Assembly: GCA_001899315.1 (NCBI GenBank)
Contig: MOYA01000001.1
Coordinates: 2,334,132 to 2,369,764, forward strand
Source of the DNA: Candidatus Obscuribacter phosphatis
GTDB lineage: Bacteria; Cyanobacteriota; Vampirovibrionia; Obscuribacterales; Obscuribacteraceae
Direction: 5' to 3'
DNA: 35,633 bases
Notes under the pieces: model-generated
The model's input: the letters and a program-made list of their open reading frames with translations, nothing else
Told to the model about the DNA's origin: nothing
Databases searched by the model: none
Shown here: one piece after another, positions 1-35,633 of the stretch
How the letters are laid out: the number at the start of each line of letters is the position of its first letter
Numbering within the stretch: position 1 is the first letter of the stretch
Translations under genes and position numbers: made by a program

Positions 1-37
1 AAGTCTAGAGGGCCCGCTTCGCGAGCCCTCTAGGCTT
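1..37 (-). terminator. Long near-perfect hairpin downstream of hpf, possible terminator
   Basis: Positions 1-17 pair with 21-37 around a TTC loop. The stem is 17 base pairs with one C/A mismatch and one G/T wobble. It lies 62 bases beyond the hpf stop codon, on the side expected for an hpf terminator. The bases that would form the T-tract for the minus strand lie outside the window, so termination cannot be confirmed. On the plus strand no T-run follows, so it would not be a classical terminator in that direction. Confidence 0.4.
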
Positions 38-99
38 TCACCTGCGCCTTGGCGCACTCATCCTACAGATTGTGTGGTGTGTTCTGTTAGGGAGAGACT

Positions 100-681
100 T
101 TATGCTTCTGGTTCAATTAGACCATAGTTACCATCTCGACGGTGATAGACAGTATTGACCTGGCTGGTCTCCGAATTGATGAACATGAAGAAGTCATGAC
201 CCAGCAAATCCATGTGCTTGCAGGCTTCCTCCGGAAGCATGGGCTTCAGAGGGAAGCGCTTGGAGCGCACGATTTTCGGTTTGATATCTTCAAGAGCCAA
301 ATCTCTATTGACTTCCAGGTCCGAATCCAGCTCAGCGCTGACATCCGGAGCCTCGTCGAGCCTATCTTTAGACTTTCCTCCCTTCGAGTAATGTCTGGTT
401 TTGTATTTACGGAGTTGCCTTTCAATCTTGTCTGCGACTAAATCGATTGAGGCATACATATTTTCGGTAGACTCTTCTCCTCTAATCACATTGCCGTTGA
501 CCTTAATAGTGATCTCAGCCTTCTGACTTTTGGCTATCGAAGGGTTCTTAGCCACTGACAGAAGAGCCGTACAATCCAGCCTGTGGTCGAAATGCTTCTG
601 CGCTCGCTGAAGCTTTTCCACCAGGTATTCTTTCAAGGCAGGGGTGAGCTCAATATTGCGTCCAGTCACGGTTACTTGCAT
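100..681 (-). CDS. hpf: Ribosome hibernation-promoting factor, long form
   Basis: This 193-residue protein is a long HPF. Family members bind the 30S decoding region in starvation or stationary phase and dimerise ribosomes into inactive 100S particles. The N-terminal S30AE domain covers about residues 1-100 (start MQVTVTGRNIELT). A charged acidic linker follows, and the C-terminal dimerisation domain runs from about residue 141 (KRFPLKPM, then LLGHDFFMF and DGNYGLIEP). The ATG at 681 is chosen because GGAGG lies 7 bases upstream and the family N-terminus begins exactly there; the frame stays open upstream to 768 but that part has no family resemblance. It is probably monocistronic, behind the candidate promoter at 757-785. 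Confidence 0.95.
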   Translation of the reverse strand: MQVTVTGRNIELTPALKEYLVEKLQRAQKHFDHRLDCTALLSVAKNPSIAKSQKAEITIKVNGNVIRGEESTENMYASIDLVADKIERQLRKYKTRHYSKGGKSKDRLDEAPDVSAELDSDLEVNRDLALEDIKPKIVRSKRFPLKPMLPEEACKHMDLLGHDFFMFINSETSQVNTVYHRRDGNYGLIEPEA

Positions 682-917
682 AACTATCCTCCAGTCCATG
701 GGAATACCGTTCACGCCTGCTGGGAAAACCCTACAGACATCCGACGACAGAGACCTATTACAGGTCACCTATCGTCCGTTAAAAACACTTTGCACAAAGC
801 GTATGCACTTCGAGGTCTCGTTCTTTCACCAAGGCCGCGGTATTCCGTTAATGACTTACCCGCGGTTCGAGCCCCTATATCGCCTTGAAAACAAGATTTA
901 GAGCTTTTTTCAAAAAC
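682..917. other. Intergenic region upstream of hpf
   Basis: This 236-base stretch has no convincing gene. It holds the candidate hpf promoter (757-785) with a palindrome over its -10. It also holds two CCGCGG boxes at 835-840 and 860-865 that could pair across a 19-base loop. A GGTTCGAGCCCC string near 863 resembles a tRNA T-loop, but no T-stem or acceptor stem can be built around it. Confidence 0.5.
757..785 (-). promoter_or_regulatory. Candidate hpf promoter with palindromic -10 region
   Basis: Read on the minus strand, TTTTTA (785-780) and TGTAAT (762-757) are separated by 17 bases. The -10 matches consensus at five of six positions and the -35 at only three. The perfect inverted repeat GACCT-N5-AGGTC at 752-766 lies over the -10, which is where a repressor could bind. 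Transcription would start near 750, giving a leader of about 70 bases. Confidence 0.3.
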
Positions 918-2417
918 TTACTTGAGCTTAGATATCAGGTGGACGGCATCGAAGGTACTAAGTAGCTTCGAGCTGTCCTTAAACGAGGCATTTACGGCAT
1001 TAACCTCTTGCGACATGGCATAGGCAGGAGCGACAAAGAGCCTATCAGCGCGTTGCCTGGTCCCCATTGTGATATAGGGAGAATCACCGCTCGGCTCCAC
1101 ATGGGCTCGCTTCATTGCCTTTGGAGAAGACAAGACCTGTTTCAGCTGCGAGATAAAGGCTGTGGCAGTCTCTTTTGCCAAAGGAGCGCCCAACTCATCG
1201 GCTGAGGCAATTTCAGGATTGGTACGAGCAACTGTATCTATCACCCCTAAGCGCTGAAATAGTGAAAAGGCTTGTCTAGGATCGGAGGCATTCACTCCTT
1301 TGGCATTGATGGCGCTGGCAGCCAAACTAAACAAGACCGAACGAGGAGCCGGCTTGGATGGGTCGAAACGTCCATTTGCAGCGGAGCCAATCAGACCGGA
1401 AGCCATATAGTTTCGCAGTGAAAGCAGCCTGGCTCTGGCATCTTGCGGCATGAAGTCGTCATAGAGAGACATGGCGCCAAACTGCTCAGCGGTTGTTAGT
1501 TGTTCTGGATAAAGACTAGCGCTTTGAGCGCCAGCATCGGCACAACCGCGCAGGAACTCTTTGATTTCGGCAGCGTGGGTGCTCATGCCATCCCCGATTA
1601 CATGCACCTCGACATCGGGCTTACCTGTCAGTTCGCGCACTTTCTCGACTGTGCGTTTAGTGTAGGTGTATGCATCAATTGTCTGATAGCGTCCATTCCA
1701 ATAAGCCATTGGCGCAATCACATCATAATACTGAGCCAAGGTCTTCCAAGGGGTGATAGCCACTGCCGGAGCACGGTTCAAAGGGCTGTAGACCACAGCC
1801 ATCATCGGATAATCAGGACCAAGGGCGCTTCTAATCTGCTTTGTATAGGCTTCTACAGCTTCACGATGCAGGTTTTTCTCTAGATTGGGGGCGATACCGT
1901 CGAGCCGATCGCCAGATGGTGTGCGGAATCGAGCCGCCACGATCATCTTTTCAGCATCGGCTTTGGTATTGTGCAATTCAGCAAACGACCAAGCAATCAC
2001 CCTAATCTTGTATTTATGGCAAGCTTCGATAATCTGGCCAAGCTCGTTTGGCTGTCTAATTGCAGGCGTATTGCTTCGCGATGTCTGAATAAAGAGATTG
2101 CGAATGTCGCTTGCATAGAGTTTCTCAGCATAAGATGCGAAGTCTTTGGTTGGATAGTTCCAGAGATTAACCCAAATTCCGCCCCCATCAGCAATGCCAG
2201 GAGGGGGAGAAGCAAAAGACTGCCCGAGCGGCGAAGCCAAACCGGCTGCCGGAGCCAGTTGTGGCAAGCTGACCGGGTGATTCTTCTCACTGGATAATTC
2301 GGTAAGACCTTGCCCCCAAACAGGAGCCATATTGGTAGAGACAAAACCAAGCAAAAGAGCATGGCCAGCCACTGCACTCAATAGTTTACCGGAAGAAAAT
2401 TTCTTGTTTGATGCCAT
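918..2417 (-). CDS. Exported TIM-barrel glycoside-hydrolase-like protein
   Basis: This 499-residue protein has a signal peptide (basic start, hydrophobic stretch about 11-30, likely cleavage after VWGQG). Residues about 79-310 look like a TIM barrel of the putative glycoside hydrolase (DUF4015/GHL-like) type: GGIWVNLWNYP, then alternating strand/helix blocks such as IRNLFIQTS, IRVIAWSF, PMMAVVYSP, YDVIAPMAYW and VEVHVIGDG. The acidic residues near LDGIAPNLE and the DVIAPMAYW block sit where such barrels carry catalytic or substrate-binding residues, but no active site can be assigned. The C-terminal 190 residues are not recognised. It would act in the periplasm or outside the cell. A TATAAT at 2479-2484 (minus) lies about 60 bases upstream of the start. 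The substrate is unknown. Confidence 0.6.
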   Translation of the reverse strand: MASNKKFSSGKLLSAVAGHALLLGFVSTNMAPVWGQGLTELSSEKNHPVSLPQLAPAAGLASPLGQSFASPPPGIADGGGIWVNLWNYPTKDFASYAEKLYASDIRNLFIQTSRSNTPAIRQPNELGQIIEACHKYKIRVIAWSFAELHNTKADAEKMIVAARFRTPSGDRLDGIAPNLEKNLHREAVEAYTKQIRSALGPDYPMMAVVYSPLNRAPAVAITPWKTLAQYYDVIAPMAYWNGRYQTIDAYTYTKRTVEKVRELTGKPDVEVHVIGDGMSTHAAEIKEFLRGCADAGAQSASLYPEQLTTAEQFGAMSLYDDFMPQDARARLLSLRNYMASGLIGSAANGRFDPSKPAPRSVLFSLAASAINAKGVNASDPRQAFSLFQRLGVIDTVARTNPEIASADELGAPLAKETATAFISQLKQVLSSPKAMKRAHVEPSGDSPYITMGTRQRADRLFVAPAYAMSQEVNAVNASFKDSSKLLSTFDAVHLISKLK

Positions 2418-2478
2418 TTCAGTAAGTCCGGAGAAGAAAGGATAATTTCTGTAAGAAGCTAGTAAGGAAGATTAAGAC

Positions 2479-2484
2479 ATTATA
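2479..2484 (-). promoter_or_regulatory. Candidate -10 box for the glycosidase-like gene
   Basis: On the minus strand this is a perfect TATAAT, placing a start near 2472 and a leader of about 55 bases. No good -35 hexamer stands 16-18 bases upstream, so the call rests on the -10 alone. Confidence 0.3.
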
Positions 2485-2628
2485 AAACCGTTATCTGCCA
2501 TATGCCACCGAAAACAAGCCTCTAAACCTTTTTCTTCCTAGCAAAATGCGCTCCCCAAGCCGAATTTGAAAATTTGACCAAATCTTCTAGAAATGCTCGC
2601 CGGATCTTTATCGGACAGCCTATATAGA

Positions 2629-2656
2629 TTGGAAGCTAGGGCAGCGGGTATATAAA
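2629..2656 (+). promoter_or_regulatory. Promoter for the membrane protein-thpR pair, with downstream inverted repeat
   Basis: TTGGAA (2629-2634) and TATAAA (2651-2656) are separated by 16 bases. Directly downstream, ATTGCGT (2656-2662) is repeated inverted as ACGCAAT (2679-2685) with 16 bases between. That repeat covers the predicted start of transcription and could be an operator or a weak 5' hairpin. Confidence 0.5.
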
Positions 2657-2697
2657 TTGCGTTCGTTACTCAAAACTTACGCAATCGGAACAAACAA

Positions 2698-3261
2698 ATG
2701 AACAAGAAGGAACAGGAAATCCAGAGCAAGCTACTAGAACTAGAATCTACCGTGCTCAAAGAAAGCACAGAACTTAGTGTGGCAGAAAAGAGCACCGATC
2801 TGCTCAGCCAAAAGGCAAAGGGTAAAGCTGGCGACAGCAAAGATGAGACAGTGACAAAATCTGACTCGGCTTACTTCGGCGGAATTGGCCTGATCGTTCT
2901 GGGTCTAGTAATTCTGTTCCAGCATATTCATGTATCCAACAGCTTTCTAGCCATGCTGCTTGGCGGCGGCGGCTCCTTTCTAGTGGTCTTCCTGCCCCTC
3001 ATGATCGGCATCGGCATGATGATCTACAACTCTCGCAATAAGTGGGGCTGGGTGGTCACCGCCGGCAGTTCGGTTATGCTCGTACTTTCTGTGCTGGCAG
3101 GTCTGCAGATGCGACTCGACTCTATGAGCTTGCTGCAAATGATCATGCTCTTTCTACCCTTCGCCATCGGCGGTTCTTTGTTGGTAAAAGGCATGGGCGG
3201 ACCCAAAGGTGTAATGCAAACAGTCAAGCACAATCTCCCGAAAAAATCGGACAACGAATAA
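2698..3261 (+). CDS. Hypothetical protein with four membrane helices
   Basis: This 187-residue protein is not recognised. Residues 1-55 are soluble, strongly charged and could form a coiled coil (repeating K/E with L at heptad-like spacing). Four hydrophobic segments follow at about 59-77, 83-110, 115-137 and 143-165, with a Gly-rich turn at 89-92 and a short basic tail. It is therefore an inner-membrane protein with a cytoplasmic coiled-coil-like head as the likely topology. The ribosome-binding site is poor. The stop codon is 2 bases from the TTG start of thpR, so the two are probably translated in a coupled way, but this does not reveal a function. Confidence 0.6.
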   Translation: MNKKEQEIQSKLLELESTVLKESTELSVAEKSTDLLSQKAKGKAGDSKDETVTKSDSAYFGGIGLIVLGLVILFQHIHVSNSFLAMLLGGGGSFLVVFLPLMIGIGMMIYNSRNKWGWVVTAGSSVMLVLSVLAGLQMRLDSMSLLQMIMLFLPFAIGGSLLVKGMGGPKGVMQTVKHNLPKKSDNE

Positions 3262-3263
3262 CA

Positions 3264-3821
3264 TTGATCAGACTTTTCGTAGGTAGTTTTCTGGCTGATG
3301 CTCAGGCACTTGGTCAAGAGCTAAGAGAATTTGCGGGCGAAATTGCAGTCACAAAACAGGTAAGCTTCAAAGCAGTACCAACAGCCAACCTGCATATAAC
3401 CTATCAGTTTCTTGGCGAAGTCGATGACAATCAGCTTGCCACAATAAAAGAACGCCTCTCAAAACTAGCTTGCCAAATCAAGGCAGAGCTGCCAATTGCC
3501 GTCACTTATGATACTCTCAGCGCTTGGCCGAGCCCCGAAAGTGCTCGTGTCTTTGTCGCCGAACCAAGCAAAAAGCCAGAGTCCCTTATGGCTGTGGGCA
3601 ATTTGATTCGCCAAAACTTGCAAGAACTGGTGGCAATAGATCTTTCGCTTGAACGCAATCTTGTCTTCAAACCGCACATCACTCTCTTTCGTATGAAAAA
3701 TCTCGATAGCGAGCCGATTTATGAAATGGCGTTGCAAAGATTCAAACCAATAAGTCAAACAATCGAATTTGTCGACCTCATCGAAAGCAAAGGTCGCTAT
3801 TCGTCAATCATGACTTTATAG
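3264..3821 (+). CDS. thpR: RNA 2',3'-cyclic phosphodiesterase (2H family, ThpR/LigT)
   Basis: This 185-residue protein belongs to the 2H phosphoesterases. ThpR/LigT enzymes hydrolyse 2',3'-cyclic phosphates on RNA and can reversibly join tRNA halves through 2'-5' bonds in vitro. Both catalytic HxTx motifs are present: HITY at residues 44-47 (NLHITYQFLGE) and HITL at 138-141 (FKPHITLFR). The TTG at 3264 is chosen because it gives the family-typical start IRLFVG and lies 2 bases after the preceding stop; the frame is open further upstream but that part overlaps the membrane-protein gene. It converges on the amidase gene, with 5 bases between the two stops and no obvious terminator. Confidence 0.85.
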   Translation: MIRLFVGSFLADAQALGQELREFAGEIAVTKQVSFKAVPTANLHITYQFLGEVDDNQLATIKERLSKLACQIKAELPIAVTYDTLSAWPSPESARVFVAEPSKKPESLMAVGNLIRQNLQELVAIDLSLERNLVFKPHITLFRMKNLDSEPIYEMALQRFKPISQTIEFVDLIESKGRYSSIMTL

Positions 3822-3826
3822 CAGCC

Positions 3827-5254
3827 TTATAGCTGGTTTGAGCCGTTCTTGAAATAACCAGGCGGATAGAAGCGCACGGTCGGCGATGTTTCAGCCGGCA
3901 GAAGTCTAACCCCCTTAATCATTTGCACTTTAGACTTGGCAGGCAGCGCATTGATTAGTTCAGATCCGTTATCGATGGCAGGACTTGCCGGCTGCGAACT
4001 CGGAGAAGCATTCGGGGAGCCAGACTGAGGAAGAGACTGCGGAAGAGTCGGGGTAGACGGCGCTATGTTAGAAGCGTTTGGCGGAGCCGCCGGAGCCGTC
4101 AATAAAGATCCCTGATTTGATTCAGGGCGAGATTCAGGGCGGCTTTCTAATTTAGGCTCTGGTTTAAGTTCAGGTTTTGGCTCGGCACCTGGGGAAGGCG
4201 CAGCAGATTCTACCGGCTCCGATTCTTCCGTTACGCCAGTTTTCTTATTTGTTTCAAGGGGCTGATGAATCTTTAGATATGTGTTGACAGTCGGCTCGGG
4301 GCGAGCCTTCCAATTGCGCGAGTCGTCTTTGATTGTTTTGGCGCGATAGGCAATCGCCTGATTTTTGAAACCATTTTTGGTGGCAATGAAACCGTCCCAA
4401 TCAAAATGCACTGGGTCGGTATGATCGCCTTGCTGGGCATAGCGGTGGGTGATGATGTTGGCATCTTGCACGTTGTAGCGATTTTGCAAATAAGCAACAA
4501 GCTTGATCACCGAATTCATCATGGCCGGAGGATAGTCCTGCGAACCAGTGTGATTCATTTCGATGCCGATACTATTGTCGTTATTGATGCCGGGCAAGGT
4601 CTTGAAGATATTGACGTGGACAGTTGCCAGATCGGGATCAACCGCTTGATAGATAGTGCCGTCACGCTCGACTACGTACTGAGCACCAGGATGCCTTATA
4701 CCCATGGAACTCCAGCTTTCAATTACTCTCACTGCCGAGATAGGAATGCCTGTCTCAGTGGAATGCATGACGATGTATTTGACCGGCTCACGTCGCCAGA
4801 AAATCCCACCTCTAAGAGGATGATACTTAACGATGCCGGCTCGTACCAATTCTCTGGCCGCATAACTATCGGCGGTACCATTTTTAAACGCAGCAGCAAG
4901 CCGATCTGACTCCGCTTCAGGCAAGGGCGAAGTGTCGAAAGCCGGCGGACGAGCCATGAAAATGCCGATAGGATAGGCATAACGTGTCTTGGGTGCAGCG
5001 TGCTTATGGGCATGAGCTACTTTGCCATGATGTCTGCCATGGGCTACGACCTTCTTCCGACTAGAGCGGCCCCGAGCCGATGCGGTCTTAGAAGAAGATC
5101 TGACAACACTTTTCTTGGCGCGGGTGCGAGCCTCAGCCTGATTACCCTCTAGATTTGATAAACCCAGACCGGAAGCGATTAGTGAGAGCGAGAAAACGGA
5201 GGCAAGCAAAGGCTTGAACTTAGCAGCAAAAAATTTCTCGATATTAGTAAACAC
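3827..5254 (-). CDS. Exported N-acetylmuramoyl-L-alanine amidase (Amidase_2/PGRP fold)
   Basis: This 475-residue protein would cleave the MurNAc-L-alanine bond of peptidoglycan in the periplasm. A signal peptide covers about residues 1-42. A very basic R/K/H/S-rich segment follows at about 43-92. The amidase domain runs from about 157 to 295, with likely zinc ligands H164 (VMHST), H270 (ITHRY) and D280 (HTDP) in AmpD-like spacing and catalytic E232 (IGIEMNHTG). A Pro/Ser/Glu-rich tail with PEPK/RPES-type repeats forms about the last 130 residues. The GTG at 5254 is chosen because GGAGGGGG stands just upstream and because the promoter at 5279-5307 would exclude the upstream in-frame ATG at 5311 from the transcript. 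The basic tract may bind anionic wall or membrane polymers (inference). Confidence 0.85.
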   Translation of the reverse strand: MFTNIEKFFAAKFKPLLASVFSLSLIASGLGLSNLEGNQAEARTRAKKSVVRSSSKTASARGRSSRKKVVAHGRHHGKVAHAHKHAAPKTRYAYPIGIFMARPPAFDTSPLPEAESDRLAAAFKNGTADSYAARELVRAGIVKYHPLRGGIFWRREPVKYIVMHSTETGIPISAVRVIESWSSMGIRHPGAQYVVERDGTIYQAVDPDLATVHVNIFKTLPGINNDNSIGIEMNHTGSQDYPPAMMNSVIKLVAYLQNRYNVQDANIITHRYAQQGDHTDPVHFDWDGFIATKNGFKNQAIAYRAKTIKDDSRNWKARPEPTVNTYLKIHQPLETNKKTGVTEESEPVESAAPSPGAEPKPELKPEPKLESRPESRPESNQGSLLTAPAAPPNASNIAPSTPTLPQSLPQSGSPNASPSSQPASPAIDNGSELINALPAKSKVQMIKGVRLLPAETSPTVRFYPPGYFKNGSNQL

Positions 5255-5278
5255 GTGACACCCCCTCCAGCCTTCTGC

Positions 5279-5307
5279 ATTATAAAAGATAAACTGCAAG
5301 TAAGCAA
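5279..5307 (-). promoter_or_regulatory. Promoter of the amidase gene
   Basis: On the minus strand TTGCTT (5307-5302) and a perfect TATAAT (5284-5279) are separated by 17 bases. Transcription would start near 5272, only about 18 bases before the GTG at 5254 and downstream of the in-frame ATG at 5311. This decides the start codon. Confidence 0.65.
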
Positions 5308-5550
5308 ACAAAATTTTGTCGGAGGCATGGGCAAGATTCCGGTCGTGGAGCGGTTTTTAGCCGGCGATATATACACATGACCACCAAAAGATTCCAAGTA
5401 GAGAGGCATAAGTAGAAGACCAAAACAGACACCTAAAGCATGCAAGCAAACCTCGGATGCAGACAAAATCTTGTCCTACCCAATCTTATCCGGCCAAATC
5501 AGTAAAGACAGTAATTGCAAGTTGCCCAAAGACGACAAACTGCTGTCAAG

Positions 5551-6690
5551 CTAATCTATCCAGCCGCCGCCCAGTATGAAAGTATCGCTTTCATCATAGA
5601 TGCCGAGCACCTGACCGGCAGTGATGGCTGGCTGTGCTTCATCGAATACCACTTTGATCTTGCCGCCGGCAAGAGGATAGACCATGCCGGGCTGAGCCTG
5701 AGAATTGTAGCGAATTTTGCAGAGAGCTTTGAATGGTTCTACCGGCGGTGAAGGCATGATCCAATTGGCATCACTGGCGGTGAGTTCTTGCCTGAGCAAT
5801 GCTTCTTTGGGACCGACATAGACCACACGCATCTCAGGGTCTAGAGACGTGACAAAAAGCGGCTCGCTGTAAGCGATACCAAGCCCACGTCTTTGCCCGA
5901 TCGTGTAATTGAAGGTGCCCTGGTGCTCACCGAGAACCTGACCGGTCATCGTATGAATAATCGGACCGGGTTCGACAGTAAGGAAATTAGATAGATACTC
6001 TTGAGTGGTGGTACCGCGCGGTATAAAGCAAAGGTCTTGGCTGTCCGGACGGTCGGCGGTGACGATGCCTGCTTTACGAGCCAAATCTCTAATTTCGCTC
6101 TTGTCGAAATCACCCAAAGGCAACATGGTGGCGTTGACCTGTTCGTTGGTCAAACCCCAGAGCACATAAGACTGGTCTTTGCGAATATCTTTAGCCTTGC
6201 AAAGACGCTTACCTTCAGGGGTTTCCATTATGCGAGCATAGTGCCCGGTGGCTATAAAATCGGCATTGAGCAATTTTCGCCCATAATGCAAAAGCGCCCC
6301 CCATTTGACCAGGGTATTGCAAAGACTGCAGGGCAAGGGTGTACGCGCCTGCGCATAAGACTGATGAAACTGGTCGATTATTTGAGTCTTGAACATCTCA
6401 CGCAAGTCAACAGCATGATGGTCAATAGAAAGATCTTCGCAGACCCTAGCGGCATCAATCATGCCGGTATCGCAACAGCGGCTGCCCGACTTAATCAACC
6501 AACCGGTAACACCAACAACGTCATAACCGGCTTCTTTCATCAAGAAAGCAGTCACCGACGAGTCTACACCGCCGCTCATAAGCACCGCCACCCGCTTCTT
6601 GCCCTCGGGCTTCTCGCGCACAGCCCTGGCGCCTGCGACATTGCAGACAGCTTCAACGGCTTCGGGTGTAGGCAGTTCAGACTTACTCAT
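5551..6690 (-). CDS. mnmA: tRNA-specific 2-thiouridylase MnmA
   Basis: This 379-residue enzyme activates C2 of uridine-34 with ATP and inserts sulfur, giving 2-thiouridine in the tRNAs for Lys, Glu and Gln. The PP-loop SGGVDSS is at residues 39-45. The catalytic nucleophile is likely C124 (PCSLCN) and the persulfide-carrying residue C221 (DSQDLCFIP). The TIGQRRGLG and LGGGWI segments are typical. The RCCDTGMIDAA segment near residue 71 resembles cyanobacterial MnmA. The first ATG is at 6690, with a weak AGG upstream; a TTG 69 bases further upstream extends the frame without family similarity. It lies 117 bases downstream of the TPR gene and could be co-transcribed with it. Confidence 0.95.
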   Translation of the reverse strand: MSKSELPTPEAVEAVCNVAGARAVREKPEGKKRVAVLMSGGVDSSVTAFLMKEAGYDVVGVTGWLIKSGSRCCDTGMIDAARVCEDLSIDHHAVDLREMFKTQIIDQFHQSYAQARTPLPCSLCNTLVKWGALLHYGRKLLNADFIATGHYARIMETPEGKRLCKAKDIRKDQSYVLWGLTNEQVNATMLPLGDFDKSEIRDLARKAGIVTADRPDSQDLCFIPRGTTTQEYLSNFLTVEPGPIIHTMTGQVLGEHQGTFNYTIGQRRGLGIAYSEPLFVTSLDPEMRVVYVGPKEALLRQELTASDANWIMPSPPVEPFKALCKIRYNSQAQPGMVYPLAGGKIKVVFDEAQPAITAGQVLGIYDESDTFILGGGWID

Positions 6691-6807
6691 AAGCCTAAAT
6701 ATTACTACAGCTGAAAAGTTGTCAGGCGAAGGCGCAGCCCCAAGCCCCCGCTTCGTCAAAAGAATTTACAGAACCGCCCCTTCCAAACTCAAGAGGCAAA
6801 AGATGCA

Positions 6808-8280
6808 TTAGTTGGGGCTGCCGGTCAATTTCATGAGACGGTCTCTTGCCAGCCTGGCGTTCTGCCCATTGGGCGCTGTCTTCAAATAGGCGCGGTACTC
6901 GCTTACGGCATCTCGTGACTTCTCGGTCTTTTCTAAAAGCAAAGCCAGGTTAAAATGGGCAATTGCCAAAGAACCGCCCGATTGCAGAATAGCCAAGCGG
7001 AAAGATTCGGCAGCTTCTTTGAGGCTCTCTCTTTCGCGCAGTATGACGCCCAGCATATTGTGTGCCGCCGGACAGGTTTTGCCCGCTCGCCGAGCATCTT
7101 CGATAGCTTTCTTAAAGGCAGCTTCGGCAGAAACATTGTCACCAGAGCGCCTGAGCGCCATGCCCAGGTTGTATTGAGCCTCGGTGAAGCCACTAGGACT
7201 GATTAAAATAGCTTTACGATAAGCCTCGATGGCTTTGGACAGCTGCCCGGTAGAAGAAAGACAAAGTCCAAAATTCGAATAAAGAACAGGGTCGGAAACA
7301 CCGGCAGCGACAAGCATCTCATAACCCTTGGCGGCTTCTTTGTAATTGTTCTTTTTGAGAGCCGAGTCGGCGCGGGCACGCACTTCATTCAAAGCATCTT
7401 GGTCCGGCTGAGCTATTGAGCCGGTACTGCCAGAGCCAGAGCCGGGCTTAGCCATTTTGCCGGTCTTCAACTGCTCTATGCGATTGCGGGTCTCGCCTTT
7501 GTATTTTTCATCGCTTTCATACTTCAAAGAATTTTCAAAAGCCTTGATGGCAGCACTTTTATTGCCCTGCCTTTCTTCTATGAGACCAAGATTGAAGTAG
7601 CTATAAGAAGATTGAGGTCTCAGTTGCAGAGACCTCATAATGCTGCGGCGTGCGTCGGTTAGCCGTCCTTCTTCTAGATCGACCACGCCCAGTCCGCTAA
7701 ATGCGGCAGCATTGGACGGGTCCAGCCTAATAGCAGTATTGTAGTGCTCACGGGCTTCTCTTAAAAAACTATCTCTCGTTTCGCGGTCGGCTTTCTCGGC
7801 GGCGTCGCGCAAAGCGTTAGCCAAATAGTAATGGATAGTGGGATTGTCTTTTTCTTGTTTAAGGCAGAGGCGCCAGGGATGAATGGCGTCTTCCGGCTTA
7901 CCGCTGGTGTAAAGAGTCAAGCCTAAATTGGATAGCGCCGGCACATAGAGGGGCTCTATGTTTAGGGCTTTCTTGAAGTACTTGACGGCTGTTTCATTGT
8001 CGCCACGGTCGGCATATATACGCCCGATATTGTTGAGTGCTTCCAACATAGCCGGGTCTAATTGATGGGCCCGCTCAAAAGCCTTGAGAGCCTCTTCGCT
8101 CTTGCCGGCCTTAAGAAAATTCAAGCCGTTCTGCATCTGCCTGATTGCTTCCTCGCGCCCCTGAGCGAAAGCAGGAACTGGCGAGCCTTGCAAAAGCAAA
8201 GACAAACAAAAAGCAGTGGTCAGACCAAGCCAAGCCCGCTCAGCCCTAACCGCCTGACATCCCCTAGCCCGTTTCAGCAA
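6808..8280 (-). CDS. Exported TPR-repeat protein
   Basis: This 490-residue protein is largely built of tetratricopeptide repeats, about nine, in two blocks (about residues 44-260 and 300-485) separated by a Gly/Ser-rich linker (KPGSGSGSTGS). Typical units read NNIGRIYADRGDNETAVKYF and NLGMALRRSGDNVSAEAAF. A signal peptide covers residues 1-39 (hydrophobic LTTAFCLSLLL, cleavage after AFA), so it should act outside the cytoplasm as a protein-interaction scaffold. The TTG at 8280 is preferred because GAGG lies 8 bases upstream and the signal peptide begins at once. An ATG at 8376 in the same frame would add 32 residues ahead of the signal peptide and has no properly spaced ribosome-binding site. 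The partner is unknown. Confidence 0.75.
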   Translation of the reverse strand: MLKRARGCQAVRAERAWLGLTTAFCLSLLLQGSPVPAFAQGREEAIRQMQNGLNFLKAGKSEEALKAFERAHQLDPAMLEALNNIGRIYADRGDNETAVKYFKKALNIEPLYVPALSNLGLTLYTSGKPEDAIHPWRLCLKQEKDNPTIHYYLANALRDAAEKADRETRDSFLREAREHYNTAIRLDPSNAAAFSGLGVVDLEEGRLTDARRSIMRSLQLRPQSSYSYFNLGLIEERQGNKSAAIKAFENSLKYESDEKYKGETRNRIEQLKTGKMAKPGSGSGSTGSIAQPDQDALNEVRARADSALKKNNYKEAAKGYEMLVAAGVSDPVLYSNFGLCLSSTGQLSKAIEAYRKAILISPSGFTEAQYNLGMALRRSGDNVSAEAAFKKAIEDARRAGKTCPAAHNMLGVILRERESLKEAAESFRLAILQSGGSLAIAHFNLALLLEKTEKSRDAVSEYRAYLKTAPNGQNARLARDRLMKLTGSPN

Positions 8281-8459
8281 ATAACCAACCTCAACGCAAT
8301 CAGTTTCATCATACTCCAGTCTAGGCAAAGCGAAATACTGCAACTGTAACAGTGCTGCACCAAGCCAGAGAACCATCCTTTCAAGATGCTAAAATGACAT
8401 ATTCGCCCGGAAATCAAGAAAAATAAGACATACAAGCTCTTCAGGAAGCCTTTTCAGAA

Positions 8460-11400
8460 ATGCTGACAAGCAATCTAAATCTGGTCTCAAGACTACACCA
8501 GCTCTTTTTAGACAGCCCGCAATACGCCAAACTATTAGGTCGCACCGCCCGAGGTGCAGCCCGCACCGAGCTCAACTTGGTGGGACTGACAGATTCAGCA
8601 AAATCGCTTGTCTTTTCAGTGCTGGCCCATGAGACCAGACGACCGCTCATTCTAGTGGTGCAAGACAACCATACCGGTGCTCGCTACCATCAAGAGCTGT
8701 CAAACCTCAGTCGCTATCCGGTCTTTTTCTACCCATCCAGTGAAGTTTCGCCCTACGAGCAAGTATTGTCGAGCCCCGATAATATTGCCGCCCAGCTAGA
8801 ACTCTTGCGCCACATCATGAAAGGCGAGAAAGAAAGCGAGCCCTACATAGCCGTAGTCAGCGCCCGTGCCCTTTCCCAAAGAGTGCTTTCCAAAGAGCAA
8901 CTTGAGCGTCATAGCCTCTCTCTCAAAGTAGGCGAACAAATCGATTCCACCGAGCTAGGCAGAAGACTTGCCGCGCTTGGCTATTCCAAAGAAGCCTTGG
9001 TCACCCTCAGGGGTGAGTTTAGTATCAGGGGCGATATCATTGACGTCTTTCCCTCTTGCGGTCTGCCTATTCGCATTGAGCTATTCGGCGACGAAATCGA
9101 ATCGATGCGCGTCTTCAACATCGATTCGCAAAGATCAATCGAACCAACCGACAAAATATCGATTCCGCCTAGATGGTGGGTGGTCCTCAGCCCTGACGAA
9201 AAAGAAAGAGAAGCCTTAGCCGACAAGCTGGCGGAAAAAACAGAAGAAGCAGCCGCCCACTTGAGCGAAAGTGCGGCTGAGACTCTTAAAGATGTTACCG
9301 GCTCCGACCTAGAAGCCCTCAGACTGGGACGTTATCCCGAGTCACTGGAATATTACGCGCCCTATATAGACGAAGATTTCGCCACCCTGATTAATTTCCT
9401 ACCGCCATCATCGATGGTGGTATTGGACGAATGGGATACCCTCTTGGCGGCGCTGAGTTCTTACGACGAAAAGCTGGATAACACTATAAAGGAAGGGCTT
9501 GAAACCGGTCGACTCTTACCCCTGCCCAGACTTTTGCACCTTAAAGCCGGCGAAATCGCCACTTCTCTCAAACCTTTGCAGAGACTCTATGTCTCAACTT
9601 TACCTCTTGTTATAGAAGAAGAGGCACCGAGCCCAAGTCAAGCTGCAGCAAGAGTAGACTTTGACTGCCACCCCATCGAAAGATTCGGCAACCAGCTCAA
9701 TCTTTTGGCAGAAAGAGTGAAGACCCTGCGCAAAGAGGGCTATCACATCTTGATTTGCACCGAGCAGCCCCAGCGCATCATCGGTGTCTTGAAAGAATAT
9801 GACTGCCAGGCTGTCTATATCTCGCCGGAAGGCGCAGACACGCATATTAGCCCCGAAGAGAGCAAACCGGCGGCAGGCAATACAATTAATCCGGAAAATC
9901 TGCTTGGCGATCTCAGCACCGCCCTTGGCGGCAGCACCGCCAGAAAAGAAGAAAGAGATAAAATCTGGGTAGCAAGAAGTGGTTTCAGCCATGGCTTCAA
10001 ACTTACCGATGCCGGTCTTGTCACCATCACTGATGCTGAAATTTTTGGCGTCAAACGTAAGCCGACTATATATAGACGACCAATCATAGAGAAAAACTAT
10101 GAGCGTTTCACCTCGGTTTCAGACCTTAAGGTAGGCGACTATGTCGTTCATCTCAAGCATGGTATCGGTCAGTTTGTCGGGATCAAGCGCATAAGCATCG
10201 ACTCTCAACAAAGAGAACACCTCAAGATTCAATATTCGGGCGACGATGTACTTTATGTACCGGTCGACCAGATCAATCTTCTCAGCCGCTACCGCGGTGC
10301 CGGCGATGCGCCGCCCAGATTGTCGCGCTTTGGCGGCGCCGAATGGGAGACCACCAAGAAGCGCGTTAAGAAATCGATTAAACAAGTCGCCGAAGATTTG
10401 GTCAATCTCTATGCCATGCGCGCCAAACAAGAAGGCTACCAGTGCCCGCCCGATACACCCTGGCAGTACGAAATGGAAGAAGCCTTCCCCTATGAAGAGA
10501 CGCCCGACCAGTGGCAAGCCATTCAAGACGTCAAAGCCGATCTAGAATCGCCCAAACCGATGGATAGACTTATATGCGGCGACGTAGGCTTCGGCAAAAC
10601 CGAAATTGCCATACGCGGCATTTTCAAAGCAGTGATGTCAGGCAAACAAGTGGCTGTGCTGGTGCCTACCACTATTCTTGCCCAACAGCATTTCAACAAT
10701 ATCTCGGAACGCTTTGCACCTTATCCGGTGAGAGTGGGGCTTTTGAGCCGCTTCCGCACCGCCAAAGAACAAAGAGAAGTGGCTAAGAAATTAGCCACCG
10801 GCGAATGCGACGTGGTCATTGGCACACACCGCATGCTGCAAAAAGACATCGCCTTCAAAGACTTAGGGCTGGTTGTCATAGACGAAGAGCAAAGATTTGG
10901 AGTCGGACACAAAGAAAAACTAAAGCAGCTGAGAGTGATGGTGGACGTTCTCACCATGTCGGCTACTCCTATTCCTCGTACTTTATATATGGCTCTTTCC
11001 GGCGCCCGCGACATGTCGACGATCAATACCCCGCCGACCAACCGCGCCCCCATCAAGACCTTTGTCGGCGAATACAAAATGCCCCTGGTGCGCACCGCTA
11101 TCTTGCACGAAATGGAGAGAGGCGGGCAGATTTATTTTGTTCACAACCGCGTTGAAAATATCGAACAGATTGCCGCCGAAGTAAAAATGCTGGTGCCCGA
11201 AGCAAGACTAGCCATCGGGCATGGACAAATGGGCGAGCGCGAGCTGGAAAACGTGATGCTTTCTTTCTTGGCTCATGAATTCGATGTGCTCGTCTGCACA
11301 ACCATCATCGAATCAGGTCTCGATATACCCAACGTCAACACCATCATTATTAATGACGCCGACAAGCTCGGACTCTCGCAGATGTATCAGCTAAGAGGAC

Positions 11401-12167
11401 GCGTCGGTCGCTCTGAAGTGCAAGCCTATGCTTATTGTCTCTACAAACCTTCCAAGGTCTTGTCTGAGCAAGCCCAAGGACGACTGAAAGCAATCAGAGA
11501 GTTCACCTCGCTTGGCTCGGGCTATCAAATTGCTTTGCGCGATATGGAAATTAGAGGGGTCGGCAACATCTTAGGAGCCGAACAGCACGGTCATATGATT
11601 TCGGTAGGCTTCGACCTCTATTGCAAACTGCTTGAAGAGTCGGTGGCCGAACTGAAGGGCGAATCTGTTGCCCAAGATTATGATACTGCCGTTGATATCA
11701 ACGTCACTGCCTTCATTCCCGAATCATATATCGAAAACGGCGAGCAACGCCTAATCGAATACAAACGTCTGGCTGATGTTAAAACCGAAAGAGAACTGGC
11801 CATGCTGGTCAGCGAGTGGAAAGATCGCTTCGGCAATATTCCCAAAGAAACCGAGCAGCTCATTCAAGTGGTCAAACTAAGATTGCTTGCCGCTGCCGCC
11901 AATGTCCAATCTATCAAGCCGGATATGCAAGGCATGCGGCTTTATGTACCCTTCAGATTACAACAATGGATGCCCATTCAAGCTAGACTACCTAAACAGC
12001 TGGGTTCCCGCACCACCTATAAACCCGGCATTGCAGGCGGTCAGGGCTCCAGCCCATACATTTTGGTCAAGGCTCAAGGGGAAGAACCAGAAGATCAACT
12101 CAATCTCTTGCAAGACCTCTTGCAAGCCATAGTCGTCAGCACCGAACTTAATACCAGACCCGTCTGA
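8460..12167 (+). CDS. mfd: Transcription-repair coupling factor Mfd
   Basis: This 1235-residue ATPase displaces RNA polymerase stalled at lesions and recruits UvrA. It is full length for the family. The N-terminal UvrB-like region covers about residues 25-330. The CarD-like polymerase-interaction domain begins near 555 (VGDYVVHLKHGIGQF). The translocase modules follow, with Walker A GFGKT (K713), Walker B DEEQ at about 808-811, SATPIPRTL, ESGLDIP and QLRGRVGRS near 977. The C-terminal TRCF domain starts near 1075 (FIPESYIENGEQRLIEYK). AGGAAG stands somewhat far upstream of the ATG. It leads a run with the PpiC-type and TPR genes, with only 26 bases to the next start. Confidence 0.97.
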   Translation: MLTSNLNLVSRLHQLFLDSPQYAKLLGRTARGAARTELNLVGLTDSAKSLVFSVLAHETRRPLILVVQDNHTGARYHQELSNLSRYPVFFYPSSEVSPYEQVLSSPDNIAAQLELLRHIMKGEKESEPYIAVVSARALSQRVLSKEQLERHSLSLKVGEQIDSTELGRRLAALGYSKEALVTLRGEFSIRGDIIDVFPSCGLPIRIELFGDEIESMRVFNIDSQRSIEPTDKISIPPRWWVVLSPDEKEREALADKLAEKTEEAAAHLSESAAETLKDVTGSDLEALRLGRYPESLEYYAPYIDEDFATLINFLPPSSMVVLDEWDTLLAALSSYDEKLDNTIKEGLETGRLLPLPRLLHLKAGEIATSLKPLQRLYVSTLPLVIEEEAPSPSQAAARVDFDCHPIERFGNQLNLLAERVKTLRKEGYHILICTEQPQRIIGVLKEYDCQAVYISPEGADTHISPEESKPAAGNTINPENLLGDLSTALGGSTARKEERDKIWVARSGFSHGFKLTDAGLVTITDAEIFGVKRKPTIYRRPIIEKNYERFTSVSDLKVGDYVVHLKHGIGQFVGIKRISIDSQQREHLKIQYSGDDVLYVPVDQINLLSRYRGAGDAPPRLSRFGGAEWETTKKRVKKSIKQVAEDLVNLYAMRAKQEGYQCPPDTPWQYEMEEAFPYEETPDQWQAIQDVKADLESPKPMDRLICGDVGFGKTEIAIRGIFKAVMSGKQVAVLVPTTILAQQHFNNISERFAPYPVRVGLLSRFRTAKEQREVAKKLATGECDVVIGTHRMLQKDIAFKDLGLVVIDEEQRFGVGHKEKLKQLRVMVDVLTMSATPIPRTLYMALSGARDMSTINTPPTNRAPIKTFVGEYKMPLVRTAILHEMERGGQIYFVHNRVENIEQIAAEVKMLVPEARLAIGHGQMGERELENVMLSFLAHEFDVLVCTTIIESGLDIPNVNTIIINDADKLGLSQMYQLRGRVGRSEVQAYAYCLYKPSKVLSEQAQGRLKAIREFTSLGSGYQIALRDMEIRGVGNILGAEQHGHMISVGFDLYCKLLEESVAELKGESVAQDYDTAVDINVTAFIPESYIENGEQRLIEYKRLADVKTERELAMLVSEWKDRFGNIPKETEQLIQVVKLRLLAAAANVQSIKPDMQGMRLYVPFRLQQWMPIQARLPKQLGSRTTYKPGIAGGQGSSPYILVKAQGEEPEDQLNLLQDLLQAIVVSTELNTRPV

Positions 12168-12193
12168 GAAATTCAGGAGGAAGGAAATTGGAA

Positions 12194-13726
12194 ATGAAGA
12201 TGCAGCTAACCAACCTTAAAGCACTGGCTCTCTTGGCCGGACTGAGCCTGGTCATAAGCGGTTGCCAAAAGCAAGGTGCCGAAAGCACAGATAAGACGAC
12301 ACCTTCTTCAAGTTCGTCGACTTCTTCAAGCTCTTCTACTTCTTCAAGCTCAGAGCCTAACAAAGAAAATTCAGACAAAACTGATGGAGCCGCCGGCAAA
12401 GAGAAAACGGCTGAAGCAATCAACGGCTCTGGCGCCGGCGAAGGGCAGTCGGTCGATCTCAAAGGCGCACAAAATATCAATGTCGCCAAGTTGCCGGAGA
12501 GCATGGAAATTTGCAAAGTGAACGGTACACCGATAACGGTGGCACAGTTCAAAAGAGAGTATCGCGAAGCCATTATCTCTTTGCAAAACACCTTGAGCGC
12601 CGACCCTGTGCAAGTGGCCATCTTTGACAAGCAAGCCGAAGCGATGAAAATAAAGCTGGAAGAAGACGAAAAGAAAAAACTTCTCGAAACAGCCAGAAAG
12701 CCGCAATCACTGGAAGGCATGACCCTCGATAAGTTTCTCAAGGCTAAAAAAATAAGCGAAGCCGATTTTGATAAGCAAGTTTTAGCCCTTGGTTTGGCTT
12801 TTAAAGTCGGCTCTAAACTAGTTGAAAAACAACTACTGAACGAGATTATCAATCGTGAGCTAATGCTTGCCGAGGCAAGAGCGCAAAATCTTTATAAACC
12901 GGCATACAACGACTTCCTCAAGATAAAAGAATCGCCGCGCTATAAGAAAATGCTCGAGCTTTCCGAACGCACACCGGAAGAGGTGAAGGAAGACTTGATC
13001 AACGATCGCATGCTCATGATCTTGCTTGAGAAAATCGCTCGCGAAAACGCCCCCTCCGATAAAGAATTGCTTTCTATCTATCAAAAGAATCAAGCTAGTT
13101 TCAAGCACGGCGAGTCAATCAAGCTTGCCCATATAGTGCTTGCCGCCCCATCTATCGACATGCCGCCGGTTGAAAGCATCAAGACCCAGTTGCGCAAGCA
13201 AAATCCAAAAATGAGCGAAGCCGACCTCGATAAAGAAGTGCTTGTGGTCAAACAGCAAAAACTTAGACTGGCGGAAGAGCTATTGGCCAGAGCCAATAAG
13301 GGGGAAGATTTCAAATCACTGGCCGACAATTTCTCTGAAGATACCATGGCAAGAATGGCCAAGAGCGGCGGTGAAATACCTGAACTAGACCTAAGTGAAG
13401 TGTCGGCTGATAAAGGCTCAAGCCCCATCAAAACCCTGGTTAATGCCGCAAAAGGGGTCAAGCCCGGCAAACTGGTTATGACACCGGTCGAAACCACGGT
13501 GGGTTACCATGTGGTCAAAGTTATCGACAGAAAGCCGGCCGGCACCACCAGCTTTGACGAAGCCAAAGAAGCCTTGAAAGAGAGCGCCATGGCTCAAAAT
13601 ATCGAAGCCACTAAAGAAAAATGGCTCAGTGCCAAACGTCTTAAGTCAAAAATTGTTTTCAGCGATGAATTTAGCAAAGCCTCAGGGCTGCAAGCCATGA
13701 AGCAAGGCGAATCGCAAGTCAAGTAA
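12194..13726 (+). CDS. PpiC-type peptidylprolyl isomerase lipoprotein (SurA/PrsA-like)
   Basis: This 510-residue protein is an exported foldase/chaperone candidate. A lipoprotein signal peptide ends in the lipobox ISGC, with C24 as the lipidated residue. A Ser-rich low-complexity linker follows (about residues 35-55), then a SurA-type helical N-domain (CKVNGTPITVAQFKREY) and a single rotamase PpiC domain at about 307-445 (IKLAHIVLAAP to GYHVVKVIDRKP). It would assist folding of exported proteins. The start is ambiguous: ATG at 12194 has AAGGA 8 bases upstream, while a TTG at 12188 has AGGAGG 7 bases upstream and would add Met-Glu. It is 26 bases downstream of mfd and probably in one operon. 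Confidence 0.85.
   Translation: MKMQLTNLKALALLAGLSLVISGCQKQGAESTDKTTPSSSSSTSSSSSTSSSSEPNKENSDKTDGAAGKEKTAEAINGSGAGEGQSVDLKGAQNINVAKLPESMEICKVNGTPITVAQFKREYREAIISLQNTLSADPVQVAIFDKQAEAMKIKLEEDEKKKLLETARKPQSLEGMTLDKFLKAKKISEADFDKQVLALGLAFKVGSKLVEKQLLNEIINRELMLAEARAQNLYKPAYNDFLKIKESPRYKKMLELSERTPEEVKEDLINDRMLMILLEKIARENAPSDKELLSIYQKNQASFKHGESIKLAHIVLAAPSIDMPPVESIKTQLRKQNPKMSEADLDKEVLVVKQQKLRLAEELLARANKGEDFKSLADNFSEDTMARMAKSGGEIPELDLSEVSADKGSSPIKTLVNAAKGVKPGKLVMTPVETTVGYHVVKVIDRKPAGTTSFDEAKEALKESAMAQNIEATKEKWLSAKRLKSKIVFSDEFSKASGLQAMKQGESQVK
12302..12355 (+). repeat. Three 18-base tandem repeats coding for a Ser-rich linker
   Basis: The core CTTCTTCAAGCTC recurs with an 18-base period beginning at 12302, 12320 and 12338, with small differences. 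It encodes six-residue Ser/Thr units in the linker just after the lipid anchor of the PpiC-type protein. Because the unit is a multiple of three, copy-number slippage would change linker length without shifting the frame. Confidence 0.6.
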
Positions 13727-13732
13727 TCAATA

Positions 13733-13741
13733 TGAGATAAT
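13733..13741 (+). promoter_or_regulatory. Extended -10 element before the TPR gene
   Basis: TGAGATAAT matches the extended -10 pattern TGnTATAAT with one mismatch and lies 27 bases before the ATG at 13769. No good -35 is seen, as is usual for extended -10 promoters. It could let this gene be expressed independently of mfd. Confidence 0.35.
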
Positions 13742-13768
13742 ACGCCCGAGCCCTTGAGGAGATGAAGA

Positions 13769-14629
13769 ATGTTCGACCGTCCCGGAGTTACTAGAGCAGT
13801 ATTTCTTTCAGTAGCCCTTACTTTATTGGGCACCTGCCAGGTCAAAGCCGCCCCCGCCGGCAAAAAGACCACTAAGACAGCCAAAAGCGAAGCTGTCGCC
13901 AAAAGCGATAAAGTCAGCGAAGATGCTAAGACAGCCCTCAAAGACGGTCTTAAGCTCATGTCCGAAGGAAAAGGACAAGAAGCTGAAGCCAAATTTTCTG
14001 AAGCAATCAAGCTCAGCCCCAACTATGCAGTCGCCTATGCCAATCGTGCCAATATAAGCATGATTCGCAAACACTTCCGTACAGCTTTGGCTGACTGCAA
14101 CAAAGCCATCGAACTAGATGCCAAACTGGCCATGGCTTATATAAACCGCTCATGGGCTTATCTTTCTTTGGGTCATATGGAAAAAGCCTTAGCCGACGCC
14201 AGCAAAGCCATTGAACTGGAACCCAAAGTAGCAGTAGCTTATGTGAACCGCTCCCATGCCTATGCCAAAATGGGCAAGAGCAAAGAAGCCCTCGCCGATG
14301 CCAGTAAAGCTATCGAACTTGAACCCAAGCTTTCCAGCGCCTATGTCAACCGCGCCCACGCTTACATCATCGAAGGCGACTTGAAGAAAGCTCTCGATGA
14401 CTGCGATAAAGCCATTGAACTAGCGCCCCGTATGGCTAGTGCTTATGTAAACCGCGGTCGCGCCTTGCGCCTAATGGGACACTACGAAAAGGCAGTTGTC
14501 GATCTCGATAAAGCCATCGAACTAAATCCCAAGCTGGGCAGTGCCTACTTCAACCGTGCCGAAGCCTATCAAAAGCTCTATGAAGCAGACATGGCTGAAG
14601 CGAAGAAGCTCGGTTATTCAAGTAAGTAA
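13769..14629 (+). CDS. Exported protein of six highly regular TPR repeats
   Basis: This 286-residue protein has a signal peptide (about residues 1-27, cleavage after VKA), a Lys/Ala-rich stretch, and then six 34-residue tetratricopeptide repeats from about residue 51 to 255 followed by a partial one. The repeats are unusually alike: A-Y-x-N-R motifs recur at AYANRA, AYINRS, AYVNRS, AYVNRA and AYVNRG, and the helix B ending KAIEL recurs in five of them. This points to expansion by recent duplication. Its role is probably to hold partner proteins in the periplasm; no partner is evident. GAGGAG precedes the ATG. A strong terminator follows 29 bases after the stop. Confidence 0.8.
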   Translation: MFDRPGVTRAVFLSVALTLLGTCQVKAAPAGKKTTKTAKSEAVAKSDKVSEDAKTALKDGLKLMSEGKGQEAEAKFSEAIKLSPNYAVAYANRANISMIRKHFRTALADCNKAIELDAKLAMAYINRSWAYLSLGHMEKALADASKAIELEPKVAVAYVNRSHAYAKMGKSKEALADASKAIELEPKLSSAYVNRAHAYIIEGDLKKALDDCDKAIELAPRMASAYVNRGRALRLMGHYEKAVVDLDKAIELNPKLGSAYFNRAEAYQKLYEADMAEAKKLGYSSK

Positions 14630-14658
14630 GAAAGCAACTATGTAAGCAATATAAAAGA

Positions 14659-14690
14659 AGAGAGCGGCAATAAAGCCGCTCTCTTTCTTT
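14659..14690 (+). terminator. Strong intrinsic terminator, probably bidirectional
   Basis: The 10-base-pair stem AGAGAGCGGC / GCCGCTCTCT (14659-14668 with 14675-14684) closes an AATAAA loop and is followed by TTCTTT. On the minus strand the same stem is followed by TCTTCTTTTAT. It therefore ends the mfd-PpiC-TPR run and can also end the convergent small repeat-protein gene. Confidence 0.85.
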
Positions 14691-14744
14691 AGGTATTTCA
14701 CAAGCGAAGAGCTCTGCTTAACGGCTCACTGCTTAAGCTAACAG

Positions 14745-15101
14745 CTACCAGCTGTAGGTCTTGATTCCATAAAACGGATTGGCTTCCGACTCGGCGCCGG
14801 TGGCGGTAACACCACCAGACTCAGAGTTAGCGCCTAGACCGGCAATGCCGCCCGACTCCGATTCGGCACCGGTGCCATAAACACCACCAGATTCAGAGTT
14901 GGCGCCTAGACCGGCGATACCGCCCGATTCAGACTCGGCACCGGTGGAATAAACGCCACCAGACTCATTGCCACCGCCGATAACAAAAAAACCGGCTTCA
15001 CTATCAGCCGAAGCTTTCAAGGCCATACCCAGAGACAGACTGATTGCCATCCCGGAAAGAACCAGAGCCTTTACAAGCATTCTCTTCTGTCCTTTATTCA
15101 T
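14745..15101 (-). CDS. Small secreted protein with five 12-residue repeats
   Basis: This 118-residue protein is not recognised. A signal peptide covers about residues 1-32 (hydrophobic core LVLSGMAISLSLGMAL, cleavage near ASA). Residues 46-105 are exactly five tandem 12-residue units of the form ESGG[VI]xxxGA[EN]S; units 1/3 (VYxTGAES) and 2/4 (IAGLGANS) alternate. A short aromatic end (NPFYGIKTYSW) follows. The ATG at 15101 is preceded by GAGGAGGA, a strong ribosome-binding site, and by its own promoter (15126-15154). Gly/Ser-rich repeats of constant length suggest a small beta-solenoid or an extended surface protein (inference). No enzymatic motif is present. Confidence 0.75.
   Translation of the reverse strand: MNKGQKRMLVKALVLSGMAISLSLGMALKASADSEAGFFVIGGGNESGGVYSTGAESESGGIAGLGANSESGGVYGTGAESESGGIAGLGANSESGGVTATGAESEANPFYGIKTYSW
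14787..14966 (-). repeat. Tandem coding repeats, 36-base unit in 72-base higher-order period
   Basis: Five 36-base units encode the 12-residue repeats. Alternate units are more alike than adjacent ones: copies of GGCGCCTAGACCGGCGAT-type sequence (plus strand) recur 72 bases apart, as do copies around CGGCACCGGTG. The array probably grew by duplicating a two-unit block. Confidence 0.8.
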
Positions 15102-15125
15102 CAATCTCTCCTCCTCAATTTGCAC

Positions 15126-15154
15126 CTTATACTACCAGAATACCCTTATTTCAA
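15126..15154 (-). promoter_or_regulatory. Promoter of the small repeat-protein gene
   Basis: On the minus strand TTGAAA (15154-15149) and TATAAG (15131-15126) are separated by exactly 17 bases. Each hexamer departs little from consensus. The transcript would start near 15119, about 18 bases before the ATG and just upstream of the strong GAGGAGGA site, so this gene is expressed separately from the GGDEF gene upstream. Confidence 0.65.
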
Positions 15155-15185
15155 AAGCGAGCCGACAATTCTCGTAAGACTCTTG

Positions 15186-16337
15186 TCAATTATTTGATCT
15201 AGCCCGAGACTTAATCTGGTTGCCGCCCATATCTTTGGCTTCAGCAACAAGCTCGTTAAGAATGCTCAACAGTTCATCAAAAACAGTACCATCATCGGGC
15301 ATGGTAGCCACGCCGATACTTAGTGAGCAAGGGCTCTTCACCGGCTCTATAGTCATCGCCTGCGACTGCGCGGCGGCATGTTCATTGAGCATGGCGATGC
15401 CCATCGATGAGCGAATCACCTGAGCCATTTTCACCGCTTCAGCACCGTCCATACGAGGCAAGGCGACGATAAATTCTTCATGACCATAGCGACAGATAAC
15501 ATCAACCGGACGTGTCATTGTTGACACCACAGACGATACCGCACTCAAAACCGATTTTTCTTGCCCGACAGAACGAGCAGGTTCGCCTTTCTTTGGTCCA
15601 TCAACGTGTATCAACAAAAGCGAAATCTTGTCTTTGAAATAGCGGGCGCGCTCCACTTCCTCGGTGATAGCGACAACTCCACCACGTCGATTGAGAAAAC
15701 CAGTGGTCGGATCTTCACTTTCGTGAGCTTCCAGACGTCCGCGCAAAGTCTCCACTTCAAAGAGCTTGGCTAAATGGTCTGAAATGGTCACCAAAGTATC
15801 CACCACCAGCTTATTCCACTTTACCGAATTAGATGTATCGGCTTCTTGCAAAAGCAAAAGCCCAGCCAAGCGCTCATCTTTATCAGCTTCACTGAGCGAG
15901 GGACGCAATTTGAGCGGAATCAAATAGACCCTCTCTTTACCGACGGCAGTCATCACCTTGAGAAACATCTCGCGATACTCGTCATCGACTTCTTCGGCAA
16001 ATTTGTTGGCATCTTCAACGAGAGTGACATCTTGAGGCAAGGTCATCAGATGACGGGAAAGCTTTTGCCCGAAAAGTGAAGTCAACTCTGGCGCTACCGC
16101 CTGTTTACCACTTTTGACATATTCAAAAATCTCGACTTTGCCGTCATCTTTACCAGCCAAAAAGAACATGGCGCGCCCGGCATAGAAAACCCTACCGATG
16201 CGATCGATGAGGCTTTGAATATCACCGGCATAACCGAATGAAAGATGTTTACTGCTGCGCAAAACCGAGCAAAGAGCTTTAAGCACTTCATCGGCATTAA
16301 AAGGTGAAAAATCGATTTCGTCTGTACGGTAGTTCAA
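15186..16337 (-). CDS. GAF-like plus degenerate GGDEF domain protein
   Basis: This 383-residue cytoplasmic protein has a GAF-like sensor region (about residues 15-195) and a C-terminal GGDEF domain (about 205-378; DPTTGFLNRRG at 209-219, SLSIGVATMP). The signature reads GHEEF (285-289) instead of GGDEF, and the metal-binding Asp of the usual LLIDID block is His (LLIHVD, H244). The guanine-binding Asn/Asp after that block are also not found. The product-inhibition motif RxxD is intact (RPVD, 276-279) at the normal five-residue spacing. Active diguanylate cyclases make cyclic di-GMP; this one may instead bind it as an effector (inference). The TTG start overlaps the stop of the upstream hydrolase gene as TTGA, implying coupled translation. 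Confidence 0.75.
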   Translation of the reverse strand: MNYRTDEIDFSPFNADEVLKALCSVLRSSKHLSFGYAGDIQSLIDRIGRVFYAGRAMFFLAGKDDGKVEIFEYVKSGKQAVAPELTSLFGQKLSRHLMTLPQDVTLVEDANKFAEEVDDEYREMFLKVMTAVGKERVYLIPLKLRPSLSEADKDERLAGLLLLQEADTSNSVKWNKLVVDTLVTISDHLAKLFEVETLRGRLEAHESEDPTTGFLNRRGGVVAITEEVERARYFKDKISLLLIHVDGPKKGEPARSVGQEKSVLSAVSSVVSTMTRPVDVICRYGHEEFIVALPRMDGAEAVKMAQVIRSSMGIAMLNEHAAAQSQAMTIEPVKSPCSLSIGVATMPDDGTVFDELLSILNELVAEAKDMGGNQIKSRARSNN

Positions 16338-16966
16338 AAGAATGGATTCTCTTTTTTCTCGGTCCAGATACTTGTATCGGGGCCGTGGCCTGGTATAACG
16401 CGGGTCTCGTCGTCAAGAGTGAAGAGTCTTGTTTTTATCGACTTGATTATCTTATCGAAGGAACCGCCCCAAAGATCAGTTCGACCTATAGATCTCGAAA
16501 AAAGAGTGTCGCCTGAAAAGAGCAGGCTATCGCTATCTTGAACACAAAAGCAAAGACTGCCGGGGGTATGACCGGGAGTATGCAAAACCTGGGTTTTCAG
16601 CTTTCCGAAATTTATCTCTTGGTCATCTGATAGGAACTTATCAACAGGCAAAGGTTCATCGGCGCTTAGACCAAACATAGAGGCTTGTTTGCCGAGCATG
16701 TTGTAGAGAAACTCATCTTCTTTATGCAGACAAATTTCAGCTCCGGTCTTTTCTCTCATTCCTTTGCTGCCCATTATGTGGTCGAAATGAGCATGGGTGT
16801 GCAAGAGATATTTTGCTTTCAAACCAAGAGTGGCTAGTCTTTCGATAATGTCGTCAACATCGCCGCCCGGGTCGACCACAAGAGCCTCTCCGCTTTCGCT
16901 GCAACCCACTATGGAACAGTTACAGCCAAGGGGACCGACAGGAAAGCTTTCAACTATTAGACTCAT
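16334..16966 (-). CDS. Metallo-beta-lactamase-fold hydrolase (glyoxalase II-like)
   Basis: This 210-residue protein has all the metal-binding motifs of the hydroxyacylglutathione hydrolase-like branch: HxHxDH at residues 58-63 (THAHFDH), H133 (HTPGHTPGS), D153 (SGDTLF) and H194 (PGHGPDT). Such enzymes hydrolyse thioesters or related small substrates in the cytoplasm. At about 210 residues it lacks the C-terminal substrate domain of classical GloB, so the substrate is open. It overlaps prs by 4 bases (ATGA) and the GGDEF gene by 4 bases, so the three form one translationally coupled operon. Confidence 0.85.
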   Translation of the reverse strand: MSLIVESFPVGPLGCNCSIVGCSESGEALVVDPGGDVDDIIERLATLGLKAKYLLHTHAHFDHIMGSKGMREKTGAEICLHKEDEFLYNMLGKQASMFGLSADEPLPVDKFLSDDQEINFGKLKTQVLHTPGHTPGSLCFCVQDSDSLLFSGDTLFSRSIGRTDLWGGSFDKIIKSIKTRLFTLDDETRVIPGHGPDTSIWTEKKENPFF

Positions 16967-17946
16967 TCGAACATCTCGCTCACCGAACTATCGTCGTGAA
17001 TGCGCCAGATGGCTTCGCCGAGAAGCTTAGCCACTGAAAGCTGCACTATCTTGGGCGAGACATTCTCTTTGTCATGCGGTATGGAATTAGTGACAATTAG
17101 CTGCTCAATGGGCGAATTATCGAGACGCTCATTGGCTGGTCCAGAAAGAACAGCATGGGTGGCGCAGGCATATACCTTCGTCGCCCCCTCTTTGATAAGC
17201 AGCTCTGCTCCTTTGACCAAGGTTCCGGCTGTGTCCACCATATCATCGACCATGATGGCCACCTTGCCATCCACTTCACCAACCACACTCATGACTTCAG
17301 CCACATTATGCTTGGTGCGACGTTTATCGATGATGGCGATGGGAGCGTCATCCAGTTTCTTGGCAAAAGCCCTGGTTCTTGAAACACCGCCCACATCAGG
17401 GCTGACCAAAACTATATCTTTGAGATTGAGCGACCGCACATAGTCAAGCAAGACCGGGCTTGCATAGAGGTGGTCGACCAAGATGTTGAAAAAGCCCATA
17501 ATCTGCGGGGCGTGGAGGTCGAGTGCGACTACTCGCTGGGCACCGGCAGTGGTCAAAAGATCGGCGATTAGTTTTGCTGTAATGGCTTCGCGTCCTGCCG
17601 CCTTACGATCTTGCCTGCCATAACCGTAATAGGGCATGACCACGGTGATACGTCCGGCTGAGGCACGCTTGAGAGCATCAAGCAAAATCAATAGCTCCAT
17701 CAAGTTTTCATTGACCGGAGTGCAGGTCGGTTGAATCACGAAACAATCGACGCCGCGAACACTCTCTTGCAATTGAACATAAATCTCGCCATCTGAAAAA
17801 GGCGAGATTCTAAGCGGGGTCAAACCGAGACCCAGGTGCTCGGCCACTTCCTTTGCAAGTTCCGGATTGGCTGTTCCGGAAAGGATCTTCAAATCGAGCT
17901 TGGAGCCTGAAATACTCTGAGCTCTGGCGGGCATTTGAGCAACCAC
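16963..17946 (-). CDS. prs: Ribose-phosphate pyrophosphokinase
   Basis: This enzyme of about 327 residues makes PRPP from ribose 5-phosphate and ATP for purine, pyrimidine, His, Trp and NAD synthesis. Signatures are present: SGTANPELAKEVA near the N-terminus, the catalytic region YYGYGRQDRKAAGR, DLHAPQIMGFF, and the PRPP-binding loop VDDMVDTAGTL. The start is uncertain. GTG at 17946 has GAGG 8 bases upstream and is preferred; a TTG at 17952 and an ATG at 17934 are in the same frame, and all precede the conserved core. It is the first gene of an overlapping operon with the hydrolase and GGDEF genes, behind a TATAAT at 17987-17992. ComF, another PRPP-fold protein, lies nearby on the other strand. 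Confidence 0.95.
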   Translation of the reverse strand: MVAQMPARAQSISGSKLDLKILSGTANPELAKEVAEHLGLGLTPLRISPFSDGEIYVQLQESVRGVDCFVIQPTCTPVNENLMELLILLDALKRASAGRITVVMPYYGYGRQDRKAAGREAITAKLIADLLTTAGAQRVVALDLHAPQIMGFFNILVDHLYASPVLLDYVRSLNLKDIVLVSPDVGGVSRTRAFAKKLDDAPIAIIDKRRTKHNVAEVMSVVGEVDGKVAIMVDDMVDTAGTLVKGAELLIKEGATKVYACATHAVLSGPANERLDNSPIEQLIVTNSIPHDKENVSPKIVQLSVAKLLGEAIWRIHDDSSVSEMFE

Positions 17947-17986
17947 TGGCAAATCCTCATGTCCAATCTAGTCTTCGGCATCGCTA

Positions 17987-18015
17987 ATTATAGGCAGTGC
18001 AAAGGAAGAAAAGAA
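17987..18015 (-). promoter_or_regulatory. Candidate promoter of the prs-hydrolase-GGDEF operon
   Basis: On the minus strand a perfect TATAAT (17992-17987) stands about 40 bases before the prs start. The hexamer 17 bases upstream, TTCTTT (18015-18010), is a weak -35. The position just outside the operon supports the call. Confidence 0.45.
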
Positions 18016-18104
18016 GCGCCCAATCTACACTTAGTAAAGCTTAAATGGCTGGAGACGCTAGCCTGACGGCAATCGCCAAAGATAAATCGGGTTTGGGATC
18101 AAAT

Positions 18105-19367
18105 TTAATCCACTTTACAATTGGAAAGCACGCCTCGCAAAGCGGTTTTCACGTGCAGATAACTGAGACCACCCTGCAAATAAGCGGCATAGGGCTCACG
18201 CAAAGGTCCATCAGCGGAAAGCTCGATTGTGGCGCCTTCTATAAAGCTACCCCCGGCCATAATCACCTGGTCTTCATAGCCGGGCATCTCGCTAGGCTCG
18301 GGAGCCACATGGGCATTGACCGGCGAGTATGACTGCAAGACACGACAGAAATCTATGAGAGCTTCTCTTTTGCCGAACTCAATTGCTTGAATGATGTCAT
18401 AGCGTTTGGAAGGCCCGGAAGGATCAACCTTGAGCCCGACTTTTGCCAGTGCTTGAGCAAACAACATCGCCCCCTTAACTGCACCTGAGACCACCGAAGG
18501 AGCAAGAAAGAGACCCTGCAAAACCAGACGATTCTGATTGAAAGTAACGCCGAGGTGACCACCTATGCCAGGTGCGGTCAGCCGAATGAGAGCGTTGTCG
18601 ACAAGGTCACGGCGCCCGGCCACATAGCCGCCGGTGAGAGCCAAGCCGCCGCCGGGATTCTTGATCAGCGAGCCAGCCATCAAGTCGGCTCCCATAGATA
18701 CAGGCTCGGACTCCTCGACAAATTCGCCATAGCAGTTGTCGACAAAGACAATAGCCTCTTTATCGATTTCCTTCACCACGCGGCAAAGCCTTGCTATGGC
18801 TGCATTAGAAAGAGTTGGACGACTGGTGGAATAACCACGCGACTTTTGAATATGAAAGAGTTTGGCCGGAGCTACCCGGGCAATTGCCTCACCAAGCTGA
18901 CTATCCGACAAAGCATCCGGCATAGTATCGAGGGCGGTGAACTCTATGAGATCAGTTTCGACATAATTGACACCGAGATCGGTAAGCGAGCCCGAGCTAT
19001 AACCGTTTGCACCGATAACTTTATTGAGAGTATCGTAAGGCTTTCCTGTCAGCGATACCATTTTATCGCCGGGTCTTAAATTGCCAAAAAGCGCGCAAGC
19101 GATAGCATGAGTACCAGAGACCATCTGCATACGCACACAGGCAGCTTCACAGCCAAAGACGTCGGCAAATACTTGATCAATTACTTCCCGTCCATAGTCA
19201 TCGATACCATATCCGGTGCGTTCGGCAAAATGCTCTTCACAAATTCTATTCTTGCGAAAGGCGCTGAGCACTCGCTCTTGATTCTCCAGGGCGATACGAT
19301 CTACTTCTTCAAAAGCAGCAGCAAGCTCTCTTTCTGCTTGCAAAATTACTTTCAGGGCATCAGCCAT
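18105..19367 (-). CDS. PLP-dependent methionine gamma-lyase family protein (aluminium-resistance type)
   Basis: This 420-residue protein is a fold-type I pyridoxal-phosphate enzyme of the group annotated as methionine gamma-lyase family or aluminium resistance protein, widespread in Cyanobacteria and Firmicutes. The Schiff-base lysine is K236 (GSLIKNPGGG) and the cofactor-binding Asp is D210 (VFVDNCYGEF). VSGTHAIACALFG (about 84-96) is the cofactor phosphate-binding segment, and GIGGHLGVTF is family-typical. The physiological reaction is not established for this group; carbon-sulfur lyase activity is an assumption by homology. The ATG at 19367 has AAGGA 7 bases upstream. It shares a divergent promoter region with comF. 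Confidence 0.85.
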   Translation of the reverse strand: MADALKVILQAERELAAAFEEVDRIALENQERVLSAFRKNRICEEHFAERTGYGIDDYGREVIDQVFADVFGCEAACVRMQMVSGTHAIACALFGNLRPGDKMVSLTGKPYDTLNKVIGANGYSSGSLTDLGVNYVETDLIEFTALDTMPDALSDSQLGEAIARVAPAKLFHIQKSRGYSTSRPTLSNAAIARLCRVVKEIDKEAIVFVDNCYGEFVEESEPVSMGADLMAGSLIKNPGGGLALTGGYVAGRRDLVDNALIRLTAPGIGGHLGVTFNQNRLVLQGLFLAPSVVSGAVKGAMLFAQALAKVGLKVDPSGPSKRYDIIQAIEFGKREALIDFCRVLQSYSPVNAHVAPEPSEMPGYEDQVIMAGGSFIEGATIELSADGPLREPYAAYLQGGLSYLHVKTALRGVLSNCKVD

Positions 19368-19433
19368 TATCTGGTCCTTATCTAAACAAAAGCCGCATCG
19401 CTGCAGACAGATTAATTATCTTGAGGCTGGGCA

Positions 19434-19441
19434 ATTATAAA
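19434..19441. promoter_or_regulatory. Back-to-back -10 boxes of two divergent genes
   Basis: On the minus strand 19439-19434 reads TATAAT, facing the PLP-enzyme gene. On the plus strand 19436-19441 reads TATAAA, facing comF. The boxes overlap, so two polymerases could not bind at once. Neither has a good -35 (best are TTTTTG at 17 bases on the minus strand and TTAATT at 18 on the plus strand). Confidence 0.35.
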
Positions 19442-19445
19442 TGAA

Positions 19446-19463
19446 CTTTTTGCCTACAAAAAG
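19446..19463 (+). repeat. Perfect 7-base-pair inverted repeat in the comF leader
   Basis: CTTTTTG and CAAAAAG flank the tetraloop CCTA, 12 bases before the comF ATG. It may be an operator or an A/T-rich hairpin near the start codon. No ribosome-binding site is visible for comF, so the leader probably affects initiation. Confidence 0.5.
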
Positions 19464-19475
19464 CGTCTATATATC

Positions 19476-20318
19476 ATGAAGACAATCTACTGCCTGCTAA
19501 AAGAAATATTGTTTTGGGCTCTAGCCCTGGTAAACGAAGCCCCGTGCCGCGTTTGCCTGCGCCCCCTAGCCTTCACAGCCAGCGAAAACTTCGTTCATGC
19601 AAACCGTCATATCTGCCGAGATTGCCTGTCCTACCTATGCCAACCAGAAACAGGCAGACTTGTTCTAGAACCAGAAACTTGCACAGAAACTTGCACAAAT
19701 TCTGGCACAAGCTCTTTCGCTTATATTGCTCTAGCACCCTATGAAGATCTCGCCAAAGACCTAATTGCCCTAGTCAAACAGAAAGCCGAACATAGACTGC
19801 TTTGCGACCTGGCTTTTCCACTCTATTGCCTGCTCGATAAGATTACTTCAGAGGGCCCAGCGACAAGAGGTCTGACTGCTCCTAATAGACAGTCCTATCT
19901 ACTCATTCCCATTCCCATGCACAAAAGCAAGCTGCCAAAGCAAAAACAGAACCACGCCAAACTGATTGCCGGTCACCTCGAACACTACGCCCGCACGCAA
20001 GGCATCTTCAAAAAAAAGTCACTGCGCTTGCAACTAGTCGATGAAGTGCTCGTACAAATTAGAGAAACAAAGCCTCAAAAATATTTGAACAAGCGGGAGC
20101 GCCGCCTCAATGTGCAAAACGCCTTTGCTTTAGGCAAAGACGCTGCAAAAATCAAAGACAAAGATGTCATTCTCATAGACGATGTTCTCACTTCTGGAGC
20201 AACTATGTACGAAGCTCTGAAAGAGATAAGGAAAGCTCAGCCGCGCAGCATTCTAATTTGCACCCTGGCCAGAACTATCTACATCAACCACGCTAAATCT
20301 AGGCGGGTTGAAACATAG
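19476..20318 (+). CDS. comF: ComF family phosphoribosyltransferase-fold protein
   Basis: This 280-residue protein has the ComF layout: a four-Cys zinc-finger-like element (C24-x2-C27 and C47-x2-C50), the middle IPIPMHKSKLPKQKQNHA block, and a type I phosphoribosyltransferase loop VILIDDVLTSGAT (about 231-243). ComF proteins are required for DNA uptake during natural transformation in several bacteria, by an incompletely understood step. The ATG at 19476 lacks a clear ribosome-binding site. An insert rich in Thr/Cys at about 68-76 (ETCTETCTN) is unusual. The last 20 bases overlap the 3' end of the convergent yciI-like gene. Confidence 0.85.
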   Translation: MKTIYCLLKEILFWALALVNEAPCRVCLRPLAFTASENFVHANRHICRDCLSYLCQPETGRLVLEPETCTETCTNSGTSSFAYIALAPYEDLAKDLIALVKQKAEHRLLCDLAFPLYCLLDKITSEGPATRGLTAPNRQSYLLIPIPMHKSKLPKQKQNHAKLIAGHLEHYARTQGIFKKKSLRLQLVDEVLVQIRETKPQKYLNKRERRLNVQNAFALGKDAAKIKDKDVILIDDVLTSGATMYEALKEIRKAQPRSILICTLARTIYINHAKSRRVET

Positions 20319-20598
20319 GTGCGACGCGGCAAGGACGCACATCTACTTTCAACCAGACCTTACCTGTGACATAAGGCTCTGTTTTCAGCCAGGCATCGAC
20401 TTCTTCACGACCGGCAAAATCGACCACCAAGATCGAACCCACCATCTTCTCGTTCTCATCCAACAAAGCGGTAGCAAATAGCAGACGCCCTTGGCTCTTC
20501 ATTTTTTCAGCCAGCTTGAGATGCTCTTCTCTTTTGTGCAGGCGTCTTTCCAGAGCCTGAGCGTCATCACCGTCATAACCGGTTACTACAAACTGCAT
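20299..20598 (-). CDS. YciI-like protein
   Basis: This 99-residue protein has the ferredoxin-like YCII fold pattern: an N-terminal strand (MQFVVTGYD), a conserved His region (KREEHLKLAEKM), GRLLFATALLDE and the segment SILVVDFAGREEVDAWLKTEPYVTGKV, with the paired Asp and DP/EP positions typical of the family. The activity of most YciI proteins is unknown; some act like dehalogenases or muconolactone isomerases. GGAG lies 6 bases before the ATG. It stands 23 bases before the hemL stop codon region and follows hemL in the same direction, so it is probably the last gene of that operon. Confidence 0.8.
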   Translation of the reverse strand: MQFVVTGYDGDDAQALERRLHKREEHLKLAEKMKSQGRLLFATALLDENEKMVGSILVVDFAGREEVDAWLKTEPYVTGKVWLKVDVRPCRVAPMFQPA

Positions 20599-20621
20599 TT
20601 AATTCTCCGCCTCTACTTTGA

Positions 20622-21980
20622 CTATTTCTTTGATTTCTTGGCTTCACCAATAGCTGCCCTAAAGGCGGCAATGGTCTCTTTAATTTCATTCTTGCCATGC
20701 ATGATGGATAAGAAGGCAGCCTCAAATTGAGAAGGCGGCCAGTAAACCCCACGCTCGGTAAGATTGCGCCAGACATGACCGAAAAACTTGGTATCACATT
20801 TGAGGGCATCATCGAAAGACTGCACCGGCTCACTGCTCTCAGTAAAGAAAAGCGACAACATACCGGGCACCTGCAAGACTTGACCGGAAACATCAGATTC
20901 AGAAAGAACCCCTTTCAAACCTTCGGCGAGTTCCTCAGTGGTCTGGGCGAGCTTTTCATAAAGTCGCACCTTGCCGGCTTGCAAATAGCGTAATTGAGCC
21001 AGTCCGGCCGCCATGGCCAGTGGATTACCCGACAAAGTACCGGCTTGATAGACGGCACCTTCCGGCGCCACCATCGACATAACGTCGCGCCGACCGCCAT
21101 AGGCGCCTACAGGCAAGCCGCCGCCAATCACCTTACCAAAGGTGGTCAGGTCGGGCTTGACGCCAAAACGTTCTTGGGCGCCGCCTAGGGCTACTCTAAA
21201 ACCGGTCATCACTTCGTCGAAAATCAACAGCGCACCACTGTCCTTACAAAGACCAGTGAGGCTCTTGAGAAATTCAGGACTGGGGATGAGCAAGCCTGAA
21301 TTACCGACTATGGGCTCCACAATTACGCAGGCAATCTCGGCAGTTTTTTGAGCGAAGGCTTGTCTGAGGGCATCGACATCGTTGAAGGGCAGAGAGAGCG
21401 TCAAACCGGTGAACTGTGTCGGCACACCAGGCGAGCTTGTGGCATCTGATAAACCAAGAGTAGCAAGTCCAGAGCCGGCTTTGACCAGGAAAGAATCGGC
21501 ATGTCCGTGATAACAGCCATCAAATTTGATCACCAATTCACGCTTGGTAAAGGCACGAGCCAAGCGCACCGCCGACATACAAGCCTCGGTGCCCGAATTG
21601 ACCATGCGCACCATTTCAACCGATGGCACCAGTTCGCAGATAAGCTCAGCCATTTCCACTTCCAAGCGGCTTGGCGCACCATAGCTGGTACCATGCACAA
21701 GAGCATCTTCCACAGCGCTCAAGACACAAGGATGTCTATGACCAAGAATCATTGGACCCCATGAACCGACATAGTCGATATAGCGATTATCGTCTTCGTC
21801 GATCATATAGGCGCCGTCGGCCGAGGCAATAAAGAGTGGGCTGGAGCCTACTGATTTGCAAGAGCGCACCGGCGAATTGACACCGCCGGGTATGCGCGCT
21901 TTCGCTCTTTCAAACAGCTTATCGGACCGCTCACGACAAAAGCCCTTTTCGCGGGTTGCCTCGGTGGTGCTTGCAGACAT
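20622..21980 (-). CDS. hemL: Glutamate-1-semialdehyde 2,1-aminomutase
   Basis: This 452-residue PLP enzyme converts glutamate 1-semialdehyde to 5-aminolevulinate, the last step of the C5 route to tetrapyrroles. The Schiff-base lysine is K283 (TTFGKVIGGGLPVGAYGG), the cofactor Asp is D255 (IFDEVMTGFR), and the entry RIPGGVNSPVRSCK and NSGTEACMSAVRLAR segments are diagnostic. The ATG begins one base after the stop of the TlpA-like gene, and GAGG lies within the end of that gene, so translation is coupled. The gene is expected to serve haem synthesis here, as no photosynthesis genes are in view. Confidence 0.97.
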   Translation of the reverse strand: MSASTTEATREKGFCRERSDKLFERAKARIPGGVNSPVRSCKSVGSSPLFIASADGAYMIDEDDNRYIDYVGSWGPMILGHRHPCVLSAVEDALVHGTSYGAPSRLEVEMAELICELVPSVEMVRMVNSGTEACMSAVRLARAFTKRELVIKFDGCYHGHADSFLVKAGSGLATLGLSDATSSPGVPTQFTGLTLSLPFNDVDALRQAFAQKTAEIACVIVEPIVGNSGLLIPSPEFLKSLTGLCKDSGALLIFDEVMTGFRVALGGAQERFGVKPDLTTFGKVIGGGLPVGAYGGRRDVMSMVAPEGAVYQAGTLSGNPLAMAAGLAQLRYLQAGKVRLYEKLAQTTEELAEGLKGVLSESDVSGQVLQVPGMLSLFFTESSEPVQSFDDALKCDTKFFGHVWRNLTERGVYWPPSQFEAAFLSIMHGKNEIKETIAAFRAAIGEAKKSKK

Positions 21981-21981
21981 T

Positions 21982-22449
21982 TCAAACCTCTTTGGCAGTT
22001 GTTAAACCAAGTAGTCTTTGCACTACCGGTTCGGTCATCTTTACGGCTTTCTCGCCGGCTTGGCGATGGCGCATCTTGTGCTCGCTGTCGAAAACATAAA
22101 GAGCCGGGACATACTGATTTTCAAAACGATCAGTAATTGTATGCCAGTTATCTATGGCGCATGGCTGCTTCATTTCCCACTCTTTAGCACATTCCACAAC
22201 TGCCGGAATATTGGTGTCCGACTCTTGTCTGGGCATATGCACCGAGATGATTTTCAAACCTTTGGACCCGTATTCGTCCACCCAGCGGTTCAAGTCGGGC
22301 AGGGACTCTTTACAGGCGCCGCAGCTCAAAGCCCAGAAATGAATCAAGACTGGATGACCTTTGAGATCTTCATCCTTTACCTCAGGACCGTTCAACCAAT
22401 CATCAACGCCTGACAGCGATGGAAGCGGAGCATCCATTTTTAGAGCCAT
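21982..22449 (-). CDS. Cytoplasmic TlpA-like thioredoxin-fold protein
   Basis: This 155-residue protein has a thioredoxin fold with the redox motif C43-G-A-C46 (FWALSCGACKES) and a cis-Pro region (QYVPALYVFD), as in the TlpA/ResA/AhpC-TSA group. Unlike most TlpA or ResA proteins it has no signal peptide or membrane anchor, so it is predicted to be cytoplasmic. An additional Cys pair (VVECAKEWEMKQPCAID) lies in the middle. It sits one base upstream of hemL, suggesting a redox or haem-related role (inference). GGAGG precedes the ATG. Confidence 0.85.
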   Translation of the reverse strand: MALKMDAPLPSLSGVDDWLNGPEVKDEDLKGHPVLIHFWALSCGACKESLPDLNRWVDEYGSKGLKIISVHMPRQESDTNIPAVVECAKEWEMKQPCAIDNWHTITDRFENQYVPALYVFDSEHKMRHRQAGEKAVKMTEPVVQRLLGLTTAKEV

Positions 22450-22482
22450 CGGTCATCCTCCAAATAACTAGTCAGGCTTAAT

Positions 22483-22511
22483 TTTATCGCTTCTAGTCTC
22501 ACTTTCCACAA
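22483..22511 (-). promoter_or_regulatory. Candidate promoter of the TlpA-like-hemL-yciI operon
   Basis: On the minus strand TTGTGG (22511-22506) and GATAAA (22488-22483) are separated by 17 bases. The match is moderate, three of six and four of six. It would give a leader of about 27 bases before the ATG at 22449. Confidence 0.35.
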
Positions 22512-22556
22512 AGTCTCGCCTATCCTTAACAAAGCGCCGACCAGAAAGCTTAGAGA

Positions 22557-22595
22557 AACAGATTTAGACAACAGATTTAGATAACAAATCTAGAA
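22557..22595. repeat. Three 13-base tandem repeats
   Basis: AACAGATTTAGAC, AACAGATTTAGAT and the diverged AACAAATCTAGAA follow one another without a gap. They lie between the TlpA-like operon and the peroxiredoxin terminator, and the last copy overlaps the end of the terminator T-run. They are most likely slippage products in non-coding DNA. Confidence 0.6.
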
Positions 22596-22631
22596 AACAA
22601 AAAACCGGGAATCGCATTTGCGAATCCCGGT
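22592..22631 (-). terminator. Intrinsic terminator of the peroxiredoxin gene
   Basis: On the minus strand a 12-base-pair stem with one mismatch (22631-22620 with 22615-22604) is followed at once by TTTTTTGTTTTC. It lies 24 bases after the peroxiredoxin stop codon. On the plus strand only TCTTTG follows, so it works mainly for the minus strand. Confidence 0.85.
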
Positions 22632-22654
22632 CTTTGCTTAGTCTTTTTTCGAAC

Positions 22655-23194
22655 TTAGACGGTGAGGGGCTTCTGACCCGGCTTCCAATCAGCTTGGCAA
22701 AGTCCACCGGTTTTGAGAGCTTCGAGTACACGAAGTGTCTCATCAACCGAGCGGCCGATGTTGAGGCTGTGGACAACCTGATACTGCAGCACACCATCGG
22801 GATCGATGATGAAGAGACCGCGCAGAGCGATACCCTTGTCTTCCATCAAAACACCGTAGTCGCGGCTGACATCTTTGGTGATGTCGGAAGCGAGAACGTA
22901 GTTGAGGGAGCCAAGTCCACCCTGAGCTTCGCTGGTGTTGATCCAGGCTCTGTGGCTGTAAACGCTGTCGGTTGAAACAGCGAGAACTTCGGCGCCGGCT
23001 TTCTTGATTTCTTCATACTTATCAGAGAAGGCTTTCAATTCGGTCGGGCAGACGAAGGTGAAATCGAGAGGATAGAAGAAAAGAACGAGCCACTTACCTT
23101 TGTAGTCTGTGAGTTTGACATTCTCTTTCAAGGTCTTCATGTCCTTGGTAGAAGGCATGTCAAAATCAGGAGCTCTTTTTCCAACTTGCAACAT
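22655..23194 (-). CDS. 2-Cys peroxiredoxin (AhpC/Prx1 type)
   Basis: This 179-residue enzyme reduces hydrogen peroxide and organic peroxides. The peroxidatic cysteine is C49 (DFTFVCPTE) and the resolving cysteine C166 (GLCQADWKPG), the layout of typical 2-Cys peroxiredoxins, which work as dimers or decamers. The conserved GGLGSLNY and YGVLMEDKGIALRG segments fit. The ATG at 23194 is chosen because the family N-terminus starts at LQVGKRAPDF; a TTG at 23230 would add 12 unrelated residues. No clear ribosome-binding site precedes the ATG. A strong terminator follows. The electron donor is not identifiable here; the nearby CxxC protein is one possibility only. Confidence 0.9.
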   Translation of the reverse strand: MLQVGKRAPDFDMPSTKDMKTLKENVKLTDYKGKWLVLFFYPLDFTFVCPTELKAFSDKYEEIKKAGAEVLAVSTDSVYSHRAWINTSEAQGGLGSLNYVLASDITKDVSRDYGVLMEDKGIALRGLFIIDPDGVLQYQVVHSLNIGRSVDETLRVLEALKTGGLCQADWKPGQKPLTV

Positions 23195-23382
23195 ATCGGC
23201 AAATACCCCAAAAGCTTTGTGTAGGGACAAATATAACGAACTTCATCTTAAGGTCGGTTTCTTAAATGCAGCCCATGTTTAATGGAAAGCTCACAATTAC
23301 CCGTTACCTAAACTAGAAAGCAGATAAAAAGCTGCTCAAAAAGAACAGCCAAAAGAAAAACCAGGCAAGTTCTTGCTCTAGC

Positions 23383-23571
23383 CTAGCTTTTCACCTTGTT
23401 CAGAGCCAACCAATCATTGAGATCTTTCTGCAAACCGTTCTCATTGACGAACTTGACTATCAGCGGGCTATTGGGCTCCCAGCCGATGGTGAGCAGATGA
23501 TATAGATGCTCCTTGGGCGTATTGCTGTATTTGCTCCTGCCCAGTTCTGCTTCGTTGACAGCGTCAGCCAT
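23383..23571 (-). CDS. Small hypothetical protein, 62 residues
   Basis: This 62-residue protein is not recognised. It is soluble, without signal peptide or membrane segment, and has a helical, charged composition with aromatic residues (YHLLTIGWEPNSPLIVKFV). The ATG has a weak GAG 10 bases upstream. It stands head to head with rplU, 211 bases apart start to start, and is followed by 188 bases before the peroxiredoxin start. The support is the in-frame ribosome-binding site, a protein-like composition and the absence of any competing frame. It might be a small regulator or an adaptor, but nothing shows this. Confidence 0.55.
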   Translation of the reverse strand: MADAVNEAELGRSKYSNTPKEHLYHLLTIGWEPNSPLIVKFVNENGLQKDLNDWLALNKVKS

Positions 23572-23636
23572 AAAAAATTCTCATCTATTGGAAAGTGCCA
23601 ATGTAAATCCTTATGTAAAAAGCATTGTACACAGAT

Positions 23637-23665
23637 TTGACCCTTTTGATAGCTTTTGGTAGTAT
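23637..23665 (+). promoter_or_regulatory. Promoter of rplU-rpmA and downstream genes
   Basis: TTGACC (23637-23642) and TAGTAT (23660-23665) are separated by 17 bases. The -35 matches five of six consensus positions and the -10 four of six. Transcription would start near 23672, giving a leader of about 110 bases before rplU. Confidence 0.6.
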
Positions 23666-23679
23666 TCCAAATCGCTTGT

Positions 23680-23723
23680 CCGCTCAGATGAGGGGACTGA
23701 CTCTATTTGAGCGGTAAGACCGC
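23680..23723 (+). promoter_or_regulatory. Structured rplU leader with alternative hairpins
   Basis: CCGCTCA (23680-23686) can pair perfectly with TGAGCGG (23708-23714) around a 21-base loop. GCGG (23711-23714) can instead pair with CCGC (23720-23723) around TAAGA. The two hairpins share the same four bases and exclude each other. The leader lies in the untranslated region of the ribosomal-protein transcript, where autoregulation by a ribosomal protein is common in bacteria. No match to a named leader family is claimed. Confidence 0.45.
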
Positions 23724-23782
23724 CGTACCTGTTTAGTTGAGCAATCTATAGATAGGTAAGATTCGAGATTTTGGAGAAGAGA

Positions 23783-24160
23783 ATGTTCGCCATTGTGGAA
23801 GCCTGCGGAAGGCAATATGAACTAGAGCCCGGTCGTTACTACGACATCGACATGACCGGCGAAGAAGAAGGCGCTACCCATGTCTTCGACCGCGTTCTTA
23901 TGATCGTGGACGGAGATAAGTCGACTGTAGGTCAGCCTTATGTCAAAGGCGCTAAAGTGACCGGCAAAGTTATCTCCAAATTGGAAGTGAATGAAGCCCA
24001 TGGGCGCATTCAATCCAACATCAAGAGCGCCAAAATAGTTGTTTATCATCAAAAGCCCAAAAAAGGCACCCGCAAAAAAGGCGGACACAGAGTGCAGTTC
24101 ACCAGAGTAATGGTAGACAGCATCAGTGTTGATGACAAAGTAGTAGCCCAGGCCAAATAA
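23783..24160 (+). CDS. rplU: 50S ribosomal protein L21
   Basis: This 125-residue protein is L21, a 23S rRNA-binding component of the large subunit. Recognisable segments are MFAIVEACGRQYELEPG at the start, a VLMIVDGDKSTVGQPYVKGAKV core, and the basic KPKKGTRKKGGHRVQFT segment. It is slightly longer than many L21 proteins at the C-terminus. The ATG at 23783 is used, with GGAG 6 bases upstream; a TTG at 23771 lies in that site itself and is unlikely to be the start. It leads the rplU-rpmA-murE run behind the promoter at 23637-23665. Confidence 0.97.
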   Translation: MFAIVEACGRQYELEPGRYYDIDMTGEEEGATHVFDRVLMIVDGDKSTVGQPYVKGAKVTGKVISKLEVNEAHGRIQSNIKSAKIVVYHQKPKKGTRKKGGHRVQFTRVMVDSISVDDKVVAQAK

Positions 24161-24197
24161 GCCGGAATCTACTTATAAAGATTGAGGAGAGTAAAAC

Positions 24198-24449
24198 GTG
24201 GCACATAAGAAGGGCGCCGGCTCGACAAGAAACGGAAGAGACAGCCAACCCAAACGTCTAGGCGTTAAAGTCTACGGCGGTGAGCCGGTTATCCCCGGTT
24301 GCATCATCGTCAGACAAAGAGGCACCAAGATTCATCCCGGCAAAAACGTAGGCAGAGGTTCAGACGACTCTCTCTTTGCAATTGCCGAAGGTGTGGTCAG
24401 ATTTGAAATGTCCCGAGGACGCAAGTTAGTCAGTGTCTACCCAGTTTAA
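24198..24449 (+). CDS. rpmA: 50S ribosomal protein L27
   Basis: This 83-residue protein is L27, whose N-terminal tail reaches the peptidyl-transferase centre. It begins [16 protein letters not shown], without the cleavable N-terminal extension found in Firmicutes. The GTG start at 24198 has GAGGAG 8-10 bases upstream. [18 protein letters not shown] is typical. The stop lies 14 codons-worth of overlap-free sequence short of nothing else but murE, whose start is 17 bases inside this gene. Confidence 0.97.
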
Positions 24450-26046
24450 GCTTGGGCAGCCGTCCGAAAAGACACTGAAAGAAATAATTGCAGAGCTGCT
24501 TTGTGAAAACGAGGCAGCTTTGCCGTCTGCTTTCACTCTTTACGACCGTCATTCAGAAGGCGAGAGCCTGGCTGAAAAAATAAAGATAGCCGGTCTCGCT
24601 TACGACTCTCGCCATGTAGAAAAAGACTTCGCCTTCTTCTCAATCGAAGGACAAAAACAAGACGGCAACGCCTTTATCAATCAAGCTATCGAAAAAGGTG
24701 CCTCGCTCATCGTTTCGCAAAAGAAAAGCGGTCCCTATGCCGTGCCTCTCTTGGTCGTACCCGACGTGAGAGTGTTCATGGGACAGATGGCCAATATATT
24801 TTTTGAAAAACCAAGCGAAAAACTGAGCTTGCTTGGCGTCACCGGTACAAACGGCAAGACCACCACCACTCATCTGATTGAGCATATCTTCAACTTTAAT
24901 GGTCGCCAGTGCGGACTGATAGGCACTCTCGGTGCACGCATGCCTTTGGCAGGCAAAACAGAGTACCTCGATGTGCACCACACCACGCCCCAAGCTGCCG
25001 ACTTACAAGCCCTGCTTTATACGATGGCTAAAGAAGGCGTGCAATATGTAGCAATGGAAGTAAGCTCTCATGCTCTCTTTCTCAAGCGGGTGGAAGGCAC
25101 CGAGTTTTCGGTGGGCTGCCTGACCAATATCACCCAAGATCACCTGGACTTTCATAAAACAATGGAGCACTACTACCGCTCCAAAGCCATCTTGTTCGAG
25201 ATGCTCGCCGGCAAAGACCAAGCCTGCGCGGTTATCAATCTAGATGACAAATATGCCGAGCCTTTCCTCAATATATGCCAAGAGAACAAGACCAAGATTT
25301 TGAGCTACGGCAAAGACACTAAAGCCAGCATTCATCCTATTTCTTTCCAGTTTGATGCCAGGGGTACACAAATCGAGCTTGCCACTCCAGATGGTGTCAT
25401 AAGCTTTAGCACCAAACTGACTGGAGAGTTCAATCTATACAATGTCATGGCCGCCATGGCTATTTCGCTCTCTCAAGGAATCAGCAAAGAAGCCGTAGCC
25501 GAAGCCTTGAAAGATTTTGCCGGAGTTGCTGGGCGCTTTGAAGTGGTGCAGCCGCCTTTCAAAATTGGTGAAGGCAGAGCCGTGCCCCTTTGTATAGTCG
25601 ATTACGCCCATACACCTGATGGTCTCGATAATGTTTTGAAAGCCGCCCGCGCTCTGGTCAAAGAACCGGGTAAGTTAATTGCCGTCTTTGGCTGCGGCGG
25701 CGATAGAGATAGCTCAAAGCGACCGCAAATGGGTGCTATCGCCGAAGAGCTAGCCGACAAACTAGTGGTCACTTCAGATAATCCCCGTTCTGAAGACCCG
25801 CAGCAGATAATTGCCGATATTTTGGCCGGCATCAAACGTTTGAAAGACGTGACGGTGGAAGTAGATAGACAAAGAGCCATTCTTGAAGCAGTCAAGAGCG
25901 CCGGCTCAAGCGATGTGGTTGTGGTAGCAGGCAAAGGGCATGAAACCTACCAAATTCTCAAAGATCGCACTATCGATTTTGACGACCGCATCGAAGTAGC
26001 TAATGCACTGAAAGAGCGCGAAGATATAATAAGTATCGAAAGATAG
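24433..26046 (+). CDS. murE: UDP-MurNAc-L-Ala-D-Glu:meso-diaminopimelate ligase
   Basis: This 537-residue cytoplasmic ligase adds meso-diaminopimelate to the peptidoglycan precursor with ATP. The ATP loop is GTNGKTT (K142), followed by [27 protein letters not shown] and YYRSKAILF with the expected carbamoylated lysine. The DNPR motif at 449-452 marks diaminopimelate rather than lysine specificity. The GTG at 24433 lies inside rpmA (17-base overlap, different frame), with GAGG 14 bases upstream, so translation is probably coupled. The N-terminus is about 30 residues longer than in E. coli MurE. Its place behind rplU-rpmA, where obgE is often found, is unusual. Confidence 0.95.
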
Positions 26047-26081
26047 AAATTTCCTATCTGCTCTAAATCAGAAAGGCACTT

Positions 26082-26912
26082 GTGGCAATCAGCTTTCACA
26101 TTACGTCAGTCCGAGAAGGCACGATTTTCAATGTCATGCAGTTTCTCAGCCTTGAGAAAGTGACCGGCGTCTTGACCGTGCGCTTCGGCAGACAATTGCC
26201 CGAAGTGACCATTTACTTTGTGGCAGGCTCAATAACCACAGCCGAATTCGGCTCCATAGTCGGCGACTCTGTTCTTGACATGCTTTTGTGTCAGGAATTT
26301 GCCGTCAAGGAAGTCTCTTTCGCCCCCGGTCGCATCAATCAAGTTAACGAGCAAGCCATTATTGTCAGGTCGACCAATTTGGCCTCGGTCATGCTCAATG
26401 TCTCAAAAGATGTGGACAAATGCGAATCCCGTCCGCTTATCTATGGGCTCTTGCCCATCAATACCCAAAAGGGTGAAAGTGCTCCTTCGCTCTTGCATAT
26501 TCTCAATGACTTTGCCCCCTGGCAGGAATCTCTCAGTTCGCTGCCACGCTCAGATAAAGACAAAAAGGCACCCTTGCCTCAATGCGTGCTTTTGCACCGC
26601 GCCCTGGCCAAAGGCTATATTAGTTATCAGCGCCCACTTATATCTATAAAGGCTCTCAAGCCTCTGCTCGAGATTTTAGGCGCTTTATCAGATAAAGAAA
26701 CAAACAACTTGCGCGGCTATCTGCGTTCGCTCCTGCCGCACCCGCGTGCCACTCATCTTTCTATCGAACGTTTCTATGCCTTTGCCTCGGCTATCGAATC
26801 AATTGCGCAAAGACGCTCTCCCGAAGTAGGAGACCGTGCTAGAAGAGCTATTCATATGCTTATTCAAAATGCCACTAAAGTGCAGGACGGATCTGAGGCT
26901 GCCAATGCATGA
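26082..26912 (+). CDS. DUF4388-domain protein
   Basis: This 276-residue soluble protein has an N-terminal DUF4388 (PATAN-like) domain in about residues 5-110: FNVMQFLSLEKVTGVLTVRFG, then a VTIYFVAGSITTAEFG strand pair and a helical part. Such domains occur in signalling proteins of Cyanobacteria, Deltaproteobacteria and relatives, often beside response regulators or gliding-motility genes; their ligand is unknown. The C-terminal 150 residues are helical and not recognised. It starts with GTG behind AAAGG. The stop overlaps the ATG of the deacetylase as ATGA, so the two proteins are probably made together. Confidence 0.7.
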   Translation: MAISFHITSVREGTIFNVMQFLSLEKVTGVLTVRFGRQLPEVTIYFVAGSITTAEFGSIVGDSVLDMLLCQEFAVKEVSFAPGRINQVNEQAIIVRSTNLASVMLNVSKDVDKCESRPLIYGLLPINTQKGESAPSLLHILNDFAPWQESLSSLPRSDKDKKAPLPQCVLLHRALAKGYISYQRPLISIKALKPLLEILGALSDKETNNLRGYLRSLLPHPRATHLSIERFYAFASAIESIAQRRSPEVGDRARRAIHMLIQNATKVQDGSEAANA

Positions 26913-27700
26913 GCGAAGAAAAAGTCGATCGCAAAAAAGAGCGGGAAAAGCTTAAAGAAGATCCACGAGATTTTGAACATCGCCTTCATAATGCCAAAAT
27001 GTCCTTTCTCAACTATATGGCTAGGAAGGTCTTGCCGGGCGGGTTTTGGTCGGGAAACAGGCTGCAGCCTGGAGCCGGTGCGGCAGCCCCGGAGCCCGAT
27101 ACCGCCAATGGTGGCACACGCCCCAGTCATCTTGACGCTAATGGAAAAATCAGACTGCATCTCACCTTTGATGATGGACCAGACCCTGGCTCTACCCCCG
27201 ACTTGCTCAATTTACTAGCCAAAAGAGGGGTGATTGCTACTTTCTTTTTTATTGGTGCCAATGCCAAAAAACATGCCGCCCTGGTCAAAGAAGTGCAAAA
27301 TGCCGGACAGATAATCGGCAATCACAGCATGAATCATCTATTTTTGCCGGTGCAAGCGACAAAGAAAATTGAAAGCGAAATAGACGAAGCCAATCAGGTC
27401 TTGGAAGAGATAACCGGTGAGCGTCCCAGTCTTTTTCGCCCGCCTTTTGGATTAATCGACAAGCGCGGGGCCGAGCTTTTGGCGGCACGTCGCATGTCAC
27501 CGGTCTATTGGGGAGCGGTAGCCGACGATTGGCAGTACATCGGAGAGGAAGCGGTAACCAGGCGTATTCTCAAACAGTTGCCCCGGGAAGAATTAATCGT
27601 GCTGCACGAAGGACCGCATCTGGGTGAGCAAACAGTCAAGGCTGCCGCCCTCTTGATTGACCGCTGCCTCGAATTAGGCTTTTCATTTGATAGTATTTAA
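26909..27700 (+). CDS. Polysaccharide deacetylase (NodB domain)
   Basis: This 263-residue protein has a NodB homology domain from about residue 80. Motif 1 TFDDGPDPGS, motif 2 HSMNH (GNHSMNHLF), motif 3 FRPPFG, motif 4 DDWQY and motif 5 VLHEG are present; LHEG replaces the more usual LHD. Family members remove acetyl groups from peptidoglycan, chitin-like polymers or other glycans. The N-terminal 50 residues are highly charged (KKEREKLKED) and show no signal peptide or clear membrane anchor, so it appears cytoplasmic or held by a partner, which is odd for a wall-modifying enzyme. It is translationally coupled to the DUF4388 gene. Confidence 0.85.
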   Translation: MSEEKVDRKKEREKLKEDPRDFEHRLHNAKMSFLNYMARKVLPGGFWSGNRLQPGAGAAAPEPDTANGGTRPSHLDANGKIRLHLTFDDGPDPGSTPDLLNLLAKRGVIATFFFIGANAKKHAALVKEVQNAGQIIGNHSMNHLFLPVQATKKIESEIDEANQVLEEITGERPSLFRPPFGLIDKRGAELLAARRMSPVYWGAVADDWQYIGEEAVTRRILKQLPREELIVLHEGPHLGEQTVKAAALLIDRCLELGFSFDSI

Positions 27701-27735
27701 CGGTTATCTTTCTTCTCAAGGCAAAGGAAATAGCA

Positions 27736-29058
27736 GTGCTTGACTTCAAACCACCAAAAGACACGCCCTTTCTTTTCTGGTGGGCAAAAATAAATCTACC
27801 TCTGCACATGAAGTTCAGTATGAGAGGCACCTCGATCAAAATTATGGACGGGGCTTTGGAGCGCTTTGCCAAGCTGAAGGGCAAACATACTATGGTCTGC
27901 CCGAACCATTCCAACCGGCATGATCCCCAAATCATGTTTAGCTTTGGCGTCAAGGCCGGTGAGTATTTCAACTTTGTCGCCGCCCGCGAAGTCTTTGACT
28001 ATGACCATGGCGTTAATGGCTGGTGGCTGCAACACTTGGGCACCTATTCAGTGGTGCGGGGCGCAGCCGACCGTGAATCATTCAAAACCACCAGGCGCAT
28101 TCTCTCTGAAGGTCAGAAGAAACTGGTGCTCTTCCCTGAAGGAGAGATATCGAGGCAGAACGACACAATCATGCCTTTAGAATCTGGCGCAGCCCAGCTG
28201 TCATTTTGGGCTATGGCCGATCTGGAAAAGAAAGCGCAAGCAGCAAAGAAAGAGGACAAAAAAGACGATAAGAAAGAAGGAAAGACTGAAAATAGTGCAG
28301 TTGCCGTTGATGAACTAGGTTTTGAGCCTGTGTACATTCAACCAATGGCTTTCAAATACACCTACCCCGAAGACATTGCCAGTGAACTGAGGGGCTCACT
28401 CAAGACTCTAGAGATGCGTCTCGGGCTGAAAGTCGATGAGGAAGGCAGTTTCCAGACGCGCATCAAGAGACTGGCTGAGACTTTGCTTAGCACGCTTGAA
28501 AGAGAATACAATTTCAAGCCTAAAGATGCAGTCACTATGAACGACAGAGTCAAACAGCTGCGCGTGCATATTTTGCAAAATCTAGCCGGCATCTTGAGTG
28601 TCGAACTAGAAGCGGGTGGGCGCGAACTAGAATGGGTGAGAGTGCTGCGCAATAAGCTCGACGACTTCATCTACGAAGACGAAAAAGATATGTCTGAGTA
28701 TGAGAAGGAAGTACATGCCGAGAAAGAAAAGACATACAAGACCTATTACAAAGACCTCAATCGCGTCGTCAATTTCATTTCTATCTATGACGGTTATGTC
28801 AGCGAACGCTCAACTCAAGAAAGAATCGCTGAAGTGCTTGAGCGCATGGAAACCGAGGTCTTAGGCGGCGAGAGCCCACCCAAGGGCGCCCGCGAAGTGA
28901 TGATCGATGTGGGCGAAGCAATAAACTTAGGTGACTATTGGAGCCTCTACAAGAAGAACAAAAAAGAAGCAGTAAACCAAGTCACCGACCGCCTCTTTTC
29001 CGAGATTTCGCGCATGCTTGCCGAAATGGATGCCAAACGAAAAGTGCGCTATCTCTAG
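27736..29058 (+). CDS. PlsC-type acyltransferase with a long C-terminal extension
   Basis: This 440-residue protein has the lysophosphatidic-acid-type acyltransferase motifs: NHSNRHD (N57 to D63, H58 and D63 being catalytic) and LFPEGE (132-137). These enzymes transfer an acyl chain to a lysophospholipid or similar acceptor at the membrane. A Lys/Glu/Asp-rich insert lies at about 164-187. After the IQPMAFKY strand (about 201-208), about 230 residues of strongly charged helical sequence follow that are not part of the usual domain. GTG start at 27736 with AAAGGA just upstream. It lies 35 bases after the deacetylase and likely belongs to the same envelope operon. The substrate is not determined. 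Confidence 0.75.
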   Translation: MLDFKPPKDTPFLFWWAKINLPLHMKFSMRGTSIKIMDGALERFAKLKGKHTMVCPNHSNRHDPQIMFSFGVKAGEYFNFVAAREVFDYDHGVNGWWLQHLGTYSVVRGAADRESFKTTRRILSEGQKKLVLFPEGEISRQNDTIMPLESGAAQLSFWAMADLEKKAQAAKKEDKKDDKKEGKTENSAVAVDELGFEPVYIQPMAFKYTYPEDIASELRGSLKTLEMRLGLKVDEEGSFQTRIKRLAETLLSTLEREYNFKPKDAVTMNDRVKQLRVHILQNLAGILSVELEAGGRELEWVRVLRNKLDDFIYEDEKDMSEYEKEVHAEKEKTYKTYYKDLNRVVNFISIYDGYVSERSTQERIAEVLERMETEVLGGESPPKGAREVMIDVGEAINLGDYWSLYKKNKKEAVNQVTDRLFSEISRMLAEMDAKRKVRYL

Positions 29059-29118
29059 AGACCCTGCCAAGCAAAAACAGATTAAGAAAAGTTCCTATTA
29101 CTTAATCGAAATCTTCTC

Positions 29119-29147
29119 TTAGCAACCGCCGGTTTCGATGGTATATT
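29119..29147 (+). promoter_or_regulatory. Promoter of the flavoprotein gene
   Basis: TTAGCA (29119-29124) and TATATT (29142-29147) are separated by 17 bases. The predicted start near 29154 gives a short leader of about 24 bases. It would uncouple the flavoprotein from the envelope run upstream. Confidence 0.55.
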
Positions 29148-29177
29148 CAGGTTTTAAGAGGGATAGGTAACCTTTCG

Positions 29178-30617
29178 ATGCAAAAACTCGCCTTGATTGG
29201 ACTTGGAGCCTCCGGTTTATTCGCCCTGAAAGAACTGGCCGGAGCCGACGTAGAAGTACATGTTTTCGATGTCGGACCGCAATATGACAAACGTTATGCC
29301 TGCCCAATCGATCAGGGCAAGTTAGAAGTTTGCCCGCCCAAGGCTTGCTCTTATTGCGCGCCTGGTCAGTCGGCCGGCAGCTGGAACGATTTTAAAGTTA
29401 TCTTGTCGGCCTCGCCGGTCATTGGCGGCAGGCTGTATGACCTCATCGGCGAAAACGAGTTGCAGAAAAGACTAGATGTGGTGCGCGCCACCATTCTCGA
29501 TCACGCCCCCTGCCAGATTCCAGTGGTCAAGCCTAACGAAGAAGATCTGAGCTGGATCAAAAAGAAAGCTACTTTAGCTGGCATGACCTATCACTATCAA
29601 GAGCTTTTGCATTGCGGTTCTGACAATGCCCCGGCCATCAACACAAGCATACTGAACGAAATCAAAAGCAAAGGTCAGAACATCTGTTTTCACTGGGACA
29701 GCAAGGTGCTCTCAGTCTCTCGTCGCGGTGAAAAATTTGCCGTGCGCCACGATCGCTACCGCAAACCCGGTGAAGAGAAAGAAGAAATCTTCGACTATTG
29801 CGTCATTTCAGTTGGTCGCGGCGGCGCCCACTGGCTCACCCAGCAAGAATTCTACAAAGCCCTCGATATCTATCCCGGACAAGTGGACATCGGTATTCGT
29901 GTAGAAACATCTTGCTACTTCACCGAAGAAGTCGATAAACGCTTCTACGAACCCAAGCTCTATTACAAGAGCAGACATTCAGGCGATGTAGTGCGCAACT
30001 TCTGTTCTAATCCGAAAGGCTTTGTCACGCCTGAAAACCACCGCGAATATGTGCTGGTGAACGGTCATTCTAAGATGTATGAAAAGTCCGAGAACAATAA
30101 CTTTGCCGTATTGGTAAGCAAGACTTTCACCAGACCGTTTAAAGACCCGCAAATGTATTCTCAGACCATCGCCAAAATAGTAAACATGCTGGCCGGTGGC
30201 GGACCTCTAGTGCAGAGACTAGGGGACCTAAAAGCCGGCAGGCGCACCAAGTCGCTCGACAACAATCTGATCAAGCCTACACTGGAAGCAGAATGCGGCG
30301 ACATCTCGCTTGCTTATCCCCACCGCATTCTGCAAGGCATTGTTGAGTATCTGGAAGCCCTGGACAAAATCTGCCCTGGTGTCGCCGGTGAACACACCCT
30401 GCTCTATGCCCCCGAATGCAAGAGCTACCCTGACTCTATTTCGGTGAGCAAGAATATGGAAACCAATATCTCCAACTTGTTCATCATAGGCGATTCCAGT
30501 TCTTGGACCCGAGGCGTAGGACAAGCAGCCACAAGCGGACTCTTAGCCGGAGAAGGCGTCAAGAAAAAGCTGCTCTCGCCGCAGCCGGCGTCTGCACCGC
30601 ATTCGGTACCAGTCTAA
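29178..30617 (+). CDS. FAD-dependent oxidoreductase (COG2509-like)
   Basis: This 479-residue protein begins with a dinucleotide-binding fold (LIGLGASGLFALKEL, G8-x-G10-x2-G13) and ends with a second FAD-contacting motif (LFIIGDSSSWTRGVGQAATSG). It resembles the uncharacterised FAD-dependent dehydrogenases of COG2509. A Cys-rich block near the N-terminus (C42, C52, C57, C60, then PGQSAGSWND) stands where related proteins have a Cys cluster before a GAGAFSDGK-like segment; it may bind a metal or take part in redox chemistry (inference). Substrate unknown. The start follows AGAGGGATAGG. It converges on the TPR gene, with 14 bases between the stops. Confidence 0.7.
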   Translation: MQKLALIGLGASGLFALKELAGADVEVHVFDVGPQYDKRYACPIDQGKLEVCPPKACSYCAPGQSAGSWNDFKVILSASPVIGGRLYDLIGENELQKRLDVVRATILDHAPCQIPVVKPNEEDLSWIKKKATLAGMTYHYQELLHCGSDNAPAINTSILNEIKSKGQNICFHWDSKVLSVSRRGEKFAVRHDRYRKPGEEKEEIFDYCVISVGRGGAHWLTQQEFYKALDIYPGQVDIGIRVETSCYFTEEVDKRFYEPKLYYKSRHSGDVVRNFCSNPKGFVTPENHREYVLVNGHSKMYEKSENNNFAVLVSKTFTRPFKDPQMYSQTIAKIVNMLAGGGPLVQRLGDLKAGRRTKSLDNNLIKPTLEAECGDISLAYPHRILQGIVEYLEALDKICPGVAGEHTLLYAPECKSYPDSISVSKNMETNISNLFIIGDSSSWTRGVGQAATSGLLAGEGVKKKLLSPQPASAPHSVPV

Positions 30618-30631
30618 GCGGCTTTATCTAA

Positions 30632-32092
30632 TTAATCACGCCAGAGGATTTCGGTGGTTTCGCCGTCGTCATCGTCGGCAATAATCTTGCGCTGTAAGGC
30701 GGCATAGCGGCTCACCAGTTCGGCAACATCGGGATGCTCAGCGCCAAGACTCTTCTCAGATACTTCCAAGCCCCAACGGTATAACCTATCGGCTTCATCA
30801 AAATTCTCTTGTTCTTCAAAGAGCTGGGCAAGACGACGCAGAGCCTTAGCCACGCTTGGATGGTCATGCCCCATCGACTCCTGAATAATTTCGACAGCCC
30901 GCCAATAAAGGGGTTCTGCCTCCGAGAACTTTCCCTGGTCGTGATAGACCTCGGCAAGCGAATTGAGCACCTCAGCCACATGCATATGCTTAGGTCCCCA
31001 GTCTTTCTGTCTCAATTCCAATAGAGTCTTATAGAGAGGCTCAGCCTGGTCATACTTGCACTGCACATGAAAGAGCAGGGCGAGATTACTCAAGGTTTGG
31101 GCAGTGCTGGGATGTTCCAGGCCTAAGGCAGTTTGTCTAATTTTAAGGGCGCGCCAGTGAATTTTCTCAGAGCGAGGGAAATCTCCTAGACTTCTGTAGA
31201 GTTCAGCCTGATAGTTCAAAACAGTAGCAAGAGAAGGATGTTCCGGGCCCCATTCGGCTTCGAAAAGGCGCGCAGCTCTTTCATAGAGCGGCTCGGCCTG
31301 CTCATATTTGCCGCCGGCATGATAAAGCATGGCTAGATTATAGAGACTAGAGCCAATGCTGGGATGCTCAGCGCCGAGAGAGGCTTCTCGTTTAGCCAGC
31401 GCCCTTTGGAAAAGAGGCTCGGCTTGAGAATACTTACCATGCGCCCGCAAGAAATCGGCAAAAGTCTCCAGCATCTCGGCGAGATCAAGGGCTGAACCAT
31501 CGCCTTCAGCATTTTCATAAATAGTAAGGGCACGGCGCAAAAGCGGCTCCACACTAGAGTATCGCCCTTGAGCCCGGTAAACTGCCCCTAAACGAGTCAA
31601 AGCCTGTGCCACTCTTTTGTCTTCACTATAGAGCTTCTCTGAAATCTCCAGAGCCTGCTTGGCGAAAACTTCGGACTCTTTGAGATTGCCCATCTTTCGG
31701 TACATATCAGACATGTTGGCCGAAATATCAATCAAACCTTGTTCTACCCGAGTCTGACCGGGACTATTATCAGACTGAGACTGCACTCTTCGGGCAAGAG
31801 GCGGAGCGGGCGGCTCGCTTGTTCTCTCCGCTTGTACCTTATTAAAAGACTCGGTGGAGCGGCTGCCTGCGGGCTCGTCTTCCTCTTTCACAGCCACAAC
31901 CAGACCTTCGCGCTCGTCCCCTCGCAAAACTGAAAGCTCTCGCCGCGCTTCAATTAGAGCCTTTTGGAAGAGCTTCTCGGCATCCTCCAGCCTCGACATC
32001 TCGAGAGCCCGAGTTCCAGCGGTGAGATAGGTTTCCCAACCTATATTCTCTTTTGTATTCTCTTTTGCGCTCTTATCTTTTGAAGGGTCCAT
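30632..32092 (-). CDS. Kinesin-light-chain-type TPR protein
   Basis: This 486-residue soluble protein carries about eight 42-residue TPR units of the kinesin-light-chain (TPR_10/TPR_12) type from about residue 115 to 465, with recurring LGAEHPS/LGLEHPS/MGHDHPS and AEPLYERA/AEPLFQRA motifs. There is no signal peptide, so it is cytoplasmic, in contrast to the two exported TPR proteins in the window. An N-terminal helical part (about 18-55, also TPR-like) and a Pro/Ser/Arg linker (about 75-112) precede it. It ends in an acidic tail (DDDDGETTE). Such repeats serve protein-protein binding; the partner is unknown. No strong ribosome-binding site is seen at the ATG at 32092. Confidence 0.75.
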   Translation of the reverse strand: MDPSKDKSAKENTKENIGWETYLTAGTRALEMSRLEDAEKLFQKALIEARRELSVLRGDEREGLVVAVKEEDEPAGSRSTESFNKVQAERTSEPPAPPLARRVQSQSDNSPGQTRVEQGLIDISANMSDMYRKMGNLKESEVFAKQALEISEKLYSEDKRVAQALTRLGAVYRAQGRYSSVEPLLRRALTIYENAEGDGSALDLAEMLETFADFLRAHGKYSQAEPLFQRALAKREASLGAEHPSIGSSLYNLAMLYHAGGKYEQAEPLYERAARLFEAEWGPEHPSLATVLNYQAELYRSLGDFPRSEKIHWRALKIRQTALGLEHPSTAQTLSNLALLFHVQCKYDQAEPLYKTLLELRQKDWGPKHMHVAEVLNSLAEVYHDQGKFSEAEPLYWRAVEIIQESMGHDHPSVAKALRRLAQLFEEQENFDEADRLYRWGLEVSEKSLGAEHPDVAELVSRYAALQRKIIADDDDGETTEILWRD

Positions 32093-32266
32093 AGGTCGAC
32101 CAATCTCGGAAACTTACTAAGTTACTCATGCCCGCTGCACAGTCAAGATATCATAGGCTCCCCTATATTTTTGAACCGTACACTTTTGAAATTGTCGGGG
32201 CCGGCCACATAGTTCGACCAAGCCCTCCTAAGATTGAAAAGTAAGCTACAGAGAGGCAGTCGAGCA

Positions 32267-33214
32267 ATGAAAATGGCACTTGCAGTAAAGACCAAAGCCA
32301 AGCCCCAAAAGAAAAAACCACTTACCCTAAAGGGAGTGGTCATCGATCTCTTCAAACTCTATGTCTTCTATGTTCTACTTTCTCTTATCATCATATTTGG
32401 AATCAAAGATAAACTGGTGCTCTTCCCCAGCGCGGATATGAGCTGGAAAACCTGCCTGCCCATACTTGATAGAGACCTTAAGTGCCAAACCAGTGAACTT
32501 AGCATTCCCACCCTAAACGGCAATAAACTGGCAGGGCTCTATATAAAGAACCCTAGAAGCAAGTTTTTGACCATAGTCAATCATGGTAATGCCGGCAATA
32601 TTGGTCACCGTATTGTTATTGCGGCCAATCTGATTGGCGCTGGCAGTTCAGTACTTTTATACGACTATCAAGGCTATGGCGAATCAGGCGGGCAAGCCAA
32701 ATTGAGCAATCTAGTGCCCGATGCAAGAGCCGCCTATGACTACGCCACAAACAAGCTCGGCTACCCATCTTCGTCCATCATTCTTTATGGCGAATCAATC
32801 GGCTGCGGTGTTACCAGTGGTGTCATGAAAGAACGCACACCCCGCGCCTTTATCTTGCAGTCGCCCTTTGTCTCGCTGATGAAAACCGCCAAAGACAAAC
32901 TCTTCTTTATGCGCACCCTACCCGACTTTATCGACCCTGAGCCGCAACTGAATAATCTTGCCTCGGTCGAGAAAGCTCATCCACCGCTCTTGCTTATGCA
33001 CGGCGATAAAGACATCACCCTGCCCTGCAAATACAGTCAAGAACTGTACAAGAAAGCAAGCCAGCCCAAGCAAATATTCTTGGTCAAAGGTGCCGATCAC
33101 AACGACATTTACTGCCGCAGCGACAACTCGGTGTTACTGACATTGAAAAACTTTATCGAATCGATCTCAAGCCAGAGCGCTAACCAGGCTAATCAACAAA
33201 TTCAGGAACGATAA
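32267..33214 (+). CDS. Membrane-anchored alpha/beta hydrolase
   Basis: This 315-residue protein has a basic N-terminus, one membrane segment (about residues 28-45, LYVFYVLLSLIIIFGI), and an alpha/beta hydrolase domain. The nucleophile is S177 in GESIG, the oxyanion region is NHGNAGN, and the acid and His are probably D249 (HGDKD) and H278 (KGADHND). It resembles the membrane-bound serine hydrolases of the ABHD13/BEM46 type; the substrate is unknown. The ATG at 32267 is preferred since AGAGAGG lies 10 bases upstream; a TTG at 32234 is in the same frame. The last 26 bases overlap the convergent mqnD gene. Confidence 0.75.
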   Translation: MKMALAVKTKAKPQKKKPLTLKGVVIDLFKLYVFYVLLSLIIIFGIKDKLVLFPSADMSWKTCLPILDRDLKCQTSELSIPTLNGNKLAGLYIKNPRSKFLTIVNHGNAGNIGHRIVIAANLIGAGSSVLLYDYQGYGESGGQAKLSNLVPDARAAYDYATNKLGYPSSSIILYGESIGCGVTSGVMKERTPRAFILQSPFVSLMKTAKDKLFFMRTLPDFIDPEPQLNNLASVEKAHPPLLLMHGDKDITLPCKYSQELYKKASQPKQIFLVKGADHNDIYCRSDNSVLLTLKNFIESISSQSANQANQQIQER

Positions 33215-34031
33215 GCTCTTTGGTGACGCCTTTCTCGTACGCCATTTCAAAGAGTTTGCGCACAGCCTGACGACCGCGCTCACCATAGTCGACTGTAAGC
33301 TCGTTGACATACATGCCGACAAACTTATCAGCCAGGTCGCGCTTCATATCGCGGGCAAAAGTCATCGCATAATCAAGAGCGTCTTGTCTGTGCTCAAGAG
33401 CATAAACAATGGCGCTTTTGAACATGTCGGTCACTTCTTTGACCAAGGTGTCTCCCAGATCTTTTCTGACCACATTGCCGCCTAGGGGCAAAGGCAAACC
33501 GGTTTCTTTCTGCCACCAGACACCCAAATCAACGATCAACTCAAGACCGCTCTCTTGGTACATCAGCTGTCCTTCGTGGATGATCAAACCGGCATCAGCC
33601 TTACCTTCCACAACATAGTCGATGATCTGGTCGAAAGGCACTTCCACAACTTTAAGACCGGGCTGCCAAAGATTGAGGGTGAGATAGGCTGTGGTCAACT
33701 TGCCGGGGATGGCGACAGTCTTATCTTTGAGGTTCTCAGCATTGACTCCAGGCTTGGCTATGACCATCGGCCCATAGTTATCGCCCATACTGGCACCGCA
33801 GGGCATGAGCTTGTAGCGGTCTTTCACCAAGGGATAAGCGGCAAATGAAATTGCCGAGACTTCATAGCGCCCATTGATGGCGTCTTGGTTGAGAGATTGA
33901 ATGTCTTTCAGCACCTGATGCACGGTGAGACCGCGGGTATCAAGCTTATCTTTAGCCAGAGCATAAAACATGAAGGCATCGTCCGAATCGGGCGAATGAG
34001 CAATTGTTATTTCCTTGGTCTGAACAGTCAC
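33189..34031 (-). CDS. mqnD: 1,4-dihydroxy-6-naphthoate synthase (futalosine pathway)
   Basis: This 280-residue protein belongs to the MqnD family, which turns cyclic de-hypoxanthine futalosine into 1,4-dihydroxy-6-naphthoate on the alternative route to menaquinone. The signature SPDSDDAFMFYAL (13-25), the catalytic-type His H152 in LIIHEGQLMYQE, and ETGLPLPLGGNVV are present. The fold is that of a periplasmic-binding-protein-like enzyme, but there is no signal peptide, as expected for MqnD. The start is GTG at 34031, with GGGAG 7 bases upstream. No other mqn gene is in the window. Its 3' end overlaps the alpha/beta hydrolase gene by 26 bases. Confidence 0.85.
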   Translation of the reverse strand: MTVQTKEITIAHSPDSDDAFMFYALAKDKLDTRGLTVHQVLKDIQSLNQDAINGRYEVSAISFAAYPLVKDRYKLMPCGASMGDNYGPMVIAKPGVNAENLKDKTVAIPGKLTTAYLTLNLWQPGLKVVEVPFDQIIDYVVEGKADAGLIIHEGQLMYQESGLELIVDLGVWWQKETGLPLPLGGNVVRKDLGDTLVKEVTDMFKSAIVYALEHRQDALDYAMTFARDMKRDLADKFVGMYVNELTVDYGERGRQAVRKLFEMAYEKGVTKELIVPEFVD

Positions 34032-34070
34032 GGCTTTTCTCCCTGGCTCAGCTGATACACCCTAATTGTC

Positions 34071-34083
34071 GCTCTTAAAGAGC
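34071..34083. repeat. Perfect palindrome between mqnD and the divergent secreted-protein gene
   Basis: GCTCTTAAAGAGC is a 6+6 inverted repeat around one central A, in the 138-base divergent region. It could be an operator. No convincing promoter hexamers could be placed on either strand, so its role is open. Confidence 0.4.
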
Positions 34084-34169
34084 TACTTAAGCATGAACAA
34101 TTTCAAAGAAAGGGTGCTAAGCTCAGTCCCGTTCTTTTATTCCATCACCTTAAGCACAGGTCATAAGTC

Positions 34170-34742
34170 ATGAAAAAACCACAGGCTCTGCTTTTCGCCC
34201 TGGTGTCCTTCTCTCTGCTTTCTCTAAACAGTGCGGCTCTAGCCGGCGGTCAATTATATCCAAAGCTTTACGATGCCACTTATGAGGTAAAAACTCCCAC
34301 AGGCGTCTCATCGATGCGCTCAATCTCAGACGGCAAAGGGCATTTGCGCACCGAGGTCAATGTCGGTCCAAGCAAAATGGTGACCATCATGGACTATCCA
34401 GGCAAAACCACATACACCCTTATGGAAGCCCAGAAAATGGTGATCAAAAATCCGATTGCCCAAGAATACGAAGGGGAGCTCACTCCTGAGTTGGCTAAGA
34501 AGAAAAACGCCGAAGACCTTGGTTTCAAAGAAGTTTTGGGGCATAACTGCCATGGCTGGAAGTTGAAATTGCCAAACGGCGTCTCGGAACACTGGGTTGA
34601 TGAGAAGGCAGGAATTTTAGTGCATTCGCGCACCCAAGCGGGAAACTACATCACCGAGAACAATCTCAAATCGGTGAATATGAACCAGCCCAAAGCCGAT
34701 TTGTTCGTTGTCCCGGCCGGCTACAAGCCGATGAACCAATAG
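34170..34742 (+). CDS. Secreted DUF4412-like protein
   Basis: This 190-residue protein has a signal peptide (about residues 1-25, cleavage after ALA). The mature part has the beta-rich pattern of DUF4412 or LolA-like envelope proteins: ATYEVKTPTGVSSMRSISDG, a VTIMDYPGKTTYTLMEAQKMV strand pair, GFKEVLGHNCHGWKL and a VSEHWVDEKAGILVHS strand. In relatives the first strands describe a substance being extracted or measured by the fold, but a ligand is not known. It is probably periplasmic. AGG lies 9 bases before the ATG. It is divergent from mqnD and convergent with the matrixin-like gene. Confidence 0.65.
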   Translation: MKKPQALLFALVSFSLLSLNSAALAGGQLYPKLYDATYEVKTPTGVSSMRSISDGKGHLRTEVNVGPSKMVTIMDYPGKTTYTLMEAQKMVIKNPIAQEYEGELTPELAKKKNAEDLGFKEVLGHNCHGWKLKLPNGVSEHWVDEKAGILVHSRTQAGNYITENNLKSVNMNQPKADLFVVPAGYKPMNQ

Positions 34743-34759
34743 CACCAAGTGCAGACAAT

Positions 34760-35633
34760 CTAATAGCCTGTAGCCCATTCCATCGGTTGGTTGAGAGTCA
34801 GGTTGCCTGGCAGCGGCGGCGACTGGTAAAGCCGTCTAAGCGTGTTTATATCTCTTGCACTTAAACCGATGGTGCGGGCAAAGACTTTGGCGGGGGCGGT
34901 ACCGGCCGGCGGCTGATACATCAAGTCTTCAGGACGGTCGCTCTTGCAATAAAGGCCCATCACATGGCCAAGCTCGCGCATGAAGACCGGCGAGAGGGCT
35001 CTTTCTGGTATTTCAGGCGGATAGAAACTGGGGCGCAGCAAGTAGATCCAAGTGCGCATACGACCGTCTTTCACAGCCAAACGAGTCACACCCAAGACTC
35101 CTTTGGGTAAAGTATTCACCCAAATAATTTCGGCATTTACTTCTTCTTTGGGCAGGGCCAATTTAACCGGCAGATACTGACCCCAGCGGGCAATTACCGC
35201 TTCCACACTGCGGGTCCAACTCTCAGGCGTGCCGGCAGGCACTTTCACCCGCAACGGAAAGGATGTCCAACGGGCATAGGTAGTACCGCTGCCGGTGGCG
35301 CCAGGAAAGGCGGTAACAGCCGAGAGATAATCACCGGCATTGGCATCAAAAGGCAAACTAGAAGCAACCATGGCGGCATCAAGTGAAAGCCCTCCGCTTG
35401 GCGCCGGAGCAGCTGATTGGGGCAAGGAACCTTGGGGCAGTTTACCAAACTGAGAGTTTGGCAGAGGGGGGCGACCGGCATTATTGGGTGCTTGCCCCGA
35501 CCAGGCGGGAGAACTCGGAGAACTCTGCCAGCCTGATTGAGCCGGTGCTGTATTTGGTCTAGTCACATTAGAAGGACTCTGCCAGCCTGACTGCGCCGGT
35601 GCCGGACTTGAAATATTCGACATACTAGATGGG
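34760..35633 (-). CDS. Matrixin-like protein with degenerate zinc site, incomplete at 5' end
   Basis: The visible 287 residues from an ATG at 35623 begin with a Pro/Ser/Gln-rich stretch containing a duplicated APAQSGWQS unit. A metalloprotease-like domain follows at about residues 115-270. The zinc motif HExxHxxGxxH reads RELGHVMGLYC (216-226): the first His is Arg and the third is Cys, while E217, H220, G223 and the Met-turn LMYQP (M235) remain. It is therefore probably inactive or altered as a protease. The frame is open to the window edge and there is no signal peptide in view, so the true start and probably an export signal lie beyond it. Confidence 0.7.
   Translation of the reverse strand, partial: PSSMSNISSPAPAQSGWQSPSNVTRPNTAPAQSGWQSSPSSPAWSGQAPNNAGRPPLPNSQFGKLPQGSLPQSAAPAPSGGLSLDAAMVASSLPFDANAGDYLSAVTAFPGATGSGTTYARWTSFPLRVKVPAGTPESWTRSVEAVIARWGQYLPVKLALPKEEVNAEIIWVNTLPKGVLGVTRLAVKDGRMRTWIYLLRPSFYPPEIPERALSPVFMRELGHVMGLYCKSDRPEDLMYQPPAGTAPAKVFARTIGLSARDINTLRRLYQSPPLPGNLTLNQPMEWATGY

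Follow-up and report, generated by a model that had tools for sequence, protein, structure and literature searches.

What does Candidatus Obscuribacter phosphatis make from a short gene of 12-residue repeats, and does the product act with a partner? The Obscuribacterales genomes used here are metagenome assemblies, and the literature that we searched says little about the cell envelope of these bacteria. A strictly conserved exported polypeptide with a conserved partner would serve as a concrete marker and, as a system of two proteins, lend itself to testing. The window is the whole stretch of 35,633 nucleotides that was analyzed, from contig MOYA01000001.1 of this genome (G000), and coordinates refer to it unless another contig or locus is named.

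The repeat gene and its product

The window encodes a 118 amino acid protein, here termed the ESGG-repeat protein, with the following features:

15101-14745, minus strand: ESGG-repeat protein gene, 118 amino acids (ATG at 15101, stop at 14745)
15006-15101, minus strand: signal peptide, residues 1-32 (basic start, hydrophobic core, AxA-like end)
14967-15002, minus strand: divergent first 12-residue unit (unit 0), SEAGFFVIGGGN, residues 34-45
14787-14966, minus strand: five tandem 12-residue ESGG units, residues 46-105 (from translation and TRF)
14748-14786, minus strand: C-terminal aromatic tail, EANPFYGIKTYSW, 13 residues, containing YGIKTYSW
15108-15114, minus strand: ribosome-binding site GGAGGAG (from sequence; kept in G002)
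15126-15154, minus strand: putative promoter TTGAAA-17-TATAAG
14658-14685, no strand assigned: intrinsic-terminator-like hairpin (11 pairs, then a T-rich tail), between the convergent repeat and TPR genes

An earlier note on this DNA had described five 12-residue units of two alternating types (A and B) at residues 46-105. The units, their alternation and their coordinates are correct. They are encoded on the minus strand; a plus-strand translation of 14745-15101 runs into stops. In order, the units are ESGGVYSTGAES ESGGIAGLGANS ESGGVYGTGAES ESGGIAGLGANS ESGGVTATGAES. The array had been described as these five alone, and one more unit, the divergent unit 0, precedes them; most relatives keep it as [DE]SE[AS]G.F..G.G. 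The repeats thus occupy the mature chain from close to its start up to the 13-residue tail. TRF recovers the 72-base DNA period that had been claimed (score 268). Five motifs fall in the 12-residue register; when the mature sequence was shuffled 200,000 times, no shuffle exceeded two. The in-register pattern is not a product of composition.

The signal peptide agrees with the earlier description of a small secreted-type protein, and relatives have the same architecture. With cleavage placed by eye near SADSEAG, the mature chain has about 86 residues, comprising six 12-residue units and the tail. It is rich in Gly and Ser, contains no cysteine and has a charge of -10, with its sole basic residue in the tail. 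The C-termini of relatives are likewise aromatic (YGI[KR]TY.W, YVQYYG[RP], VEIRNY). We rejected the tail as a general sorting tag of the PEP-CTERM kind, as its DNA pattern occurs only once in the 5.49 Mb genome.

The ribosome-binding site is strong, as had been noted. The putative promoter has 10 of 12 consensus bases and is the same in G002, but a stricter scan that requires T at the last -10 position finds no promoter upstream of the repeat gene.

Distribution and database searches

The earlier note had suggested a profile search of related genomes, and conservation is indeed found there. The gene occurs in one copy each in 29 of 50 genomes of the host's bacterial family (Candidatus Obscuribacterales), spread over 12 genera, and the matches are strong (E at most about 3e-22). 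Across 291 further genomes from the phylum nothing convincing turned up, the sole match outside the protein's own genome being weak and partial (E 5.5e-4), and the viral contigs searched contain no relative. The named public relatives are metagenome-assembled genomes labelled Obscuribacterales, Obscuribacter, Melainabacteria or Cyanobacteria/Cyanobacteriota, and a few are labelled merely "bacterium". The family is real, single-copy and limited to one lineage of non-photosynthetic cyanobacterial relatives.

Profile searches of Pfam, NCBIfam and PDB return nothing above chance (best E 0.008, in 2 of 23 members), in line with the earlier failure to recognize a family, and our search of the literature on the lineage and on 12-residue repeats found no description of the protein. 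Its sequence family is new; its kind, the small exported repeat protein with a helper, is known, and it represents a variant.

Three other candidates were rejected as members. Two weak second matches in the protein's own genome (L002, L053) are low-complexity proteins rich in Gln, Gly and Ser, and a match from the same order (L031) is a long unrelated protein. The L002 region (G000:C1, about 2193441-2196626) lies within an open frame of about 5,500 codons that encodes a very long low-complexity protein with QTG/AGG tandem repeats.

Selection and repeat number

The ESGG-repeat protein is under strong purifying selection. In the closest pair that we compared, the window genome and G002, 21 changes in the mature part are synonymous and 0 are non-synonymous; the signal peptide, by contrast, varies freely. 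For the whole gene, genera g12 and g23 give a dN/dS of 0.04-0.05; pairs further apart, whose synonymous sites are near saturation, give 0.16-0.18.

The architecture is constant. Members have 4-7 motifs, motif spacing is exactly 12 in 115 of 141 intervals across the family (82%), and mature length is 86-100 amino acids in most members (78 in L008, by the cut that our script makes). One atypical member, L021, has 242 amino acids, an additional C-terminal region and a charge of +3.

The DNA period had been taken to suggest recent expansion and possible length variation. This is unsupported, because repeat number and mature length are stable, and the units have diverged within the genome. Units 2 and 4, which have the same protein sequence, differ at 4 bases in the window genome (G000) and at 6 in G002, and corresponding units of the two genomes differ at 0-6 bases, so that differences within a genome are about equal to or above those between sister species. 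On this comparison, the two species probably separated after the duplication that gave the A/B alternation. This duplication is missing in G001, of the same genus. This is a low-complexity repeat protein kept constant by selection, not one that grows and shrinks.

Predicted fold

The earlier note had suggested a miniature beta-solenoid, and the predictions do not support it. AlphaFold2, run on the window protein with 18 relatives (19 sequences), gives a pLDDT of 47.5, with a signal-peptide helix only and no strands; the alignment behind this run is shallow, and a single chain is no test of polymer assembly. The most regular relative, run alone, gives a pLDDT of 52.3 and again no strands. Slot 5, the main hydrophobic slot of the unit, holds V in 41%, P in 20% and A in 12% of 164 units, and the core-facing hydrophobic residue in every unit that marks a beta-solenoid is not kept across them. 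Antifreeze proteins of the Tenebrio type have 12-residue rungs and rely on cysteines and a TxT face. The ESGG repeats share their 12-residue period and differ in having no cysteine in the mature part and no predicted rung.

We predict that the chain is probably disordered on its own. A disordered chain is the simplest reading of these models; the shallow alignment leaves some room for a solenoid, and a fold that depends on assembly is conceivable too.

A linked TPR gene

Next to the repeat gene is a gene for a putatively exported TPR protein, which is absent from the earlier note and new here. Two neighbors are relevant:

13769-14629, plus strand: TPR protein, 286 amino acids (signal-peptide-like start, about six or seven TPRs; Pfam TPR_1, E 1.8e-42)
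12188-13726, plus strand: PPIC-type peptidyl-prolyl isomerase (Pfam Rotamase_2; flanks the module in most genomes and is present also without it)

The TPR protein scores 141.9 bits against PF00515 (gathering cut-off 27.8). TPR proteins are plentiful in these genomes, with tens of matches each. The usual gene order in the clade is Mfd - PPIase - TPR - repeat protein - (GGDEF or other) - MBL - Prs, and the TPR gene is the nearest conserved neighbor of the repeat gene at nearly every locus. Mfd followed by the PPIC-type isomerase (8460-13726 in the window) is a conserved pair that most genomes of the bacterial family have, whether the repeat module is present or not. In four loci (L043, L044, L046, L047) a protein of 395-399 amino acids on the opposite strand takes the place of the GGDEF gene upstream of the repeat gene.

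Of the 27 genomes that could be assessed, 26 have a TPR orthologue linked to the repeat gene; the pair takes three arrangements and occupies two loci. G017 and G044 were left out of the count because their repeat gene lies at a contig end. The distance is at most about 5 kb in 25 of the 27, and in G007 the TPR gene is on the same contig about 20 kb away, past an insertion. In most genomes the two genes are convergent and do not form an operon. Genus g13 (L045, L096) has the usual locus with the repeat gene inverted, codirectional and downstream of the TPR gene. The pair is also codirectional, TPR first, in genus g23 (L049, L050) at a different locus, and the usual locus in a g23 genome (L092) has neither gene. 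The codirectional intergenic gap is about 55-60 bp. Other genes lie between the two in g12, G013, G034 and G007; in g12 (L034, L035, L036) there is a gene for a rhomboid-like membrane protease. The sole exception to linkage is G037, which has lost the TPR gene and, from its repeat gene, the signal peptide. At this locus (L040; L013, 1440-1760) the two missing parts look like one deletion.

A full-length TPR orthologue occurs in 0 of the 21 genomes without the repeat gene, a set that includes genomes incomplete or broken at the locus (G042, G047, G009). Eight repeat-less genomes have the usual interval, the ancestral locus, without both genes (L079, L081, L082, L083, L085, L087, L089, L091). 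The Fisher value for co-occurrence, 3e-11, overstates the association, because the pair-bearing genomes share one clade and the events are not independent. In an Mfd tree (midpoint root) these genomes fall in one large clade and early-branching lineages lack the pair, which makes one origin followed by a few losses likely.

The linkage could be neutral synteny from one ancestor. In that case the repeat protein would work without the TPR protein, perhaps as an acidic matrix polypeptide that binds metal or is glycosylated. On the side of this reading are the acidic, Ser-rich repeats and the fact that most pair-bearing genomes have one gene order and belong to the one large clade. However, the two genes remain together where one of them is inverted and where they occupy a second locus; elsewhere both are missing. 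We regard this explanation as unlikely, also in view of the groove described below.

The locus bears as well on whether the protein is the precursor of a modified or cleaved peptide, a multi-core natural product or signal from which each 12-residue unit would be released. Tandem near-identical units, conserved junctions and a conserved tail fit such a precursor, but the signal peptide is secretory and not a RiPP leader, the neighborhood has no conserved modifying enzyme or transporter, and no protease is common to all loci, the rhomboid-like gene being found only in g12. A peptide precursor is very improbable.

The TPR groove and opposite charges

Position 9 of TPR helix A points to the concave side. 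In the window TPR protein the concave residues are W129, H163, H197 and R231, and the mature part has a charge of +10. Among 24 aligned orthologues, position 9 of repeats 3-6 is Trp in 24, His in 20, His in 23 and [HKR] in 24; the G006 protein is outside this alignment, its reading frame being unsettled. The pattern, mostly W-H-H-[H/K/R], is kept in the second-locus orthologues at 37-40% identity; the 16 TPR paralogues compared, all of this bacterial family, lack it. That the signature is kept while the protein diverged this far argues against neutral synteny. The mature TPR charge is +3 to +17 in 23 of 24 orthologues (0 in L094), and repeat proteins have charges of -7 to -14 across the family, L021 excepted.

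The closest natural PDB match by sequence is the superhelix of O-GlcNAc transferase (1w3b, E 1.3e-31), which the TPR partner resembles in having Asn at repeat position 6. It differs in lacking a catalytic domain, in its signal peptide and in W-H-H-[HKR] at concave position 9. The kinesin light chain provides a precedent for binding: its TPR superhelix reads short peptides with an aromatic residue amid acidic ones and can recognize tyrosine in such a setting (PMC6214655). That system is cytosolic and eukaryotic, whereas here each partner has a signal peptide and the putative ligand consists of tandem 12-residue repeats. From the groove signature, the opposite charges and this precedent, we infer that the TPR protein may bind the repeat chain or its aromatic tail.

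A proposed envelope module

We tentatively propose that an exported, disordered, acidic repeat polypeptide and a basic TPR partner form a two-gene module of the cell envelope in which the TPR protein binds the chain; we give this slightly less than an even chance. The ESGG-repeat protein would be exported through its signal peptide as an acidic chain of 86 residues. The linked gene would supply an exported basic TPR protein whose groove has the invariant Trp and conserved His, Arg or Lys. This groove would bind either the acidic, aromatic-containing units or the C-terminal tail, and the TPR protein may then chaperone, anchor or array the chain in the envelope.

A more specific form is doubtful: the two proteins as a receptor and its ligand outside the cytoplasm, peculiar to this lineage. 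The receptor would be an exported TPR superhelix bearing an aromatic/histidine ladder, and it would bind as ligand an exported, disordered, acidic 12-residue repeat polymer of constant length. To our knowledge, envelope assembly by a TPR superhelix and an acidic repeat polymer has not been described before.

The surface fibre that the earlier note had offered beside the solenoid assigns the TPR protein another task. The repeats would have no fixed structure while in the periplasm and, once exported, would stack as beta structure into a functional amyloid, with the TPR protein as periplasmic chaperone. The likeness is to the curli subunit CsgA and its chaperone CsgC: CsgA too is small, exported behind a signal peptide, built of about five repeats and unstructured until it assembles, and it has a periplasmic partner. 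The genome also has a gene for a CsgG-type pore, and the single-chain AlphaFold run says nothing on polymer assembly. Against this, the units here are of the 12-residue ESGG type, 20% of them have proline in the main hydrophobic slot, the charge is strongly negative, no strands are predicted, and the partner is a TPR protein. Membership in the curli (CsgA) family was rejected, as the genome has no curlin repeat match (PF07012; the E. coli control is positive) and CsgG occurs in 47 of 50 genomes regardless of the repeat gene. We consider a fibre rather improbable and retain the two-gene module as our working proposal. In this genome without a curlin match, the CsgG-type outer-membrane protein is encoded at G000:C1:1144742-1145335 (L104, L107).

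Follow-up and report, generated by a model that had tools for sequence, protein, structure and literature searches.

The window analysed here, a stretch of 35,633 nucleotides from Candidatus Obscuribacter phosphatis, carries three consecutive genes on its plus strand at 26082-29058. The first (26082..26912, GTG start) encodes a DUF4388 (PatA-N-like) protein of 276 residues with a conserved C-terminal region of no recognised kind, the second (26909..27700, ATG start) a NodB/CE4-type deacetylase of 263 residues, and the third (27736..29058, GTG start) a PlsC/LPLAT-type acyltransferase of 440 residues, in which an N-terminal acyltransferase domain is followed by a C-terminal region of about 240 residues. 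Open reading frames and Pfam scores bore out the coordinates and Pfam names given to these genes in an initial sequence-only reading. A gene for a murE-type Mur ligase (24433..26046, plus strand) lies directly upstream of the DUF4388 gene and serves here as context, with no part claimed for it in the mechanism. The acyltransferase gene is followed on the same strand by one encoding an FAD-dependent protein (PF21688; 29178..30617), which also follows murE where the deacetylase-acyltransferase pair is absent.

Promoter-like sites, each a consensus match only, were located on the plus strand upstream of rplU (23637..23665) and of the FAD gene (29119..29147); 11 such sites were found versus 6.6 expected in shuffles. 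No Rfam family reached its gathering score anywhere in the window. Among named records, a metagenome assembly of a Candidatus Obscuribacterales comes nearest, with 89% identity over the deacetylase.

The DUF4388 and deacetylase frames share an ATGA at 26909-26912, and a 35-base gap separates the deacetylase stop from the acyltransferase start. The coupling through ATGA that the sequence-only reading had described holds in the window but does not extend to the locus in general. Among 17 loci with both genes (window included, starts assigned mechanically), the 4-base ATGA overlap was found only in the window and its nearest relative, L110, and the other loci have different short overlaps or gaps of up to about 1 kb. 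At two loci (L123 and L127) the deacetylase and acyltransferase genes themselves overlap, by 8 bases.

Domains and conserved residues of the three proteins

The deacetylase scored 110.9 bits against Polysacc_deac_1 (PF01522, Pfam cut-off 23.1). Residues D88, D89, H139, H143, R177, D207, and H233 were invariant in all 19 aligned orthologues, and we take these to be residues of the CE4 motifs; an N-terminal segment bearing P43, G45, and W47 was invariant in the same 19. In the PDB, the top relatives carry chitin and peptidoglycan deacetylase annotations, and in NCBIfam the protein fell below every equivalog cut-off. It shares a Pfam family with PdaB, PgdA, and PdaC, its solved relatives including the PgdA and PdaC types and its best NCBIfam score being that for PdaB, at 117.5 bits versus the TIGR02764 cut-off of 237.4. 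Unlike those enzymes, the window's deacetylase lacks an N-terminal hydrophobic peak and has the N-terminal P-x-G-x-W segment.

That the deacetylase has no export signal, as first proposed, was upheld. Its open frame comprises 267 codons, only 4 beyond the called start, which leaves no room for a signal peptide from an earlier start, and no corrected start revealed one. The highest hydropathy of any 19-residue segment within the first 110 residues was 1.39 among 19 orthologues, a set that leaves out the partial L129 deacetylase and L140, which is the window again; in five further orthologues, no segment ahead of the first motif exceeded 1.34. Hydropathy, examined in 24 of the 41 orthologues, showed an export signal in none, and a check for a hidden one on these values and on the limit set by the open frame found nothing.

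The orthologues are not alone in missing an N-terminal peak, since two of four paralogues are alike in this respect: peaks of 1.84 and 1.61 occur in the paralogues from G009 and G012, versus none in those from G024 and G025 (1.18 and 0.86). Short CE4 deacetylases of 202 to 212 residues on Bacteroidetes contigs (L039, L040, L042, L048, and L049) also resemble the window's enzyme, with N-terminal hydropathy of at most 1.11 and, in four of the five (not L049), a P-x-x-x-W before the first motif. The preceding gene there encodes a TMEM260-like O-mannosyltransferase (L040 and L049) or an MFS transporter (L039), and, unlike the window, none of the five loci has an acyltransferase of the window's kinds.

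The identification of the third gene product as an acyltransferase, placed 35 bases after the deacetylase by the sequence-only reading, is supported by a Pfam score of 42 bits for the Acyltransferase domain (PF01553, cut-off 23). All 19 aligned orthologues matched PF01553 and kept the NH-x4-D and FPEGE[ILV]S blocks. The PF01553 domain and the NH-x4-D and FPEG blocks are shared with the PlsC 1-acylglycerol-3-phosphate acyltransferases, from which the window's protein differs in having FPEGE[ILV]S in place of the FPEGTR form and in its extra C-terminal region of about 240 residues. Membership in TIGR00530, the family of 1-acylglycerol-3-phosphate acyltransferases, was not supported, the protein having no NCBIfam match at E <= 1, and neither Pfam nor NCBIfam gave a match to the NodA family at that threshold. 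PlsC-type enzymes usually form O-esters on glycerol lipids, and N-acylation by such a protein would therefore be unusual.

The C-terminal region had no consistent match to a known family when the aligned orthologues were searched against Pfam, and a solved-structure profile search with the acyltransferase alignment returned nothing better than E 0.22. The region recurs in paralogues across the family, and this two-part family has many paralogues, including in genomes without the deacetylase. The same genome encodes further acyltransferases of this type: a short protein that has FPEGKIS and a paralogue, in a frame of 463 codons, that has FPEGEIY. In open-licence PMC text, we found nothing on Obscuribacterales acyltransferases or on FPEGTRS with phosphate and arginine.

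The window's DUF4388 protein scored 25.5 bits against PF14332 (Pfam cut-off 25), over residues 15-66 only, and is the weakest of 19 DUF4388 matches in the genome. The name nonetheless stands, because all 22 aligned orthologues matched the family at E <= 0.1 and because a profile comparison with the genome's 18 other DUF4388 domains gave a probability of 95.7 over 68 columns. We take DUF4388 to be the PATAN domain, and by this comparison the protein is like PatA, PixE, and PixG. It differs from PATAN response regulators in having its own conserved C-terminal region and no receiver (REC) domain, none being detected in the 22 orthologues at E <= 0.1. A solved-structure profile search with the DUF4388 alignment gave nothing better than E 0.1. 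Single-sequence AlphaFold2 models were poor (mean pLDDT 35.0 and 45.9) and were set aside, as was a Foldseek search with the poor DUF4388 model, which gave no match at E <= 0.001.

Distribution of the genes across Obscuribacterales

The sequence-only reading had proposed a search for the same three genes in other genomes, and we ran alignments of all three proteins against 53 Obscuribacterales genomes and tabulated the positions of the matches, such that the gaps from this table are distances between profile-match ends and not gene ends. DUF4388 matches weaker than about 1e-100 were dropped before counting (second copies in G012, G049, and G052), as were deacetylase matches weaker than 1e-60 (paralogues in G009, G012, and G050, and the sole matches of G024, G025, and G026) and acyltransferase matches weaker than about 1e-150 (paralogues). 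The acyltransferase fragment of G019, 48 residues at a contig end, fell below threshold and was added by hand; the acyltransferase of G059 is likewise cut by a contig end, and the G021 deacetylase begins at one.

Orthologues of the deacetylase were found in 41 of the 53 genomes and those of the DUF4388 protein in 44. In every one of the 41, an acyltransferase orthologue shares the contig with the deacetylase (two, in G019 and G059, cut by contig ends), a count that does not amount to 41 independent events because the genomes are related. The two genes lie at most 215 bp apart on the same strand in 37 of the 41, and they are 1.4 to 4.2 kb apart in three (G009, G014, and G044); the deacetylase is reversed relative to the acyltransferase in one (G046). 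Conversely, none of the 53 genomes has an acyltransferase orthologue (E <= ~1e-150) without a deacetylase orthologue, the best acyltransferase match in a genome lacking the deacetylase being 2.3e-120 (G064). A further, shorter acyltransferase gene lies between the DUF4388 and deacetylase genes in G018, G019, and G022 (Pfam was run on the G019 copy and NCBIfam on that of G018).

The DUF4388 gene is less constant in its company. Both it and the deacetylase gene are present in 40 genomes and share a contig in 38, within 290 bp and on the same strand in 31 of these. In G005 a murE-DUF4388-FAD locus occurs without the pair, which is found together on another, short contig, and in G021 the pair and the DUF4388 gene are again on different contigs, the latter being followed by a different, convergent gene. 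The pair is present in G015, where no DUF4388 orthologue was found, and four genomes (G007, G024, G025, and G026) have DUF4388 without a deacetylase orthologue, with the order murE-DUF4388-FAD at their loci (L115, L131, L133, and L183). Among other genomes without a deacetylase orthologue, the FAD gene comes straight after murE in G010, G023, G064, and G065. The stretch read in G004 and G051 includes murE and no FAD gene, and murE was not found in G045 and G057. In a sample of 292 genomes of the phylum, the DUF4388 alignment matched the window's own genome alone (E <= 1e-12).

Since DUF4388 occurs without the deacetylase in four genomes, the pair without DUF4388 in one, and the two on separate contigs in two, what is conserved as a unit is the pair of deacetylase and acyltransferase, not the triad, and this pair usually sits in a murE-(DUF4388)-FAD locus. 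The three-gene arrangement of the sequence-only reading is conserved in the order, but the triad as an inseparable unit was rejected. DUF4388 is a frequent neighbour and not an obligate part, and its occurrence across the genomes does not link it to the pair. The distribution of the murE-(DUF4388)-FAD locus suggests that this locus is older than the pair.

Possible functions of the pair

The pair is built of known enzyme kinds, and the adjacency of the two genes suggests that their products may together make an as yet undescribed sugar lipid modified with a fatty acid. The steady pairing, the missing export signal, and the extra acyltransferase genes point to a substrate at the cytoplasmic face, either a lipid or a sugar linked to one, with the extra genes in particular pointing to a lipid. 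Our preferred reading, to which we give a probability of roughly 0.4, is that an amino-sugar glycolipid is deacetylated and then acylated at the cytoplasmic face. The deacetylase and acyltransferase would form a two-enzyme cassette, either cytoplasmic or located on the inner membrane's inner face. An amino sugar, probably that of a lipid-anchored precursor, would lose its N-acetyl group to the CE4 enzyme, and the PlsC-type enzyme would add a fatty acyl chain to the same or the next intermediate, with an acylated amino-sugar glycolipid for the envelope as the putative outcome. The DUF4388 protein, as a neighbour from the murE-DUF4388-FAD arrangement, may tune the expression or placement of the enzymes, and a scaffold or regulator role, as suggested initially, is possible. 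What we infer here comprises the shared substrate, the order of the reactions, N- or O-acylation, the lipid acted on, the membrane location, and the role of DUF4388.

This reading has two precedents. In Nod factor synthesis, NodB deacetylates the non-reducing sugar and NodA then acylates the freed amino group (PMC5380657), and the Thermus glycolipid GL1 bears an acyl group on its glucosamine amino group (PMC9636437). Like rhizobial NodB-NodA, the window pairs a deacetylase of the CE4 family with an acyltransferase. Unlike that system, the partner is PlsC/LPLAT-type and not NodA, and the deacetylase scored 107.4 bits against the NodB equivalog TIGR04243, versus a cut-off of 240. Neither a glycosyltransferase nor a NodC-type synthase was recognised among the 22 window proteins scanned, and in open-licence PMC text we found no cytoplasmic deacetylase-acyltransferase glycolipid system.

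A more specific version holds that Obscuribacteraceae, an uncultured family related to cyanobacteria but not photosynthetic, would make, on the inner face of their inner membrane, an N-acylated amino-sugar glycolipid not described before, that the NodB-plus-PlsC-type cassette would be a parallel invention of the NodB-NodA step of Nod factor synthesis, and that DUF4388 would tie production to the murE locus; in this full form we regard it as quite unlikely. The envelope of the cyanobacterial sister group has been inferred from gene content (PMC4040986). If deacetylation followed by acylation is right, it would offer a testable lipid prediction for this uncultured sister group, a second natural route in which an amino sugar is deacetylated and then acylated, and a substrate class to test for PlsC-type enzymes with the novel C-terminal region.

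Several results speak against the preferred reading. They include the lack of a recognised glycosyltransferase, the unusual chemistry that N-acylation would be for a PlsC-type enzyme, the two-part acyltransferases in genomes lacking the deacetylase, the paralogues that also have no N-terminal peak, and tree-distance correlations that do not favour the pair. In these correlations, computed over 91 locus pairs, the partial r given murE was 0.40 for NodB-AT, the lowest of six, the others being 0.76 for NodB-FAD, 0.61 for both DUF-NodB and DUF-AT, 0.50 for DUF-FAD, and 0.48 for AT-FAD. That the pair is not singled out would fit a somewhat unlikely alternative, in which the operon is common and the substrate is not: an acyltransferase of lysophospholipid type and a cytoplasmic deacetylase unrelated to it would travel as ordinary neighbours in the murE locus. 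The rplU, murE, and FAD genes that surround the pair in most loci read, and the presence of paralogues of the acyltransferase in genomes without the deacetylase, would fit as well. Against a shared operon alone, G005 has the two genes together outside its murE-DUF4388-FAD locus, G015 has them together without DUF4388, and the acyltransferase orthologue never occurs without its deacetylase counterpart (0/41).

It is also conceivable, and we consider it unlikely, that the deacetylase acts on peptidoglycan, either on cytoplasmic lipid I/II precursors, which would link it to the adjoining murE, or on the sacculus after a non-classical exit. It is the sole PF01522 match in a genome that is 95% complete, murE precedes the module, and among solved or named proteins the enzyme is closest to chitin, peptidoglycan, and sporulation deacetylases. 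Counter to this stand the hydropathy values of the 24 orthologues, an acyltransferase as the constant partner, and the gene order in genomes without a deacetylase orthologue, where murE is followed by DUF4388-FAD (four genomes) or FAD (four more).

A three-protein complex with DUF4388 as scaffold or switch, in the manner of PATAN proteins on pilus or division machinery, appears improbable. The mean pairwise identity of the DUF4388 protein over 16 loci is 0.66, versus 0.43 and 0.54 for the two enzymes (murE stands at 0.56 and the FAD gene at 0.84, the latter over 14 loci), which would favour such a complex, as would the contig shared in 38 of 40 genomes; the separate occurrences of DUF4388 and the pair described above argue against it. 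Elsewhere, PATAN proteins have been tied to pilus or division machinery: binding of PixE to PilB1 has been put forward as a hypothesis (PMC7690835), and two-hybrid assays showed PatA interacting with ZipN and SepF (PMC7380572).

Replacement of LpxC by the deacetylase in lipid A synthesis, which would follow the same logic of cytoplasmic deacetylation and acylation, is very improbable and was rejected because all but two of 40 genomes, the window's own among the 38, have LpxC; LpxB is present in 39 of 40. These counts are in line with the lipid A genes reported for Melainabacteria (PMC4040986).

The FAD-dependent protein and its TPR neighbor

The module is followed by a gene encoding a FAD-dependent protein (PF21688; window 29178-30617), which had the highest mean pairwise identity (0.84, across 14 loci) of the five locus genes compared, the others being murE and the genes encoding the DUF4388 protein, the deacetylase, and the acyltransferase. 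The FAD gene is found downstream of murE even in loci lacking the module. Beside it, on the strand opposite to the module, is a gene encoding a TPR protein (window 30632-32092). This protein, when searched against NCBIfam, revealed as best match the FxSxx-COOH system TPR protein, at 136.2 bits and thus far under the cut-off of 300. A relative of the TPR protein directly adjoins the FAD gene in eight other loci (L109, L110, L111, L114, L118, L120, L122, and L125), a count that leaves out L140, the window itself.

DUF4388 proteins beyond the module

Nineteen DUF4388 matches were identified in the window's genome, 17 of them within open frames whose lengths range from 452 to 926 codons, which suggests that the genome encodes a large PatA-N-type signalling set. 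Among the other Obscuribacterales genomes, G012 carries the DUF4388 orthologue twice, the second copy being located away from murE (L135:8062-8913) and 42% identical to the window protein, and G049 has two further copies.

Other settings of CE4 deacetylases

In genome G044, the deacetylase and acyltransferase genes are separated by an insert with three genes matching ATP-grasp-type Pfam families (L184:5002-8214), one of the three matches falling under its cut-off. In two Bacteroidetes-type contigs, a gene for a TMEM260-like protein O-mannosyltransferase is directly followed by one for a short CE4 deacetylase (L040:362-5110 and L049:1729-5531), and neither of these deacetylases has an N-terminal hydrophobic peak. 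The arrangement in a third contig, L048, was judged by eye to be the same, with a putative mannosyltransferase gene followed by one for a putative CE4 deacetylase.
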